From assembly GCA_020161615.1 (NCBI GenBank), contig JAIUPD010000009.1:1-64000 (forward strand): DNA of 64,000 bases. The letters run 5' to 3'. Within the stretch, counting starts at the first letter, position 1. Each line of letters starts with the position of its first letter. A program made the position numbers and the translations under genes. The DNA comes from Pseudomonadota bacterium (GTDB lineage Bacteria; Pseudomonadota; Alphaproteobacteria; Rhodobacterales; Rhodobacteraceae). This document shows, piece after piece, positions 1 to 64,000 of the stretch. The notes beneath the pieces are model-generated. The model ran no database searches, had not been told where the DNA came from, and was given only the letters and a program-made list of their open reading frames with translations.

Positions 1-120
1 AACCTGAAGTTCGAAGTCTCGCTGATCGCGCCGATCGCCATGGAAGAGAAGCTCCGCTTCGCCATCCGTGAAGGCGGCCGCACCGTCGGCGCCGGCGTCG
101 TCTCCAAAATCCTGAAGTGA
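1..120 (+). CDS. tuf: Elongation factor Tu, C-terminal end (partial)
   Basis: The first 40 codons in frame 1 end in TGA at 118-120 and translate to the beta-barrel C-terminus of EF-Tu. The hallmark segments [20 protein letters not shown] and GAGVVSKI are visible. EF-Tu delivers aminoacyl-tRNA to the ribosome in the cytoplasm, and this tail belongs to domain 3. The gene starts upstream of the window, so its start, promoter and G domain cannot be seen. A degenerate copy of its last codons follows immediately and then a strong hairpin, so this is the end of the transcription unit. Identity is secure from the conserved tail. Confidence 0.95.
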
Positions 121-170
121 TCTCGGAGGCTCGGGGCGGCGCCGGCGTCGCCTCGAAGATCCTGACGTGA
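121..170 (+). pseudogene. Duplicated remnant of the tuf 3' end
   Basis: Positions 135-170 read [11 protein letters not shown] and a stop, which repeats the last residues of the tuf gene ending at 120 ([10 protein letters not shown], stop). Only about 12 codons are present and nothing upstream codes for more EF-Tu. It is best read as a scar of a tandem duplication or of recombination between two tuf copies, which many proteobacteria carry. It is not a functional gene. Confidence 0.7.
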
Positions 171-179
171 TGAGATCCC

Positions 180-207
180 GCAGGAGGGGCAATATTGCCC
201 CTCCTGC
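180..207 (+). terminator. Perfect 28-bp palindrome, terminator-like, after tuf
   Basis: Positions 180-193 (GCAGGAGGGGCAAT) and 194-207 are exact reverse complements, giving a 14-bp GC-rich hairpin with essentially no loop just after the tuf tail. No T-run follows, so it is either a weak intrinsic terminator or an mRNA 3'-end stabiliser. Confidence 0.6.
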
Positions 208-274
208 CGAAAAGAACCGAGGGCGCGCCGGGAAACCAGCGCGCCTTTCTGCTTTCCCTCCCCGGACCCCCGTC

Positions 275-601
275 ATGACCACCATCGCCCTCTATGCCGC
301 GGCCGCCCTGGCCGAAATCGCCGGCTGCTATGCCGTCTGGGCCTGGTGGCGGCTCGGCGCCGGGGCCTTCTGGCTGCTGCCCGGTCTGGCGGCGCTGGCG
401 CTTTTCGCCTGGCTGCTGGCGCAGGTTGCCGCGTCCCAGGCCGGCCGTGCCTTCGCCGCCTATGGCGGGATCTACATCACCGCCTCGCTCCTCTGGCTCT
501 GGCTGGCCGAAGGGCGGCGGCCGGACCTGTGGGACCTGACCGGCGCCCTCCTCTGCCTCCTGGGCGCGGCGGCGATCCTCTGGGGGCCGCGCGGCGCCTG
601 A
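275..601 (+). CDS. YnfA/UPF0060 family small membrane protein
   Basis: 108 residues starting at ATG 275, the usual YnfA length; an upstream in-frame extension to 167 is unlikely because YnfA proteins begin at this methionine. Four hydrophobic helices are visible, the first opening [20 protein letters not shown] and others including the [19 protein letters not shown] and [18 protein letters not shown] regions. The family is distantly related to small multidrug resistance transporters, but its substrate is not established. It stands alone between the tuf terminator and an inverted repeat ahead of comM. Family assignment is strong; function is unknown. Confidence 0.88.
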
Positions 602-611
602 GGCAAGACCG

Positions 612-637
612 CGTTAACCATTCCTAAAAGGTTAACG
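612..637 (+). promoter_or_regulatory. Inverted repeat CGTTAACC-N10-GGTTAACG upstream of comM
   Basis: Arms at 612-619 and 630-637 are perfect 8-bp inverted repeats in the only gap between the YnfA gene and comM. The TTAAC half-sites resemble the spaced TTAA/TTAAC motif of the alphaproteobacterial cell-cycle regulator CtrA, although the spacing is not the canonical one. It could equally be a weak hairpin terminator. Confidence 0.35.
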
Positions 638-668
638 GGAATCCTCGTCCCCTGGGGCAGAAACGGGG

Positions 669-2192
669 GTGTTCATGCTGGCCTGCGCGCGCACGGTGGC
701 CTTTGACGGGCTGGAGGCCCGTCTGGTCGAGGCGCAATGCGTCCTCAGCCCCGGCCTGCCCGCCTTCCATGTCGTCGGCCTGCCCGACAAGGCGGTGAGC
801 GAGGCGCGCGAACGGGTGCGCGCCGCGCTCGCCTCGTTGGCCATCGCCCTGCCGCCGAAGCGGATCACCGTCAACCTCTCGCCCGCCGATCTGCCCAAGG
901 AGGGTTCGCATTTCGACCTGCCCATCGCCCTGTCGCTGCTCGCCGCGCTGGGGATCATCCCGGTCGACGCGCTGGCCGAAACCGTGTCGCTTGGCGAACT
1001 CTCGCTCGACGGGGCGCTGGTGCCGGTGCTGGGCGCCCTGCCCGCCGCCATGACCGCGGCCGAGGAATCCTGCACGCTGATCTGCCCGCGGGCCTGCGGG
1101 GCCGAGGCCGCCTGGGTCGGTGCCGCCCGGGTGCTGGCCCCGGCCAGCCTGCAGGATGCCATTGCCCATTTCACCGGCCGCGCCCCTCTGCCTGCCGCCC
1201 GCCCGGGCGAGGTCACGCCCGCCGCCCCGGCCCGCGACCTGCGCGACGTCAAGGGCCAGGAACGCGCCAAGCGCGCGTTGGAAATCGCCGCCGCCGGGCG
1301 CCATCACCTGATCATGGTCGGCTCGCCCGGCTCGGGGAAATCCATGCTGGCGGCGCGGCTGCCCGGGCTGTTGCCGCCGCTATCCGCCATGGAAGCGCTT
1401 GAAACCTCGATGATCCATTCGCTCGCCGGGCTTCTCGACGAAGGCGGCATCTCGCGCACCCGCCCCTTTCGCGAACCCCATCACACCGCCTCGGTCGCCG
1501 CCATCGTCGGGGGCGGCAAAGGCGCGAAGCCCGGCGAGATCAGCCTGGCCCATAACGGCGTCCTGTTCCTGGACGAATTGCCGGAATTTCCCCGCACCGT
1601 GCTGGAAACCCTGCGCCAGCCCATCGAAACGGGCGAGGTGGTGGTGGCCCGGGCCAATGCCCATACCCGCTATCCCTGCCGCTTCCTGCTGGTCGCCGCC
1701 GCCAATCCCTGCCGCTGCGGCTATCTGGCCGAACCGGGTAGGGCCTGCAACCGCGCGCCCCATTGCGGCGAGGATTATATCGGCCGCATCTCGGGCCCCC
1801 TGATGGACCGTTTCGACCTGCGGCTGGAAGTACCCCCGGTGGCCTGGTCCGACCTCGACCTGCCGCCCACCGGCGAGCCTTCGGCCACCATCGCCGCCCG
1901 CGTGGCCCGGGCGCGAGCCGTGCAGGAGGTGCGGTTCGAGGGGATGCCGGGGCTCCGGGTCAATGCCGATGCCGAGGGCGCGCTGCTGGAAGAGATCGCC
2001 GAACCGGACCGCGAGGGAAAGAAGACCCTCGCCCTGGTGGCCGAACGCTTCGGCCTGACGGCGCGGGGCTATCACCGGGTGCTGCGGGTGGCGCGGACGA
2101 TCGCCGATCTGGACGGCTCGGACCGCGTGCGCGCCCCGCATGTCGCCGAGGCGATCAGCTTTCGGCTGCTGGTCGCAGACAGGACAGGATGA
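669..2192 (+). CDS. comM: YifB/ComM family Mg-chelatase-like AAA+ ATPase
   Basis: 507 residues (GTG 669; ATG 675 is an alternative two codons in). The order is an N-terminal ChlI/Lon-like domain (about 1-190, with LSPADLPKEGSHFDLPIALS), an AAA+ core with Walker A GSPGSGKS near residue 220 and Walker B VLFLDELPEF, and a C-terminal Mg-chelatase domain with four cysteines around residues 335-365 (NPCRCGY, CNRAPHC). ComM is a hexameric helicase that promotes branch migration during integration of transforming DNA. The last 38 bp overlap the end of the convergent hydrolase gene. Family identity is clear; a role in natural transformation here is inferred from the family. Confidence 0.92.
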   Translation: MFMLACARTVAFDGLEARLVEAQCVLSPGLPAFHVVGLPDKAVSEARERVRAALASLAIALPPKRITVNLSPADLPKEGSHFDLPIALSLLAALGIIPVDALAETVSLGELSLDGALVPVLGALPAAMTAAEESCTLICPRACGAEAAWVGAARVLAPASLQDAIAHFTGRAPLPAARPGEVTPAAPARDLRDVKGQERAKRALEIAAAGRHHLIMVGSPGSGKSMLAARLPGLLPPLSAMEALETSMIHSLAGLLDEGGISRTRPFREPHHTASVAAIVGGGKGAKPGEISLAHNGVLFLDELPEFPRTVLETLRQPIETGEVVVARANAHTRYPCRFLLVAAANPCRCGYLAEPGRACNRAPHCGEDYIGRISGPLMDRFDLRLEVPPVAWSDLDLPPTGEPSATIAARVARARAVQEVRFEGMPGLRVNADAEGALLEEIAEPDREGKKTLALVAERFGLTARGYHRVLRVARTIADLDGSDRVRAPHVAEAISFRLLVADRTG

Positions 2193-3060
2193 AGCGCGCC
2201 GTGTGATCGAGGGTCTCGTCGGCCTCGGGTAGCCAGCCGTGCAGCATCGGCCAGACATGCGGCAGATCCCCGGCGATGCGGATCTCGGCGCCGGGCAGGC
2301 GGCCGCGCATGCGCTGGGCGTCGTCGCGCAGGATCTCGGTCTCGGCGGCATGGATCAGCACCGGCGGCGGCGCGGGGAATGTGGCATAGAGAGGCGAGAG
2401 GCGCGGATCGTCGGCATCGGCGGGACGGGCGCCGCCCAGGATCTGCGCCCGCGTCTCGGTCAGGCGATGCGCGGGCAGCACCTGATCGCGCGAAGCATTC
2501 GTGACCAGCGAGGCACCGGAAAAGGTGAGGTCGGTCCAGGGCGAGAAGGCGAAAAGCCCCGCCGGGACCCGCCCCGCCCGACAAAGATGGCCGAGCAGCG
2601 CCAGCGCCAGCCCGCCGCCGGCCGAATCGCCGCCCAGAACGATGCTCTCGGGCCGGTGCCCGCGCCGGATCAGCCCGTCATAGGCGGCCAGCGCATCCTC
2701 GAAGGCGGCGGGAAAGGGGTGTTCGGGCGCCAGGCGGTACTGGGCCACGAATACCCGGGCGCCGGTGCGCTGCGCCAGCGCGGCGGCCAGAGCGGCATGG
2801 GTGCGGGGGCTGCCCATGAGATAGGCGCCACCGTGAAAATAAAGGATCACGCCGCTGTCCTGCGGCTGGTTCGAGATCCACAGGCCCGGCACCCCGCCCT
2901 CCTCGGCCTCCAGGATCAGGCTGCGCGGCGGCAGGCGGCAGAAACGCCGCGCCATCCGTTCGAAATGCGCCCGCGCGGCGCGCGGATCGCGCTGACGCGC
3001 CAGCGACGGGCGCGTCAGGTTCAGCCCGACGAAGCGGGCGACCCGGGCCTGCCAGCTCAT
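2155..3060 (-). CDS. Alpha/beta hydrolase, hormone-sensitive-lipase-like esterase
   Basis: 301 residues. The HSL-family oxyanion-hole motif [10 protein letters not shown] lies near residue 77, the nucleophile elbow GDSAGGG near 145, the catalytic acid region is around HAAETEIL, and the histidine is in LPHVWPML. Such enzymes hydrolyse short-chain esters or lactones in the cytoplasm. It lies directly downstream of gshB with a 4-bp overlap (3057-3060), so the two are probably co-transcribed, and it converges on comM. The natural substrate cannot be read from the sequence. Confidence 0.88.
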
Positions 3061-4004
3061 TTGGCCGCGCGCCGGGCTTCCAGCGCCTCCCAGATGCGGG
3101 CGGCCACGTTGATGCCATCAAAGCGCTCCAGCTCCTGAATGCCGGTGGGCGAGGTCACGTTGATCTCGGTCAGCCAGTCGCCGATCACGTCGATGCCAAC
3201 GAAAACCTGGCCCTTTTCGCGCAGGAGGGGGCCGATGGCGGCGCAGATCTCGCGGTCGCGGGCGGTCAGTTCGACCTTCTCGGGACGGCCGCCGACATGC
3301 ATGTTCGACCGAGTCTCGCCCTCGGCCGGGACGCGGTTGATGGCGCCGACCGGCTCGCCATCGACGAGGATCACGCGCTTGTCGCCCTTGGTCACGGCCG
3401 GCAGGTATTTCTGCACGATGAGCGGCTCGCGCGAGAAGCCGGTGAAGAGCTCGTACAAGGACGAGAGGTTGCGGTCGTTGGCGTCGAGGCGAAAGACCCC
3501 GGCCCCCCCGTTGCCGTAGAGGGGCTTCAGGATCACATCGCCATGGCGATGCTTGAAGTCCTTGATCTCGTTCAGGGATCTGGCGATCATCGTCGGCGGC
3601 GTCAGCTGCGGGAAGGTCAGGACCAGCAGCTTTTCCGGGTAATTGCGCACCCAGAACGGGTCGTTTGCCACCACCACCTTGTCGCGGATCAGGTCCAGCA
3701 GATGGGTCGTGGTGATATAGGCCATGTCGAAGGGCGGGTCCTGGCGCAGCCAGACCACATCCATGGTCGAGAGGTCCAGCCGCTCCTCCGGTCCGAAGGC
3801 CACATGATCGCCCTGCACCCGCTTGACGGTGAAGGGCCGGGCCCGGGCCACGACGCGCCCCTCGTCGAAGGTCAGCTTGTCGGGCGTATAGACCCACAGC
3901 TGATGCCCCCGCGCCTGGGCCTCTTCCGCCAGGCGGAAGGACGAATCCGCGTTGATATTGACGCCCTCGATCGGGTCCATCTGGAAAGCGATACGCAGCG
4001 CCAT
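3057..4004 (-). CDS. gshB: Glutathione synthase (ATP-grasp)
   Basis: 315 residues from ATG at 4004, which has GGAGG about 6 nt upstream; a longer frame to 4046 lacks family similarity at its N-terminus. It matches the usual GshB length. Visible features are the N-terminal [11 protein letters not shown] segment, the ATP-grasp stretch [15 protein letters not shown], and the C-terminal metal and substrate region [18 protein letters not shown]. It ligates glycine to gamma-glutamylcysteine in the last step of glutathione synthesis. It is followed by the esterase gene with a 4-bp overlap. Confidence 0.95.
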
Positions 4005-4122
4005 GACACCTCCTGCCGATCCGCGAAGGGATCGCCGATCCGGCATCCCCTGCGGATAGATGGCTCAGACGCGCCGGAGTTTCAATCGCTTCGGCCGCTT
4101 CCGCACGGTCTTCACACAGGCG

Positions 4123-4476
4123 TCAGGCGCAAAGCGCGTTCTCCAGGATCTCGATCCGGCCCAGTCGATCGATCAGCGCCACGTCGAAACGCGCGGGCGT
4201 GTTCAGCCCCGCGGGGCAGGTGCCCAGGAATTCCGACGCCGCGTCATAGAGGCGCTGGATCTGACGGGCCGACAACCGTTCGGCCGCCCGCGCATGGCTG
4301 CGGCTTTTCTTGACCTCGACGAAGACGAACCCGTCGCCGTCCTGCAGCACAAGGTCGATCTCGCCGCCCTTGCCGCGCCAGCGATGCCGGACCAGCGGGA
4401 AACCCCGTCGCTGATAGTCGCGCGCCACCTGCCCCTCGGCCGAAAGTCCCGCATGATAGGAAACCGATCCGCTCAT
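4123..4476 (-). CDS. YraN/UPF0102 family protein, endonuclease-fold
   Basis: 117 residues from ATG at 4476, overlapping the rsmI stop by ATGA, so the two are translationally coupled. The restriction-endonuclease-like core is visible: GGEIDLVLQDGDGFVFVEVK supplies the E/D-EVK signature, and RQIQRLYDAASEFL follows. YraN proteins are predicted Holliday-junction-resolvase-like nucleases of unknown biological role, and the rsmI-yraN pairing is common across bacteria. The family call is firm; nuclease activity is only predicted. Confidence 0.9.
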   Translation of the reverse strand: MSGSVSYHAGLSAEGQVARDYQRRGFPLVRHRWRGKGGEIDLVLQDGDGFVFVEVKKSRSHARAAERLSARQIQRLYDAASEFLGTCPAGLNTPARFDVALIDRLGRIEILENALCA

Positions 4477-5387
4477 TCGTCCCCTTTCCCGAGCGCGAGC
4501 GCCCGCTGATAGACCTGCCGCCGCGGCAGGTCGGTCGCGCCCGCCACAGCATCCACCGCCTCCCGCAGCGAGGCGCCCGCCATCGCCGCCCGCAGCATCC
4601 CGTCCAGATCGGGCGCTGCATCCCGCGCCGCCGCCTGGCCCAGCAGCAGCACGATCTCGCCTTTCAGATCCCGCCCGGCAATCACTGCCGTCACCTCGGC
4701 AAGCGAGCCTCGAATCACCTCCTCGAACCGTTTGGTGAGTTCGCGGCACAGGGCGACCTCGCGTTCCCCATATTCCCCCAATTCATCTAACAATCGGTGA
4801 ATGCGCTTGGGGCTTTCGTACATCACCAGCGTCGCGGGGATGCCGGTCACCTCGGCCAGCCAGCTCTTGCGGGCGCCGCCCTGCGCCGGGGGAAAGCCCA
4901 GAAAGCAGAAGCGGTCGGTCGGCAGGCCCCCCACCGCCAGCGCGGTCAGCACGGCCGAGGCGCCGGGCGCGGCCAGGACCGGATGCCCTTCGGCAATCGC
5001 GGCCCGGGCGAGCTGAAAACCGGGGTCGGCGACCAGGGGCGTCCCCGCCTCGCTGGCATAGGCGACCGACTTGCCTTCGGCCAGAAGGCCCATGATCCGC
5101 GGCCGGACCTGGGCGCCGTTATGGTCGTGATAGGCGATCAGCGGGCGGCCCTTCAGGGGCACGCCATGGATCTCCATCAGGCGGCGCAGGCTGCGGGTAT
5201 CCTCGGCCGCCAGAACATCCGCGCCGGCGAAGAGGTCGAGCGCCCGCAGCGTGATGTCGCGCGCCGCACCAATCGGCGTCGAGACCAGATGCAGCCCCGG
5301 CGGCACCCGCCCCGGCCGCGCCGAATGGGCCTCGATCCCGGCGGAATGCCGCGCGTCCTCGTCCCCGGACCCTTGCGTCTCGCTCAT
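4473..5387 (-). CDS. rsmI: 16S rRNA 2'-O-methyltransferase (C1402)
   Basis: 304 residues. The tetrapyrrole-methylase-like fold is visible with VSTPIGAARDITLRALD near residue 35, AEDTRSLRRLMEIHG, LIAYHDHN, YASEAGTPLVADPGFQL, and VMYESPKRIHRLL in the C-terminal half. RsmI uses S-adenosylmethionine to methylate the ribose of C1402 in the ribosomal P site. It heads a two-gene unit with the YraN gene. It is divergent from the lipoprotein gene at 5504, leaving about 116 bp for two promoters. Confidence 0.95.
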   Translation of the reverse strand: MSETQGSGDEDARHSAGIEAHSARPGRVPPGLHLVSTPIGAARDITLRALDLFAGADVLAAEDTRSLRRLMEIHGVPLKGRPLIAYHDHNGAQVRPRIMGLLAEGKSVAYASEAGTPLVADPGFQLARAAIAEGHPVLAAPGASAVLTALAVGGLPTDRFCFLGFPPAQGGARKSWLAEVTGIPATLVMYESPKRIHRLLDELGEYGEREVALCRELTKRFEEVIRGSLAEVTAVIAGRDLKGEIVLLLGQAAARDAAPDLDGMLRAAMAGASLREAVDAVAGATDLPRRQVYQRALALGKGDE

Positions 5388-5503
5388 GCTCGTTCCACAG
5401 ACACGTTTACTTCACCCCCGGCGTTCAATACTTGTGCCATAGTGTCGCCCGCGGCGAACGCCACCGCAACCCGCCCTGCAAGACCTGATCCGTGAGGAAG
5501 TCG

Positions 5504-6727
5504 ATGGATAGCGAAGCCCCCGCACGCAAGCGCCAAGACCGCCAGCCCCTTTCCATCCTGTCGTCGACGGCTCTCTCTGCTCCCACCCGCCGCGGCGCGC
5601 TGCTCGGCCTTCTGTCGCTGGCCGCCTGCGGACCGATCGCGCTGGGCGGGTCCCGCGACGCGCCGGTCAACACCGCCGAACCGGTGGCCGTGGGCCTGCT
5701 GGTGCCGGCCGGCTCCGCGACCCCGGGCAACGACATCCTGGCCGCGAACCTGGAAAACGCCGCGCGGCTGGCCATCGGCGATCTGGAGGGCGTTCAGATC
5801 GACCTGCGCGTCTATGCCACCCAGGGCGATCCCGCCGTCGCCGCGCAGGTCGCGCGTCAGGCCATCGACGAGGGCGCGCGCATCCTGCTGGGTCCGGTCC
5901 ATGGGGCCGAGGCGTCGGCGGTGGGCACCGCCGTGGCTGCGCTGGGCATCAACGTGCTGTCCTTCTCGAACAACCCGGCGATCGCGGGCAACAACGTCTT
6001 CGTGCTGGGCCTGACCCCGGACAATGCCGCGCGCCGCGTCTTGTCCTATGCCATGGCCAACGACCGCGGCCGGGTGATGATCATCGGCGAGCGGACCACT
6101 GCGGGCGAATTGATGATGGCCTCGGTCAACCGGGCCGCGGCCGAGACCGGCGCGCAGATCGTCGCGACCGAGACCTATGATTTCTCGCAGCAGGGGATCG
6201 TCGCGGCGCTGCCGCAGATGGCCTCCTCGGCGCGGTCTTCGGGCGCGCAGTCGATCCTCTTCACCGCCGACAGCGCGGGGGCCCTGCCGGTGCTGGCGCA
6301 GCTTCTGCCCGACAACCGCATCGCCTATCCGCAATTTCAGTTCATGGGCGTGACGCAGTGGAACATCCCGCCTGCCACGCTGCAATTGCGCGGGCTGCAG
6401 GACGGCTGGTTCACCCTGCCCGACCCGACCGTCACCCAGCAATTCGAATCGCGCTATGCCGCCGCCTATGGCGCGACCCCACATCCGATCGCGGGTTTGG
6501 CCTATGACGGGATCGCGGCCATCGGCGCCTTGCTGCGCACCGGCTCGCCCGAGGCCCTGTCGCACAGCGCGCTGCGCCAGCAATCGGGCTTCGTCGGTGT
6601 GAACGGCGTCTTCCGCTTCCTCTCGGACGGCACCAACGAGCGCGGCCTCGCCGTGGCGACGATCCGGAACAACGCGCTGGTCATCCTGGACCCGGCGCCG
6701 CGCAGCTTCGCCGGCCCCGGCGCGTAG
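5504..6727 (+). CDS. Periplasmic-binding-fold lipoprotein, LpoA-like penicillin-binding protein activator
   Basis: 407 residues from ATG 5504, preceded by GAGGAAG; a GTG at 5492 is possible. An N-terminal signal with lipobox LSLAACG indicates an outer- or inner-membrane-anchored lipoprotein. The rest is a type I periplasmic-binding fold as in LivJ-like ligand receptors and the C-terminal part of LpoA (GLLVPAG, ARILLGPVHGAEASAVG, VNGVFRFLSDGTNERGLAV). In gammaproteobacteria LpoA activates PBP1A, and a PBP1A is encoded at 18.7-20.9 kb. It stands divergent from rsmI, as LpoA-type genes commonly do. The fold is clear; the activator role is inferred. Confidence 0.82.
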   Translation: MDSEAPARKRQDRQPLSILSSTALSAPTRRGALLGLLSLAACGPIALGGSRDAPVNTAEPVAVGLLVPAGSATPGNDILAANLENAARLAIGDLEGVQIDLRVYATQGDPAVAAQVARQAIDEGARILLGPVHGAEASAVGTAVAALGINVLSFSNNPAIAGNNVFVLGLTPDNAARRVLSYAMANDRGRVMIIGERTTAGELMMASVNRAAAETGAQIVATETYDFSQQGIVAALPQMASSARSSGAQSILFTADSAGALPVLAQLLPDNRIAYPQFQFMGVTQWNIPPATLQLRGLQDGWFTLPDPTVTQQFESRYAAAYGATPHPIAGLAYDGIAAIGALLRTGSPEALSHSALRQQSGFVGVNGVFRFLSDGTNERGLAVATIRNNALVILDPAPRSFAGPGA

Positions 6728-6736
6728 GATCCGTTC

Positions 6737-9553
6737 ATGGACAAAGCCGCCGCCCCTTTGGCCCTTGCCGAGCGGCTCTATGCCCTGCCCCCCGCCCCCG
6801 GCCCCGACGAGTCCCTGATCGTCGAGGCGGGGCGGATCTGCGACCTCGACGCGCTGGAGACCGCGCTGCGCGAAGGGCTGGCCGGACAGGACGACGCGCG
6901 CGAGATCCGGGCACTGACGGTCAAGGTGCTGAGCGAGGCTTTGCGGCAGGGCAACGCGGTGCTGCATGCGGCGCTGGCCCGCTCGCCCCGCGATTCGCGC
7001 AGCTATGTGCGGGCGCAGAGCTGGCTGACGGATACCGTGGTCATCGCTGCGTTGCGGGTGGCGCAGCTGAACCTGCACCCCAACGGCGCGCCGACCAAGG
7101 GCCAGCGCATCGCCGTCATGGCGGTCGGCGGTTATGGCCGGGCCGAGATGGCGCCCTTTTCCGACGTGGACCTGCTGTTCCTCGCCCCCACCAAGCTGAG
7201 CGGCTGGGCCGAAAGCGTCATCGAATCGACCCTCTACATCCTGTGGGACCTGAAGCTGAAGATCGGCCATTCCAGCCGCACGGTCGATGATTGCCTGCGC
7301 CTGGGGCGCGAGGATTACACGATCCGCACCGCGCTGCTGGAAACCCGCTTCCTGACCGGCAACGCGACGCTGGCCAGGGAATTGCGCGACCGGCTCTGGT
7401 CCGAGCTTTTTGCCAATACCCAGTCCGATTTCATCGAGGCGAAGCTGGCCGAACGGGCCGACCGGCACCAGAAGCAGGGCGGCCAGCGCTATGTGCTGGA
7501 GCCCAACGTCAAGGAGGGCAAGGGCGGGCTTCGCGACCTGCAGACCCTTTACTGGATCGCCAAATACATGCACCGCGCCCAGAAGGCGGCCGAGCTGGTG
7601 GGTCTGGGCTTCTACACCAAGCCGGAATACGAGAATTTCCGCGCCGCCGAGACCTTCCTCTGGGCGGTGCGCTGCCATCTGCACATCCTGACCGGGCGGG
7701 CCACCGATACGCTGAGTTTTGACCTGCAGCCCGAGGTGGCGCAGCGCATGGGCTATCTGGACCACGGCGGGCGCCGCGCGGTCGAGCATTTCATGCAGGA
7801 TTACTTCCGCCACGCCACCCGCGTGGGGGAATTGACCCGCGTCTTCCTCACCGCGCTGGAGGAGCGCCACGTCAAGCGCGCGCCCAAGCTTCTGGGCCTG
7901 CTCAGGCGGCGCAAGAAGGTCAAGCCGGGCTATAGCGTCGAGCTGAACCGGCTGGATATCGAGGATCCGAAGACCTTCCTCGCCGATCCCCTGAACCTGC
8001 TGAGGATCTTCGAGGAGGGGCTGCGCACCGGCATGTTGCTGCACCCCGATGCGATGCGCCTCGTTGCCGCCAACCTCGACCTGATCGACGCCGACATGCG
8101 CGAAAACCCCGAGGCCGCGCGTATCTTCCTCGACATGCTGCTCAAGCACGGCAACCCCGAGCGGCCGCTCAGGCGGATGAACGAACTGGGCGTGCTCAGC
8201 GCCTTCATCCCGGAATTCGAGCCGATCGTGGCGATGATGCAGTTCAACGTCTATCACCATTACACGGTGGACGAGCACACGATCCAATGCGTCAGCGCCC
8301 TGGCCCAGATCGAGCGCAAGGAGCTGAAGGAAGAGCTGCCTCTCTCTTCCGCGATCCTCGACGCGGGGGTGAACCGCAAGGTCCTCTATGTCGCGCTGCT
8401 GCTGCACGACATCGGCAAGGGCCGGCCCGAGGATCACTCGATCCTGGGCGCGCAGATCGCCCGGCGGGTGGCGCCGCGGCTGGGCCTGAACCCCGAGGAA
8501 TGCGAAACGGTGGAATGGCTGGTGCGCCATCACCTGCTCATGTCCGACATGGCGCAGAAGCGCGACATCGCCGATCCCCGCACGATCCGCGATTTCGCCA
8601 AGCTGGTGAAGACCAAGAAGCGGCTCGACCTGCTGACCGTGCTGACCGTCTGCGACATCCGCGGCGTCGGGCCCGGCACCTGGAACAACTGGAAGGCCAT
8701 GCTGCTCCGGGCGCTGCATGCCGATACCGCGGCGGCGCTTCAGGACGGGGCCGAGGCACTCAACCGCTCGAACCGCGAGGATGAAGCCAAACGCGCCCTG
8801 CGCCGGGCGCTGGCCGACTGGCCGCGCGCCGATCTGGCAGCCGAGACGGCGCGCCATTACGGCCCCTATTGGCAGGGCCTCACGCCCGAGACGCATGTCG
8901 TCTTCGCCCGGCTTCTGCGCGACCTGCCGACCAACGAGATCCGCATCGACCTGAAACTGGTCGACGACCGCGACGCGACCCGCGCCTGTTTCGCGCTGGC
9001 CGACCATCCCGGCATCTTCTCGCGCCTGGCGGGGGCGCTGGCGCTGGTCGGGGCCAACATCGTCGACGCGCGGACCTATACGACCAAGGACGGCTATGCG
9101 ACGGCCGAATTCTGGATCCAGGACGCCGAGGGCAAGCCCTATGAGGAAGCCCGCCTGCCCCGCCTGCGCAAGATGATCGAAAAGACCTTCGCCGGCGAGG
9201 TGGTGGCGACCCAGGCGCTGAAGGACCGCGACAAGGTCAAGAAACGCGAACGCGCCTTCCGGGTGCCGACCAAGATCGTTTTCGACAATGACGGGTCGGA
9301 TATCTACACGATCATCGAGGTGGATACCCGCGACCGGCCCGGTCTGCTGTACGACCTGACGCGGACACTGGCCGCGAACAACATCTACATCGCGAGCGCG
9401 GTGATCGCGACCTATGGCGTGCAGGTGGTCGACAGCTTCTATGTCAAGGATATGTTCGGGCTGAAACTGCACGCGAAGACCAAGCAGGAATCGCTGGAGA
9501 AGAAGCTGCGCGCCGCCATCGAGGCGGGGGCGCAGCGGGCGGCGCAGGGGTGA
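6737..9553 (+). CDS. glnD: Bifunctional uridylyltransferase/uridylyl-removing enzyme
   Basis: 938 residues, typical GlnD length. The N-terminal nucleotidyltransferase carries GGYGRAEMAPFSDVDLLFL (near residue 130) with the DxD metal ligands, the central HD domain has LLHDIGKGRPEDHS (near 555) and VRHHLLMS, and two ACT domains lie at about 750 and 850. GlnD uridylylates P-II proteins at low glutamine and reverses it at high glutamine. Its likely substrate, GlnK, is encoded 11.6 kb downstream at 21141. Its 3' end overlaps the next gene by GTGA, starting a glnD-YdeI-murJ operon. Confidence 0.96.
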   Translation: MDKAAAPLALAERLYALPPAPGPDESLIVEAGRICDLDALETALREGLAGQDDAREIRALTVKVLSEALRQGNAVLHAALARSPRDSRSYVRAQSWLTDTVVIAALRVAQLNLHPNGAPTKGQRIAVMAVGGYGRAEMAPFSDVDLLFLAPTKLSGWAESVIESTLYILWDLKLKIGHSSRTVDDCLRLGREDYTIRTALLETRFLTGNATLARELRDRLWSELFANTQSDFIEAKLAERADRHQKQGGQRYVLEPNVKEGKGGLRDLQTLYWIAKYMHRAQKAAELVGLGFYTKPEYENFRAAETFLWAVRCHLHILTGRATDTLSFDLQPEVAQRMGYLDHGGRRAVEHFMQDYFRHATRVGELTRVFLTALEERHVKRAPKLLGLLRRRKKVKPGYSVELNRLDIEDPKTFLADPLNLLRIFEEGLRTGMLLHPDAMRLVAANLDLIDADMRENPEAARIFLDMLLKHGNPERPLRRMNELGVLSAFIPEFEPIVAMMQFNVYHHYTVDEHTIQCVSALAQIERKELKEELPLSSAILDAGVNRKVLYVALLLHDIGKGRPEDHSILGAQIARRVAPRLGLNPEECETVEWLVRHHLLMSDMAQKRDIADPRTIRDFAKLVKTKKRLDLLTVLTVCDIRGVGPGTWNNWKAMLLRALHADTAAALQDGAEALNRSNREDEAKRALRRALADWPRADLAAETARHYGPYWQGLTPETHVVFARLLRDLPTNEIRIDLKLVDDRDATRACFALADHPGIFSRLAGALALVGANIVDARTYTTKDGYATAEFWIQDAEGKPYEEARLPRLRKMIEKTFAGEVVATQALKDRDKVKKRERAFRVPTKIVFDNDGSDIYTIIEVDTRDRPGLLYDLTRTLAANNIYIASAVIATYGVQVVDSFYVKDMFGLKLHAKTKQESLEKKLRAAIEAGAQRAAQG

Positions 9554-9777
9554 AACGGGCGCTGAACCCGATGCCCGATTGGGTGGCTTCGGCGCTGGAC
9601 GAGGCCGGGCTCAGGCAAGTCTATGACGCGCGCCCGCCCTATCAGCGCAACGATTGGCTGGGCTGGATCGCCCGCGCGAAACTGCCCGACACCCGCGACC
9701 GGCGGCTGGCCTCGATGCTGGCTGAACTCAAGGCCGGGCAGGGTTACATGGGCATGGACTGGACACCGAGAAAATGA
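9550..9777 (+). CDS. YdeI/OmpD-associated family small protein
   Basis: 75 residues starting at GTG 9550, which overlaps the glnD TGA; its own stop overlaps murJ by ATGA. The segment YQRNDWLGWIARAKLPDTRD and the following RRLASMLAELKAG match the OmdA/YdeI pattern of a helical domain that usually ends such proteins. It has no signal peptide. The function is not established for the family. Its location inside a glnD-murJ operon suggests only co-expression. Confidence 0.75.
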   Translation: MKRALNPMPDWVASALDEAGLRQVYDARPPYQRNDWLGWIARAKLPDTRDRRLASMLAELKAGQGYMGMDWTPRK

Positions 9778-11318
9778 CGCCGATTCGCCTGGTCAAGGGG
9801 TTTGCCACCGTTGGCGGCTGGACGCTGGCCAGCCGCGTTCTGGGCTTCGTGCGCGATGCCTGGATCGCCGCCGTACTGGGCACCGGCCCCGCCGCGCAGG
9901 CCTTCATCGTCGCCTTCTCGCTGCCGAACATGTTCCGCCGCTTCTTTGCCGAGGGGGCCTTCAACACCGCCTTCGTGCCGATGTTCTCGAAGAAATACGA
10001 AGCGGGCGAGGATGCCGAAGGCTTCGCCCGCGACGCGCTGTCGGGGCTCGCCTCGGTGGTGATCGTGCTGACCCTGATCGCCCAGGTGGCGATGCCCTGG
10101 CTGGTGCTGGCCATGGCCTCGGGCTTTCAGGGGGACGAACGCTTTGACCTGGCGGTGACCTACGGGCGCATCGCCTTCCCCTATATCCTGTTCATCTCGC
10201 TGGCGGCGCTGGCCTCGGGCGTGCTGAACGCGACGGGCCGCTTCGCCGCCGCCGCCGCCGCGCCGGTGCTCTTGAACATCATCTTCATCGGCACCTTCTG
10301 GCTGCTGCCTGTCCTGGGCTGGGATCCGGGGCTGACCATCACCTGGGCGGTGCCGGTGGCCGGCTTCGCCCAACTCGCCCTGGTCTGGATCGCCGCGAAA
10401 CGCGCGGGCATCCGCCTGCTGCCGCGGATCCCCCGCCTGACGCCCGAGATGAAGCGACTGGCGCGCATCGCCGCGCCCGCCATGCTGGCCGGGGGGGTGG
10501 TGCAGGTCAACCTGCTGGTCGGCCGTCAGGTCGCCAGCTATTACGGCGATGCCGTCGCCTGGCTCTATAACGCCGACCGGCTCTATCAGCTGCCCCTGGG
10601 CGTGGTGGCCATCGCCATCGGCGTGGTGCTGCTGCCGGATCTGTCGCGCCGCCTGAAGGCCGAGGATATCGAGGGCTCGCGCCACTCGATGAGCCGCGCC
10701 ACCGAATTCGCGCTGGCGCTGACCCTGCCCTCGGCCGTGGCGCTGGTGGTGGCCGCCGTGCCGCTGACCTCGGTCCTGTTCGAGCGCGGGCTCTTCGGCC
10801 CCGAGGATACGCGCGCCACCGCCCTGGCCGTCGCCGTCTATGGCCTGGGCCTGCCCGCCTTCGTTTTGCAGAAGGTGCTGCAGCCGCTGTTCTTCGCCCG
10901 CGAAGACACGCGCCGGCCCTTCAATTACGCGCTGATCGCCATGGTGGTGAACGCGGTGTTGGCGGTGGGCCTTGCGCCGGTCATCGGCTATATCGCCGCC
11001 GCCGTGGCCACCAGCCTGGCGGGCTGGGCGATGGTCTGGCAGCTCTGGTCCGGCAGCCGCAGCATGGGCGCGGCGGTGCACCTCGACGCAAGGCTGCGCA
11101 GCCGGGCGCCCCGGATTGTCGCCGCCGCGCTGATCATGGGGCTAGGGCTGGCCGGGCTGATCTGGCTGATGGGACCGCTCTTCGCTCTCGCCGGCTGGCG
11201 CTATCTGGCGCTGCTGGCGCTGGTACTGGGCGGTGCCGTGATCTATTTCGGCGCCGGTGCCGCGATCGGCGCCTTCCGGCTGTCAGATTTCACCGGGGCG
11301 ATGAGGCGCGGCCGCTAG
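9774..11318 (+). CDS. murJ: Lipid II flippase MurJ
   Basis: 514 residues with about 14 hydrophobic segments of the MVF/MATE fold. It begins with the family signature LVKGFATVGGWTLASRVLGF and FVRDAWIAAVLG, followed by FSLPNMFRRFFAEGAFNTAF near residue 45. MurJ moves lipid-linked peptidoglycan precursors across the inner membrane. It is translationally coupled to the YdeI-type gene (ATGA) and converges with the GlsB-type gene, sharing its last four bases. Confidence 0.95.
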   Translation: MTPIRLVKGFATVGGWTLASRVLGFVRDAWIAAVLGTGPAAQAFIVAFSLPNMFRRFFAEGAFNTAFVPMFSKKYEAGEDAEGFARDALSGLASVVIVLTLIAQVAMPWLVLAMASGFQGDERFDLAVTYGRIAFPYILFISLAALASGVLNATGRFAAAAAAPVLLNIIFIGTFWLLPVLGWDPGLTITWAVPVAGFAQLALVWIAAKRAGIRLLPRIPRLTPEMKRLARIAAPAMLAGGVVQVNLLVGRQVASYYGDAVAWLYNADRLYQLPLGVVAIAIGVVLLPDLSRRLKAEDIEGSRHSMSRATEFALALTLPSAVALVVAAVPLTSVLFERGLFGPEDTRATALAVAVYGLGLPAFVLQKVLQPLFFAREDTRRPFNYALIAMVVNAVLAVGLAPVIGYIAAAVATSLAGWAMVWQLWSGSRSMGAAVHLDARLRSRAPRIVAAALIMGLGLAGLIWLMGPLFALAGWRYLALLALVLGGAVIYFGAGAAIGAFRLSDFTGAMRRGR

Positions 11319-11548
11319 AAGACCTTGCGGCCCACGGCGATCAGGATCACGGCGCCCACGAAGCCCGCGATCAGATAGCCCAGGATGCCCGAGAAGCTGA
11401 CGCCGACCAGGCCGAAGATGAAGCCCGCCACCGCCGCGCCGACGATGCCGAGGATGATGTTCACGATCACCCCGGTGTCGGATTTCATGAACATCGAGGC
11501 GAACCAGCCCGCCAGACCGCCGATGATGATGGAACCGATGATCCCCAT
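11315..11548 (-). CDS. GlsB/YeaQ/YmgE family stress-response membrane protein
   Basis: 77 residues, almost entirely hydrophobic, with three glycine-rich helices (GIIGSIIIGGLAGWFASMFM, IILGIVGAAVAGFIFGLVG, ILGYLIAGFVGAVILIAVG). This is the transglycosylase-associated-protein family, small inner-membrane proteins often induced by stress; the molecular function is unknown. The ATG at 11548 has a GGAGG ribosome-binding site. It converges on murJ. Confidence 0.9.
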   Translation of the reverse strand: MGIIGSIIIGGLAGWFASMFMKSDTGVIVNIILGIVGAAVAGFIFGLVGVSFSGILGYLIAGFVGAVILIAVGRKVF

Positions 11549-11607
11549 TGCACACTCCCTCCGTAATCCCCTTCATGTAGGAAGTCGCGCCCGGCCGACA
11601 AGACGCC

Positions 11608-12324
11608 TCAGCCGCGAATCCGCGACCTGAGCCGCTGCCAGCTTCCGGGCCCGAGGACCAGCGCCGAGGCCGCGAAACCCAGCGCGAAAGCGGTCAGTTC
11701 CGCCATCCAGGCGGGCCCCGTTTCGGCCAGAAGCGCAAAGGCCAGCCGCGCGCCGATCAGCACGCCGATCAGGGCGAAGGCCCGGCGCTGCTTTCCCCGG
11801 TCGCCGTGGGCATCGCGCCAGCGCAGCCAGGTGACGGCGCCGACCAGGGCAAAGGCCATCGGCATCCCGCCCAGCAGCCAGCCCAGCTGATCCTGCGACG
11901 TGACGAGGCCGAACAGGAACGCCGCCCCCACCGGCACGGCCAGCGCCAGGACCAGAAAGCGGATCGCCCCGAAACTCTCGCCAACCATCTTGCCGAGCGC
12001 CGCCAGCAGGACCACGGCGAAGACAGCATGCATCAGGCTGGCATGGACAAAGCCATAGGTGACGTACCGGACCAGATGCATCGGCGGAAAACGGGCATTG
12101 TCCAGCATCCATTGCTGGATGCCGCTGGAAAAGGCGAAGCGCTCGATCGCCCGGACCCGCCAGCCGACCCCCTGCTGGCCGCCAATCACCCCCTGCCCGG
12201 CCAGGCTGAGCGTGATCTCCACCGCCAGGATGGCCAGGATCAGCAGCCAGACCGCTCCGGGCAGCTTGTTGATCGGCGAGGAGTTGAGGTCGCGCAGCAG
12301 GCGCTCGTCGTCGGGGTCGCTCAT
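11608..12324 (-). CDS. Rhomboid-family membrane protein, probably without protease activity
   Basis: 238 residues from ATG at 12324. About six transmembrane segments are seen, with the rhomboid-like stretch HLVRYVTYGFVHASLMHAVF (about residues 75-95) corresponding to the HxxxN-type helix. The position where active rhomboids carry GxSG reads LLGGMPMAFALVGA, so the nucleophilic serine is absent, and no obvious catalytic histidine helix follows. It is therefore probably a pseudoprotease. It is divergent from trpS. The superfamily is likely; loss of activity is inferred from the missing residue. Confidence 0.72.
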   Translation of the reverse strand: MSDPDDERLLRDLNSSPINKLPGAVWLLILAILAVEITLSLAGQGVIGGQQGVGWRVRAIERFAFSSGIQQWMLDNARFPPMHLVRYVTYGFVHASLMHAVFAVVLLAALGKMVGESFGAIRFLVLALAVPVGAAFLFGLVTSQDQLGWLLGGMPMAFALVGAVTWLRWRDAHGDRGKQRRAFALIGVLIGARLAFALLAETGPAWMAELTAFALGFAASALVLGPGSWQRLRSRIRG

Positions 12325-12430
12325 CGGGGCTCCGGCAGGGTCCGCATCGGGTCGGCAAGGGGTCGGTTGACGCCCCGCCGCGCCAGCGATAAGCGAGGCG
12401 GAGCCGTTTTTCCACCATGGAGTGTCGTCC

Positions 12431-13492
12431 ATGACCGACGCCAAGGCCCCGACCGCCACCGCCGATGCGAACCCCGGCTTCACGCCGCGGGTGTTTTCCG
12501 GGATCCAGCCCTCGGGCGGGCTGACGCTGGGCAATTACCTCGGCGCCATCAAGCGCTTCGTGGAGATGCAGGGCCAGGGCGTCGAGACGATCTATTGCAT
12601 GGTCGACATGCATGCGATCACCGTCTGGCAGGATCCCGAGGCGTTGCGCCGCCAGACGCGGGAACTGGCCGCGGGCTATCTGGCCGCGGGCCTCGATCCC
12701 ACGAAATCCATCCTCTTCAACCAGAGCCAGGTCTCGGCCCATGCCGAATTGGGCTGGATCTTCAACTGCGTGGCCCGGATGGGCTGGATGAACCGCATGA
12801 CGCAGTGGAAGGACAAGACCTCGGGCAAGGATGCCGAGAAGGCCTCGCTGGGGCTTTTCGCCTATCCCTCGCTGATGGCGGCGGACATTCTGGTCTATCA
12901 CGCGACCCATGTGCCGGTGGGCGAAGACCAGAAGCAGCATGTCGAGCTGACGCGCGACATCGCGGCGAAGTTCAACCATGATTTCAAGGTCGATTTCTTC
13001 CCGATGACCAACCCGGTGATCGAGGGCGCGGCGACGCGGGTGATGAGCCTGCGCGACGGCACCAAGAAGATGTCGAAATCGGACCCTTCGGATGCGGCGC
13101 GGATCAACCTGACCGACGACGCCGACGCGATCTCGAAGAAGATCAAGAAGGCCAAGACCGACGCCGAGCCGCTTCCCGAGAGTTTCGAGGCGCTCGCCGA
13201 CCGGCCCGAGGCAAAGAATCTGGTCAATATCTACGCGGCGCTGGCCGGGATGACCAAGGAGGCGGTCCTGGCCGACTTCGCGGGCCAGGGCTTCGGCGCC
13301 TTCAAGCCGAAGCTCGCCGATCTGGCGGTCGCTTCGCTCGCGCCCATCTCGACCGAGATGTCGCGGCTGATGCAGGATCCGGCCGAGATCGACCGGATCC
13401 TGGGCCAGGGCGCCGACAAGGCCGATGCCATCGCCCGGCCGATCCTGGAAAAGACCTACGACATCGTCGGCATGATCCGCTCGCGCCGCTGA
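12431..13492 (+). CDS. trpS: Tryptophanyl-tRNA synthetase
   Basis: 353 residues from ATG 12431, which has GGAG 8 nt upstream; the GTG at 12422 lies within that ribosome-binding site. The class I signature is visible as [17 protein letters not shown] near residue 20 (HIGH-equivalent) and [14 protein letters not shown] near 215 (KMSKS loop), with [17 protein letters not shown] between. It charges tRNA-Trp. Hairpins follow downstream. Confidence 0.96.
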
Positions 13493-13809
13493 GGCACCCG
13501 GCGGCGGGAGGCCCGCATCAGCGCGCCCCGCCAGCGCCGGGCCGGCCCCGCGGGACCCAGGGCGCGGCCGGGTTCCTGCCCCTGGGCGGGCGTCACCGCC
13601 CCCTCCCCCGCCCCGAAGGACGCACCCGGGCCCATCCCGAAGCCGCCCTCGGTCATCTACGTTCCGAAAATATCCTCGGGGGTTTCTCAAGGGGGTGGAA
13701 AACCCCCTTGTGCGGGGGGCGGCGCCCCCTGCTTGGTCGCCCAAGGAGCGCGCGCTTGCGCGCGCGACGGGGGCGAAACCCCTCCCCCGCTTCAGGGACG
13801 GCCCCCTCC
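13493..13809. other. Gene-free stretch with hairpins between trpS and hlyD-like gene
   Basis: About 317 bp with no convincing gene. It holds a perfect stem CAAGGGGG/CCCCCTTG at 13688-13695 and 13703-13710 and other GC-rich inverted repeats (for example the alternating GC run at 13747-13770). Because trpS and the secretion genes converge here, these probably end both transcripts. A similar GC-rich stretch lies at 22.93-23.08 kb. Confidence 0.55.
13688..13710. terminator. Hairpin between convergent trpS and secretion operon
   Basis: An 8-bp perfect stem CAAGGGGG/CCCCCTTG with a 7-nt loop lies between two convergent genes. There is no clear T-run on either side, so termination by this hairpin is inferred from context. 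Confidence 0.4.
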
Positions 13810-15099
13810 TCACGGTTCGCGCAGGGCCCGGGCGAAATGGTCGCGCACCGGGTCGATCAGATAGGCCAGGGGCGTGCGGACACCGGTGGCGATGAAGGCC
13901 TGCACGCTCATCCCCGGCACCAGCGCATCCTCGCCGACCGCGCTCAGCGTCTCGGCCGTCGGCACGATCTCGACCCGGAAATGCCGCGTGCCGGTCCGCT
14001 CGTCGGCGAAGGTCGCGGCGGAAATCGCCGTCACGCGCCCCGGCAAATCCGGCAGCGCGCGCCCCGTCAGGCCGGGAAAGCGCAGCATCGCCAGCTGGCC
14101 GAGGCGGATATGGTCGATCTCGTCCGGGCTGACGCGCAGGGTCAGCACCGGCTTTGGCGGCGCCGCGAGGATCTGCATCACCTCCGCGGCCGGGCGCAGG
14201 ACGGTGCCGGCGGCGGCCAGCGTGAGGTCATGCACCACGCCCGCCGCCGGTGCCCGGATCTCCAGCGCGGCGAGGCGGCTGACCAGGGCCGCGCGCCGCG
14301 CATTCAATTCGATCAGCTGGCGCCCGGTCTCGGCGAATTGCAGTTCCGCCTCCTCGCGCCGCGCGGCGCCCAGCGACGCGGCCTGCATGGCGATTTCGGT
14401 GATCTGGCCGCGGAGCTCGCCGTCCCGGGCGGCCAGCGCGGCGCGCGATCCGGCCAGCCGGGCATTGGCACGGGCCAGTTCGCTGAGCCGGGTCCCGGGG
14501 GCAAGACCGCGGTCGCGCAGAATCTGCTGGGCGTCGAGTTCCTGGTGCAGGATCTGCGCCTCGGCCTCCAGTTCCTGGCGCTGACCGATCAGCCCCTGCA
14601 GCTCGGCCTCGGCCTGGCGGCGGCGCTGCAGGAGCTGCGCTTCCTGCCGTTCGAAGGTCTCGCGCCTGGCATCGTAGAGGCGCAGCTGCGCCCTGAGCGC
14701 CCGCATCCGCACCCGGTCCTCCATGGCCGAGACCGGCACGACCGGGAAATCGAGCCCGTCGCGTTCTGCCCTGAGCCGCATGAGCCGCGCCTCGGCCTCG
14801 ACAATCTGCGCCTCGATGAAGTCGAGTTCGGTGCGCGGGGCGGCATTGTCGAGCGCGATCAGCAGCGCGCCCGCCTCGACCGTCTGCCCCTCGTGGACCA
14901 GCAATTGCGCGACCACGCCGCCGTCGGGGTGCTGGACCGGATGGCGATAGGGGGCGACATCGACCTCGCCCGCCGCCACCACGGCCGAGACGATGGCGGC
15001 GCTGGCCGCCCAGCCGATGAGCCCGGTCAGCAGGATCACGCAGGTGGTGACGCCCAGCAGGATCGGTGCGCCGGCCCTGAGTTCGGGGATCTCATCCAT
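13810..15099 (-). CDS. HlyD-family type I secretion membrane fusion protein
   Basis: 429 residues. One N-terminal membrane helix (GVTTCVILLTGLIGWAAS, about 15-35) is followed by a biotinyl/lipoyl half (VDVAPYRHPVQHPDGGVVAQ), a long alpha-hairpin of coiled-coil character (about 95-290), the second lipoyl half (RAPAAGVVHDLT) and the C-terminal beta-barrel domain. It links an inner-membrane ABC exporter to an outer-membrane channel. The start overlaps the ABC gene by 8 bp, so the pair is an operon. No TolC-like gene or substrate lies next to it. Confidence 0.9.
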   Translation of the reverse strand: MDEIPELRAGAPILLGVTTCVILLTGLIGWAASAAIVSAVVAAGEVDVAPYRHPVQHPDGGVVAQLLVHEGQTVEAGALLIALDNAAPRTELDFIEAQIVEAEARLMRLRAERDGLDFPVVPVSAMEDRVRMRALRAQLRLYDARRETFERQEAQLLQRRRQAEAELQGLIGQRQELEAEAQILHQELDAQQILRDRGLAPGTRLSELARANARLAGSRAALAARDGELRGQITEIAMQAASLGAARREEAELQFAETGRQLIELNARRAALVSRLAALEIRAPAAGVVHDLTLAAAGTVLRPAAEVMQILAAPPKPVLTLRVSPDEIDHIRLGQLAMLRFPGLTGRALPDLPGRVTAISAATFADERTGTRHFRVEIVPTAETLSAVGEDALVPGMSVQAFIATGVRTPLAYLIDPVRDHFARALREP

Positions 15100-16798
15100 C
15101 GCGATCGCGCCCCCCGCCGCCGCTGCCCACCACCGCCATGTGATTGCGCACCATCTCGCGCAGGATGATGTCGCGCGGGCCGAAACCGGTCTGCACGCCG
15201 CCGTCCAGCACCAGCAGGTCGTCGCATTCGGCGATCGAGGTGGGGCGCAGCGCCGTCACCACCACCACCGCGCCGCGCGCCTTCAGCGTCCGGACCGCGG
15301 CGTTGAAGGCCGAGGTGCCGTCGGCGTCGAGATGCGCCGAGGGTTCGTCCAGGATGACCAGCGCCGGATCGTTGTAAAAGGCCCGCGCCAGCCCGACACG
15401 CTGCACAAGCCCGCCGGCCAGATGCGCCACTTCGGGTTCGGTCGAGGTATCGTAGCCGTCGGGCAGCGCGGTGATCGCGGCGTGCACCCCCGCCAGCCGC
15501 GCCGCAGCCTCGATCCGGGCGGGATCGGCCTGCGGGTCGTGGCGGGCGATGGCCTCGCCCAGCGTGCCCGGCAGCAGCGCGAAGCGCTGCGGCAGGTAAC
15601 CGATGCGGGTGACCGGCACCTTGGACAGCGGCACCTCGCCCAGCCGAAGCACCCCGGCCGAGGGCGGCATCGCCCCGGCCAGAACCCGCGAAAACAGGCT
15701 CTTGCCCGAGCCGCCGGGCCCGATCACCCCCAGCGCCGTGCCGGGCCGCACGGTGAAACCGTTCAGCCGCAGCACCGCCTCGCGCCGGCCCTGCGGCACG
15801 ACGACGAGGCCGCGCACGCTGAGCGCACCGCCGATGGGACCGCTGACCGGCTCAACCGCGGCGGCGGTCGCACTCAGGAAGCCATCGAGCCGCCGCCAGC
15901 CCGCCAGCGCCACATGCAGCCGCCCCCAATGCGCCGCCAGCTGCTCGACCGGGGCCAGGGCCCGGCCCAGCAGGATCGAGGTGCCGACCATCAGGCCCGG
16001 CGAGAGCTGGTTGTCCAGCACCAGCCAGGCGCCCAGCGCCAGCGTCGCCGATTGCAGGAACAGCCGGAAGGTCCGCGCCAGCGCCGACGAGCGCACCGAG
16101 CGGTCGGTCGTGGCCAGAAGCGCCGCCAGCGCCTCGCGCCGGTAGGTGCGCCAGCGGGCGACCACATCGGGCGTGAGACTGGCAACGCGGTCGCCGCCCT
16201 CATTCTCGATCGCGACCTGAAGCCCGTCGGCCGCCGAATCCTGCCGATGCGCGTTGCCCAGCAGCCGCCGCTGCTGCATGTGCCCCGAGAGCGCCATCAG
16301 CGCCAGCACGGCACCGCCCCAGACCGCCAGCCAGCCCAGATAGGGATGCACGACATAGAGGAGCGCGAGGAAGGCGAGGGTCCAGGGCAGGTCCAGCAAG
16401 GCCTGGGCGATCTGAGAGCCCAGTAGGCGCTGCACCGTATCGAGGTCATGCATGGCCAGCGCCGCGCGCGGATCGGGCGGATCGCGCAGCCGGGCGCGCA
16501 GGCTCGCCTCGAACACGCGCGTTTCCAGCTCATGCCGGGCCCGGGCCCCGATCCTGAGCAGGATCTGCGCCCGGGCCGTGTCGATCCCCGCCATCATCGC
16601 GTAGAGAAAGGCCACCAGCGCGAAAAGGACGACGAGCGTGGCGGTGGACCGGCCGGTCAGCACCCGGTCATAGACCTGCAGCATGAAGATCGGGCCGGTC
16701 AGGACCAACAGGTTGGAAACCGCGCCGAAGACAAGCGCCGCCACCCACAGGCGATGCGTCTTCGACATCCAGATTCCGGCCGTGATCCTGTTCGGCAT
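15092..16798 (-). CDS. Type I secretion ABC transporter, permease-ATPase fusion (PrtD-like)
   Basis: About 568 residues from ATG at 16798 (ATG at 16804 or 16768 are alternatives; no strong ribosome-binding site decides). Six transmembrane segments occupy the first 290 residues. The ATPase domain has Walker A GPGGSGKSLFSR near 355 and Walker B ALVILDEPSAHLD near 480. The ABC signature reads LAGGLVQRVGLARA rather than the usual LSGGQ, a mild divergence seen in some exporters. It would export an unfolded protein such as an RTX protein; one RTX gene lies far away at 56.9 kb. It is co-transcribed with the HlyD-type gene. Confidence 0.88.
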   Translation of the reverse strand: MPNRITAGIWMSKTHRLWVAALVFGAVSNLLVLTGPIFMLQVYDRVLTGRSTATLVVLFALVAFLYAMMAGIDTARAQILLRIGARARHELETRVFEASLRARLRDPPDPRAALAMHDLDTVQRLLGSQIAQALLDLPWTLAFLALLYVVHPYLGWLAVWGGAVLALMALSGHMQQRRLLGNAHRQDSAADGLQVAIENEGGDRVASLTPDVVARWRTYRREALAALLATTDRSVRSSALARTFRLFLQSATLALGAWLVLDNQLSPGLMVGTSILLGRALAPVEQLAAHWGRLHVALAGWRRLDGFLSATAAAVEPVSGPIGGALSVRGLVVVPQGRREAVLRLNGFTVRPGTALGVIGPGGSGKSLFSRVLAGAMPPSAGVLRLGEVPLSKVPVTRIGYLPQRFALLPGTLGEAIARHDPQADPARIEAAARLAGVHAAITALPDGYDTSTEPEVAHLAGGLVQRVGLARAFYNDPALVILDEPSAHLDADGTSAFNAAVRTLKARGAVVVVTALRPTSIAECDDLLVLDGGVQTGFGPRDIILREMVRNHMAVVGSGGGGRDRDG

Positions 16799-16908
16799 GC
16801 GCACCCCGACACACGGGGATGTGCGGTTGCCCTTGTCACATTCCCCTTTTACACCACCCTTAGGACCGAGGTGCTAGTATTCGGTAAACCGGCGCAGAGG
16901 AGGCACGC

Positions 16909-17646
16909 GTGAGACATCGCTGGCTGGCAGCATTTTTCGCCATCGCGCTGATCGCGGGTTGCGCACGCGCGCCCGCGCCGGGGGTCAACGATCCCTATGA
17001 ATCGACCAACCGCGCCTGGTTCGACAGCAATCTGCGGCTGAGTTCGGCCATCACCGGCAGTGACGACGCGGTGGCCGATGAGGCCGACGCCGGGGGCGCG
17101 CCGCGCCGCAGCCCCTTTCGCCACGCGCTGAGCAATGTCGGCGGCAACCTGGGCCTGCCGTCGAGCATTCTCAACGACTTGCTGCAATTCCGCCCCTCCC
17201 GCGCGGCCGAGAATACGGTGCGGCTGGTGATCAACACGACGGTCGGCCTGGGCGGGCTTTTCGATCCGGCCGGGGCGATGGGTTTCCATGGCCGCCGCTC
17301 GGATTTCGGCGAGACGCTGCACCGCTGGGGCGTCGGCGAAGGCGCCTATGTGGTGCTGCCGCTCTATGGCCCGTCGACCGAACGCGACACCGCGGGGCTG
17401 GTGGTCGACATGCTGATCGACCCGCTGCGTTTCGCGCTGCCCGCGCCCGAATATGGCTACAGCAACGCCGTCCGTTTCGCCGGAAGACTGGCCGATGCGG
17501 CGGAATATTCGGACCTGCTCGACGCGAATGTGATCAATACCGCGGACCCTTATGCCCAGGCGCGCCTTCTTTATCTGCAGACCAGGCGCTATCATCTGGG
17601 CGTCGAAGTCGAGGAAGAGATCATTGACCCTTATGCCGATTTCTAG
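16909..17646 (+). CDS. mlaA: MlaA/VacJ outer-membrane lipoprotein
   Basis: 245 residues from GTG 16909, with GAGGAGG 6 nt upstream. The signal and lipobox IALIAGCAR give an N-terminal lipid anchor. The VacJ core is visible as NDPYESTNRAWFDSN near residue 24 and STERDTAGLVVDMLIDPLRF. MlaA removes phospholipids from the outer leaflet of the outer membrane and passes them to MlaC, whose gene overlaps its 3' end. The Mla ABC transporter genes (mlaFED) are not in this window. Confidence 0.9.
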   Translation: MRHRWLAAFFAIALIAGCARAPAPGVNDPYESTNRAWFDSNLRLSSAITGSDDAVADEADAGGAPRRSPFRHALSNVGGNLGLPSSILNDLLQFRPSRAAENTVRLVINTTVGLGGLFDPAGAMGFHGRRSDFGETLHRWGVGEGAYVVLPLYGPSTERDTAGLVVDMLIDPLRFALPAPEYGYSNAVRFAGRLADAAEYSDLLDANVINTADPYAQARLLYLQTRRYHLGVEVEEEIIDPYADF

Positions 17647-18241
17647 ACCCACCCGCCGCCTGTTGCTGGCCAGCATGGCCGCCGCCGCCGCCGCGCCCAT
17701 GCTGGGCGGGCCTGCCACCGCGCTGACCCAGGCGCAGTCGAGCGAGCTGATCGGGCGGGTGATGGCCGACGTGCAGGGCATCATCAATTCGGGCGGATCG
17801 GAAGCGCAGATGATCGGCCGCTTCGAGCAGCTTTTCAGCCGCTACGCCGATGTGCCGACCATCGCGCGCTCGGCCCTCGGCCCGCCGGCGCGCGGCGCGA
17901 GCGCGGCGCAATTGTCGGCCTTTACCGAAGCCTTCCGCGGCTATCTGGCGCGCAAATACGGCCGCCAGTTCCGCCGCTTCATCGGCGCCACGGCGCAGGT
18001 GACCGGCGCCCGGGAGGTTCAGAGCTTCTGGGAAGTGATCTCGACCATGACGATGCGGGGCGAAGCCCCGTTCGAGGTGCGCTGGCATGTCTCGGACCGG
18101 TCGGGGCAGATCCTGTTCTTCAACCTGATCATCGACGGGGTGAATGTCCTGGCCGCCGAGCGGCAGGAGATCGGCACCATGCTGGAACGCCGCGGCGGGA
18201 ACCTGGACCGGATGATCCAGGACCTCCGGCAGGCCGGATGA
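17633..18241 (+). CDS. mlaC: MlaC/Ttg2D periplasmic phospholipid-binding protein
   Basis: 202 residues from ATG 17633, 14 bp inside mlaA. A twin-arginine-like signal (SRPTRRLLLASMAAAAAA) sends it to the periplasm. The Ttg2 domain follows (DVPTIARSALGPPAR, FTEAFRGYLARKYGRQFRRF, DGVNVLAAERQEIGTMLERR). It shuttles phospholipids between MlaA and the inner membrane. Its stop overlaps the next gene by ATGA, giving a three-gene unit. Confidence 0.88.
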   Translation: MPISRPTRRLLLASMAAAAAAPMLGGPATALTQAQSSELIGRVMADVQGIINSGGSEAQMIGRFEQLFSRYADVPTIARSALGPPARGASAAQLSAFTEAFRGYLARKYGRQFRRFIGATAQVTGAREVQSFWEVISTMTMRGEAPFEVRWHVSDRSGQILFFNLIIDGVNVLAAERQEIGTMLERRGGNLDRMIQDLRQAG

Positions 18242-18606
18242 GGGCCGCGCTGGCCCTGAGCCTGGCCGTCACGGCGGGCGGCGCCGGGGCGCAAAGCCTC
18301 TATGACGGGACCTGGACCTTTCTCGACGCCGCCAGCTGCCGGCCGGGATCGGATGCGGTGGTTCGCGTCACCCTGCCCGAGATCCGGTATTACGAATCCC
18401 TGTGCCGGCTGTCCAACCCGGTCCCCGTGCGTGGCATGGAGGCCACGCTCTACGACGCCGATTGCGCGGGCGAGGGCGAGACCTGGCACCATCGCCTCCT
18501 GCTGATGCGGACCGACGACGGGCAGCTTCTGCAGCTTCAGGATGGCTTTGCCCAGCTTCTGAACGCCTGCCCCGCCGAGGCCCCCGCTGCGGCGCCAGGG
18601 AAATAG
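18238..18606 (+). CDS. Small secreted protein of unknown function
   Basis: 122 residues, translationally coupled to mlaC by ATGA. It has a short signal peptide (ALALSLAVTAGGAGA). The mature part has four cysteines (SCRPGSD, SLCRLSN, DADCAGEGE, NACPAE), which could form two disulfides in the periplasm. I recognise no domain. Its position suggests it is expressed with the Mla lipid-transport proteins, but a role there is only a guess. Confidence 0.7.
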   Translation: MRAALALSLAVTAGGAGAQSLYDGTWTFLDAASCRPGSDAVVRVTLPEIRYYESLCRLSNPVPVRGMEATLYDADCAGEGETWHHRLLLMRTDDGQLLQLQDGFAQLLNACPAEAPAAAPGK

Positions 18607-18663
18607 CCCCCGCCGAGGGGCGAGGTGCAAGGAGAAGGCCAGCCCCGCGCCGGCCTTTCGCGT

Positions 18664-20865
18664 TCAGCGGCCGCCCAGCAGGCCGTTCAGGATCCCCATC
18701 ACCGCGTCGCCCAGGCTGTCGCCGGGTGCCCCCTGGGTGCTGCCCGGCGCGCCGCGGGTGGTCGGCGGCTGCAGGTCGGTGTTGGGCTGCGAGGGCACGA
18801 TCATCGGCAGCGGATGCAGCGGCATCCCCTCATGCACGCGGACCATGACCTCGCGCCAGATCTCGGCCGGAAGCCCCCCGCCGGAAACCCCGGTCAAGGG
18901 CGAGTTGTCGTCGTTGCCCATCCAGACGCCGACCACGTAATCGGCGGTGAAGCCGACGAACCAGGCGTCCCGCGCGCTGGTCGTGGTGCCGGTCTTGCCC
19001 GCCGCCTGCCGCCCGTCGGGCAGCCGCGCGCGCCGCCCGGTGCCATAGGGCGCGTCGATCACCTGCGTCATCATCCAGATCAGCCGCTCGGACGCCTCGG
19101 CGCTGATCACCCGCTCGCCGATGCCAGAGCCGATGGTCATGAGGGGCGTCCGTTCCCCCGCCAGCGACAGCGAGGTGAAACCATAGGGCCGCACCGACGA
19201 GCCGCCGTTCAGGATCCCCGCGAAAGCGGCCGTCATGTCCAGCAGCGTCGCCTCGGAAGACCCCAGCGCCAGCGAGGGCCCCTCGGCCAGTTCCGAATGC
19301 AGGCCGAAGGCATTGGCTGCCTGGCGCACGCGCTCGCGTCCCATCGCCTCGGAAATCCGCACGGCGGGGATGTTCTGCGACCGGGCCAGCGCCTCGGCCA
19401 GGGTCATGTAGCCCAGGAAATCGTTGGTGTAATTGCGCGGCGTCCAGGGGCCCGAGCCGGGGACGTTGATGGTCAGGGGGGAATCCTCGACCAGATCGAA
19501 GGGCTGATAGCCGTCCTCCATCGCCAAGGCATAGACAAAGGGCTTGAAGGCCGAGCCCGTCTGCCGCTGCGCCTGGGTGGCGCGGTTGAAGCCGCCGGTC
19601 ACGTAATGCCGCCCGCCGACCATGCCGCGCACGGCGCCATCCGCCGACATGACGACCACCGCCGCCTCGGCTTCGGACCCTTCGCGCACCCGGTCGGCGA
19701 AGACCTGACGCACGGCCTCTTCGGCGGCGCGCTGGATGCGCTGATCCAGCGTGGTCTGGATCATCACATCCTCGGTCGTCTCACGTGTGAGGTAGGCCGG
19801 GCCGCTCTGCATCACCCAATCGGCGAAATAGCCGCCGGTGGTGCTGTCCGCCGCCTCGTGCAGGGTCGCCGGATTGGCCCGGGCCTGCTGGTATTCGGCG
19901 TCGCTCAGATAGCCCTGGTCATGCATCAGCCCCAGCACCACGGCGGCCCGTTCCTGGGCGCGTTGCAGGTTGCGGGTCGGCGCGTAATAGCTGGGCGCGG
20001 GCAGAAGCCCCGCCAGCATGGCCGCCTGCTGCGCGTTCAGCTCACGCGCCGAGATGCCGAAATAGCGTTCCGAGGCGGCCTCGAACCCGCGCGAGCTGGC
20101 GCCGAGAAAGGCGCGGTTCAGATAGATCGAGAGGATCTCGTCCTTGGAATAATGCAGCTCCAGCGCGAAGGCATAGGGCAGTTCCTGGATCTTGCGCCAG
20201 ATCGTGCCTTCGCGGCAATCGGCCTCGTAGGCGGCCTCGTTCTGCCAGACCTCCGGGTCGAACTCACGCCCCAGGCACAGCAGCTTCGCCACCTGCTGCG
20301 TGATGGTCGAGCCGCCGGCACCGCGGAACGCCCCCCGCCCCGAGGCGATGTTCGAAGCGATGGCCCCGGCGATCCCGCGCGGGCTGACGCCGAAATGCCA
20401 GTAAAAGCGCCGGTCCTCGGAGGCGACGACGGCATGGCGCAGATGTTCGGACACATCCCCGGCCAGGGTGGATCCGCCGAAGGATTCGCCCCGCCAGGCA
20501 AAGACCGCGCCATCGGCATCGGCCATCGTCACCGAGCCGCGCGCGCGACCGTCGAGCAGGTCGGTCACGTTGCCGGGCAGCGTGGTGTAGAAATAGAAGG
20601 TCGCCGCCGCCATCACCAGGGCCGCCATCAGCGACACGCGCCAGAAAAAGCCCCAGAGGATGCGGAACACCAGCCGGAAGACGCCGCCGATAAAGCGCAG
20701 GACCGGATTGCCCGACCGCTTGGGCGGCGTCCGCCGCGGGGGTCTGCGCCCGCCGCCGGAACCGCCGCGAGACCCGCCACCGGACCCGTTGCCAGCCTGA
20801 GACCGAGGCGCCGAGGCGCGCCGGTCCGCCACAAGAGGAGGACGCCGGGTTCCGTTCGATGCCAT
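18664..20865 (-). CDS. Class A penicillin-binding protein (PBP1A family)
   Basis: 733 residues. A basic, glycine/serine-rich cytoplasmic tail (1-60) and one membrane helix (about 65-90) come first. The glycosyltransferase domain has VASEDRRFYWHFGV, GGSTITQQVAKLL and KDEILSIYLNRAFLG. The transpeptidase domain has the SxxK serine in QTGSAFKPFVYALA (near 440), SQN in ARSQNIPAVRIS, and KTGTT near 625. It builds and cross-links peptidoglycan. It is transcribed divergently from glnK and converges with the mla unit. Confidence 0.95.
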   Translation of the reverse strand: MASNGTRRPPLVADRRASAPRSQAGNGSGGGSRGGSGGGRRPPRRTPPKRSGNPVLRFIGGVFRLVFRILWGFFWRVSLMAALVMAAATFYFYTTLPGNVTDLLDGRARGSVTMADADGAVFAWRGESFGGSTLAGDVSEHLRHAVVASEDRRFYWHFGVSPRGIAGAIASNIASGRGAFRGAGGSTITQQVAKLLCLGREFDPEVWQNEAAYEADCREGTIWRKIQELPYAFALELHYSKDEILSIYLNRAFLGASSRGFEAASERYFGISARELNAQQAAMLAGLLPAPSYYAPTRNLQRAQERAAVVLGLMHDQGYLSDAEYQQARANPATLHEAADSTTGGYFADWVMQSGPAYLTRETTEDVMIQTTLDQRIQRAAEEAVRQVFADRVREGSEAEAAVVVMSADGAVRGMVGGRHYVTGGFNRATQAQRQTGSAFKPFVYALAMEDGYQPFDLVEDSPLTINVPGSGPWTPRNYTNDFLGYMTLAEALARSQNIPAVRISEAMGRERVRQAANAFGLHSELAEGPSLALGSSEATLLDMTAAFAGILNGGSSVRPYGFTSLSLAGERTPLMTIGSGIGERVISAEASERLIWMMTQVIDAPYGTGRRARLPDGRQAAGKTGTTTSARDAWFVGFTADYVVGVWMGNDDNSPLTGVSGGGLPAEIWREVMVRVHEGMPLHPLPMIVPSQPNTDLQPPTTRGAPGSTQGAPGDSLGDAVMGILNGLLGGR

Positions 20866-21140
20866 ACGCTGTTCTGCCCGCTGCCGTACCGTTTCGTGTC
20901 TTTGGCGTACAATACCCGCGCACCGCCTGCTTGTGGAGGCCCCCTCTCACGGCGATTCGCCTTCGTGATATGCCCGAATTTTAATCGGCTCTGCCTAATT
21001 GTTCATTTTTTGGGCAATCTGCCGGTTTCGGGGCCGTTTCCGGCCCGTCCCAGCGTTGCGCTTTGCCGCTTTGGGCAGCGCTATTGGCGCAGGACGCGCC
21101 CGTCGAAGGGCGCCCCTGGGACCGCAAGAAGGGGGCACAC
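20866..21140. promoter_or_regulatory. Divergent control region between PBP1A gene and glnK-amtB
   Basis: A 275-bp gap holding the promoters of two divergent units. Positions 20970-21020 are much more AT-rich than the surroundings, with T-runs at 20979-20984 and 21005-21010, and are the likely core promoter area. I could not identify an NtrC or sigma-54 site with confidence. Confidence 0.45.
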
Positions 21141-21479
21141 GTGAAGTACATCATCGCAGCAATCAAGCCGTTCAAGCTGGAGGAGGTCCGCGAGGCGCTG
21201 ACCACCATCGGCGTGCGCGGCCTGATGGTCACCGAGATCAAGGGCTTCGGAACGCAATCGGGTCACACCGAAATCTATCGCGGCGCCGAATACGCCGTGA
21301 ACTTCGTTCCGAAAGTGAAACTGGAAATCGCCGTGCCCGATGGCCTCGCGGATCAGGTCGTCGAGACGCTGTCGCGGACCGCACGCACCGGCAAGATCGG
21401 CGACGGCAAGATCTTCGTTCTGGATCTGGAACAGGCAACCCGCGTGCGGACCGGCGAAGCCGGCGACGAAGCGCTCTGA
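21141..21479 (+). CDS. glnK: P-II nitrogen regulator GlnK
   Basis: 112 residues from GTG 21141, the exact P-II length. MKYIIAAIKPFKLEEVREAL opens the protein, the T-loop carries HTEIYRGAEYAVNF with the uridylylatable Tyr51, and GDGKIFVLDLEQATRVRTGE is the ATP-binding B/C-loop end. Position 38, usually arginine in P-II proteins I know, reads threonine (GFGTQSGH). GlnK senses 2-oxoglutarate and ATP/ADP and gates AmtB, whose gene follows 29 bp downstream. GlnD (6737) is the likely modifying enzyme. Confidence 0.95.
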   Translation: MKYIIAAIKPFKLEEVREALTTIGVRGLMVTEIKGFGTQSGHTEIYRGAEYAVNFVPKVKLEIAVPDGLADQVVETLSRTARTGKIGDGKIFVLDLEQATRVRTGEAGDEAL

Positions 21480-21508
21480 GCGACCACGGGACAAAGGGAC
21501 CGACACAC

Positions 21509-22858
21509 ATGCAACTCAAGAAACTCCTTCCCTCTGCTGCCGTGGCCGCGATGCTGCCGCTGGCGGCCCTCGCCCAGGAGGCGACCGAAGCCGCCGCCGA
21601 GGTGGCGACCGAAATCATGGACAAGGGCGATGTCGCCTGGATGATGACCGCGACCGTGCTGGTGCTGTTCATGATCGTCCCCGGCCTGGCGCTGTTCTAC
21701 GGCGGCCTCGTGCGCTCGAAGAACATGCTGTCGGTGCTGATGCAATGTACCTCGATCGCCGCCATGGTCATGGTGATCTGGGTGCTCTGGGGCTATTCCT
21801 TTGCCTTCGGCGGCAGCACCTCGCCCTATTGGGGCGGCCTGGGCAAGCTGTTCCTGGGCGGTGTCACGGCTGACTCGATGGCCGCGACCTTCACCGATGG
21901 CGTGGTGATCCCCGAATTCATCTTCATCGCCTTCCAGATGACCTTTGCCGCCATCACCCCGGCCCTGATCGTCGGCGCCTTCGCCGAGCGCATCAAGTTC
22001 GGCTCGATGATGCTGTTCATGGCGCTGTGGGTAACGCTGGTCTATTTCCCCATCGCCCATATGGTCTGGGACGGTTCGGGCCTGATCTTCAACCTGGGCG
22101 GCGGCACCGGCGCCATCGACTTCGCCGGCGGCACCGTGGTCCACATCAACGCCGGGATCGCGGCGCTGGTCGCGGCGCTGGTCATCGGCCCGCGCGTGGG
22201 CTTCAAGAAGGACAACATGGCCCCGCATTCGATGACCCTGACGCTGGTTGGCGCCGGCATGCTCTGGGTCGGCTGGTTCGGCTTCAACGCCGGCTCCAAC
22301 CTCGAGGCCAACGGGGGCGCCGGCCTGGCGATGATCAACACCTTCATCGCCACCGCCGCCGCCATCCTGGCCTGGAACATCGTCGAAAAGATCACCCGCA
22401 AGCATTCCTCGATGCTGGGCGCCGCCTCGGGCATGATCGCGGGCCTCGTGGCCATCACCCCGGCCTGCGGCACCATCGGCCCGATGGGCGCCATCGTCCT
22501 GGGCGCCGCGGCGTCGGTGATCTGCTACTTCTTCGTGGCGGTCGTGAAGACCAAGATGGGCTATGACGACAGCCTCGACGTGTTCGGCATCCACGGCATC
22601 GGTGGCATCGTCGGCGCCATCGGCACCGGCTTCCTGTCCTCGACCGCCTTCGGCGGCGTCGGCACCCTGGCCGATACCGCGGCCGCCCAGACCTGGATCC
22701 AGATCCAGGCGGTGGCGATCACCATCGTCTGGTCGGGCGTCGTGTCCTTCATCCTGCTGAAAGTCGTCGACATGGTGATGGGCCTGCGGGTCTCCACCGA
22801 TGACGAGCGTCAGGGCCTGGACCTCACCAGCCACGGCGAATCGGCCTATAACCACTGA
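21509..22858 (+). CDS. amtB: Ammonium transporter
   Basis: 449 residues from ATG 21509. A signal-like N-terminus (PSAAVAAMLPLAALAQ) is followed by the Amt fold of 11 helices, including MIVPGLALFYGGLVRSKNML, FAGGTVVHINAGIAALVAAL (His168-type residue) and DDSLDVFGIHGIGGIVGAIG (His318-type residue). It conducts ammonium/ammonia across the inner membrane and is regulated by GlnK. It is the second gene of the glnK-amtB operon and ends at a strong intrinsic terminator. Confidence 0.96.
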   Translation: MQLKKLLPSAAVAAMLPLAALAQEATEAAAEVATEIMDKGDVAWMMTATVLVLFMIVPGLALFYGGLVRSKNMLSVLMQCTSIAAMVMVIWVLWGYSFAFGGSTSPYWGGLGKLFLGGVTADSMAATFTDGVVIPEFIFIAFQMTFAAITPALIVGAFAERIKFGSMMLFMALWVTLVYFPIAHMVWDGSGLIFNLGGGTGAIDFAGGTVVHINAGIAALVAALVIGPRVGFKKDNMAPHSMTLTLVGAGMLWVGWFGFNAGSNLEANGGAGLAMINTFIATAAAILAWNIVEKITRKHSSMLGAASGMIAGLVAITPACGTIGPMGAIVLGAAASVICYFFVAVVKTKMGYDDSLDVFGIHGIGGIVGAIGTGFLSSTAFGGVGTLADTAAAQTWIQIQAVAITIVWSGVVSFILLKVVDMVMGLRVSTDDERQGLDLTSHGESAYNH

Positions 22859-22886
22859 TCCCGCTCTCTCTCCGACGGGATCCTGG

Positions 22887-22918
22887 ACCCGGGCGCACGC
22901 GCCCGGGTTCTTTCGTTT
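22887..22918 (+). terminator. Intrinsic terminator of glnK-amtB
   Basis: Stem ACCCGGGCGC (22887-22896) pairs exactly with GCGCCCGGGT (22899-22908), followed by TCTTTCGTTT. It lies 29 bp after the amtB stop. Confidence 0.8.
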
Positions 22919-23078
22919 CGGCGTGGGGAGGGAGGCAGAGGGGTTTCGTCCTCGGCCGCAAGGCTTTCAGCCTCGCGCCTTCGGGCGACCAGCCGGGGGG
23001 TTTCACACCCCCCGGACCCCCCGTGGGATATTTGCAGAACGAAGAGGGAGGGGGGCGGCGCTGGGCCGTGCCCGGATC

Positions 23079-24116
23079 TCAGCCCCGGCGGATCGTATCG
23101 CCCGGTTCCAGCCGCGGGGTGAGCTGGATCTTGTGGCCACCCATCACCCCATCGCCGAAGCCCTTGCCGGCGATGATCGCCGCTGCCTTCTCGCCAATCT
23201 CGCGCCGGCAGGCATCGATGGTGGCCAGCTGCATCGGCAGCCCGTCCAGAAAATCGGTGCCGTTGAACCCGGCGAGGCCCAGCTTGCCGGGAATGTCATA
23301 GCCCTTGTCGAGGCAGTAGAGCAGCCCGCCCGCCCCGATCATGTCATTGGAATAATAAAGGAAATCGATGTCGGGATTGCGGGTGAGGATGGCCTCGGTC
23401 AACTCGCGCCCCTTTTTCAGCGCGGATCCCCCGGAATAGAGCTCGGTCGCGGCCAGTTCCAGCCCGTGCTCGGCCAGTCCCTCGACCAGCCCCTCCATGC
23501 GTTTGCGCGCGCGGTGGTCGTCGGCCATCTTGGTGCCGAGGAACCCGATCCTGCGATAGCCCGCGCCGACGATGGCCTCGGCCATCTGCCGTCCGGCGGC
23601 ACGGTGCGAGATGCCGACCACGCTGTCGATCGGCTCGCCGTCGGAATCCATGATCTCGACGATCGGGATGCCGGCGTTTTCCAGCATGGCGCGCGCGGCC
23701 TCGGTATGTTCGAGCCCGGCGATGATCACGCCCGAGGGCCGCCAGGACAGCATTTCGTAGAGGACTTCCTCTTCCTTCTCGGCCGAGTAATTGGTCACGC
23801 CGAAGACGGGCTGCAGCCCGCTGTCCTCCAGCGCGGCGGAAATGCCGCTCAGCACCTCGGGGAAGACCATGTTGGACAGCGACGGCACGATCACCGCCAC
23901 CAGATTGACCTGCTGCGAGGCCAGCCCCCCGGCGATCTTGTTCGGCACATAGCCCAGGGCGCGGGCGGCGGCGAGCACCTTCTCGCGCGTGGCGGGCGAG
24001 ACATCCTCGCGGTTCCTGAGCACCCGGCTGACCGTCATCTCGCTGACCCCGCAGGCCTCGGACACGTCCCGCAGCGTCAGGGGGCGGCGGATCTCGGGTT
24101 GGCGGGGTTGCGACAT
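23079..24116 (-). CDS. LacI/GntR-type transcriptional repressor
   Basis: 345 residues from ATG at 24116, which has GGAGG 8 nt upstream. The N-terminal LacI helix-turn-helix reads TLRDVSEACGVSEMTVSRVL with the hinge ALGYVPNKIAGGLAS, followed by a periplasmic-binding-like effector domain (VAVIVPSLSNMVFPEVLSGI, DFLYYSNDMIGAGGLLYCLD). It resembles regulators of gluconate or other sugar-acid catabolism. No catabolic gene lies next to it; its upstream side abuts the tRNA where the island inserted, so an original partner may have been displaced. Confidence 0.88.
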   Translation of the reverse strand: MSQPRQPEIRRPLTLRDVSEACGVSEMTVSRVLRNREDVSPATREKVLAAARALGYVPNKIAGGLASQQVNLVAVIVPSLSNMVFPEVLSGISAALEDSGLQPVFGVTNYSAEKEEEVLYEMLSWRPSGVIIAGLEHTEAARAMLENAGIPIVEIMDSDGEPIDSVVGISHRAAGRQMAEAIVGAGYRRIGFLGTKMADDHRARKRMEGLVEGLAEHGLELAATELYSGGSALKKGRELTEAILTRNPDIDFLYYSNDMIGAGGLLYCLDKGYDIPGKLGLAGFNGTDFLDGLPMQLATIDACRREIGEKAAAIIAGKGFGDGVMGGHKIQLTPRLEPGDTIRRG

Positions 24117-24306
24117 GCGGCGGGCCTCCTTCGTGCGGAGGACCGGCATGACGCCCCCCTCCGCGCCCCTGATCGTTACGGCGAATGAGTCTTTCTAGAC
24201 CGCGGCTTAGGCCAGTGTCAAAGCAAGGATGATACCGCAATCATCGACCCCTGCCGCGCGGTCCGGGCTTGCCTTGCGCCGCGCTTGCCGCGATAGAGGG
24301 GGCGGC

Positions 24307-24383
24307 GGCCCCGTGGCTCAACTGGATAGAGCAGCCCCCTCCTAAGGGGCAGGTTACAGGTTCGAATCCTGTCGGGGCCACCA
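24307..24383 (+). tRNA. tRNA-Arg (anticodon CCU)
   Basis: 77 nt with an encoded CCA. The acceptor stem GGCCCCG/CGGGGCC is perfect, the anticodon stem GCCCC/GGGGC encloses the loop CTCCTAA with anticodon CCT at 24341-24343, and the T-arm is ACAGG-TTCGAAT-CCTGT. It decodes AGG. Its 3' half is repeated at 40439, which marks it as the integration site of the island that follows. Confidence 0.95.
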
Positions 24384-24392
24384 AGAAACCCA
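24337..24392 (+). repeat. Left attachment site of the island (3' half of tRNA-Arg)
   Basis: 56 bp from the anticodon stem through the CCA and 9 nt beyond, matching 40439-40494 at 52 of 56 positions. The four differences are A/G and T/C at the closing base pair of the T-stem, C/T in the acceptor stem and G/A just after the CCA. The two T-stem changes compensate each other (A-U versus G-C), so both copies would fold. Confidence 0.88.
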
Positions 24393-24485
24393 ATAAAATA
24401 TGGCGTTTTGTCAGGGCCTTGCGAGGGGCGCTGCAAAAACGCCCGTTTGATTTCCCGCGAAATCGGGCGCCGAAAGCGGGATTTC

Positions 24486-24504
24486 TGTACAAAACCTGTA
24501 CAAG
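24486..24504 (+). repeat. Paired TGTACAA boxes inside the left island end
   Basis: TGTACAA occurs at 24486-24492 and again at 24498-24504, about 100 bp inside the left attachment site. A similar pair (CGTACAA at 40359, TGTACAA at 40370) sits about 65 bp inside the right end, within the 3' end of the integrase gene. They are candidates for recombinase arm-type binding sites. No experiment or alignment supports this beyond the symmetry. Confidence 0.35.
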
Positions 24505-24538
24505 TTCGGACGCGATTCCGCCCCTCTGAGGCCCTGCG

Positions 24539-25402
24539 ATGAGCTGGCGCGTCGCGAACGAATGCGCCGACCGCCGGTTCGGCAGCGCCGCCCGCAAGCA
24601 GATCATCATGTTCCTGGCCGATAAGGCGAGCGATGACGGCTCGGGCATCTGGTGCTCCAAGGGCACGATCCAGCGCCACACCGAGCTGGGCGAAAGCACC
24701 GTGAAGCGGACGATCAGCGATTTCCTGCGCGAGGGCATCCTGATCGAGACCGGGCGCCGCCCCTGCAAGAACGGTTTCACCGTCATCTACCGCATCGTGC
24801 TGGCCCGCGTGATGGCGCTGGAATCGATGGCCGAACCCGACGAGGGGACGGGGTCCACAGTGGACCCCGTCCAGCCTGAACCCGGTACGGGGTCCACCAT
24901 GGACGGGGTACGGGGTCCACGGTGGACCCCAAACCACCCTAAAACCATCCCTAAACCACCTACGCGCAAGCGCGCGGAGGCGGCGGCGGTGGAGGATGAA
25001 CGGTTCGAGAAGATCTGGGCCACCTACCCGCAGGACCGCCGGCGCGGAAAGGCGGCGTGCCTGGCCCGGATAGCCGAGGCCGTGAAAGAGGGGATTGACC
25101 CCTCCGACCTGCTGCGCGCCGTGAAGGCCTATGCGACCGAGAGCGCGGGCTTCACGAGGTCCAAGGTCTGTTTCTCAGACAATTGGTTCGCTGACCGTCG
25201 CTGGAAGCGGTTCCTTGAGGATATGGCCGAGGAGCAGCAGGCGCAGACCGCTCTCGCAGCCGATCACCACGCCCGGCTGGCCGCGTGGATTCGCGACCGC
25301 AGCCCGATGTGCAAACACATCACCGCCCCGCAGGTGACAGCGCTGTTGGCGTCAGGGCTGGTCAGCGACGGCCAACTGCGCGCAGCGGGGCTGGCGGCAT
25401 GA
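24539..25402 (+). CDS. Helix-turn-helix replication-initiator-like protein
   Basis: 287 residues. The first 85 residues form a winged-helix DNA-binding domain (GSAARKQIIMFLADKASDDG, KGTIQRHTELGESTVKRTIS, DFLREGILIETGRRP), as in phage and plasmid replication proteins. Residues 100-125 are a low-complexity GST-x-DPV segment encoded by palindromic DNA repeats. The C-terminal region (VEDERFEKIWATYPQDRRRG and FSDNWFADRRWKRFLEDM) resembles the tail found in many prophage replication proteins. The layout recalls lambda O, whose gene contains the origin. It is the first gene of the island. The replication role is inferred. Confidence 0.65.
   Translation: MSWRVANECADRRFGSAARKQIIMFLADKASDDGSGIWCSKGTIQRHTELGESTVKRTISDFLREGILIETGRRPCKNGFTVIYRIVLARVMALESMAEPDEGTGSTVDPVQPEPGTGSTMDGVRGPRWTPNHPKTIPKPPTRKRAEAAAVEDERFEKIWATYPQDRRRGKAACLARIAEAVKEGIDPSDLLRAVKAYATESAGFTRSKVCFSDNWFADRRWKRFLEDMAEEQQAQTALAADHHARLAAWIRDRSPMCKHITAPQVTALLASGLVSDGQLRAAGLAA
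24850..24930. repeat. Three GGGGTCCAC palindromic repeats within the initiator-like gene (possible origin iterons)
   Basis: GGGGTCCACAGTGGACCCC at 24850-24868 and GGGGTCCACGGTGGACCCC at 24912-24930 are near-perfect 19-bp palindromes, and GGGGTCCACCATGGAC at 24889-24904 is a third, partly degenerate copy. All lie in frame inside the linker of the upstream DNA-binding gene. Repeated palindromes inside an initiator gene are what a lambda-type replication origin looks like. Confidence 0.55.
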
Positions 25403-25660
25403 GCCGTGCGTTCTTTGCAGGCAGCATCGCGCATCGCGTCCCGTGCTCTGCGCCGCGCCTTCCGCATCGCGCATCGCGTCCTTTGCACCCCGTTTCGCGC
25501 TTCGGGCGCTGCGCATCGCGTTTCCCGCACCACGCCCCCTGCACCCCGTCCTGCCCCGCAAACCCACCAAAACGGACTCCAAGCCCCTGACCCGCCTCCG
25601 CTGACGCTGGGAAGCGGGGGCTTGGAGGAAGTTGGCAAGAAATAGGAACGTAAACTTCAC
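25403..25660. other. Non-coding repeat-rich gap between initiator-like and MobC-like genes
   Basis: About 258 bp. An ATG at 25399 opens a 63-codon frame, but its product is arginine/proline/histidine-rich low complexity created by the GCATCGCG repeats, so I do not call it a gene. Apart from those repeats I see only the ribosome-binding area of the next gene. Confidence 0.5.
25424..25521. repeat. Direct repeats GCATCGCGCATCGCGTCC
   Basis: The identical 18-mer GCATCGCGCATCGCGTCC occurs at 25424-25441 and 25464-25481 (40 bp apart), with a partial copy GCATCGCG at 25513-25520. They lie just downstream of the initiator-like gene, in a stretch whose only open frames are low-complexity. They may be iterons or protein-binding sites. 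Confidence 0.5.
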
Positions 25661-26236
25661 ATGCGCCACCATCGCAAACTGACCGACGACGAACGCCGTC
25701 AGATCCTCGAGGCCCGCGCCGGGGGCACCCCTGCCGCCGTTCTAGCCCACCGCTTCGGCGTCTCGACCCGGACGATCCACAACACGCTGAGCCGGGCCAA
25801 AGGCGTGCGCCCTCGCCCCACCACGACGATCAGCACCCGCCTGAGCGCGCGCCAACTTGCCGGGTTCCAGGCTGCGCTCGAGCGCCGCGGCATCGCCGAC
25901 CAACCTGCCGCCCTGCGCCGTCTGCTGGGGGCGGCCGACATCCTGCTGCGCCCGGCCGACCCGGTCGTGCTCGACCATCTGCAAGCCTGGGGCGCGCAGG
26001 TCGCCAACGAAGGCGCCGCCGTCAACGATATCGCCCGCAAGCTCAACGAGGCCAAGTTGCGCGGCCGCCCGATCCCGTTCACCGATTACGACATGACCAC
26101 GATCCGCACCTTCGCCGGGGGCCTGGTCGAATTCGCCGAGGGGTTCCGCATCCTGTGGCAGGCACAGCTGGCCGAGACGACGCGCCAGGTCGACAAGGCG
26201 TTGGCAGGGTTGGCAACAATGGGGCCTGATCCCTAA
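25661..26236 (+). CDS. HTH-domain protein with MobC-like C-terminal half
   Basis: 191 residues. Residues 1-45 form a resolvase/IS-type helix-turn-helix (DDERRQILEARAGGTPAAVL, RFGVSTRTIHNTLSRAKGV). Residues 60-150 resemble plasmid mobilisation accessory protein MobC, with an arginine-rich strand-helix region (ARQLAGFQAALERRGI) and the MobC-like NDIARKLNEAKLRGRP. MobC helps a relaxase open oriT, but no relaxase follows; the next gene is hipA on the other strand, overlapping by 4 bp. It is either an orphan oriT-binding protein or a repressor. The assignment is moderate. Confidence 0.55.
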   Translation: MRHHRKLTDDERRQILEARAGGTPAAVLAHRFGVSTRTIHNTLSRAKGVRPRPTTTISTRLSARQLAGFQAALERRGIADQPAALRRLLGAADILLRPADPVVLDHLQAWGAQVANEGAAVNDIARKLNEAKLRGRPIPFTDYDMTTIRTFAGGLVEFAEGFRILWQAQLAETTRQVDKALAGLATMGPDP

Positions 26237-27558
26237 AGCAGCTCTTTCATCTGCGCCGCCCGCTGTATCGCATCGGTAGCTATCGGCGCGCTGACCGCCT
26301 CTGGCACTTGGTCGCCCACCGCCAACTGCGCCCGATCCAGCGCGGGACTCAGCCGATCCGTCATATCCCGCAACAGCTCCAGAGCGCGGCCCTTTGGCAG
26401 ACCTGCAGCGCGCCCCTCAGCTTCAAAGTGGCGAGGCACGATCTCGTCGATACCGTAATGGCCATCGACCGACATCGCGAGCCGATAGCGCTTGCGCTGC
26501 AACCGTCCGGCGCTCACGACTGGGGCGATGCTCAGGATGTCGTAGAGCGGTGCAAGCCTGAACCGTCCCCGACGCCCCATACGCAGGCTGAAGTTCTTCG
26601 CGTGCCCGTCCGAAGCGCCGATCAGGAAGAAGAAGATCTGCGCGCGGAAGAAGGTCTCCCGATCCTCAATCGGCGTGTCGGATTCCCGCAGAAGCTCCAT
26701 GATCTGGGTAATGTCCGGCCCGCCGAGCTTCTGGTACTTCATCGCGGAGGGGTAGCCCAACGACTGGCAAATATCCTCTTGCGCTATGCGCTTGAGCGTT
26801 TCGCCCTGCCAAACCCGGTCGAACCTCTCGACTGACAGGACGACCTGCCCGGAAAGGGTGATCTTTTCGACATGCGCAGCAGTCAGCCCGATTTCGCGGG
26901 CGAGAGTCATGCAGAACAATTCGTTCTCGACACTATCGCTGAGGTCGATCTGATCCGGGCCGGGCAGGATGCCCATGGGCGTCTTGAAGATATGGCTGGT
27001 CGGCGTGATGCCGCGCGGCTTGGCCCACTGTCCATCGATCCGCAGATAGGCCGTCTTCTCCTGCGCACCTGCGATAGAGATTCTGAAATCATCGTCTTCG
27101 CCCAGGGCGAGCGGCGCTGCGGCGAGGTTCTTTAGATCAGCGACCATCTCCTCTTCCGAAATGATGCGATACTGCATGTCCTGCCCCGCTGGCACTTCAT
27201 CCATCGGCAGAAACTGAAGTGCCCCGACGCAATCGCGCCCCAAGGCCGAAAGCAGCGAGAACACATCCTTGCCCTGTGCCCCGACTCGCGCAGCGATCCT
27301 CTCGCGCAGCTCGCCCTCCGCATCCGGCAGCAGGTTGTCGAAGGCCGCGACGACGGGATCGCCCTGCCAGCTGGCCTTGGACAGCGGCAGGGCACTGGCT
27401 ACCGGAAAGGCGGCGTCGGACACGAGCCAGGCAGGTTCGTATGTGAAGCTGATTGCGCCATCCGTCGCCCGCGTCAGGGTGCCGACCTTAGCTGTTTCAC
27501 ACCAGACAGCGGTCGTGCTTTGGCGTGTGCGGCGACCAACACGGGCAACGCGCGCCAT
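26233..27558 (-). CDS. hipA: HipA-family serine/threonine kinase toxin
   Basis: 441 residues from ATG at 27558, one base after the hipB stop. The N-terminal HipA N1 domain (about 1-110) ends near KASWQGDPVVAAFDNLLPDA. The kinase core has ISIAGAQEKTAYLRIDG (phosphate loop), VLSVERFDRVW, the catalytic loop GASDGHAKNFSLRMG and the metal-binding LAPLYDILSIAP. HipA toxins phosphorylate glutamyl- or other tRNA synthetases and induce persistence. HipB upstream would neutralise it and repress the operon. All expected motifs are present, so it is likely functional. Confidence 0.92.
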   Translation of the reverse strand: MARVARVGRRTRQSTTAVWCETAKVGTLTRATDGAISFTYEPAWLVSDAAFPVASALPLSKASWQGDPVVAAFDNLLPDAEGELRERIAARVGAQGKDVFSLLSALGRDCVGALQFLPMDEVPAGQDMQYRIISEEEMVADLKNLAAAPLALGEDDDFRISIAGAQEKTAYLRIDGQWAKPRGITPTSHIFKTPMGILPGPDQIDLSDSVENELFCMTLAREIGLTAAHVEKITLSGQVVLSVERFDRVWQGETLKRIAQEDICQSLGYPSAMKYQKLGGPDITQIMELLRESDTPIEDRETFFRAQIFFFLIGASDGHAKNFSLRMGRRGRFRLAPLYDILSIAPVVSAGRLQRKRYRLAMSVDGHYGIDEIVPRHFEAEGRAAGLPKGRALELLRDMTDRLSPALDRAQLAVGDQVPEAVSAPIATDAIQRAAQMKELL

Positions 27559-27559
27559 C

Positions 27560-27808
27560 TTAGATCGTGTCCCGGTCAGCCAGACGGTCTGTCGCCGACA
27601 GTTCAGCACCAAGCGCTTCGAGGAGACGCAGATAGACATCGAGGCTCACCGAAACCACGCCGTTCTCGATGTCGGAAATGGTCGACTGCGCGGTGCCAGT
27701 CATTTCCCCCAGCTGCTTCTGGCTGATCTTCTGCGCAGCCCGCCGCGCACGCAGTACTGCCCCGGCTTGTCGCAGGCTTCGGATGGGGTATGCGGGCGTC
27801 TGTGCCAT
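27560..27808 (-). CDS. hipB: HipB-type XRE antitoxin
   Basis: 82 residues from ATG at 27808, preceded by GAAGG; a longer frame to 27853 would begin inside the first operator. The helix-turn-helix reads AAQKISQKQLGEMTGTAQST followed by ISDIENG. HipB dimers bind paired operators and HipA. It lies immediately upstream of hipA, and the paired inverted repeats at 27845-27887 are the expected binding sites. Confidence 0.92.
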   Translation of the reverse strand: MAQTPAYPIRSLRQAGAVLRARRAAQKISQKQLGEMTGTAQSTISDIENGVVSVSLDVYLRLLEALGAELSATDRLADRDTI

Positions 27809-27844
27809 GGCGCCTTCATAGCTTCGCGGCGATTCCGTGTCAAT

Positions 27845-27887
27845 ATAGCTCAACGGCTATTATCTGATCGAATAGCCCTTGAGCTAT
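27845..27887 (-). promoter_or_regulatory. Twin HipB-type operators ATAGC-N6-GCTAT
   Basis: ATAGCTCAACGGCTAT at 27845-27860 and ATAGCCCTTGAGCTAT at 27872-27887 are two palindromes whose centres are 27 bp apart. They are also inverted copies of one another with a single mismatch, and lie just upstream of hipB. This matches the multi-operator, autoregulated arrangement of known hipBA loci. Confidence 0.75.
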
Positions 27888-28129
27888 AGCCGCCTCGGCG
27901 AGGGCTCGCGCCCTCGATTTATGAACCATCCTGCGATACGCTGAGATGCGGACGCCACAAAGGGTGGAAAGCGGACCTTCGCCGCGGCCACAGCGGCAGC
28001 ACTAACGCATTGGGAAAGCGGACATTGGGCCGGAAATCCAGTCCCTTCCTCTGTCAGGCCACGCGATTAGGTCCAGTGGGGTAGGCTAATGTAAGGCACT
28101 CCCTTTACACCCTGCGGCGACATTCCGTA
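27888..28129. other. Gap between hipBA and the CHAT gene, with a repeat also found at 30.49 kb
   Basis: 242 bp with no gene. Positions about 27980-28034 contain GCGGACCTTCGCCGCGG and GCAGCACTAACGCAT. Similar strings (GCGGGCGTTCGCTGCGG, GCGGCACTAACGAAT) occur at about 30486-30520 on the other side of the CHAT gene in the same orientation. The rest is unremarkable. Confidence 0.4.
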
Positions 28130-30334
28130 ATGGTTGTTCAGCATGTGCGCAGATATACGCACTTCTTCAAGCTGCCCTCTTCCCGACCCGAAGTTTTTGT
28201 TGGACATCAAATGTACGAATTTCAAAAATGGCGAGAACTTTCAATAGGCTACGGCTGTATTCTTCCGGACATAGACCATCCAATGTCGGCCCTGCAGGTG
28301 CCGGGACTTCTCGCTGCATTGAGCAATCTGCAAGCTACTGCTCAGGCAGAATCGTTTGACGAGCTCCACAAAGTCAGCTCCTTGATTGCTGCGGAGATCA
28401 TTCAGGCGCAAGCAAGCGCAACAGAAAACATCGAGCGCCTCTTGCTTGAATACCTTCAGTTCGAAGTATCTATTGCGCCTATTATGGCTTCGATTAGGAG
28501 AGGTCGTTTTGATTATGCTTTCGACTGGATACACAATGGTCTGAGTGATAGTGTATCTTCCAGTGCCGAACGAGAGTTCTTCCTTGAACGACCATTTCGT
28601 TTCATTGGCGTTTTCGTGGACATGTTGCCTGACATTTTTCCAAATTCTTTTTTGGAATGGGCTGACGGTTTCTTCTACTATTGCCGCCACCAGTCAGCAT
28701 TGCATGCCCCAGCAGATAAGCTTGCTGACCTCTTAGAAGCCTCGGTTTTCGAGTTGCCGGCCAATATTACCTTAGCGGTAAAAGCTTCGGCAAGCTTGAT
28801 GTTTTGGGGGAGAAGTGTGGGGCATCGAAGCGCGGTTAACGTCGCATCCAAGCTAAGAAGTCTCTACGATATCGATGCAGTACCGAGAGACATTAAAGCA
28901 GAGATTGCTAAGGCATTTACTACGCAGTGCTGCGACTTGATCGGAGAGGCTCACCACAGGTGGGCAAAGATTGTAGTGCAAGACTACGCAGACCTACTGC
29001 ATCAACATGAGTCCTTTCAGTACCGCTTTGCTTCCATCGAAAAAGTGGGGGATTGGGATGAAAATGTAGATCGCTTAATTGAAGATGCGCAGGAATACTC
29101 AAGTGGAGTTCGAAAAAGTTTCGCGGCCTATACAGATTGGTTGATTGCCCTCGATCAGCGGACCAATTTGTTGAGCCCGGCGGCAAAATTCGCGCTGGAC
29201 AACGATCGTGCGTCAGACTTCGCGAAAATTCTCGCCGCATGGTACAATGGTGAAATTGAAAAGGGCTCTGCTGAATGCAGTGTCATTTTGCCGACTGCCA
29301 TTTCCGGGATTGGATTTCTTGGGAGTGAAGTTGGAATGGTCCCTTTTCGGAACGATTTTTCCGAAGCGACCAAGGTAGTGGAAGCGATGAATACGGTTAC
29401 CAACAGCGCATTGGGAACAACGCGCACTGTACAAGCCGGTCCCGAGCTCGATCAAGCTCCTGGACGTCCCGGACAGCCAAACCGTGACTTTGCGGATGCA
29501 TTCGAAAATGCATTGACTGGCTTTTACAATATTCCAATTTTAGCTGAGAAACTGAAGGGATCTTCCTCGTTTACGTGTTTTCCTCACTACATCCATCCAC
29601 TGCAGGCGTTGCTGTCCCGGGAAGCGGACGACTGTTGGCCGCTGAGTTCAAGCCTGCAACCTCCTCTTCCAGATCGTCCGGTTCGGAAGGCGGCTATCTG
29701 GGCTTCGTGTGATGATTGGTATTCAGAAATGGAGGCGAAATCCGCGTCGCAGTTTCTGCGAAAGCAAGGAGTCGAAACACATGTCTATCTTGGGCTCGAA
29801 CTTGGTCGGGATGACTTCTTGGCAATGTACTGTGATCCAGCCTATGACTTCATCCACGTAGTGGGGCACGGAGTTTTCGATCACTGGGAGCTCGGATCTT
29901 CAAAAATCCTAGTTAACCAGAGTGAGATCGTTGCTGTGGATGACCTTATCGGTGCCCATCAAGACTACGAGGGGAGACGGCTTCTTTGCTTAAACATATG
30001 TGATGGCGGTGTTTCAGATGGCTTAGGTGGGATACAAAAATTAGGACTCGCACCGTCATTGGCTTCACCTTCACAAGCGACGGTATCGCACCTTTGGCCT
30101 GTCGAGCCCCGAGTGGCTTCGGCCTTTGGATTGGCTATCTGCTCTGAGCTAGTCTCCGGGAAAAATGGTCATTTCGGTGCGTTCTCGGAAACCCTAAGAA
30201 AAGTCCGGGAACCTTGGGGACAACGCGTAATGACGCTTCGTGATCAGTTCGATGGCGAAATCATTGAACGACTTCAGAACTTCAACGCAACTGATGACAT
30301 CTTTGACTGGGCGTCCCCTGTATTTTTTCAGTAG
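28130..30334 (+). CDS. CHAT-domain (caspase-like) protease with long helical N-terminus
   Basis: 734 residues. The C-terminal third (about 545-720) is a CHAT domain with the catalytic histidine in DFIHVVGHGVFDHWELGS and the catalytic cysteine in LLCLNICDGGV. These are followed by the LAPSLASPSQATVSHLWPVE stretch typical of CHAT folds. Residues 1-530 are mostly helical and hydrophobic-patterned, without motifs I recognise, and may sense a trigger or bind a partner. The gene is much more AT-rich than its neighbours. No Shine-Dalgarno precedes the ATG at 28130, so a later start (for example residue 27) is possible. CHAT proteases act as effectors in several bacterial defence systems, including TPR-CHAT with type III-E CRISPR and gasdermin activation. 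It converges with the ubiquitin-like operon. Confidence 0.8.
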   Translation: MVVQHVRRYTHFFKLPSSRPEVFVGHQMYEFQKWRELSIGYGCILPDIDHPMSALQVPGLLAALSNLQATAQAESFDELHKVSSLIAAEIIQAQASATENIERLLLEYLQFEVSIAPIMASIRRGRFDYAFDWIHNGLSDSVSSSAEREFFLERPFRFIGVFVDMLPDIFPNSFLEWADGFFYYCRHQSALHAPADKLADLLEASVFELPANITLAVKASASLMFWGRSVGHRSAVNVASKLRSLYDIDAVPRDIKAEIAKAFTTQCCDLIGEAHHRWAKIVVQDYADLLHQHESFQYRFASIEKVGDWDENVDRLIEDAQEYSSGVRKSFAAYTDWLIALDQRTNLLSPAAKFALDNDRASDFAKILAAWYNGEIEKGSAECSVILPTAISGIGFLGSEVGMVPFRNDFSEATKVVEAMNTVTNSALGTTRTVQAGPELDQAPGRPGQPNRDFADAFENALTGFYNIPILAEKLKGSSSFTCFPHYIHPLQALLSREADDCWPLSSSLQPPLPDRPVRKAAIWASCDDWYSEMEAKSASQFLRKQGVETHVYLGLELGRDDFLAMYCDPAYDFIHVVGHGVFDHWELGSSKILVNQSEIVAVDDLIGAHQDYEGRRLLCLNICDGGVSDGLGGIQKLGLAPSLASPSQATVSHLWPVEPRVASAFGLAICSELVSGKNGHFGAFSETLRKVREPWGQRVMTLRDQFDGEIIERLQNFNATDDIFDWASPVFFQ

Positions 30335-30581
30335 CAATGAGCAATCGCTCTTCATCCTACCGTGTCCCCAGATCAGGATGGGCAATGGCCTGAAGCGAAC
30401 GACCGCTTCGACGCGTCGTACTGCTGCGCCAGTGGATAACTTCAATGTCCGCGATGGGCCGCGAGCGACCATGGTCGCTTTGGGCGGGAAGCGGGCGTTC
30501 GCTGCGGCACTAACGAATGTCCGCAACGAGAGCGCCGCTGGCTATGAAGTCAGTTGGCCATCTGGCACGAAAGCTGCGCAG
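30335..30581. other. Gap between convergent CHAT and DUF6527 genes
   Basis: 247 bp with no supported gene. It contains a GC-rich repeat-like block at about 30486-30530 (GCGGGCGTTCGCTGCGG, CACTAACGAATGTCCGC) that partly repeats a block upstream of the CHAT gene. The two blocks may flank a separately acquired cassette. Confidence 0.4.
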
Positions 30582-30941
30582 TCATTTTGATCGGGAACCG
30601 CTGTCGCGGCACCAATCGATCCGCCCTTGCCTGATCCAGAAGTGACACCGGCACTCGTTCGTCTGCCGGACCGAAGGCGAGATCGTCGGGCGCGCCAACC
30701 AGTCAGAAATCGCTGTCCACCTGGGCCTACGGTTCCTGCTGAGGGATAGCTTGATAGTCTCGCCGCACCCACCAGGGCAATGGAAGCAGGCCCATTTGTC
30801 GACGCCATCGCGCACGATAGTCATCTCCCCCGGCACGATCTGATCCGGCGTCGGGTGTATGGGTGTTACCCTGGCGACCAGATCACTTTGTGGAATGAGA
30901 CGGAAGAGCTGCAGGCTCCTCCGAAGAATGTCGATTATCAT
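30582..30941 (-). CDS. DUF6527 family protein, fourth gene of the ubiquitin-like operon
   Basis: 119 residues from ATG at 30941, 5 nt after the stop of the JAB-E1 gene. The family pattern is clear: DKWACFHCPGGCGETIKLSL, PRWTAISDWLARPTISPSV, and CRCHFWIRQGRIDWC. Four or more cysteines and a histidine could bind metal. DUF6527 proteins have long been noted as small metal-binding-like partners of bacterial E1/E2/JAB operons. From memory, recent work names this partner BubE and treats it as a protease acting on the ubiquitin-like protein; I cannot verify that here. Its tight placement makes co-function very likely. Confidence 0.82.
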   Translation of the reverse strand: MIIDILRRSLQLFRLIPQSDLVARVTPIHPTPDQIVPGEMTIVRDGVDKWACFHCPGGCGETIKLSLSRNRRPRWTAISDWLARPTISPSVRQTNECRCHFWIRQGRIDWCRDSGSRSK

Positions 30942-30946
30942 GCCAA

Positions 30947-32356
30947 TCACCCGATGCGATCCAGAAACGGGTCGACGTCGCCGAGACCCCAGTATTCCTC
31001 GCTGCCGCAGACCGGGCAATCTGACCGAGGCTGCGCCGCCTGTGAGCGCTCGAGTCCCTTGTCGAGCTTGCGATAGCGTTGCCATGTCCATCCACCGGTT
31101 CCGCGGTAATCGACGAGACCGGCAAGGAGTTCGTTCACCGCCATGGTGGCCGCCTCAGAGGTGAAAGTGACCACGGCCGGCGCTGGATTGCCCCCTCCGC
31201 GGACGTAGGCTTCGGTCTTCTGCCGTTCATATTCGGCGGGGTCCAATCGCTGGAGGTCCTCCTCGCGAGCCCTGACGCGATCGACTGTGCCGCGGCAGCC
31301 CTGGCACGCCGACGTGGGAAACAGCACGCTGACCCGCGCGGCCATCTCGAGGAGGCCGGGCTCACCATCGTCACGGGGCATCAGGACCAGCCCGACATCG
31401 ATGACCGGGATCAGGTAGAAGTGCGCTACGCGGTTCAGGTAGAGGCGCCCGGTGTGATCGTCCGTGCATCCGAAGATGACGTCGCAGGATTTCAGCGCGT
31501 CACGGATATGCGGTGCATCCACCCAGCCGTTCATCGACCGGATCTCGACGTCGAGACCCATCCTTGCCACCTCGCGAGCTAGGACGTCGGCCTTGGGCAC
31601 CGCGTCGTCGGCGTCCTTCCGGGTGGCGCCGTGCAGACGGTTCAGGTTGGAGTGCTCGACCACGTCATCGTCGATGACCACGATGCGCCCCACGCCGAGG
31701 CGAGCGAGGAGCTGGACCACCGGGCTGCCGGTGCCACCGCAGCCGACCACGGCAACCGAGAGTTGCTTGAGGAGGCCATTGACCTCCGGCCCGAAGGCCA
31801 ATGCCTGCCGGGACAGAATTTCCGACGGGGGCGGCACTTCGGTCGACTGGATCTTGATCCGGGTGCCGATGATAGTCACGCGATGACAGGGCAGAGGTGT
31901 CTTGTCGTCTTTCCAGACCCGCGCCCGGTAGATGCTGTCACCGACCTGCACTACGCTCACCAGGAGCGTCCCCTCGCCGTTCCGGTTTCGGGCCATGGTG
32001 AAGAGATCGCGCTCGTTGCGATCGTCTTGGCCGGAGAAACCATCGAAGCCTCCCGGGTGACTATGAACGATCGCTGGCACCAGGCCTTCCTCCTTGGCCC
32101 GGCGACAGAGTTGAGCGAAGGAGTTGGTGTTCCAGGTGACATGCTTGTCGCTGGCATCGACGCGGTCCTCCTCGGGGATCGCGATAACCTCGTAGGAGGT
32201 GTAACGGCTCCGTGGCTGGAGGTCCCAAGGGTCCTGAGAGATCTCGCTTTTGCCGAGCAGCATGTATGCGGCACCTTCGTACCCCCGGGGGTTAGCGAGC
32301 AGCGCCTGCAGCTTGTCGCGGTGACGGGCATGGAGAGTGATGTCGCTGCGTTTCAT
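30947..32356 (-). CDS. JAB peptidase-E1 (ThiF) fusion protein
   Basis: 469 residues from ATG at 32356, overlapping the E2 stop by ATGA. The N-terminal JAB/Mov34 domain (about 1-150) has the JAMM zinc motif HSHPGGFDGFSGQDD (His98, His100, Ser108, Asp111). The E1/ThiF domain (about 180-440) has VAVVGCGGTGS for ATP, VIDDDVVEHSNLNR, and GCTDDHTGRLYLNRVAHFYL. Cysteines at SACQGCRG and SDCPVCGSEEYW form CxxC pairs suited to structural zinc. The JAB part would trim the ubiquitin-like C-terminus or remove conjugates, and the E1 part would adenylate the exposed Gly-Gly. Fused JAB-E1 proteins are a hallmark of one class of prokaryotic ubiquitin-like operons. Confidence 0.9.
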   Translation of the reverse strand: MKRSDITLHARHRDKLQALLANPRGYEGAAYMLLGKSEISQDPWDLQPRSRYTSYEVIAIPEEDRVDASDKHVTWNTNSFAQLCRRAKEEGLVPAIVHSHPGGFDGFSGQDDRNERDLFTMARNRNGEGTLLVSVVQVGDSIYRARVWKDDKTPLPCHRVTIIGTRIKIQSTEVPPPSEILSRQALAFGPEVNGLLKQLSVAVVGCGGTGSPVVQLLARLGVGRIVVIDDDVVEHSNLNRLHGATRKDADDAVPKADVLAREVARMGLDVEIRSMNGWVDAPHIRDALKSCDVIFGCTDDHTGRLYLNRVAHFYLIPVIDVGLVLMPRDDGEPGLLEMAARVSVLFPTSACQGCRGTVDRVRAREEDLQRLDPAEYERQKTEAYVRGGGNPAPAVVTFTSEAATMAVNELLAGLVDYRGTGGWTWQRYRKLDKGLERSQAAQPRSDCPVCGSEEYWGLGDVDPFLDRIG

Positions 32357-32733
32357 GCCGCCACCTCCAGGGCCTCTTCGACCCGCTTCAGCATGGTCCA
32401 GATGCCATCGGTGCCGGGACGCCACTGGTTGTTGTGGCGAGACCAGCGCTGCCACGTCTGGCCAGCATGAGTCTCCCGCACCTGCGTGCAGCGGGGCTCA
32501 CGCTGGTCGGCAAGGAGCTTTAGATGCGGCACGGCGTAGAACATGTCGGGTGCGACCTCGGGATATGAGGGCGGCAGCAGAATCAGGATATCCGCCTGGG
32601 CGACCTGATACTTGCCTTCCGGCAGCGTGATCCCGGTGAGGATCACGCCCTTCTTCCCGCCTTCGATGACCTCTCGAACGGTGATGCCGCGCCCCTCGAG
32701 GTAGCGCCGATCCTGACGGGGGAGGAAGCTCAT
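32353..32733 (-). CDS. Prokaryotic E2 (UBC-like, family E) protein
   Basis: 126 residues, coupled on both sides by ATGA overlaps. The UBC-like sheet is visible in KYQVAQADILILLPPSYPEV and PDMFYAVPHLKLL, followed by a Trp/Arg-rich region (TWQRWSRHNNQWRPGTDGIW) and a final helix, as in Prok-E2_E proteins. The only cysteine is Cys82 (EPRCTQVRE), the candidate thioester site, though its position relative to canonical UBC cysteines cannot be settled without a structure. It would accept the activated ubiquitin-like protein from the E1. Confidence 0.82.
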   Translation of the reverse strand: MSFLPRQDRRYLEGRGITVREVIEGGKKGVILTGITLPEGKYQVAQADILILLPPSYPEVAPDMFYAVPHLKLLADQREPRCTQVRETHAGQTWQRWSRHNNQWRPGTDGIWTMLKRVEEALEVAA

Positions 32734-33269
32734 GCCGCACCCCCTTCCGTGGTCTGGGGCACGCCGGTGAAGAAGTGCTCCAGGCCAGCATCAGCGAGGC
32801 AGATCAGATCGGTGTCGCCGACCAGGATGTCATCCTTTCCGGGGATCACCTGCCAGACGGCGAACTTGGCGGGATCCACCCCGGCCAGCTTCTTGAGCAC
32901 GCGCCCGCTGATGACCTTGTGGCCCCACTCGAGGCGCTTGCCATCGATGTCGAAGCGGTAGGAGTCCGCGCTTAGGAAGACCAAGAAGCGTTCGACCTGG
33001 CCGGGGCGCAGATCCGTGGTTTCCTCGAGGCGCAGTTCCTCGAGTTCACCGTTGCGCAGCACCTTGAACACGAGGTGTTCCTCGGCCTTCCGGAAGCCGG
33101 CCCCCTCGATGATCTGGCGGCCAGTGGGCGTCGGGTCATCGATGACGGCGTCGGTAAACTTCAGGTCTTGATCGCCGACCTTGACCTTGTAGGGTCCGTG
33201 GTCGCGAAGCTTGCGGCCGGCCTTCAACGCGGCCTGGATATCTTCGATTTCGAGCGGTTCGGTAGACAT
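32730..33269 (-). CDS. Two-domain ubiquitin-like (multiubiquitin) protein with C-terminal Gly-Gly-Ala-Ala
   Basis: 179 residues. After a short N-terminal segment (IEDIQAALKAGRKLRDHG) come two beta-grasp repeats: about 25-98 (GPYKVKVGDQDLKF to VERFLVFLSA) and about 101-175 (DSYRFDIDGKRLEWGHKVIS to GLEHFFTGVP). The protein ends TTEGGAA, that is, a diglycine followed by two removable residues, as expected for a conjugated modifier that must be trimmed. It is the first gene of the operon, overlapping the E2 gene by ATGA. Its target proteins are unknown. The multiubiquitin family assignment rests on the repeats, the tail and the neighbours. Confidence 0.88.
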   Translation of the reverse strand: MSTEPLEIEDIQAALKAGRKLRDHGPYKVKVGDQDLKFTDAVIDDPTPTGRQIIEGAGFRKAEEHLVFKVLRNGELEELRLEETTDLRPGQVERFLVFLSADSYRFDIDGKRLEWGHKVISGRVLKKLAGVDPAKFAVWQVIPGKDDILVGDTDLICLADAGLEHFFTGVPQTTEGGAA

Positions 33270-33588
33270 GGCAGCAAATCCTTTTCTTGTCTGCTCGACG
33301 CCCGCAGAAGGCGCCTTGTGCCCCCTATGCTCCCGAGACGCGGCCCATCGGACGCTGCCGCCAGAAAATTCGCAAAAAAGTTTCGCGCCGCCTGTCGCCG
33401 GTCCTATGGCAGCACAGTGAGGTCGTCACTTCTACCAGATATTGTTGATGAATTTTTGCACACAGCTTGTTATGGTGTGCTCTCCGTCGGCGCTCCAGGA
33501 GAACGAAGCCCTCGGAAAAATTCCCAAGAAGATGTCCGACAGGCGTCTTTTCGGGAGCATATACGAGTGACAGGCAATCGAGCGACTC
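33270..33588. promoter_or_regulatory. Divergent control region between the ubiquitin-like operon and the sigma-like/ImmA cassette
   Basis: 319 bp without a gene. The only AT-rich part is about 33361-33475 (for example GAAAATTCGCAAAAAAGTTTC and GATGAATTTTTGCACACAGC), so the promoters for both directions probably lie there. I could not identify convincing paired -35/-10 boxes or an operator palindrome. Confidence 0.5.
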
Positions 33589-34146
33589 ATGAAAGACGAC
33601 AAAGACGTAGACAGGTTCTACACCCCTGAAGACGCCACCGAGGCAATTCGAAACCTGTCAGCCGAACAGAAGCGAAGGCTTGAGGCGGCGGCCAAAAGGC
33701 GCGCCTGGTTCACAGGCGACCACAAAGGCCTGCTTCATGAGGCCATCGCAAGCACAGCAGAGGGGAGGAGACGATGGAACAGTTCCGTTGATATCGTGCG
33801 CCATCTGGACAAGGCGATGCAGAGCATCATGTCCAATGCCGCGAAGCGCAGAAAGGTCGCCGCCGACAATCGCGACGAGCTATTGGCTCGAGTCGAATGG
33901 CGGGGTGAGGAACCATCAACCGAGGCCGCCATCGAAACCCATGAGTATCGTCAGGAGCAACATGCCAAGGCCATCGAACTGTGCGGTGACGATTGGGAAG
34001 TGCAACTTCTCGTAGAAGGTCTGCTCAACAACAGCATGCCGGAAGAGCTGGTTGAGCTCTTCGGTAGCAAGACCTCATATGAAACGGTCCGGAGAAGAAT
34101 GAATCGGAAAATTGAGAAGTACCGGGCCCAGGGTGATAACCGATGA
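33589..34146 (+). CDS. Sigma-70-like (ECF-type) regulator
   Basis: 185 residues. Residues 10-85 look like sigma region 2 (FYTPEDATEAIRNLSAEQKR, GLLHEAIASTAEGRRRW, IVRHLDKAMQSIMSNAAKRR), and residues 130-180 like a region 4 helix-turn-helix (LVEGLLNNSMPEELVELFG, SYETVRRRMNRKIEKY). It could direct RNA polymerase to the divergent ubiquitin-like operon. It is coupled by ATGA to an acidic helical protein and then an ImmA-type protease, which suggests that sigma activity is held by a partner and released by proteolysis. Region calls are by eye; the regulatory role is inferred. Confidence 0.65.
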   Translation: MKDDKDVDRFYTPEDATEAIRNLSAEQKRRLEAAAKRRAWFTGDHKGLLHEAIASTAEGRRRWNSSVDIVRHLDKAMQSIMSNAAKRRKVAADNRDELLARVEWRGEEPSTEAAIETHEYRQEQHAKAIELCGDDWEVQLLVEGLLNNSMPEELVELFGSKTSYETVRRRMNRKIEKYRAQGDNR

Positions 34147-34553
34147 CGAAAAAGAAAGACCCTGGAGTGACCCGTCTCGAAGACGAGCTGGTGGAAGATG
34201 TCTTTGCGATGACCGACGCTGAGATCGAGGCAGAGCTTCGGGAAGGGGGCGTCGATATCGACACGTTCGACAAGGAAATGGACGATCTCTTTGCGTCCGC
34301 CCTCGCAGAGGGTGGGCAACGGCGCCTGCAGGACGCTCGCAAGGCGGTCGACCTGCATCATGAACGCCAGAAGCGGAAAGCGCAGCAAAAGTCCCAGGAC
34401 GAGCTTCGCGCGCAGATCGCCGCGATCATCGCCGGCAACCCTGACCTTACGATGGCCGCCCGCAACTTCGAGAAGGAGCATGAAGGCGATCTGGAGGGGG
34501 TCCTTGCGGACCTGCAGGAGCTCACGGGTGACGATTGGGATGACGATGAGTGA
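34143..34553 (+). CDS. Acidic coiled-coil-like protein of unknown function
   Basis: 136 residues, very acidic at both ends (EDELVEDVFAMTDAEIEAEL; tail DDWDDDE), with a central charged helix (LHHERQKRKAQQKSQDELRA) that may be a coiled coil. No known domain is recognised. It sits between the sigma-like and ImmA genes with overlaps on both sides (ATGA and TGATG). It could be an anti-sigma factor or the ImmA substrate, but nothing in the sequence proves this. Confidence 0.6.
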   Translation: MTKKKDPGVTRLEDELVEDVFAMTDAEIEAELREGGVDIDTFDKEMDDLFASALAEGGQRRLQDARKAVDLHHERQKRKAQQKSQDELRAQIAAIIAGNPDLTMAARNFEKEHEGDLEGVLADLQELTGDDWDDDE

Positions 34554-35326
34554 TGCGCATCATCCGTGATCCAGAGGAGTTGCTAAGGGAATTCGGCGTC
34601 TCGCGCCCCGACCAGATCGACTTGGAGGCCATCGCCTGGACGCAGAACGCGCGTGTTCAATACCGCCACCTGCACGGGTGCGAGGCGCGGATCATTGGTG
34701 CGGGGAACCGTGCGAAGATCTCCCTGAAGCCGGATGGGAACCCTCGTCGGAGGCGTTTCTCGCTGGCACATGAGATCGGCCATTGGCAGTGCCATCGGGG
34801 TCAGACCCTGATCTGTAAGTCTGACGATATCGAGACGGGCAGCATGATCGGGAAACTTCCTGAGCGTACCGCCGACCGCTTCGCCGCGCGGCTCCTAATG
34901 CCCGAGTTCCTGATCCGTGAGAGCCTTCGTGGCTACAACAACCGGTTTGACATGGGAACGATCAGGGCGATGGCCGAGGACTTCGACATGAGCCTGACGG
35001 CAGCGGCGATCAGGCTTGTCGAGCGCAATACGCAGCCGAGCCTCCTCGTCTGTCACACCTTGAAGGGACGAAAGTGGTTCGCGAGATCCCCCAAAGTGGA
35101 CCAGCGATGGTTTCCGATGGAACACCTGGACAAGGACAGCCTCGCGTTTGATGTCCTGTTCAAAGGTGGACCCGAGGATAGGATGCTGCGCGCGAGCGGG
35201 GCGGACGCCTGGTTCGACAAGCCATGGGCGGACGAGATACCAATCAAGGAACAGACCGTGCGCATCTATGATGATGAGGTTCTGACGCTGTTGGTCGTGC
35301 AGGATGAGCGTATGCTTGCAGATTAG
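34553..35326 (+). CDS. ImmA/IrrE-family metallopeptidase
   Basis: 257 residues from ATG 34553 (GTG 34550 is one codon earlier). The zinc motif HEIGHWQ lies at residues 73-79, with the downstream family signature ERTADRFAARLLMPEFLI giving the third ligand region. A C-terminal domain (about 160-257) may sense a signal. ImmA and IrrE cleave repressors or anti-sigma-type proteins in response to DNA damage or element-encoded signals, and CBASS loci use a similar CapP protease with the CapH repressor. It is the last gene of the cassette divergent from the ubiquitin-like operon. Confidence 0.85.
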   Translation: MRIIRDPEELLREFGVSRPDQIDLEAIAWTQNARVQYRHLHGCEARIIGAGNRAKISLKPDGNPRRRRFSLAHEIGHWQCHRGQTLICKSDDIETGSMIGKLPERTADRFAARLLMPEFLIRESLRGYNNRFDMGTIRAMAEDFDMSLTAAAIRLVERNTQPSLLVCHTLKGRKWFARSPKVDQRWFPMEHLDKDSLAFDVLFKGGPEDRMLRASGADAWFDKPWADEIPIKEQTVRIYDDEVLTLLVVQDERMLAD

Positions 35327-35347
35327 GGTAAGCGTCCGGCCTGACCG

Positions 35348-35509
35348 CTACCCGCACCATTTCCAAGGCAGCAGGTCATCGACCTTTGTGATCTTGTAGT
35401 CCGGGATACAGGCCAGGGTGTCGGCCAGATAGGCATGGAGATCGGCGGCGTTGAGCTTAGCCGTTTCGATCAGGGTGTATGCGATGGCGGCGGCCTTGCC
35501 GCCAGCCAC
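35348..35509 (-). pseudogene. IS66-type transposase, C-terminal remnant
   Basis: In-frame residues AIAYTLIETAKLNAADLHAY, DTLACIPDYKITKVDDLL and PWKW match the very end of IS66-family transposases (the IS66_C segment). Only about 54 codons survive, fused in frame to unrelated upstream coding sequence. No inverted repeats or other IS66 genes are seen, so this is a relic left by a deletion. Confidence 0.75.
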
Positions 35510-35952
35510 GGGCCAAACCCGATCCCGGACCATCGTTCGAGCGTTCCCCGTTCCCTTCTCCTCGGAGATCACGACACGCGCGATCTTCGTGTCGTTGAAC
35601 TCCACCATGAGGCCATCCACGCCCTTGTCCGCGTGTCGCATATGTGGCGACCGGATCAGGGCCAGTCTATCGGCACGGTGAGCTGCAATCCACGAGATGA
35701 CTTGGAACATCCATCACGATGCGACGGGTCACCACTAGGGCCGACCTTGAGGAGGCCGCGTGCACCTTCGTAGCTTCCCTTCGGGTAGCCGACGTAAACC
35801 AGACCGTCCTCCTCTAGAATGGGTTCGGCACCGCGGACTTGGCCGACGGCCACGCGAGCAAGCAGCTCGGCCAACGCATTTTCGTCTTCGATCGTCCAGG
35901 TAGACCCAGCCCATAGATTTCCTTCTCGGACAGGTGTCAGCGCAATTGCCAT
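35510..35952 (-). pseudogene. Broken gene, possible nuclease-fold protein, truncated by the IS66 relic
   Basis: Two overlapping minus-strand frames look like one interrupted protein. The first (35952 inward) starts MAIALTPVREGNLWAGSTWT and ends its sense near DPSHRDG. A frame change near 35710 then continues FQVISWIAAHRADRLALIRS. The second part contains GVDGLMVEFNDTK followed by VVISEEKGTG, a D...ExK-like arrangement seen in restriction-endonuclease folds, before running into transposase sequence. So there is a frameshift plus a 3' truncation. I do not recognise the family; nuclease is a weak suggestion. Confidence 0.5.
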
Positions 35953-36102
35953 GATAGTCAGTCAATCCTCTGCGGCCGGCAATAGCCAAGTGGGTGCCGA
36001 TAAGGAGTGTGAGGGGTGCGCCAAACTATCAATGCCGATGCGTGAACGTGCAGCATTCCACTTGACTGGCAACTCAGGGAAAGCTTCGACAGCACAATTG
36101 CC

Positions 36103-36768
36103 TCACTCACGCTTTATCCGCTCTCTCTCATCAATCAATGAGCCGTAATACTTGCGAAATACGGCCTCTTCATCCCCCCGCAAAGGCGTTAAGCGTGGAG
36201 AAAAAAATGTTCTCCGCAGCGGGTCAATCAAGCGCATATCATTTGGATCAAAATCCTTTAGCGCCGTCTGCATCGCCCACAAGCCCAATCTACCACCCTC
36301 CTCTGGCAGAACCGGCTCTTCGCTAAAGTAGGAGTAAACCACACGGGTATATTCCCCCCTCACGCGCGCGTAGAAGGCATTCTTTATTCGAATCACGCCA
36401 CCAAGGCCTTCGAAACATAGGACACCGTGAGCGCTCTGTGGAAGTATTTCCAAGCGCTCGTTTGACCATCGCAACTTCTCATTTATCAGAACAAGAATGC
36501 CGTCCTTTAATGCCGGATATAGACGAGCATACCGCTTGTTTGAGTTGATTCTTTTATCCGTTAAATCTGAAATATCTCCTGCTCCAGACATATGGATCTT
36601 TACATCTGTCCAAAAAGGCTGATAGAAATCGCCACCCTGACTCCTGTTGCCGCCGCTCTCCTTTCGAACATCCAAGCGAATATCTTCTTTTAGAATCTTG
36701 CGCCGTAGTTTCGGTGAGGCGTAAAATAACTGAAGCGCCTTTCGGAGGGGGATATCTAGTACAGACAT
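36103..36768 (-). CDS. Hypothetical protein, AT-rich
   Basis: 221 residues from ATG at 36768, preceded by GGAGA; the frame also opens earlier at 36795. No domain is recognised. It is soluble, mixed alpha/beta in character, with an N-terminal basic segment (ALQLFYASPKLRRKILKEDI) and a long run of charged residues at the end (SLIDERERIKRE). The AT-rich coding sequence marks it as acquired. It stands alone on its strand between the broken gene and higBA. Confidence 0.6.
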   Translation of the reverse strand: MSVLDIPLRKALQLFYASPKLRRKILKEDIRLDVRKESGGNRSQGGDFYQPFWTDVKIHMSGAGDISDLTDKRINSNKRYARLYPALKDGILVLINEKLRWSNERLEILPQSAHGVLCFEGLGGVIRIKNAFYARVRGEYTRVVYSYFSEEPVLPEEGGRLGLWAMQTALKDFDPNDMRLIDPLRRTFFSPRLTPLRGDEEAVFRKYYGSLIDERERIKRE

Positions 36769-36998
36769 GAATGGTTCTCCTGGACACAACAGCAAGCATT
36801 ACTCAGGAATTCCAAAAAACAAGCCCCTACTGCAAGACGAGTGGTGAATTTTGCTCAGCATAAGGGTGGAGGAACGCGTCGGCTACATTCTTGCGTCATC
36901 TTTTGGGGAGAGTTAATTGAAGAGTCTTGGGAACCGACCGTCCGCAAGGGGCCTATCGCGCCAAATGTGAACTGCTAAAGCCAGTCGGCTGACCCCAG

Positions 36999-37298
36999 TT
37001 ACTCCGCAGCAAACAACGTGGGCACTCCGGATACATCCACTTCCCGAGAGGCGTGCCAAGCATCATAGGCACCCTGCATCCTGATCCAGAACAGCGGTTC
37101 GTTCCCGAACAGCTTTGCCAGGCGCACGGCGACCTCTGGGCTGACCGGTTTGCGCTCTGCCAGAACGTCATGCAGATGCTGACGGGAGATACCCAGCATC
37201 CGCGCGATCTCGGCCTTGGACTTGCCCGTCTCCGGGACCACATCTTCGCGGAGCAATTCGCCCGGATGCGTCGGGCAGCGGTCGGGGTTCCGGCTCAT
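36999..37298 (-). CDS. higA: HigA-type XRE antitoxin
   Basis: 99 residues. The HigA opening PTHPGELLREDVVPETG is followed by the helix-turn-helix SKAEIARMLGISRQHLHDVL and the typical VSPEVAVRLAKLFGNEPLFW. It binds the HigB toxin and its own promoter. It is downstream of higB with a 9-nt gap, the reversed toxin-first order characteristic of higBA. Confidence 0.93.
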   Translation of the reverse strand: MSRNPDRCPTHPGELLREDVVPETGKSKAEIARMLGISRQHLHDVLAERKPVSPEVAVRLAKLFGNEPLFWIRMQGAYDAWHASREVDVSGVPTLFAAE

Positions 37299-37307
37299 AT
37301 AAGCCTC

Positions 37308-37583
37308 CTAGTGGTATTGCTCGAAGTCCAGCACATAGGCGTCGCCATCTCTGAACTCGAACGTGATGCACCATGGCCCGTTCACATGGACCGTGTAGCG
37401 CGTCGGGTTGTGACCTCGCAGCGTATGAAAGTCGAAACCGGGAAGGTTCATGTCCTCGGGCGCGGTGGCGGCATCCAGGGCGTCGAGCCGCCGCAGGATG
37501 CGCTTGTGGAACCGCGCATCGATCTTGGACTTGCCAGTTTCCCAGAGGGCCTTCAGCTGCTTATTCGTGAACGTCTTTATCAT
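37308..37583 (-). CDS. higB: HigB-type RelE/ParE toxin
   Basis: 91 residues. It has the RelE-superfamily pattern with an N-terminal helical pair (NKQLKALWETGKSKIDARFH), LPGFDFHTLRGHNPTRYTV and the C-terminal WCITFEFRDGDAYVLDFEQY. HigB toxins cleave ribosome-bound mRNA. Its ATG at 37583 lies only a few bases from the -10 box of the promoter upstream, so the message may be leaderless. Confidence 0.92.
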   Translation of the reverse strand: MIKTFTNKQLKALWETGKSKIDARFHKRILRRLDALDAATAPEDMNLPGFDFHTLRGHNPTRYTVHVNGPWCITFEFRDGDAYVLDFEQYH

Positions 37584-37588
37584 TGCTA

Positions 37589-37617
37589 TATGTAGTCTAT
37601 CTGCTTACACGTGTCAA
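37589..37617 (-). promoter_or_regulatory. higBA promoter
   Basis: On the minus strand TTGACA (37612-37617) is followed after 17 bp by TACATA (37589-37594). The consensus -35 and exact spacing are convincing; the -10 is moderate. The expected transcription start falls within about 1-2 bases of the higB ATG. Confidence 0.65.
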
Positions 37618-37688
37618 TAGATCGCTTACAGCACAGCCGAAAGCGTGAAGGCACTCCTGTACTCACCGAAAAGGGAATCGCCGCTAGA

Positions 37689-38285
37689 TCAGCGCAGGTG
37701 ATTTGCTGTTCTGTCTTCCAGAAAGGCCTCAAAGGTGTAGCTCTCGAGGATCGATGCGCTGGACGCAAGCGGGCGCCCTAGTATCGCCTCGAGGGCCGCA
37801 GCTGTCCCGGCAATCACCGCTGCAGGAGCGAACCAAGCCATTGAACGGACACCGACACTGTCGGGCCAAAACAGGACCTGCAGCGCCGGGACGAGCAGGA
37901 AGGGGATTGCCACAAGATAGAGACGGCGAAGTGGCCTCATCTTGCGCTCGAGGGTTTCCGCCAGCGCTGCATGGTTGGCATGAAGATCGCGCTCCCATGC
38001 CAGGTACTCGTCTTCCAGCTGGCCGCGCAGGAAGTGGCCGCATCGGCAGTATTCGCGAGACAGGTACTCGATCTGCCCGCAAGCTGCGCAACAGATCGCA
38101 TTGATGTTCGCGGCGTTAGGCCGAACCTCAGTCTGACGCGAAGGCTCCTCCGCCGCTGACCGTGCCTCGTCCGTCGGGAACAATCCCTCCCGTTCGAGGA
38201 AATCGTCAACTCTGCGGGATACGGAAACCTTCCGGGGCTTCAGAACGTGGACTTCGGCGGGAAAGGAATAGGTATTGTCAGACAC
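37689..38285 (-). CDS. Zinc-ribbon membrane protein of unknown function
   Basis: 198 residues from GTG at 38285, overlapping the stop of the upstream XRE gene by one base. A zinc-ribbon-like cluster CCAACGQIEYLSREYCRCGH lies near residue 75, an amphipathic helix follows, and then two membrane helices (YLVAIPFLLVPALQVLFW and MAWFAPAAVIAGTAAALEAI). The order DNA-binding regulator then zinc-ribbon/2TM protein resembles compact toxin or abortive-infection pairs, in which a membrane protein is the effector. I do not recognise a named family; function is unknown. Confidence 0.55.
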   Translation of the reverse strand: MSDNTYSFPAEVHVLKPRKVSVSRRVDDFLEREGLFPTDEARSAAEEPSRQTEVRPNAANINAICCAACGQIEYLSREYCRCGHFLRGQLEDEYLAWERDLHANHAALAETLERKMRPLRRLYLVAIPFLLVPALQVLFWPDSVGVRSMAWFAPAAVIAGTAAALEAILGRPLASSASILESYTFEAFLEDRTANHLR

Positions 38286-38719
38286 TAGGCGACCAGCCCC
38301 AGAACGCTGTCGATGCGCCTTGTGTCTGGCGCATGGTCTGCGCCGCCCAGGGCATCGGCGTTGAGAAATTCGGCGAAGAGAAAGTCGATGGCATCCCACT
38401 TCTTTTCAGCCGTGACGCTCAGGCCGCGCTCCGAAATGCGGTGTTCGACCGCCAGCCCGATCTTGCGGTAGGCTTGGGTGATCTCGTCGTGCCGCCGACT
38501 TTTTCCATGCTCGGTGTCACCCTCCAGGACCCAGAGCGGATCGACGTCGAACTCCTGAAAAACCCGCAGCAGCAGCGTGCCGGTGATGTCTCGCTCCCCG
38601 CGTTCGTAGTACTGATAGGCGCTTCGGCTGATGTCTAGCCGCTGCGCCATCGCCTCTTGAGAGAGGTTCGCCATGCTGCGCACCGCCGCAAGACGACTCC
38701 CTAAGCCTGTGACGGTCAT
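38285..38719 (-). CDS. XRE-family transcriptional regulator
   Basis: 144 residues from ATG at 38719, with AAGG upstream; a longer frame to 38752 is unlikely. The helix-turn-helix is clear: ANLSQEAMAQRLDISRSAYQ and YYERGERDI, followed by LRVFQEFDVDPLWVLEGD as in phage-type repressors, and a roughly 70-residue C-terminal tail. It heads a two-gene unit with the zinc-ribbon membrane protein and is divergent from the xis-like gene. It may control either side of the 175-bp gap. Confidence 0.75.
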   Translation of the reverse strand: MTVTGLGSRLAAVRSMANLSQEAMAQRLDISRSAYQYYERGERDITGTLLLRVFQEFDVDPLWVLEGDTEHGKSRRHDEITQAYRKIGLAVEHRISERGLSVTAEKKWDAIDFLFAEFLNADALGGADHAPDTRRIDSVLGLVA

Positions 38720-38894
38720 TATCAACCTTCTTACTGGTTGCATTGACCACAATCTTGGTTATATGTGCTCGTGAGAACCATAAATCGTGGCGATGCGCTC
38801 GTTCTGTCCGAATCCAGCGTACTTTTGTTTCGTTCTGAATGCAAAACGGAATTCTTCGCATCGATTTGTGAGCACATCGCAGACGAGGTGACGC

Positions 38895-39113
38895 ATGACC
38901 AAACTTCTCGAAACACCCAAGGAACTGGCGGATCGTCTGGGGCTGCCTGTGACCAACATCCGCTATCTGATCCGCGAAGACATGCTGGATCACATCTACA
39001 CGGCCCCCGGCAAACGCAACCCGAAGATCCCGAGCGGGGCCTGGGAGAAATATGTCTCGCAGTTCACCGTCACGGCTGCCCCTAAGACCGCTCGCAGCGG
39101 CCGGAAAGGGTGA
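38895..39113 (+). CDS. Excisionase-like small DNA-binding protein
   Basis: 72 residues with a winged-helix MerR/Xis-like start, TPKELADRLGLPVTNIRYLI, typical of recombination directionality factors next to integrases. Basic residues dominate the tail (KTARSGRKG). It is the first of three plus-strand genes leading to the integrase. The Xis role is inferred from position and size. Confidence 0.6.
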   Translation: MTKLLETPKELADRLGLPVTNIRYLIREDMLDHIYTAPGKRNPKIPSGAWEKYVSQFTVTAAPKTARSGRKG

Positions 39114-39117
39114 GGCG

Positions 39118-39465
39118 ATGATGAGCACCGAACACGCGGAACAGTCCCAGATACTCACCATCGGCAAGACACCCGCCCAGTGGGTCGAGATCATGGCCGG
39201 CCACGGGATCGAGATTTCCGAGCGCACGCTGCGCGAGAAGGCCAACGACACCGGCGCGTTCTTCCGGCTGGGGCGCACGATGCTGATCACGCCCGCGCAG
39301 ATTGACACCATCTTCGAGGAAGGACAGGCATGCCGCTCGAAATCTACAAGCGTGGCTCCGTCTTCTGGGTCAAGGGCTGGGTCGAATACAATGGCCGACC
39401 GATCGCCGGTCCATACCGCCAAAGCACGCGAGCGACTACTGAAGCTGGCGCGCGGGACTGGATAA
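39118..39465 (+). CDS. Small island protein upstream of integrase, unknown
   Basis: 115 residues (ATG 39118 or 39121). The N-terminal half (AQWVEIMAGHGIEISERTLR and MLITPAQIDTIFEEGQ) looks like a helix-turn-helix adaptor for DNA binding. The last 45 residues lie in the part that overlaps the integrase by 136 bp and are low complexity, so the true end may be a read-through of the overlap. It may be a second Xis-like protein. Confidence is modest. Confidence 0.5.
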   Translation: MMSTEHAEQSQILTIGKTPAQWVEIMAGHGIEISERTLREKANDTGAFFRLGRTMLITPAQIDTIFEEGQACRSKSTSVAPSSGSRAGSNTMADRSPVHTAKARERLLKLARGTG

Positions 39466-40424
39466 ACGACGAAACGCAGCTTCAGATCCGCAGGCACCTG
39501 GTCGGCGAGGAGCACAGCCTGCGGTTTGCGGACGCGGTAAATTTCTACCACCCATCAGCCAAGGCAGCGAAGCAGCTTCTCCCAATCCTTGATGAGATCG
39601 GAGATATGCCGCTGGGCGCGATCACCGGTGCACTGTTGAAAAGACTCGGCCCCAAGCTGAAGCCGAAGGCTTGCACGGATACCTGGTGGCGCGAGATTGT
39701 GACGCCGGCGCGGGCGGTCATCAACAACGCGCATGAGCTGAAGGGAACCCCGCTCCTCAGGGTCAAGCGGTACGACAAGTTCGAGCGGATCGCCCAGGAC
39801 GAGCGGCGCCGCAAGACCAGCCGGATCGAGCGGATCCCTGCGACGCGGGACTGGATCGAGGCGTTCTGTGCCGCCGCCGACCCTTACAACGCGGCCATGG
39901 CCCGGTTCATGTTCGAGACCGCAGCCCGCATTGATCAGGCAGTGTCCATCGAACCAGATGATCTGAGGCCGCGCACATGCGAAGTGCGGATCAAGGCGCA
40001 GAAGGGCCACCCGGAAGGCTGGATCACCGTCTCCCCCCAGATGATGGCCGAACTGATTGCGCTGAAGCCCAAGCGGCCGAAGAACCGCAAGACGGGGGCG
40101 ATCCTGCCACCGCGCGTCTTCGGCTACGGTAGCCCGACCGGCTATAACAACCGCTGGAAGACGATCTGCAAACAGGCGGGCATCCCATACCTGTCCGCGC
40201 ACCGTGCTGGGCGGCATGGGTTCTATACCGAACTGGTGGTGCGGCAGGGGGTCGATCCGGTCACGGCGGCCAAGGCAGGGCGGTGGTCAGATGCCACGTT
40301 GCCGATGCGTATCTATGCCCATGCAGAGGCGGATGAGGCCGAGGTCAGGGCGCGGTTTCGTACAAAGTATGTACAACAGACAGAACCCCAACCGGCCAAG
40401 CACAAGAAAACAAAGAAGGATTAG
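39330..40424 (+). CDS. int: Tyrosine recombinase (integrase) of the island
   Basis: 364 residues. An N-terminal SAM-like/arm-binding region precedes the catalytic domain, where the tetrad is visible: arginine in FMFETAARIDQAVSIEPDDL, HRAGRHGFYTELV (H-x-x-R), the Trp/His position in AKAGRWSDATLP, and the nucleophile tyrosine in MRIYAHAEADEA. It integrates DNA at the 3' half of tRNA-Arg(CCU). The gene ends 14 bp before the right attachment site. All catalytic residues appear intact, so the island may still be excisable. Confidence 0.92.
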   Translation: MPLEIYKRGSVFWVKGWVEYNGRPIAGPYRQSTRATTEAGARDWINDETQLQIRRHLVGEEHSLRFADAVNFYHPSAKAAKQLLPILDEIGDMPLGAITGALLKRLGPKLKPKACTDTWWREIVTPARAVINNAHELKGTPLLRVKRYDKFERIAQDERRRKTSRIERIPATRDWIEAFCAAADPYNAAMARFMFETAARIDQAVSIEPDDLRPRTCEVRIKAQKGHPEGWITVSPQMMAELIALKPKRPKNRKTGAILPPRVFGYGSPTGYNNRWKTICKQAGIPYLSAHRAGRHGFYTELVVRQGVDPVTAAKAGRWSDATLPMRIYAHAEADEAEVRARFRTKYVQQTEPQPAKHKKTKKD

Positions 40425-40438
40425 GAAAATGAATGAAT

Positions 40439-40494
40439 CCCTCCTAAGGGGCAGGTTGCAGGTTCGAATCCTGCCGGGGTCACCAAAAAACCCA
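40439..40494 (+). repeat. Right attachment site (tRNA-Arg 3' half copy)
   Basis: It repeats 24337-24392 with four substitutions, beginning in the anticodon stem and ending at CACCAAAAAACCCA. No 5' half of a tRNA precedes it, so it is not a gene. Confidence 0.88.
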
Positions 40495-40980
40495 GCATCT
40501 GCGCCGCGCTTTCGGGTTCGCCCTCGGGTTCGTTGAGCCAAGACAGCGCCGCGCGTCTCTAGCAGGCCTGTCGCGTGACGCAGGTGCCGGGCGAGACCTG
40601 GACAGAGACCAAGCGCATGATCGTCGGGCGCGCCGAGGCGACGGGACACAACCGCAGGTCAGCGCGGCGAGTGCCGGCGGGCGGCCCGGATCGCGGAATT
40701 GCCGGGCGTGGGGCCGATCATCGCCGATCGGGCCCGCCAATCAGGCGCGTTGCGATGAGAAATTGCTGAGGTCAGGGACTTCGACTTCCTCGACTGGCCA
40801 AAATGAAGGCTGAAAGGGGCTTGAAACGCTTGACTGGCCAGGACCCTTTCGCCGTAATTTGGGACCCGAGTGGCAATCGCCCAAGTCGGCAACCCCCTTT
40901 TCCCCTGAATTCGGATTTTAGGAAAAAGCAGACCGGGAACTTTCTGAAACGACACTTCCGATTGGAGAGCGGAGTCAATC
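40495..40980. other. Gap between island end and cas3, with possible transposase debris and cas3 promoter
   Basis: 486 bp without an intact gene. A short frame around 40690-40745 reads RIAELPGVGPIIADRARQSG, which resembles the helix-hairpin-helix part of IS110-type transposases, so this may be an old insertion remnant. Positions 40830-40860 contain TTGACT and TAATTT separated by 19 bp, a possible weak cas3 promoter. GGAGAGCGGAG just before 40981 is a ribosome-binding site. Confidence 0.4.
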
Positions 40981-43230
40981 ATGGGAAATGGTCCATTTGC
41001 GCATTCTGGCCTGCTCGCCGACCAATCCGATTGGCAGACATTGGAGGACCATCATCGAGAGGCCGGAAATCTGGCGTCCCGACGGGGGCAGTCAATCGGT
41101 CTTGACCGCAGCGCCGGCCTGGCCGCGTCGGTGCATGATTTTGGCAAGCACGATCCTCTCTTTCAGCGGCGGCTTTCCGGCGAGGAAATCCGCGTCGACC
41201 ATTCCACCGCAGGGGCCGCTTTGCTGATGAAGCGTGCGCACGGCGCCGAGAAAATGGCGACGGAAGTGCTGGCCTATGCGATCCTCGGCCACCACGCGGG
41301 ACTGCCCGACAAGGACGGATCGGATGCCGCGATGACCCGGCGGCTGGAGCAGTTCCGCGACGGGATCCCGGGCTCCGTCACCTCGGCGGCGGCGGTCGAT
41401 CTGGCGCCGCTGCTGCCCGAAATCAGCGCGAAGATCCGCCCCGGGGGGCTGGCGGGCTTTGACCTGTCGGTCCTGGGGCGGATGGTATTCTCCTGCCTGG
41501 TCGATGCCGACTTTCGCGACACCGAGGCCTTCTACGACCGGCTGGAGAACCGCAACCGCGATCGGGATTGGCCCTCGCTCACGGCGATTCTGCCCGACCT
41601 GCGCGCGAGGTTCGACGCGCATATGGCCGGCTTCACGGCCGAGACGGACCTGAACCGCCTGCGCGCCGAGGTACTGGCCCATATCCGCGAGGGCGCCGCG
41701 ATGCCGCCTGGCCTCTTCACGCTGACCGTGCCGACCGGGGGCGGCAAGACCCTGGCCAGCCTGGGCTTCGCGCTGGACCATGCGGCGCGCTACGGTCACC
41801 GGCGGATCCTCTACGCCATCCCCTATACCTCGATCATCGACCAGACGGCGGCCACGTTCCGCGAACTGCTCGGCGATATCGTGCTGGAGCATCATTCCGC
41901 GATCGACATCGAGGCGCGGGGCCCGGGCGGCATCGAGGGGCGCGACAAGGCCCGCCTCGCCATGGAGGATTGGGCCGCGCCCGTGGTGGTGACCACCAAT
42001 GTGCAGCTCTTCGAGAGCCTGTTTGCCGCGCGCCCCTCGCGCTGCCGCAAGCTGCATAACATCGCCGGTTCCGTCATCGTGCTGGACGAAGCGCAGAGCC
42101 TGCCGCGCCCCCTTCTGATGCCGACGCTGCGGATGATCGACACGCTGGCCACGCAGTATGGCTGCTCGGTGGTGCTGTGTACCGCCACGCAGCCGGCCTT
42201 CGACAGTCGCCAATTGAAACAAGGCCTTGCGCTGGAGGGGCGCGAGTTGGCGCCCGATCCGGTCGGGCTGGCCAGCCGCCTGCGCCGGGCGCGGATCGTG
42301 CGGGGCGGCGTCATGGAGGACGCCGCGCTGATCGACGCGCTGCGGGCGACGCCGCAGGGGATGGTGATCGTCAACAGCCGCAAGCATGCGCTGGACCTGT
42401 TCCGGGCGGCGCAGGCCGAGGGGCTGGAAGGGCTGGTGCATCTGACCACCCGCCAATATCCGGCCCACCGCCGCCGCATCCTAGCGGAGGTGCGGGCGCG
42501 ATTGGAGGCCAAGGCCCCCTGTCGCCTGATCGCGACCAGCCTGATCGAGGCCGGGGTCGATGTCGATTTCCCCAAGGGCTGGCGGGCCGAGGCGGGGCTG
42601 GACAGCATTGTCCAAAGCGCGGGCCGGGTGAACCGCGAGGGGCGGCGCCCGCGGGAGGACAGCACACTCACCGTCTTCGAGGCGCCGGGCCAGCCGGTGC
42701 CCGCCAGCCTGAAGCCGCTGATCGACGCCATGCGCAGTACGGCGGGCCGGCATGACGACCTGCTGGCGCCGGCGGCGATCCGGGACTGGTTCGACCAGGT
42801 CTATTGGACCCGGGGGGTGGAGAGGATGGGCCAACCGATGGTGGATGCCTTTGTCTTCTCGGGTCGGGACTTGGGCGGGGGCCATACCAACTTTCCCTAT
42901 CGTTCGACCGCTGAGGCCTACCGGATGATCGACACCCTCATGGTCCCGGTGATCATCGGCCGCGACGACGACGCCCGGGCGGCCATCGCCCGGCTGAACG
43001 TGCCCGATGTCCATTCAGGCAATCTCGCGCGGGCCTTGCAGGCCTTTACCGTGCAGATCCCGGACAGGGCGCGGGCCCTGCTGCTCCAGAACGGCCATGC
43101 GCGGTTTGAAGCGCCCCATTTGCGCGGGGACCAGTTCTGCGTGTTGCAGGACCTGACGCTTTATCACGAGGACAGCGGATTGCGGTGGGAGGATGCCGAG
43201 TATTTAAGCGCGGATCAGAGCTTGATTTGA
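40981..43230 (+). CDS. cas3: Cas3 nuclease-helicase (type I-C)
   Basis: 749 residues. The HD nuclease domain (about 1-230) has ASVHDFGKHDPLFQ, DHSTAGAALLM and ILGHHAGLPDK. The superfamily 2 helicase follows with Walker A VPTGGGKTLASLGFALDHA near 250, DEAQ-box VIVLDEAQSLPRP near 365, VVLCTATQPAF, and motif VI-like VQSAGRVNREGRR. Cas3 is recruited by Cascade to unwind and degrade target DNA. It is first in the type I-C order but is separated from cas5c by an unusual 384-bp gap that carries the crRNA-like element. Confidence 0.95.
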   Translation: MGNGPFAHSGLLADQSDWQTLEDHHREAGNLASRRGQSIGLDRSAGLAASVHDFGKHDPLFQRRLSGEEIRVDHSTAGAALLMKRAHGAEKMATEVLAYAILGHHAGLPDKDGSDAAMTRRLEQFRDGIPGSVTSAAAVDLAPLLPEISAKIRPGGLAGFDLSVLGRMVFSCLVDADFRDTEAFYDRLENRNRDRDWPSLTAILPDLRARFDAHMAGFTAETDLNRLRAEVLAHIREGAAMPPGLFTLTVPTGGGKTLASLGFALDHAARYGHRRILYAIPYTSIIDQTAATFRELLGDIVLEHHSAIDIEARGPGGIEGRDKARLAMEDWAAPVVVTTNVQLFESLFAARPSRCRKLHNIAGSVIVLDEAQSLPRPLLMPTLRMIDTLATQYGCSVVLCTATQPAFDSRQLKQGLALEGRELAPDPVGLASRLRRARIVRGGVMEDAALIDALRATPQGMVIVNSRKHALDLFRAAQAEGLEGLVHLTTRQYPAHRRRILAEVRARLEAKAPCRLIATSLIEAGVDVDFPKGWRAEAGLDSIVQSAGRVNREGRRPREDSTLTVFEAPGQPVPASLKPLIDAMRSTAGRHDDLLAPAAIRDWFDQVYWTRGVERMGQPMVDAFVFSGRDLGGGHTNFPYRSTAEAYRMIDTLMVPVIIGRDDDARAAIARLNVPDVHSGNLARALQAFTVQIPDRARALLLQNGHARFEAPHLRGDQFCVLQDLTLYHEDSGLRWEDAEYLSADQSLI

Positions 43231-43238
43231 ATAGGATG

Positions 43239-43263
43239 GCGCCCGGCGTGGGACGCCGGGCGC
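43239..43263. terminator. Perfect hairpin after cas3, also the 3' end of the crRNA-like RNA
   Basis: GCGCCCGGCGT (43239-43249) pairs exactly with ACGCCGGGCGC (43253-43263) across a 3-nt loop, 8 bp after the cas3 stop. No T-run follows on either strand. For the minus-strand RNA it sits where a second repeat stem-loop would be, 32 nt after the handle. Confidence 0.6.
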
Positions 43264-43323
43264 GCGCAATGAGAACGCAACGCTACACAGAGAATGTTTC
43301 GATCCGCGCGGCAAAGCCACGAC
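43239..43323 (-). ncRNA. crRNA-like RNA (CreR/CreA-type) with pseudo-repeat and pseudo-spacer
   Basis: Read on the minus strand. Positions 43321-43307 form a 6-bp stem CGUGGC-UUU-GCCGCG (one G-U pair). Positions 43306-43296 then read CGGATCGAAAC, identical to the last 11 nt of the array repeat, which is the 5' handle Cas5 leaves in type I-C. The loop sequence has diverged, but the cleavage point at the stem base is preserved. Positions 43295-43264 are a 32-nt pseudo-spacer starting ATTCTCTGTGTAGCGTT, followed by the 43263-43239 hairpin as pseudo-repeat 2. A weak promoter (TTGAGT 43358-43353, 17 bp, TAGTGC 43335-43330) would start transcription at about 43323. The first 17 nt match the cas5c promoter site with one mismatch at position 6, where Cascade leaves bases unpaired. 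It is probably a Cascade-guided autorepressor (CreR) or a toxin-repressing CreA. Confidence 0.78.
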
Positions 43324-43329
43324 CCGGTT

Positions 43330-43358
43330 GCACTATGGGGGTTCGATATCCAACTCAA
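43330..43358 (-). promoter_or_regulatory. Possible promoter of the crRNA-like RNA
   Basis: On the minus strand TTGAGT (43353-43358) and TAGTGC (43330-43335) are 17 bp apart. The -10 is poor, but the predicted start (about 43323) falls exactly at the base of pseudo-repeat 1. Confidence 0.4.
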
Positions 43359-43466
43359 GGGACATCGAGAACGACCCGACCTTCAACCGCAGCGAGTACC
43401 GCCTTCTCTTCATCAAGGACTCCTTTCAAGTGATGCTGGCAAGCATACGCGCAACCCCTCGACTAG

Positions 43467-43498
43467 TCCACAAGATTTAACGCTACACATAGAATGAA
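43467..43498 (+). promoter_or_regulatory. cas5c-operon promoter overlapped by a PAM-flanked target of the crRNA-like RNA
   Basis: TCCACA (43467-43472), 17 bp, then TAGAAT (43490-43495; 5 of 6 to consensus) form the best promoter upstream of cas5c. On the minus strand 43495-43479 reads ATTCTATGTGTAGCGTT, preceded by TTC (43498-43496), the established type I-C PAM. It therefore presents a protospacer covering the -10 box to the crRNA-like RNA encoded 170 bp away. Binding of Cascade here would block RNA polymerase. Confidence 0.72.
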
Positions 43499-43614
43499 GA
43501 TAGAGTTGCCAACCACGCACCAGAGCGGGAGCGGTCGTACCACCTCAAACCTGGCGCAGCTTTTTTCTTGCTAGACGTAGACAAGCCGATAATCTTGCAA
43601 CCGGGAGAGAGTTC

Positions 43615-44313
43615 ATGGCCTATGGTGTTCGCTTACTAGTCTGGGGTCAGCACGCCCTTTTTACACGCCCGGAATTGAAGGTCGAACGCGTCAGCTATGA
43701 CGTGATGACCCCCTCGGCCGCGCGCGGTATTCTGGAAGCCATTCACTGGAAACCCTCGATCCGCTGGGTCATCGACCGAATTCATGTGTTGGAGCCGATC
43801 CGCTTTCAGTCGATCCGCCGTAACGAGGTCGGGCACAAGGCGCCGGCGGGCACGATAAAAAGCGCCATGAAGCGGGGCGATCTCGGCGGGGTTCAGCTTT
43901 TGGTGGATGAGGACCGCCAGCAACGCGCCTCGACCGTGCTGGTGGCCCCGCGCTACGTGATCGAGGCGCATTTCATCCTGACCCCGCGCGCCGATGCGAG
44001 CGACAGCGAGGGCAAGCATCTGGACATCTTCAACCGCCGCGCCGCGCGCGGGCAATGCTTTCACCAGCCCTGCCTCGGCACCCGCGAATTCGCCGCGCAT
44101 TTCGAGCTGATCGCCCCGGACGCGCCCCTGCCCGCCCGCAACCCCGAGGCAGAAACCGCGGATCTGGGCTTCGGCGCCCCGCGCGACCTGGGCTACATGC
44201 TGTGGGATATCGACCATGCCGCGCCCGGCCGCCCCTCGCTGCTGTTCCGCGCCACGCTGCGCGACGGTGTGATGGAGGTGCCGCCGCCCGGCAGCCCCGA
44301 GGTGAAGCGATGA
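43615..44313 (+). CDS. cas5c: Cas5c (Cas5d) crRNA-processing endoribonuclease
   Basis: 232 residues from ATG 43615 with GGGAGAG upstream. It has the family start YGVRLLVWGQHALFTRPELK followed by RVSYDVMTPSAARGILEAIH, and near the end REFAAHFELI and DLGYMLWDID. In type I-C this subunit replaces Cas6, cutting each repeat at the base of its stem to leave an 11-nt 5' handle, and stays in Cascade. It is the first gene of the effector unit after the regulatory gap. The stop overlaps cas8c by ATGA. Confidence 0.95.
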   Translation: MAYGVRLLVWGQHALFTRPELKVERVSYDVMTPSAARGILEAIHWKPSIRWVIDRIHVLEPIRFQSIRRNEVGHKAPAGTIKSAMKRGDLGGVQLLVDEDRQQRASTVLVAPRYVIEAHFILTPRADASDSEGKHLDIFNRRAARGQCFHQPCLGTREFAAHFELIAPDAPLPARNPEAETADLGFGAPRDLGYMLWDIDHAAPGRPSLLFRATLRDGVMEVPPPGSPEVKR

Positions 44314-46166
44314 GCCTGCTCGCCGCGCTGGCCCGCGCCTATGATCGCCTGCCCGACGCGCCGCCCTATGGCTATTCGACCGAGAAAATCGGCTTCTGCG
44401 TGGTGCTGAACCCCGACGGGTCGGTGGCCGAAACCGCCGATCTGCGCGGCGATGACAAGAAACGCAGCCCGCGCCTGCTTCTGGTGCCGCAAGCGGTGAA
44501 GCGCACGGTCGGCATCGCGCCGAACTTCCTGTGGGACAAATCGGCCTATGTGCTGGGGGTGACGGCGGGCGAGGGCAAGCGCACCGCCGAGGAACACGCG
44601 AAGTTCCGTGAGCAACATCTGGAATGGCTGGATCAGACCGGTGACGCAGGGCTGCTGGCGCTGCACCGCTTCCTGGAGGGCTGGACCGCCGAGGCCTTCG
44701 CCCCGCCCCTCTGGCCCGAGGATCTGCGCGACCAGAACATCGTCTTCCGCCTGTCGGGTGAATACGAGTATCTGCACGACCGCCCCGCCGCCCGCACCCT
44801 GTGGCGAGCGATCGGCGCCGCCAATGCCTCCGATCCGCAGATTTGCCTTGTCAGCGGTACGCCGGGCCCGGTCGCGCGCCTGCATCCCTCGATCAAGGGT
44901 GTCTGGGGCGCGCAATCCTCGGGCGCGAGCCTGATCTCGTTCAACCTCGACGCCTTCACCTCTTACGGACACGAACAGGGCGACAACGCCCCGATCTCGG
45001 AAGCCGCCGCCTTCGCCTATACCACCGCGCTCAACCGATTTCTGGAGAAGGACAGCGGCCACCGTATCCAGATCGGCGATACCTCGACCGTGTTCTGGGC
45101 GGATTGCGAAGATGCGACCGTGGCGCAGGAAGCGGACGCCTGGGCGGCCCTGATGCTGGGCGGCAACGCGAAGGCCGGTCCAGAAGAAAAGCTCCTCGAG
45201 GCCAGGATACGCAGCAACCTTCTTCAGATGCGCGACGGCAAACCGTTGCAGCAGATCGCCCCGCATCTCAGCACGGGCGTGAGGATGCATCTGCTGGGTC
45301 TGGCGCCAAACGCCGCACGGCTGTCCGTCCGATATTACTGGACCGACAGTTTCGGCACCCTGGCGCAGAATTACGCCGCCTATCTGCGCGATGTTGCCAT
45401 GGAACCCGCACCCGAGCGCCCGGTCTTCTCGATCAGGGCCGCGGCGTTGCGTAGCGCCCCGGCAGAGTTCCGCAACAATGTGCTTAAATATGATGGCGAC
45501 CGCGTTTCCCCTCTGCTGGCCGGGGAATTGACCCGGGCCATCCTGACCGGCGCCCGGTTCCCGCGCGCTTTGCTTGGATTGCTGCTGATGCGCGTGCGCA
45601 GCGACCACGTGCTGGATCGCATCCGCATTTCCCTAATCAAGGGGCTGATCGTCCGCGACATGCGGCTTGAGCAGCGCTTGCCCTCGCGCCCTGACGGCAC
45701 ACCGATGGAGACCTACCTCATGCGCCCCGATCCCGAAGACCCGAATGTCGCCCGCCGTCTCGGTCGCCTTTTCGCCTTGATTGAACGGGCGCAGCTCGCG
45801 GCACTGGGGGACGGCATCAACGCGACGGTGAAGGACAAATTCCTCGGCCCCGCCGCAGCGACACCCGGCCGCGTCTTTCCCAGCTTGCTGATGAATGCCG
45901 AGAACCACCATCTGAAGCGGCTGCGCAACGGCCATTCGGATGCCGACTGGATCAAGGATGCCGCCCATGCCCGCGCTGTCGGCGCCGGACTGAACCGCGA
46001 CATCGGCGAGCTCTGGGCCAGTCTAGAGAGGGGCGCGCCGGCGCAGCACAGCTTGGAAGAGCAGGGACTCTTTCTGGTGGGCTATTACCAGGAACGCTTT
46101 GTCAAACGGGACGAGTCAGCGGCGGACGCCGCCGCCAGCCCGGAAGAACACGAGAGTGAGGAGTGA
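44310..46166 (+). CDS. cas8c: Cas8c (Csd1) large Cascade subunit
   Basis: 618 residues from ATG 44310, coupled to cas5c. It opens SLLAALARAYDRLPDAPPYG and contains GYSTEKIGFCVVLNPDG, FLWDKSAYVLGV, SGASLISFNLDAFTSYGHEQ and the C-terminal SLLMNAENHHLKRL, all typical of Csd1. Cas8c recognises the PAM, here expected to be TTC, and helps recruit Cas3. The length is normal for the family, with no frameshift. Confidence 0.95.
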   Translation: MSLLAALARAYDRLPDAPPYGYSTEKIGFCVVLNPDGSVAETADLRGDDKKRSPRLLLVPQAVKRTVGIAPNFLWDKSAYVLGVTAGEGKRTAEEHAKFREQHLEWLDQTGDAGLLALHRFLEGWTAEAFAPPLWPEDLRDQNIVFRLSGEYEYLHDRPAARTLWRAIGAANASDPQICLVSGTPGPVARLHPSIKGVWGAQSSGASLISFNLDAFTSYGHEQGDNAPISEAAAFAYTTALNRFLEKDSGHRIQIGDTSTVFWADCEDATVAQEADAWAALMLGGNAKAGPEEKLLEARIRSNLLQMRDGKPLQQIAPHLSTGVRMHLLGLAPNAARLSVRYYWTDSFGTLAQNYAAYLRDVAMEPAPERPVFSIRAAALRSAPAEFRNNVLKYDGDRVSPLLAGELTRAILTGARFPRALLGLLLMRVRSDHVLDRIRISLIKGLIVRDMRLEQRLPSRPDGTPMETYLMRPDPEDPNVARRLGRLFALIERAQLAALGDGINATVKDKFLGPAAATPGRVFPSLLMNAENHHLKRLRNGHSDADWIKDAAHARAVGAGLNRDIGELWASLERGAPAQHSLEEQGLFLVGYYQERFVKRDESAADAAASPEEHESEE

Positions 46167-46170
46167 GTTG

Positions 46171-47049
46171 ATGAGCCCGATCCAAAACCGCCATGATTTC
46201 GTCTTTCTCTTCGACATCAGGAATGGCAACCCGAACGGCGATCCCGATAACGGCAACATGCCGCGGATCGACAACGACACGCAGCACGGGCTGGTCACCG
46301 ACGTCGCCCTCAAGCGCAAGATCCGCAACTACGTCGATCTGAAGCATGGCGGCCGCCCGCCCCACGGAATCTACATGCGCGAGAAAGCGGTACTGAATAC
46401 GATCCACGCCGAAGCCTACACGGCCCTGGGCATCAAGTCGGATGCCAAGAAGCTGCCGAAAGAAGAAGAGGGGCGCCGGATTACCCGCTGGATGTGCGAC
46501 AACTTCTACGACATCCGGACCTTCGGCGCCGTCATGACGACCGAGGTCAACGCAGGTCAGGTCCGCGGCCCGGTGCAACTGAGCTTTTCGGAATCGGTTG
46601 ACCCCATCCTGCCGCAGGAGATCACCATCACCCGGTCGTCGGTCACTAACGAGAAGGATGCCTCCAAAGAGCGGACCATGGGTCGGAAATACATCGTCCC
46701 CTACGGACTTTATCGTTGCCACGGCTTCGTCTCGGCCAGCCTTGCGGGCGACGCAACCAAGGGCACCGGCTTTTCGCAAGAGGATCTCGATCTGCTGTTT
46801 GAAGCCCTCTGCAACATGTTCGAGCACGACCGTTCCGCGGCGCGAATGGAGATGAACGCCCAGAAACTCGTGGTTTTCCGCCATGAGAACGCCCTTGGGA
46901 ACGCGCCTGCCCAATCGCTCTTCCGCCGGGTGAAAACCACGCTGAATCCCGACGTGAAAGTCCCGCGCAGCATCGACGATTACACCGTTTCGATCGACCA
47001 GAACGACCTGCCGGCCGGGGTTAGCATGATTTTCCCCTGCGGCCTTTGA
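46171..47049 (+). CDS. cas7c: Cas7c (Csd2) Cascade backbone
   Basis: 292 residues from ATG 46171, 4 nt after cas8c. Family hallmarks are RHDFVFLFDIRNGNPNGDPD and NMPRIDNDTQHGLVTDVALK at the N-terminus, FYDIRTFGAVMTTEVNAGQV, and LYRCHGFVSASLAGD. Several copies polymerise along the crRNA spacer and flip out every sixth base, which is relevant to the mismatch pattern of the crRNA-like RNA in the cas3-cas5c gap. Confidence 0.95.
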   Translation: MSPIQNRHDFVFLFDIRNGNPNGDPDNGNMPRIDNDTQHGLVTDVALKRKIRNYVDLKHGGRPPHGIYMREKAVLNTIHAEAYTALGIKSDAKKLPKEEEGRRITRWMCDNFYDIRTFGAVMTTEVNAGQVRGPVQLSFSESVDPILPQEITITRSSVTNEKDASKERTMGRKYIVPYGLYRCHGFVSASLAGDATKGTGFSQEDLDLLFEALCNMFEHDRSAARMEMNAQKLVVFRHENALGNAPAQSLFRRVKTTLNPDVKVPRSIDDYTVSIDQNDLPAGVSMIFPCGL

Positions 47050-47052
47050 CCC

Positions 47053-47679
47053 ATGCCGGCCGAGATGGAACCCATCCCCCTCTCGGCCCTGCAGCACGCT
47101 GTCTATTGCCTCCGGCAGGCGGCGCTGATCCATCTGGAACGGCTCTGGGCCGAGAATCGGTTCACCGCCGAGGGCGATGTCCTGCACGCCGTGGCCGACA
47201 AGGGCGGCAACCGCAAGGCCCGAGGCGTCCGGCGGGTGCTGTCCCTGCCGCTGTCCAGCGAGCGGCTGAACTTGATCGGCACCGCGGATCTGGTCGAGTT
47301 TCACGGCGACACCCCGTTTCCGGTGGAATACAAGCGCGGCAAGCCCAAGCTGCACCGTGCCGATGAGGTCCAGCTCTGCGCGCAGGCCCTGTGTCTTGAG
47401 GAAATGACGGGCCAGCCGGTACCCCAAGGCGCGTTATTCTATGCCCAGACCAAACGGCGCGTGGTTGTCCCCTTCGACCCCGATCTGCGCGCCTTGACCG
47501 AGGCCACCGCGACCGATCTGGCGGCCGTGTTCTCGAGCAGCCAGACGCCGCCCCCCACGCCACACAAATCCCGCTGCCGCGCCTGTTCTCTGCAAGAGCT
47601 TTGCCGACCCGAGACCTTCGCCCGTCCGGTTCGGCAATGGCGCGACCGGATGCTCTCCAAGGCTTTGGAGGAGAGATGA
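47053..47679 (+). CDS. cas4: Cas4 exonuclease for spacer acquisition
   Basis: 208 residues from ATG 47053. The RecB-like nuclease core has PFPVEYKRGKPK (the E-x-K motif) and DEVQLCAQALCLEEMTGQPV. The iron-sulfur cysteines are an early Cys (HAVYCLRQAALIHLERLW) and the late cluster CRACSLQELC. Cas4 trims prespacers and selects the PAM together with Cas1-Cas2. It is coupled to cas1 by ATGA. Confidence 0.93.
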   Translation: MPAEMEPIPLSALQHAVYCLRQAALIHLERLWAENRFTAEGDVLHAVADKGGNRKARGVRRVLSLPLSSERLNLIGTADLVEFHGDTPFPVEYKRGKPKLHRADEVQLCAQALCLEEMTGQPVPQGALFYAQTKRRVVVPFDPDLRALTEATATDLAAVFSSSQTPPPTPHKSRCRACSLQELCRPETFARPVRQWRDRMLSKALEER

Positions 47680-48710
47680 AAAAACTGCTGAACACCGTCT
47701 ATGTCACCACGGAAGGGGCCGCGCTGAAGAAGGACGGCGAGGCCCTGGTGGCCGAGGTCGACGGCATCGAACGGGCGCGCGTTCCCCTGCATATGCTGGC
47801 CTCGGTCGTGGCCTTCGGCCCGATCCTGATCTCGCCTGCCCTGATCGGCATCTGCGCCGAACGCGGCATCACCCTGGCCTTGATGGACCGTGCCGGCCGG
47901 TTTCAGGCGCGAATCGAGGGGCCGGTTTCCGGCAATGTTCTGCTGCGGCGCGCCCAGTACCGGGTGGCCGACGGCGGCGAGGACATCGTGCGCTCGATTG
48001 TCCTGGGCAAGATCGCCAACCAGCGCGCGGTGATCCGCCGGGCGCTGCGCGACTACGGGTCCGAGATGGCGCCTCCGGCCCGCGACGCGCTTGACACGGC
48101 CAGCGACCGGATGGCGATGATCCTGCGCCGGGTGCAGGCGGCCGACAGCGGCACCGATGCTCTTCGCGGGTCCGAGGGAGAGGCGGCCAATCTCTATTTC
48201 TCCGTCTTCGACGCCCTGATCCGCAGCCCCGACCCCGAGTTGCGCTGGACCCAGCGGTCGCGTCGTCCGCCCCTGGATCCGATGAATGCGCTGCTGTCCT
48301 TCCTCTATACCCTGCTGACCCACGACTGCCGCGCCGCCTGCGAGGCGGTGGGCCTCGACCCCGCCGTCGGCTTCCTGCATCGCGACCGGCCGGGCCGCCC
48401 GAGCCTGGCCCTGGACCTGATGGAGGAATTGCGCGCGCCGCTGGCCGACCGGCTGGCGCTGTCGCTGGTCAATCGCCGGCAGCTGCGGGCCGGTGATTTC
48501 CGCCGGATGGAGGGCGGCGCGGTGCTGTTGTCCGACGAGGCCCGCAAACTGGTCCTGACCGCCTGGCAGGAGCGCAAGAAGGAAGAGCGTCTGCACCCTT
48601 TCCTGGCCGAGAAGGCGCCTTTCGGTCTGGTCCCCCATCTTCAAGCGCAGCTTCTGGCCCGCCATCTGCGCGGCGACATCGACGCCTATCCCCCCTGGTT
48701 CTGGAGCTGA
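47676..48710 (+). CDS. cas1: Cas1 integrase
   Basis: 344 residues from ATG 47676 with GGAGGAGAG upstream. It opens [20 protein letters not shown] and carries catalytic-region stretches [15 protein letters not shown] (Glu), [20 protein letters not shown] (His) and [20 protein letters not shown] (Glu/Asp), then [20 protein letters not shown]. It inserts new spacers at the leader end as a complex with Cas2. It is intact, consistent with the very long array downstream. Confidence 0.95.
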
Positions 48711-48711
48711 C

Positions 48712-49002
48712 ATGCTGGTTCTGGTCACCTATGACGTCAACACGCTGGAAGAGGGCGGAAAGAAGCGCCTGCGCCGGGTCGCCCGTGCCTGCGAGGATTG
48801 GGGCCAGCGGGTGCAGTTCTCCGTCTTCGAGATCGAGCTTGACCCGGCCCAATGGACCAAGCTGAAGGCGCGGCTGGAGGGCATAATCCTGCCCCAGCAT
48901 GACAGTCTGCGGTACTATTATCTGGGGTCGAACTGGACCCGCAAGGTCGAGCATGTGGGGGCCAAACCGGCGACGGACCTGAACGGCCCTCTCATCATCT
49001 GA
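48712..49002 (+). CDS. cas2: Cas2
   Basis: 96 residues, the usual length. It opens [20 protein letters not shown] with the ferredoxin-fold strand and aspartate, then [20 protein letters not shown] and [19 protein letters not shown]. It is the structural partner of Cas1. It is the last cas gene; the leader and array follow immediately on the same strand. Confidence 0.95.
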
Positions 49003-49200
49003 CATAGGTCGGCCAGCGCAGATGCGGACCCTGAGCGTGCCGCCAAACCCGGGAAGGTTCGCAACCCGGCCAGCTCTTTGAAATCGTGCAAGAATTTTCG
49101 CCACCCCTTGTCCCGCCCGCCGCCGGGGCAAGCCTTCCCAGGCCTGTCCGCAGGCAAGAGCGGATTTTCACAACCCCCACAACGCGCTATACCCCCCACC
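49003..49200 (+). promoter_or_regulatory. CRISPR leader
   Basis: 198 bp between cas2 and the first repeat, with the only AT-rich run of the area at 49073-49105 (CTCTTTGAAATCGTGCAAG then AATTTTCGCC). It should contain the array promoter and the Cas1-Cas2 integration site next to 49201. No open frame here is credible. Confidence 0.75.
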
Positions 49201-52200
49201 GTCGCCCCCTCCCCGGGGGCGCGGATCGAAACCACAAGCATAAGTCCAGGAACGGGATGCCGGTCGGTCGCCCCCTCCCCGGGGGCGCGGATCGAAACTC
49301 CATGAGGCGAAGCTCACCCCAACGGCGGGCCTGTCGCCCCCTCCCCGGGGGCGCGGATCGAAACTGCATATTCGCGAGATTTAGGTTCTGGCGCCCTTGT
49401 CGCCCCCTCCCCGGGGGCGCGGATCGAAACCCGTCCAACTGGCGTCCGGCGGCTTTCTTGCCGAGGTCGCCCCCTCCCCGGGGGCGCGGATCGAAACACG
49501 ATGTGCTGGGTGCCGCCCCGGCGATGGAGGAGGTCGCCCCCTCCCCGGGGGCGCGGATCGAAACTGCCGCGAAGCTGTCAGCCAGCCGGAACAGCACCGT
49601 CGCCCCCTCCCCGGGGGCGCGGATCGAAACCCATGCGAGCGCCGAGGCACCGCCGCGCAGGGGCGGTCGCCCCCTCCCCGGGGGCGCGGATCGAAACGGC
49701 CCCATGGGCGGACGGTTGGTGTCCCAGACAAACGTCGCCCCCTCCCCGGGGGCGCGGATCGAAACGGCTAAAAGTCTGTTCCTGGCCACCAAGCCCAAGC
49801 CGTCGCCCCCTCCCCGGGGGCGCGGATCGAAACTTCGGTCCGGCGAATAGGGGGGCAAGGCGCGGAGGTCGCCCCCTCCCCGGGGGCGCGGATCGAAACT
49901 CGGCGGCCCAAACCATGGCTGACCAGACCGCACGTCGCCCCCTCCCCGGGGGCGCGGATCGAAACTCTGTCATGCCGCGATCCCCCGCTTGCGGTCGAGT
50001 CGCCCCCTCCCCGGGGGCGCGGATCGAAACCTCGAATTCATCCAGACGCACCGGCGCGGCGAGTGTCGCCCCCTCCCCGGGGGCGCGGATCGAAACCGCG
50101 CCCTATGGCCAGCGACCGCGTGACGCTGCGTCGCCCCCTCCCCGGGGGCGCGGATCGAAACGGCGTCAAGGGCGAAATGGCTTCCGGGGACGGGATGTCG
50201 CCCCCTCCCCGGGGGCGCGGATCGAAACCTAGCATTGCGATTGGAAATATAGGAAAAGCGCCGTCGCCCCCTCCCCGGGGGCGCGGATCGAAACTCCGCG
50301 CCGATGGTCAAGGCCATCCTGCGCGAGATGTCGCCCCCTCCCCGGGGGCGCGGATCGAAACGGCCGCAGGTAGATCAAGTGCTTGTAGCTTCCGCCGTCG
50401 CCCCCTCCCCGGGGGCGCGGATCGAAACAAGCATGTCGGAAATATCTGCGCCATCTGCGATGCCGTCGCCCCCTCCCCGGGGGCGCGGATCGAAACCTGC
50501 GGCTGAACGAAGTGACCCGTCTGCACCAAGAGTCGCCCCCTCCCCGGGGGCGCGGATCGAAACAGAGGCCCGAGGAGATAGAGCATCAGGACCGGACCGT
50601 CGCCCCCTCCCCGGGGGCGCGGATCGAAACCTTTCGACAACCGCGCCGGAAGCGTCCAGTAGCGAGTCGCCCCCTCCCCGGGGGCGCGGATCGAAACACC
50701 GCCTGCCTGAATGCGCCGATCCCGGCCCGTGCCGTCGCCCCCTCCCCGGGGGCGCGGATCGAAACGGCGGCAAAGGTGCCGCTGAGGGTCAGGGCATCGC
50801 GGTCGCCCCCTCCCCGGGGGCGCGGATCGAAACGGGACGGGCCGCATCGCTATGCTGCTGGCCGGTCGTCGCCCCCTCCCCGGGGGCGCGGATCGAAACT
50901 GGCCTGCGGTCTTTGCCTTGGTCATGTGTCCCTGTCGCCCCCTCCCCGGGGGCGCGGATCGAAACTTCGCCGTGTCGCGGATGCCGACATATTGCGAAAG
51001 GTCGCCCCCTCCCCGGGGGCGCGGATCGAAACGCAAGGGCAGGGTCAGGCCGGTCCGCGGATCCGTCGTCGCCCCCTCCCCGGGGGCGCGGATCGAAACT
51101 TCGATACGGGCCTTCGCGGCAATCGAGGCCATGGTCGCCCCCTCCCCGGGGGCGCGGATCGAAACCTCGATATAGGCCATCAGCACATCCGCGATCTTCG
51201 TCGCCCCCTCCCCGGGGGCGCGGATCGAAACGCTGTCGATGAACTGGCGCACGCTCTGGACGATCCGTCGCCCCCTCCCCGGGGGCGCGGATCGAAACGG
51301 CCATGCCTGCGGGGTCCTTGCCGAAGGCCGTTGTCGCCCCCTCCCCGGGGGCGCGGATCGAAACCAGCGGAAAGTCTGGGCGATCTCACAGCCGAAAAGG
51401 CCGTCGCCCCCTCCCCGGGGGCGCGGATCGAAACCTTGCTGACCGTCAGCCTGCTGCGCCCGACCGAGTCGCCCCCTCCCCGGGGGCGCGGATCGAAACC
51501 GCGCCATCGCCATGCCGACCGACCACCCGGCCTAGTCGCCCCCTCCCCGGGGGCGCGGATCGAAACGCCCGCGCCGCCGATGCAGTCGTCAACCCCATGA
51601 TGTCGCCCCCTCCCCGGGGGCGCGGATCGAAACCATGTCGCCGGGTCGTCCGGGTCCTGCGCCTCATCGTCGCCCCCTCCCCGGGGGCGCGGATCGAAAC
51701 ATGGCTGTTCCGCGGGCAGGATGCCCGGCCTCGGCCGTCGCCCCCTCCCCGGGGGCGCGGATCGAAACATGGACCCGGACGGGATCACGGGGCACGGCGT
51801 GGTGTCGCCCCCTCCCCGGGGGCGCGGATCGAAACCAAGCAGGTGCAGGCCGGTGCTGACGGCCGGATGGGTCGCCCCCTCCCCGGGGGCGCGGATCGAA
51901 ACGGAACCGGCGCGCGCGAGGCCGGGGCCATGCTGGCGTCGCCCCCTCCCCGGGGGCGCGGATCGAAACGGGCCGTAGGCGTAGAGGGCGGCGCCCGCGA
52001 TCAGGTCGCCCCCTCCCCGGGGGCGCGGATCGAAACCCGCCGAAGGGCAGCTCGCCGCTTTCCGCCGTCGCGTCGCCCCCTCCCCGGGGGCGCGGATCGA
52101 AACTCCGGCGACAGAGAAAGGTTGGCAGGGAGGGGAACGTCGCCCCCTCCCCGGGGGCGCGGATCGAAACGCGCCCTACGTCAACACCATCAAGGTCGCC

Positions 52201-55200
52201 GACCGCGTCGCCCCCTCCCCGGGGGCGCGGATCGAAACGCGTGACCAAAGCTGCCGGGGCTGGCGGAAACGCCGTCGCCCCCTCCCCGGGGGCGCGGATC
52301 GAAACAACATCACCGGCCAGACGATCGAGGCGGTGACGAAGTCGCCCCCTCCCCGGGGGCGCGGATCGAAACGCATGACATGGGAAACTCAGTACATCGG
52401 GCTTCCGTGTCGCCCCCTCCCCGGGGGCGCGGATCGAAACTTCAGCTCGTTCGACTCCAGCGACGAGATGTCGAGTCGCCCCCTCCCCGGGGGCGCGGAT
52501 CGAAACTGGAAGCCGCAGCCGCCGAAGATCGACAAGGCAGCGGTCGCCCCCTCCCCGGGGGCGCGGATCGAAACTCTGGCCGCCATGTGCGCGGTCACAC
52601 CGACACGCAAGTCGCCCCCTCCCCGGGGGCGCGGATCGAAACGCCACAATCGCCGCAATCGCACTGGCGCTGTCCGGGTCGCCCCCTCCCCGGGGGCGCG
52701 GATCGAAACATCCCGTCGTGCTGGTCTTTGTGGATTGGCCCGACGGTCGCCCCCTCCCCGGGGGCGCGGATCGAAACGCGGCCGCGCGCATGGCGCAGAC
52801 GTTGGGGGTCCGGTCGCCCCCTCCCCGGGGGCGCGGATCGAAACAATAGGGACATGGCCGATGTCCCGGTCATGTCCCGGGTCGCCCCCTCCCCGGGGGC
52901 GCGGATCGAAACACGGAATTGAAGGCGCGGGGCTACGACGCCAGCAAGTCGCCCCCTCCCCGGGGGCGCGGATCGAAACAGCAATCAGCCCGTCGAGGTC
53001 GGGGATCACATAGCGTCGCCCCCTCCCCGGGGGCGCGGATCGAAACGAGGAAGCCAAGATCGTGCGGATATCGACCCCGCAGGTCGCCCCCTCCCCGGGG
53101 GCGCGGATCGAAACGATGATATCGTGCAGGTCCGCGATCTCCTCGAACTGTCGCCCCCTCCCCGGGGGCGCGGATCGAAACTGCCTTCCCCGCTCTGCCT
53201 TGAGGATGCCCACGATGTCGCCCCCTCCCCGGGGGCGCGGATCGAAACGCCAGCTCGTCGCGGACGTAGCGGTCGGCGCGGTGGTCGCCCCCTCCCCGGG
53301 GGCGCGGATCGAAACTCGCTGTGGTCGTAGAAGGTGCCCTTTTCCAGATCGTCGCCCCCTCCCCGGGGGCGCGGATCGAAACCTGACGGACACGCCAAGA
53401 AGACCGGCGATGTACCGTCGCCCCCTCCCCGGGGGCGCGGATCGAAACTGCGGCAGTTTTGGCGGCCTCGGCTTGGTCGCGCTGGTCGCCCCCTCCCCGG
53501 GGGCGCGGATCGAAACATCGCGTCCACCACGCCGGGGACGAGCGGAATGTCGAGTCGCCCCCTCCCCGGGGGCGCGGATCGAAACTCGGCAAGCATCGTT
53601 GCGGTTCGCGCGACATGCAGGTCGCCCCCTCCCCGGGGGCGCGGATCGAAACCGCAGGGCGCTGCTTCTGGTGCCCCGGAAGAACGGCGTCGCCCCCTCC
53701 CCGGGGGCGCGGATCGAAACTGCCCGGCCTGACCCGCCGCCGCGAGGCGGAGTTGTCGCCCCCTCCCCGGGGGCGCGGATCGAAACCGCGCCCCGCAGGA
53801 GAAGGGGCCGGACGCGGTCGTCGCCCCCTCCCCGGGGGCGCGGATCGAAACCTGCTGCCGTTGCCCGCGCGAATCCGTGGTCTCCGTCGCCCCCTCCCCG
53901 GGGGCGCGGATCGAAACATCGAGCCCCCACCGCTCACCGACGCACACGAGCGCCGTCGCCCCCTCCCCGGGGGCGCGGATCGAAACGTGGATTTTCCGGC
54001 CGTCCTTGTCGTGCTGGTCGGTCGCCCCCTCCCCGGGGGCGCGGATCGAAACGGCGCGGGGGGATGGTCACCGGCAATACCTCAGGTCGTCGCCCCCTCC
54101 CCGGGGGCGCGGATCGAAACCTCGGCCTGCGACAGAATGGCCGACTCGCCCTCGGTCGCCCCCTCCCCGGGGGCGCGGATCGAAACTATCCAGACCCGGA
54201 GCTGACCCGCGAGGAGCGAGGTCGCCCCCTCCCCGGGGGCGCGGATCGAAACCGGCCCTGGCAGAAGCCCTCGAATGCGACGTTGAGTCGCCCCCTCCCC
54301 GGGGGCGCGGATCGAAACAGGATCCGGGGGCGGGTCGATGACCGGATCAGCGGTCGCCCCCTCCCCGGGGGCGCGGATCGAAACATCGGTCGGGGCGCCG
54401 CCGCCATGACCGACCCCGGTCGCCCCCTCCCCGGGGGCGCGGATCGAAACCGCCCCATGCCCACCCCGGGTACAAAGGACAGGGAGTCGCCCCCTCCCCG
54501 GGGGCGCGGATCGAAACATGGACGGCCCGAACCGTGGCCTCGCGCGGCGCCGTCGCCCCCTCCCCGGGGGCGCGGATCGAAACTCGCGGAGAAGGCGCCG
54601 CAGGATGAAGGCGGTCGTGTCGCCCCCTCCCCGGGGGCGCGGATCGAAACCACCCCACGCTTCCGCCGCCTTTGCAAGCCGCTTGGTCGCCCCCTCCCCG
54701 GGGGCGCGGATCGAAACCGGTGCGAGCGCTCTCGATCCTCGCCTCTTGCAGCAGTCGCCCCCTCCCCGGGGGCGCGGATCGAAACATGTTGAGCGCGAGA
54801 CGGCGAACCTCGACATCGCGGTCGCCCCCTCCCCGGGGGCGCGGATCGAAACGGTGGCCATGGTGACCTGAGAAAGGAGCATAAATGTCGCCCCCTCCCC
54901 GGGGGCGCGGATCGAAACGTCTGGGGCGCAAAGCGCCGCTGTGCGGCCGGTTGTCGCCCCCTCCCCGGGGGCGCGGATCGAAACTGAGATGGCCGTCCAG
55001 ATCACCGTCACTCTTGATGTCGCCCCCTCCCCGGGGGCGCGGATCGAAACGCGGACATGCGAATCGGCTCCTAATGGCCGTCCGTCGCCCCCTCCCCGGG
55101 GGCGCGGATCGAAACGCTGACGGCCGGCGCGCATGTGATCGAGATCGAGGGTCGCCCCCTCCCCGGGGGCGCGGATCGAAACGGGATCACGCGGTGAAGC

Positions 55201-56575
55201 TGCCGCGCGTCCATCGGTCGCCCCCTCCCCGGGGGCGCGGATCGAAACACCCCCGCGCACGAGGCCCGCGCCCGCCAGGTGGGTCGCCCCCTCCCCGGGG
55301 GCGCGGATCGAAACCAGAGCGGCAACGCGATGAAGCGGGCTGCCGATGGTCGCCCCCTCCCCGGGGGCGCGGATCGAAACGGCATCGTGTGGGCGGGGAC
55401 GAATACCGGGGCGGTCGCCCCCTCCCCGGGGGCGCGGATCGAAACCTGGTCGGGCAGGAGGGCGTGTTTCGCGACCTCGCGTCGCCCCCTCCCCGGGGGC
55501 GCGGATCGAAACCGCTCTCGGCGCAGTGCGGGGCATCAGACGCGGGTGTCGCCCCCTCCCCGGGGGCGCGGATCGAAACAAACACGAAGTACCCACCAAA
55601 GCCCAGGTGAGCGGTCGCCCCCTCCCCGGGGGCGCGGATCGAAACAAGGATTCGACCGGTCAGTATCTGTGGCAGCCGGTCGCCCCCTCCCCGGGGGCGC
55701 GGATCGAAACGGTCGAAGCCGACCGGCCGGACGCGGTGCGGGTGGTCGCCCCCTCCCCGGGGGCGCGGATCGAAACCCGCCGACCTGGGCGGCCGGATGG
55801 CGACCAAGCGTCGCCCCCTCCCCGGGGGCGCGGATCGAAACGGGCACTTGATCTCGACCATGCCGTCCGCTCCAACGTCGCCCCCTCCCCGGGGGCGCGG
55901 ATCGAAACACGCTCTCGATTGTGATTTCCGCCTCGCCTTCCGGTCGCCACCGCCCCGGGGGCGCGGATCGAAACGCGTGTTTCATGGCAGCGCCTCCTTA
56001 GCGCTTGGCGTCGCCCCCTCCCCGGGGGCGCGGATCGAAACCCATGACCCTGCGCAAGATCATGGTGGATGGGCTGTCGCCCCCTCCCCGGGGGCGCGGA
56101 TCGAAACTTCTGAATGGCTATCGACCGACGCGAGCTTAAGCGGTCGCCCCCTCCCCGGGGGCGCGGATCGAAACGGCTGGTGGTCTGAACTACCGGCTTT
56201 CGAGTGGACGTCGCCCCCTCCCCGGGGGCGCGGATCGAAACTGGAACGGCCGGGAGACCGAGACGCTGCCGGTGGTCGCCCCCTCCCCGGGGGCGCGGAT
56301 CGAAACGACATCTTCGACGCAACGGGCGTGCGGGTCCTCTCGTCGCCCCCTCCCCGGGGGCGCGGATCGAAACGCCTGTCAGAAGCACGTGGTCGGCCAG
56401 CGCCTGCGGGTCGCCCCCTCCCCGGGGGCGCGGATCGAAACTGGCCGAAGAGGTTGAGCGTCAAACCGCCCGCGCCGTCGCCCCCTCCCCGGGGGCGCGG
56501 ATCGAAACCCGTCCAGCCTGCTGCGGTGCCAGTTGCGGATCAGGTCGCCCCCTCCCCGGGGGCGCGGAGCTAGAC
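49201..56575 (+). CRISPR. Type I-C CRISPR array, about 111 repeats and 110 spacers
   Basis: The 32-nt repeat starts GTCGCCCCCTCC at 49201 and ends GCGGATCGAAAC at 49232. It contains a 7-bp stem CGCCCCC/GGGGGCG with loop TCCCC, and its last 11 nt lie just after the stem. I located repeat starts one by one, from 49201, 49267, 49333 onward to 56410, 56477 and 56544, giving 111 repeats with spacers of 33-36 nt. Nearly all repeats are identical. Exceptions are the copy at 55943 (CACCG in place of CCCCT in the 5' arm) and the last copy at 56544, whose final 7 nt are replaced. Degeneracy at the far end shows the leader is on the cas2 side. Confidence 0.97.
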
Positions 56576-56872
56576 GTTGCCCGTGCCTTTGCGACCTTGG
56601 GCGCTCAGCGCGCTCGCTCCAAGAGAACATGAGCCCTGACGGCGCTGTCATCCGATGGCGGCGGCGAGGGATCGTCCTTTGCGACGCCGCGACCGGGAGC
56701 AGGAAGGGCGGCCAGACCGCTGCAGCGGGCGCAGACGCCGGGAAACGGCAAAGCCTCGGCGCCCGACTGCCGCGCGTCCGTCCGCCGCGTCAGCTGTCGC
56801 CTCAGCGCGAGGCTGCGCGAGCCGCCGCGCAGAAGCCGGGCGCCCGTCAACGCCGGTCCCGACGACCCGGGC
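56576..56872. other. Gap between array end and RTX gene
   Basis: 297 bp, GC-rich, with no supported gene. Frames here are arginine/proline-rich shadows. No cas gene or second leader follows the array. Termination signals for the array and the convergent RTX gene are not obvious. Confidence 0.5.
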
Positions 56873-57940
56873 TCAGCCCCCCGGCATCGCCACCAGCGCG
56901 AGGTCGGTGGCGCCGAGGGCGGTGACGCCTTGCAACAGCGCGACCGGCTCGCCGTCGATCAAGATCCGCAGCCCGCCCGCTTCGGCGTCGTAGAGGGTGG
57001 TAACCGCGGGCTCGGGGCCCTGGCCGCCCCAGCCGATGGTCAGATGGTCGATGCCGGGCTCGAAATCGGCGACGACCGCCGGGTTGTCGGCGTCGATCCA
57101 GCCGTCCAGCAGGAAAGTGTCGGCGCCGTCGCCGCCATGGGCCAGATCGTTGCCGCCCAGATGCAAGGTGTCCTCGCCCGCGCCGCCGTTCAGCGTATCG
57201 GCCTCGCCCCGGTCGTTGCCGCCGTCGAGCCGGTCGTTGCCGCCGCCGCCCATCAGCAGGTCGCGCCCCTCGCCGCCGTCGAGCGAATCGTCGTCGAAAC
57301 CGCCCTCGAGCGTGTCGTCGCCCTCGCCCCCGTTCAGCGTGTCGGAACCCGAACCGCCCGCCAGCCAATCCGCGCCCGCGCCGCCGTCGAGGATATCCTC
57401 GCCGCTGGCGCCCAGGAGGCGGTCGGCATCGTCGCCGCCGGTCAGCGTGTCATTGCCCGTGCCGCCGTCCAGCGTGTCGGAACCGGACCCGCCGTCCAGC
57501 CAGTCGCGCCCGCCCAACCCCTCGATCCAATCGCCGCCGCCGCCGCCCAGGATTGTGTCCGAGCCCGCGTCGGCAGCCAGATTGTCGGCGCCCTCGGTGC
57601 CCACGAGATAGCGGTTGGCGGGCAGTTCGGGCGGGTAGTCGCTGCCGGCGGTCTGGTCGGCGGGCGTGTCGTCGACCAGACCGGAGGGGAGCGGAGCGGC
57701 GGGGGCCGCGGTCGTATCGGCGGGCAGGGCTTCGGCGGGCAGGCTTTCGTCGGGCGGGGGCCCGGACTCTTCGCCCGCAGCGTCGATCAACTCGCCCGCG
57801 CTGGCGGAATCGGTCCCGGGGTCCTCGGCCGGACCCGCGGAATCGGGATCATCGACCGCATCCTCGGCCGTGCCCCGGACGAAGCTATCGCCCACCCCCG
57901 CGGCGACCGCGATTCCGAGCAGGCCGAGCAGAAACCACAT
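56873..57940 (-). CDS. RTX-repeat (hemolysin-type calcium-binding) protein with N-terminal membrane anchor
   Basis: 355 residues. A hydrophobic N-terminus ([17 protein letters not shown]) is followed by an acidic, proline-rich linker (about 25-110). About ten glycine-rich nonapeptide repeats run through about 115-270 (for example [20 protein letters not shown]), then a C-terminal region ([18 protein letters not shown]) typical of RTX tails. The repeats fold as a calcium-binding beta-roll. RTX proteins are usually exported by type I systems through a C-terminal signal and lack an N-terminal helix, so this one may be membrane-anchored or the helix may be a signal peptide. The type I exporter at 13.8-16.8 kb is distant. 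Confidence 0.82.
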
Positions 57941-58241
57941 GCAAACCCCCTGCCGCCCGCAGGCGGCACACCGTTACAGCGCCCAGAATACACCCGAAAT
58001 GCCGAACAAACAGGGACCATTTCCGCCGGCAAAGCCAGAATCTGCGCGGGTGGTTAACTGCGGGCCGCGCGCACCGGCCCCTGCCCCCGCGATCCTGCCC
58101 CGCGCGAATCCGTTTGCCCTTTGACCGCCGATCGCCTATACGCGCGCATCCTCGCCCCGTCATGGGGTCAGGACCCTCCATGGGCCCGTGCTGGACGACA
58201 TCCCGGCCGGTGCCTTCACCCTTTGACCACAGGAGACCCCG
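57941..58241. promoter_or_regulatory. Divergent gap between RTX gene and rpsO
   Basis: 301 bp. It must hold the RTX promoter and the rpsO promoter and leader. CAGGAGACCCC just before 58242 is the rpsO ribosome-binding site. I see no gene or clear operator. Confidence 0.45.
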
Positions 58242-58511
58242 ATGTCGATCACCGTCGAAGAAAAGCAGCGTCTGATCAAGGAATTCGGCACCAAGGAAGG
58301 CGACACCGGCTCGCCCGAAGTGCAGGTTGCCATCCTGACCTCGCGCATCAACACCCTGACCGAGCACTTCAAGACCCACAAGAAGGACAACCACAGCCGT
58401 CGTGGCCTTCTGATGCTGGTCGCCCAGCGCCGCAAGCTGCTGGACTACCTGAAGGGCAAGGAAGAGGCCCGCTACACCGCGCTGATCGGCCGCCTCGGCA
58501 TCCGTCGCTGA
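58242..58511 (+). CDS. rpsO: 30S ribosomal protein S15
   Basis: 89 residues, the standard length: [60 protein letters not shown], and a final GRLGIRR. It binds the central domain of 16S rRNA. A strong terminator follows at 58538. In many bacteria rpsO is directly followed by pnp; here about 4.1 kb of other genes intervene. Confidence 0.97.
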
Positions 58512-58537
58512 GCAGCCGCGCCCCGCGCAGACGACCG

Positions 58538-58566
58538 AACGCCGGCTCATCGAGCCGGCGTTTTGC
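58538..58566 (+). terminator. Intrinsic terminator of rpsO
   Basis: AACGCCGGCTC (58538-58548) pairs exactly with GAGCCGGCGTT (58552-58562), followed by TTGCTT, 26 bp after the rpsO stop. Confidence 0.85.
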
Positions 58567-58640
58567 TTGGTACGCGGGCCTCCCTTGACTTCCCGGCTTC
58601 TGCGGCGCAGCGTGCGCGGGTTTCGACTTGGGGGGACCCC

Positions 58641-59300
58641 ATGGCAAAGAGAAACCGCAGTTTCGCGGTGGTCGGCCTCGGCGCTTTCGGCAGCACCGTC
58701 GCCACCGAACTGGCCCGCTTCGGCAACCGCGTCGTCGGCATCGACATCGATGAACGCCGCGTCTCGCTTCTGACCTCGACCCTGACCAGCGCGCTGATCA
58801 TGGACGCCACCGACGAGGCGGCCCTGCGCGAGGCGGGGATCGACAATTACGACGTGGCACTGGTCGCCATCGGCTCGAACCTCGAGGCCAGCATCCTGAC
58901 GGCGATGACGCTGAAGCTGATCGGGATCGAGACGATCTGGGTGAAGGCGTCGAGCCGCACGCATCACCGGATCCTGGCCAAGCTGGGGGTCGACCGGGTG
59001 ATCCAGCCCGAGCAGGAGATGGGCCGCCACATCGCCCAGATGCTGAACAACCCGGTGCTGCAGGATTACGTCAGCCTCGGCAACGGCTACAGCGTGGTCA
59101 ATATCGTCGTGCCCGAGCGGCTGATGGGGCGCGAGCTCAGTTCGCTGGGGCTGGGATCGGTCTATGACCTGCGGCTGCTGGGGGTGATGCGGGGGACCGA
59201 GTTCCGGCATTCCACCGAAGACACGCTGCTGGAGACGGATGACAAGCTGATCCTTCTGGGCAAGCGCGGCGAGTTGCGCAGCTTCGGGGATTCGCTGTGA
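58641..59300 (+). CDS. TrkA/KtrA-type potassium channel gating subunit
   Basis: 219 residues from ATG 58641. The N-terminal RCK (Rossmann) domain has FAVVGLGAFGSTVATELARF and acidic VVGIDIDERRV, then SALIMDATDEAALREAGIDN, and the C-terminal RCK_C domain has NIVVPERLMGRELSSLGLG. It binds nucleotide and gates the membrane subunit encoded next, overlapping by GTGA. A single two-domain unit of this size is KtrA-like rather than the duplicated TrkA. Confidence 0.9.
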   Translation: MAKRNRSFAVVGLGAFGSTVATELARFGNRVVGIDIDERRVSLLTSTLTSALIMDATDEAALREAGIDNYDVALVAIGSNLEASILTAMTLKLIGIETIWVKASSRTHHRILAKLGVDRVIQPEQEMGRHIAQMLNNPVLQDYVSLGNGYSVVNIVVPERLMGRELSSLGLGSVYDLRLLGVMRGTEFRHSTEDTLLETDDKLILLGKRGELRSFGDSL

Positions 59301-60646
59301 GACTACGCCGCCGGCTGAGGAAGCTGGGCGGCCGGCTGCGCGCCATCCCCCCGCCGGCCATCCTGGCGCTGCTCTACGCGGTGCTCATCGCTCTGGGTGC
59401 GATGGCGCTGAAGCTGCCGCTTGCGCATACGGGACCTCTAACCTGGTCGGATGCGATCTTCACCGCTACCTCGGCAGTGACGGTGACGGGGCTCGTGGTT
59501 TTCGACGTGGGCGCGCAGCTGACCTGGTTCGGCGAATTCGTCGTGGCCTTCCTGATCCAGCTGGGCGGACTGGGGCTGATGACCTTCGCGGTGCTGATCC
59601 TGGCGGCGCTGGGCATGCCGCTGGGCATCACCGGACAGGTCTTCCTGCGTGAGGATCTGAACCATCATTCCATGCACCGGCTGCTGGGGCTGGCGGGCAC
59701 CGTGCTGCGGGTGGTGCTGGTCTGCGAGGTGGCGGGGGCGCTGCTGCTGGCGCTGACCTTCGTGCCACGGCTGGGCCTGGCCGAGGGGATATGGGCCGCG
59801 ATCTTCCACTCCATTTCGGCCTTCAACAACGCGGGGTTTTCCACCTTCTCGGACGGGCTGATCGGCTATGCCACGGATCCGGTCGTCAACAGCGTGATCC
59901 CCGCGCTCTTCATCATCGGCGGCATCGGCTATGTGGTGATGCAGGACGTGATGGGCGGCCGCCCGCCGCAGGCCTGGACGCTACACACCAAGATCATGCT
60001 GCTGGGCACCGGCATCCTGATCCCCTGGTCGGTGCTGGGCTTCGCGGCGCTGGAATGGAACAACCCCGGCACGCTGGGCCAGTACGACAGCACCATCGCC
60101 CGGCTGGTGGTCAGCTGGTTTCAGGGCGTCACCACGCGGACCGCGGGTTTCAACACCGTCGACATCGGCCAGTTGCATGACGACACCTCGGTCATGTTCA
60201 TCTCGCTGATGCTGATCGGCGGCGGCCCGGCCTCGACCGCGGGCGGCATCAAGGTCACGACCTTCGTCGTCATGCTGCTGGCCACCGTCGCCTTCTTCCG
60301 CCGCCAGACGCAGCTGCATGCCTTCGGCCGCTCGATCGGGCTGGAGCAGGTGCTGAAGGTCATGGCGCTGACCGCGATCTCGGTTCTGATCGTCTTCATC
60401 GGCGTCTTCATCCTGACCGTGGCCCATGACGGCCAGTTCATGGACATCGCCTTCGAGGTCGCCTCGGCCTTCGGCACCGTCGGCCTGAGCCGCGGCATCA
60501 CCGGCGAGCTGAACGAGGTCGGGCGGGCGGTGATCGTCGCGATCATGTTCCTGGGCCGCGTCGGGCCGCTGACACTGGGCTTCTTCCTGGCCACCCGCAC
60601 CACCCCGCGCATCCGCTATCCGCAGGCGACAATTCACCTAGGCTGA
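59297..60646 (+). CDS. TrkH/KtrB-family potassium uptake membrane protein
   Basis: 449 residues from GTG 59297. It shows the four-fold M1-P-M2 potassium-channel-like fold with filter-like loops TATSAVTVTGLVVFDVG, FHSISAFNNAGFSTFSDG, QGVTTRTAGFNTVDIG and VASAFGTVGLSRGITGEL. It moves potassium with sodium or proton coupling across the inner membrane under control of the RCK subunit encoded upstream. The length and single-subunit partner suggest a Ktr-type system. Confidence 0.92.
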   Translation: MRLRRRLRKLGGRLRAIPPPAILALLYAVLIALGAMALKLPLAHTGPLTWSDAIFTATSAVTVTGLVVFDVGAQLTWFGEFVVAFLIQLGGLGLMTFAVLILAALGMPLGITGQVFLREDLNHHSMHRLLGLAGTVLRVVLVCEVAGALLLALTFVPRLGLAEGIWAAIFHSISAFNNAGFSTFSDGLIGYATDPVVNSVIPALFIIGGIGYVVMQDVMGGRPPQAWTLHTKIMLLGTGILIPWSVLGFAALEWNNPGTLGQYDSTIARLVVSWFQGVTTRTAGFNTVDIGQLHDDTSVMFISLMLIGGGPASTAGGIKVTTFVVMLLATVAFFRRQTQLHAFGRSIGLEQVLKVMALTAISVLIVFIGVFILTVAHDGQFMDIAFEVASAFGTVGLSRGITGELNEVGRAVIVAIMFLGRVGPLTLGFFLATRTTPRIRYPQATIHLG

Positions 60647-60843
60647 CGCGGCGCTCTTTCCCTGCGGCTTCAGCGGGCTATATTCATCGGATCGGCGCGT
60701 ATGGGGCGCGCCCAGTCCCGAGAGCTGCCATCGACGACCTTGTCCGCCCGGCCCCAGAGCCGTTTCCGAATGCTGAGCCCGCCGACCATGCCGAACGGCT
60801 TGTCGGGAGAGAGCGTCTCGACGCGCTGACCCGAAGCCATCTG

Positions 60844-61875
60844 ATGGATTCGGGGGCCGAAGTCGTCTTCGACCGGGCGTCGCGGCTGGCCTCGCGCATT
60901 CTGGGAACACCGGTGGCGCTGCTGTCGCTGGTCGATGCCGAACGGCAGTTCTTCAAATCCTCGATCGGACTGGACGAGGGGCTGACCGGCACCCCGCTGA
61001 GCCATTCCTTCTGTCAATATGTCGTGAGCCAAGGCAGGCCTCTGGCGGTCAGCGACGCCCGCGTCCATCCGCTGCTGTCGACCAACGGCGCCGTGTCCGA
61101 CCTTCAGGTCATCGCCTATCTGGGCGTGCCGGTTCGCGATGGCGAGGGGCAGGTGCTGGGCTCGCTCTGCGCCATCGACCACAAGCCGCGCGACTGGAGC
61201 GAGGGGGATCTGGCCGATCTGACCGACCTCGCCACCATCGTCGAGACCGAGATCGCCCTGCGCCGCGTGGTGGTCGAGCGGCAATTGCTGATCCAGGAAC
61301 TGAACCACCGGGTGAAGAACCTGTTCTCGGTGGTGGGCGGGATCGTCCGCATGAGCCGCGCGACCGGCGAAAGCGCCGGGGCCCTGTCAGACCGCCTGCA
61401 GGCATTGTCGCGCGCCCATGCGCTGATCGCCCCCGCCATCCACGCCAACCAGCCGGCCGAGGCCGGGACCACCTTGCGCGCCCTGCTGGGCACGCTGATG
61501 GCCCCTTGGGATGCCGAGAGCGCGATGTGGCAGCTTCAGGGCGGGGATCTGACGGTCGGCGCCCGCGCCACCACCGCGCTGACGCTGGCCTTTCACGAAC
61601 TGGCCACCAATGCCGCGAAATACGGGGCCCTTTCGGGCGAGACGCCCGGCGCCAGGCTGACCATCGACTGGGTGATCGGCGAGGAGGAGTTGCGCCTGAC
61701 CTGGGCCGAATGCGGGGTCGCGGCCGCTTCCGGCGCCGCGCATCCGGGGGGCTTCGGCACGCAGCTGATCGGGCTGACCCTGCAGGGCCAGCTCGGCGGC
61801 AGGGTCGAGACGTGCCACGACGCGACCACGCTGCGCCACGTGATCACCATCCCGCTGAGCGCGCTGGCGCATTGA
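60844..61875 (+). CDS. GAF-domain HWE/HisKA_2-type histidine kinase
   Basis: 343 residues from ATG 60844. The GAF domain spans about 5-145 (ILGTPVALLSLVDAERQFFK, LGVPVRDGEGQVLGSLCAID). The dimerisation/phosphoacceptor helix has LIQELNHRVKNLFSVVGGIV near 155 with the histidine, and the ATPase domain has FHELATNAAKYGALSG and GGFGTQLIGLTLQGQLGG. It phosphorylates an unknown regulator; no response regulator is adjacent. The same frame is open upstream to about 60646 and encodes family-like residues (GRERLDALTRSHLMDS) but has no ATG, GTG or TTG, so the true start may be non-standard, or the N-terminus is shortened. Confidence 0.82.
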   Translation: MDSGAEVVFDRASRLASRILGTPVALLSLVDAERQFFKSSIGLDEGLTGTPLSHSFCQYVVSQGRPLAVSDARVHPLLSTNGAVSDLQVIAYLGVPVRDGEGQVLGSLCAIDHKPRDWSEGDLADLTDLATIVETEIALRRVVVERQLLIQELNHRVKNLFSVVGGIVRMSRATGESAGALSDRLQALSRAHALIAPAIHANQPAEAGTTLRALLGTLMAPWDAESAMWQLQGGDLTVGARATTALTLAFHELATNAAKYGALSGETPGARLTIDWVIGEEELRLTWAECGVAAASGAAHPGGFGTQLIGLTLQGQLGGRVETCHDATTLRHVITIPLSALAH

Positions 61876-62001
61876 GGCGGGGCCCCTGCGGGCACCCCGA
61901 TCTTTCCTTGACCCCTCGGGCAGGGGCCCGCACACTCCCCAAGCGCCAGCAGAAAGACCAGACGACGGCGCCTTTCAGTGTAAAATGTGTGGGAGCATGA
62001 C

Positions 62002-62394
62002 ATGATCCGGACTACGTTTTTCGCCGCCGCCGCCTTTCTGGCCGGCGCGACCGCAGCCCAGGCCCAATTCAGTCTCGGCTTTCAATGGGGCAATATTCCC
62101 CGCTGCACCTCGGGCAATCCCAACACCGTTCCGAACCCCCAGTTCACGATCCGCAACCTGCCGGCGGGAACCGATACGGTCGAGCTGCGGCTCGTCGACC
62201 TCGACGTTCCTCAATACAATCACGGCGGTGCAACCCTGCGGCTGAGCCAGTCCGGCACCCTGCCGCCCGGGATCTTCACCTACCGCAGCCCCTGCCCGCC
62301 CAATGGCGTCCATACCTATGAATGGACGGCGACCGCCCGTCAGGGGCGGCAGGTGCTGGGCACGGCCACGGCGCGCCGCCGCTACCCGGAATAG
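62002..62394 (+). CDS. Small exported PEBP/YbhB-like protein
   Basis: 130 residues from ATG 62002, with GGGAG 6 nt upstream. The signal peptide (FFAAAAFLAGATAAQA) is followed by a compact beta-rich domain. Phosphatidylethanolamine-binding-protein-like traits are VELRLVDLDVPQYNHGG and FTYRSPCPPNGVHTYEWTA, near the pattern D-x-D...HG...PCPP-x-G-x-H. It is shorter than typical YbhB. It is probably periplasmic; the ligand is unknown. Confidence 0.65.
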   Translation: MIRTTFFAAAAFLAGATAAQAQFSLGFQWGNIPRCTSGNPNTVPNPQFTIRNLPAGTDTVELRLVDLDVPQYNHGGATLRLSQSGTLPPGIFTYRSPCPPNGVHTYEWTATARQGRQVLGTATARRRYPE

Positions 62395-62471
62395 ATCGCC
62401 GGGCGCAATCCGCCCGACACCAGCGGGGAAGGGGCGCTGCGCTGCGCGGGCTGCCGCTCGCGCGGCGGGGT

Positions 62472-62506
62472 GCCGCGGCCTCCCCCTTCCCCCGCGGCGT
62501 TTTTTC
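62472..62506 (+). terminator. Intrinsic terminator upstream of pnp
   Basis: Stem GCCGCGG (62472-62478) pairs with CCGCGGC (62492-62498), followed by GTTTTTTCC. It ends the transcript of the small exported protein. Confidence 0.75.
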
Positions 62507-62641
62507 CTGTATGGCCCCGCAGCATCTGTGACGTGACGCTGTGACCCCGGCGTGATGCGAAGGATAGGGGTCGGCGGCAATGGGGCCGCCATAGACACGG
62601 GAGACCCGGCAGGGGCCGGGAGCGCTCCCAGAGGAAACTGT
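62507..62641 (+). promoter_or_regulatory. pnp promoter/leader with hairpins
   Basis: 135 bp containing small stems, for example GGCGGC...GCCGCC (62571-62590) and CCGGC...GCCGG (62608-62621), ahead of the ribosome-binding site AGAGGAAAC. PNPase is known to repress its own message through a structured leader in enterobacteria; whether this leader does so is inference. Confidence 0.4.
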
Positions 62642-64000
62642 ATGTTCAACATCACCAAGAAATCGATCCAGTGGGGCAACGAGACGCTCACGCTGGAGAC
62701 GGGCCGCGTTGCCCGTCAGGCCGACGGCTCGGTCATCGCCACTTTGGGCGAGACCTCGGTCATGGCCAACGTGACCTTCGCCAAGGCGGCGAAGCCCGGT
62801 CAGGACTTTTTCCCGCTGACCGTTCATTATCAGGAACGCACCTATGCCGCGGGCAAGATCCCCGGCGGGTTCTTCAAGCGTGAAGGCCGTCCCTCGGAAA
62901 AAGAGACGCTGACCTCGCGCCTGATCGACCGCCCGATCCGCCCGCTCTTCGTCGAAGGCTTCCGCAACGAGGTTCTGGTTGTCTGCACCGTGCTGTCGCA
63001 CGATCTGGTCAACGAGCCCGATATCGTCGCGATGATCGCCGCCTCGGCCGCGCTGACCATCTCGGGCGTGCCCTTCATGGGCCCGATCGCCGCCGCGCGC
63101 GTCGGTTTCGCCAATGGCGAATACGTGCTGAACCCCGATTGCGACGACATGGTCAAGCTGCGGGACAACCCTGAACAGCGTCTGGACCTGGTGGTCGCCG
63201 GCACCGCCGACGCGGTGATGATGGTGGAATCCGAAGCCTATGAGCTGTCGGAAGCCGAGATGCTGGGCGCTGTGAAATTCGCCCACGAGTCGATCCAGCC
63301 GGTCATCGGCCTGATCATCGACTTCGCCGAGGAATGCGCGAAAGAGCCCTTCGACTTCGACGCGCCGGATTACTCGGCGATCCTGTCGCGGATCAAGGCG
63401 CTGGGCGAGACGCAGATGCGCGCCGCCTTCGGCATCAAGGACAAGCAGGACCGCGTCAACGCGATCTCGGAAGCCCGCGCCGCCATCAAGGCGCAGCTGT
63501 CGGAAGAAGAGCTGGCCGACCCGCAGCTCGACACCGCGATGAAGAAGCTGGAAGCCTCGATCCTGCGCGGCGACGTGATCAACGGCGCGCCCCGCATCGA
63601 CGGCCGCTCGACCACGGACATCCGCCCGATCACCTGCGAAACCTCGGTTCTGCCGCGGACGCATGGTTCGGCGCTGTTCACCCGTGGCGAGACGCAATCG
63701 CTGTGCGTGGCGACGCTCGGCACCGGCGATGACGAGCAATTCGTCGATGCGCTGACCGGCACCTACAAGGCCAACTTCCTGCTGCACTACAACTTCCCGC
63801 CCTATTCGGTCGGCGAAGTGGGTCGCATGGGCAGCCCGGGCCGTCGTGAGATCGGTCACGGGAAACTCGCCTGGCGCGCGCTGCAGGCCGTCCTGCCCGC
63901 CGCCACCGACTTCCCCTACACGATCCGCATGGTCTCGGAGATCACGGAATCGAACGGCTCCAGCTCGATGGCCACCGTCTGCGGCGGCTCGCTGTCGATG
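62642..64000 (+). CDS. pnp: Polyribonucleotide nucleotidyltransferase (PNPase), N-terminal part
   Basis: 453 codons from ATG 62642 to the window edge with no stop, so the gene is cut by the window (full PNPase is about 710 residues). The first RNase PH domain opens [20 protein letters not shown] and carries [20 protein letters not shown] and [16 protein letters not shown]. The helical linker follows, and the second RNase PH domain begins [20 protein letters not shown] with [20 protein letters not shown] and [20 protein letters not shown]. It degrades RNA phosphorolytically. The KH and S1 domains would lie beyond 64000. Confidence 0.96.

Follow-up and report, generated by a model that had tools for sequence, protein, structure and literature searches.

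The window (the entire stretch of 64,000 nucleotides that was analysed) contains a complete type I-C locus, in which cas3-cas5c-cas8c-cas7-cas4-cas1-cas2 and a CRISPR array all lie on the plus strand (Table 1). The array spacers were found to be 33-38 nt in length, with the exception of one gap of 101; a preliminary description of this DNA had given 33-36 nt, of which the lower limit stands and the upper does not. A gap of 384 nt separates cas3 from cas5c, and its minus strand (43323-43239) carries a crRNA-like element composed, in order, of a stem, a handle, a 32-nt guide and an 11-bp hairpin.

Table 1 Coordinates of the type I-C locus and of the features in the cas3-cas5c gap.
Feature	Position	Strand	Remarks
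cas3	40981..43230	+	
11-bp hairpin	43239..43263	-	loop CCC; 3' pseudo-repeat and/or RNA end
guide (pseudo-spacer), 32 nt	43264..43295	-	first 17 fit the target
11-nt 5' handle CGGATCGAAAC	43296..43306	-	identical to the array repeat
6-bp stem-loop	43307..43321	-	CGUGGC/GCCGCG; in place of the repeat hairpin (5' pseudo-repeat)
26-codon ORF MKRRRYSLRLKVGSFSMSLELDIEPP	43333..43413	-	ATG...TAG; between target and guide; proposed toxin (CreT/CreP-like)
Shine-Dalgarno-like AAGGAG	43420..43425	-	6 nt before the ATG
putative micro-protein promoter	43442..43470	-	TGGACT (43470-43465), 17 nt, TATGCT (43447-43442)
seed-side target, 17 nt	43479..43495	-	fits guide positions 1-17, mismatch at position 6
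PAM TTC of the self-target	43496..43498	-	
cas5c	43615..44313	+	
cas8c	44310..46166	+	start codon inferred from the reading frame
cas7c	46171..47049	+	start codon inferred from the reading frame
cas4, cas1c, cas2	47053..49002	+	cas4 47053-47679, cas1c 47676-48710 (start inferred), cas2 48712-49002
CRISPR array	49201..56508	+	109 exact 32-nt repeats GTCGCCCCCTCCCCGGGGGCGCGGATCGAAAC

The crRNA-like element and its target

The preliminary description had read this element as a crRNA mimic: a match to the last 11 nt of the array repeat that extends to 14 nt, a 6-bp stem-loop of different sequence ahead of the handle, a 32-nt pseudo-spacer behind it and a hairpin with an 11-bp stem. Each of these parts was recovered in its place, and comparison with the array repeat established identity over the handle and over the longer GCGCGGATCGAAAC (43309-43296, minus strand), the last 14 nt of the repeat, beyond which identity stops. 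If copies with a preceding G are set aside, the gap holds the single occurrence of this 14-mer in the genome of 4.87 Mb. Counting all copies gives 110 forward and 2 reverse, and the second reverse copy must be preceded by GG, as in the array repeat. The element folds with an MFE z-score of -2.55 (3/200 shuffles fold at least as well), and the 6-bp stem taken alone is weak, being reached by 301/5000 shuffles. No terminator-like U-run was found at the 43239-43263 hairpin, and a search of Rfam at E up to 1 returned only radC, whose 16.6 bits fall short of the gathering score (40).

The promoter that had been proposed to place the RNA start at the base of the stem did not reappear: a scan of 43190-43640 gave a single promoter-like site (shuffle mean 0.3), TCCACA-17-TAGAAT at 43467-43495 on the plus strand, which faces cas5c and is overlapped by the target of the guide. 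This site could be two-way. An 82-aa plus-strand ORF (43185-43433) was rejected as a gene, as it has no NCBIfam match and selection sits in the minus-strand frame of 26 aa. Among plasmids, 12 records match the query, only from query base 516 on (adjoining or in cas5c), and the gap itself was not found.

The guide begins with ATTCTCTGTGTAGCGTTG. The sequence TTC-ATTCTATGTGTAGCGTTA (43498-43478) is found on the same strand, 200 nt further upstream. With positions 6 and 12 left out, guide and target match at 15/15 of positions 1-17; position 6 is the sole difference within this stretch and the next falls at 18, again a multiple of six. A full 32-nt target footprint would reach 43464. A search of the genome with TTC plus guide positions 1-14 (6 and 12 free) gave one perfect place, the target; the other 4 places at up to two mismatches all carry two, and one of them is the guide itself. 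Across 40901-44400, the next best of the 92 TTC sites after the target scores 8/15, and none of the 109 array spacers scores above 11. Cascade leaves every sixth guide base unpaired, as type I structures show. TTC is given as the type I-C PAM in Xanthomonas in the excerpted text of PMC8406640, and the excerpts of a type I-C paper (PMC7684278) hold no passage on a 'sixth' or 'flipped' base. The preliminary description had overlooked both this target (43495-43479) with its TTC PAM and the 26-aa ORF (43413-43333).

The putative promoter of the micro-protein is weak in the window, with 8/12 consensus bases, and is missing from the stricter scan of 43190-43640. The first hexamer of this TGGACT-17-TATGCT falls inside the 32-nt target footprint. 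From the stop codon of the 26-codon ORF to the handle there are 26 nt.

Guide and target pairs in other type I-C loci

Two samples were compared: 394 genomes of the same family, 19 of which carry cas5c (own genome included), and 80 named cas5c loci, the best 80 among the matches listed. In an order sample, cas5c was present in 15/390 genomes. For each cas3-cas5c gap, every 18-mer following GAAAC was set against every 18-mer following TTC on both strands; the score counts 15 positions (6, 12 and 18 left out), and 11 or more defines a module. Shuffles preserved dinucleotides in the guide/target and promoter tests and were mononucleotide in the swap/fold, stem and 3' hairpin tests. L039 (contig edge) was left out of the family test, and the cas3 end of L024 was set 420 nt before cas5c; L072 and L097, which have no cas3 end, were left out of the named-loci test.

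It was found that 8/18 gaps of the family sample score at least 11: the window 15; L025, L034 and L038 14; L026 13; L022 and L030 12; and L035 11. For seven of these gaps (window included) 0/1000 shuffles were as good, and for L035 3/1000. In the named sample (the best 80 among the matches listed) the cut-off was reached by 18/78 loci, 16 with 0/500 shuffles and two with 1/500; L106 scored 9 (161/500 shuffles) and was not counted. The negative control, 315 cas coding segments (134 without any pair to score), never exceeded 10. L026/L047 and L028/L061 are the same records, and the first pair was counted once among the modules; because this one module record is common to both samples, the strict modules number 25, not 26.

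Relaxing the handle to GAAAT added L065 and L119 (24 loci examined), and relaxing the PAM to TTT added L104 and L081 (4 loci examined), in both cases without shuffles. This gives 29 modules under relaxed rules that were applied to part of the loci only, and the position counts refer to the 25 strict modules. Handle-less pairs of 12, met in L081, L090 and L092 during the relaxed-handle examination, were taken as background. Among the named loci (the best 80 among the matches listed), 58/78 had no pair after the relaxed handle and 56/78 after the relaxed PAM; many module-less loci have short gaps. With TTT, L104 (Inquilinus limosus) scores 15/15 and L081 (Pararhodospirillum oryzae) 14/15, perhaps reflecting a different PAM in these lineages. 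In the gap of L107, undetermined bases (N) and a second copy of the handle-guide stretch probably reflect faulty assembly; the locus was counted as a module, but the stem and promoter tests were run without it on account of these N runs and the apparent duplication.

In place of the guide/peptide module, 8/17 gaps examined (L027, L044, L046, L050, L053, L064, L066 and L092) hold a plus-strand protein of ~100 aa with a motif that resembles a GIY-YIG nuclease. Pfam gave no match for two of these proteins, and no guide/target pair with handle was detected in any of the eight gaps.

Over the 25 modules, guide and target match at 121/125 of positions 1-5, 5/25 of position 6, 114/125 of positions 7-11, 8/25 of position 12, 95/125 of positions 13-17, 9/25 of position 18 and 69/290 of positions 19-30. 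The near-chance level at 6, 12, 18 and beyond is a finding because those positions were unscored; where positions were scored, the cut-off itself accounts for part of the high level, and no precise end point of pairing (after 16, 17 or so) should be read from these counts. At the level of sequence, guide and target co-vary: they differ between loci, and each guide fits its own target. Own pairs score 11-15 in the swap control, and swapped pairs reach 11 in 4/600, those that do being from loci with similar guides (window/L048, L025/L045 and L060/L051). Conservation of the pseudo-spacer in close relatives, put forward earlier as a test of the element, would have misled, as the spacer is not conserved and its fit to the local target is.

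Architecture of the modules

The target lies 5' of the guide on the guide strand in 25/25 modules, by 85-327 nt. A stem abutting the handle, summed over 24 modules, was matched in length by 0/2000 shuffled sets, four of the 24 lacking such a stem by the definition of the test. By folding energy, the 5' stem reached significance in only a minority of modules, the window not among them (97/200). For the 3' hairpin, the stems of 27 modules add up to 196, whereas none of 300 shuffles exceeded 55; a perfect stem of at least 5 bp begins 23-43 nt after the handle in 20/27 modules and at 51 in one, and none was found in the other six. The 3' hairpin of L110 resembles a regular type I-C repeat, and this resemblance suggests an origin from a minimal array of two repeats, as the available parts of PMC8501985 describe for creA.

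Promoter-like sequence at the target was assessed in 26 modules, and was equalled by 0/200 shuffles on the ORF strand and by 13/200 on the other strand. In the seven minus-strand modules, the promoter score of the ORF strand is the same as that of the opposite strand (sums 92.0 each).

Two individual loci deserve description. L022 shares 92% identity in Cas5c with the window, and the two have different peptide families and opposite orientations; modules thus seem to be exchanged faster than cas genes. L094 (Kushneria aurantia) has a gap of 842 nt, in which two ORFs, presumably resembling HicA and HicB, lie beside the crRNA-like module.

Micro-protein families

Relatives of the window peptide occupy the same place in 7 other type I-C loci (eight counting the window): L047 (Rhodobacteraceae MAG), L043 (Paracoccus), L048 (Rhodobacterales MAG), L065 (Paracoccus endophyticus), L059 (Ancylobacter), L062 (Rhizobium terrae) and, as a looser relative, L104 (Inquilinus), which has the other orientation and no stop before the guide. 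The seven aligned peptides (L104 left out) share R3, Y6, R9, G13, E20, D22 and P25 as invariant residues. Among six members, dN is 0.18-0.50 and dS is at least 1.35 (6/15 pairs) or saturated (9/15), and dN/dS is only roughly known because of the saturation in nine pairs. Judged by these codon substitutions, the family is under purifying selection among the six members tested. The window and L047 differ by 13 synonymous and 7 nonsynonymous codons, with 2 second-position versus 14 third-position changes.

A second peptide family (L022, L025 and L045) follows the pattern M..KPPKP...LE..LEC.A.ALRI.LK..P, with dN of 0.30-0.40 and dS of 2.2-2.7. The peptides of L030, L034, L038, L069, L089, L094, L118 and L119 appear, by eye, amphipathic or with a hydrophobic stretch. 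An ORF of 18-80 codons is present in 27/29 modules and a Shine-Dalgarno-like motif in 23, a count made without shuffle control. Where several candidate ORFs were present, some were chosen by eye (in L035, L099 and L110 the peptide was picked only by eye), and a convincing peptide was not seen in L051, L060, L093, L107, L111 and L081.

With an HMM of the window family, 3 genomes among the 394 of the family sample were matched at E up to 0.01. Two of them, the own genome and G114 (which carries the L026/L047 locus), have the match beside cas5c with E near 1e-17; the third, G096, has a partial match at E 3.5e-4. The E of 8.9e-17 for the window ORF is that of a sequence which is itself one of the HMM rows. 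Among 385 genomes of the class, the own genome was the 1 match at E up to 0.001. The window peptide has no match in Pfam at E up to 1, and hence no KilA-N domain of the CreP type was found; for the other six peptides, three gave Pfam matches, only at E above 0.04. PADLOC returned no match for the window peptide, and tblastn against plasmids none for two peptides.

A possible second module was considered on contig C8 of the own genome (L002), on the basis of a 55-nt match (76%), and was rejected, as the match lies within a longer frame without the peptide. The handle-like stretch there (13/14, L002 about 1174-1187) finds a best target of at most 9/15 at 77 TTC sites and is probably due to chance.

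Discussion

We favour the reading that the cas3-cas5c gap holds a CRISPR-regulated, toxin-antitoxin-like (CreTA/CrePA-like) addiction module of the type I-C Cascade with the micro-protein as its likely toxin, to which we assign a probability of about three in four. It is built on the guide, PAM, target and ORF, their order, the co-variation of guide and target and the purifying selection on the peptide family, all of which can be read from the DNA; transcription, processing by Cas5c, repression and toxicity are what we infer. The crRNA-like RNA (43323-43239, minus strand) would be trimmed by Cas5c to the 11-nt handle and 32-nt guide, Cas5 being the protein that cuts pre-crRNA in type I-C according to the excerpts of PMC10651486, and would be loaded into type I-C Cascade. 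The complex would then bind the promoter region (43498-43464) via the PAM TTC and a complementary stretch of 17 nt in which every Cas7 segment leaves its sixth base free, and would block transcription of the 26-codon gene. Pairing stops after about three 6-nt segments (~15 bases), which should let Cascade bind without exposing the host's own chromosome to Cas3. If Cascade were lost, or disabled by an anti-CRISPR, the micro-protein would be made and growth would stop. The guide RNA may have its own promoter or arise by read-through from the regulated promoter; were the repressed promoter its sole source, repression would curb the guide on which it depends, closing a loop.

The preliminary description had proposed a CreA- or CreR-like RNA of a type I-C system that guides Cascade to a promoter, and the co-variation of guide and target in 25 modules lends support to this proposal. 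The choice between CreA and CreR had been left open. That a micro-protein gene lies between target and guide and runs in their direction speaks for CreA, the antitoxin, with cas autoregulation possible as a second effect, and the presence of several unrelated micro-proteins under the same control in the same place argues for toxins over a conserved regulator. It also appears probable to us, if less firmly so, that type I-C loci of Alpha-, Gamma- and Betaproteobacteria and beyond carry interchangeable addiction modules in this gap, which silence protein-acting micro-proteins and release them upon loss or inhibition of Cascade. These micro-proteins would be peptides of 26-31 aa, or of 53-62 aa with a hydrophobic stretch, and modules would be exchanged while the cas genes stay nearly the same, as for the window and L022.

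A CreR-like autoregulator would lead Cascade to the promoter of cas5c-cas8c-cas7-cas4-cas1-cas2 and damp cas expression, the ORF being incidental or a leader peptide. Such a role is suggested by the target of the window, ~120 nt upstream of the cas5c start and overlapping the plus-strand TCCACA-17-TAGAAT, by targets 36, 24 and 4 nt before cas5c in L059, L062 and L065, and by the common direction of ORF, guide and cas5c in plus-strand modules. However, most modules place a co-directional peptide ORF between target and guide, in one family under purifying selection, and in minus-strand modules of the window type this ORF points away from cas5c. The promoter signal, moreover, lies on the ORF strand (0/200 in 26 modules) and is unclear on the other (13/200), although this does not apply to the seven minus-strand modules. 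We consider autoregulation unlikely as the main role of the RNA; the overlap of the target with the cas5c-facing site and the closeness in L065, L062 and L059 make an added effect on the cas genes possible.

A CreT in the strict sense would be a short transcript that is toxic as RNA, rare early codons trapping tRNAs or ribosomes and the peptide sequence being irrelevant. The window ORF combines a strong ribosome-binding site with AGA/AGG among its first codons (AAG AGA AGG CGG), early codons that we presume to be rare in the host, and published mini-ORFs are conserved although it is their RNA that is toxic (PMC8501985 and PMC10097628, in the portions available). Against this, the ORFs run to 26-31 codons rather than 6-11, amino acids are kept while codons change (for example between the window and L047), and homologues use CGC, CGT, CGA and CGG at the same arginines. 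Such protein-level purifying selection on the ORF family speaks against an RNA-only toxin, which we regard as improbable. The autoregulator and strict CreT both overlap with the addiction module proposed here, and for that reason the odds we attach to the readings do not sum to one; autoregulation and toxin control could hold together.

The element is very unlikely to be a Racr of the phage or plasmid type, an RNA anti-CRISPR that occupies Cas proteins. Solitary type I-C repeat units do exist in mobile elements (PMC10651486, as excerpted), but here the element sits inside the cas operon, in the cas3-cas5c gap of the window and of relatives rather than on a phage or mobile element, carries a guide whose chromosomal target is flanked by a PAM, and recurs at the same place in other genomes. 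Next to no weight attaches to chance and a decayed repeat, its self-match being left by duplication of AACGCTACACAnAGAATG. Two copies 200 nt apart in one gap could yield one pair by local duplication, but unrelated guides and targets follow the same rule in 25 blind modules, and the relatives have both the PAM and the periodic mismatches (at 6 and 12).

If the addiction-module reading is true, a common CRISPR subtype would in many cases be coupled to a switch for suicide or dormancy, with a bearing on the persistence of type I-C loci and on the punishment of phages that carry anti-CRISPRs. Native type I-C editing tools would be affected, as deletion of cas genes could kill such strains or retard their growth. 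The natural guides would further provide an evolutionary measure of Cascade binding without cleavage (a PAM and three segments that together pair ~15 bases, each sixth position being free), and the module can be detected by this pairing rule without knowing any sequence.

Shmakov et al. (2023) reportedly describe standalone repeats with guides for cas or cargo promoters, mostly of type I, which may include type I-C cases. CreTA has been described in haloarchaea (type I-B) and Acinetobacter (type I-F), with RNA toxins (PMC8501985, PMC9458426 and PMC10097628, each as excerpted). By its sequence, the window likewise has a crRNA-like RNA gene with a handle and repeat-like structure beside cas genes, and a guide partially complementary to a PAM-flanked site, the placement of a promoter there being backed by the set of 26 modules and weak in the window. 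The modules resemble CreTA, as far as the excerpts describe it, in combining degenerate repeat(s) with partial complementarity and a PAM at the promoter of a small gene inside a cas locus, and resemble Acinetobacter CreTA (cas3-csy1 gap) in lying beside cas3 with a mini-ORF behind a Shine-Dalgarno motif. In contrast to CreTA, the system of the window is type I-C, in which Cas5c instead of Cas6 would process the RNA, and an ORF of 26-31 codons with protein-level selection takes the place of an RNA toxin of 6-11 codons. The order target-ORF-guide on one strand also differs from Acinetobacter CreTA, where the excerpts have the mini-ORF divergent from creA.

The module would share with CrePA a protein-coding gene as candidate toxin under a CreA-guided effector, whereas CreP, in the parts of PMC12737573 available, typically has a KilA-N domain and acts on FtsZ, and the window peptide is 26 aa long with no Pfam match. 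It would share with CreR, described in the same excerpts, a crRNA-like RNA in a cas locus that acts via Cascade on a promoter; CreR is generally uncoupled from toxin genes (PMC12737573), whereas here a conserved peptide ORF, the putative toxin, lies behind the target. An earlier survey lists 34 candidate structured RNAs in type I-C systems, one of them ~300 bases upstream of cas3, and the accessible text makes no mention of creA or of a toxin (PMC9067536). In the excerpts seen of the literature on CreTA, CrePA, CreR and repeat-like RNAs with type I-C, no description of this family was identified. The element may coincide with candidates of PMC9067536 or with standalone repeats of Shmakov et al. 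Mechanistically, the proposed module would belong with CreTA and CrePA, as an apparently new type I-C form of these systems with a translated micro-protein as the likely toxin.
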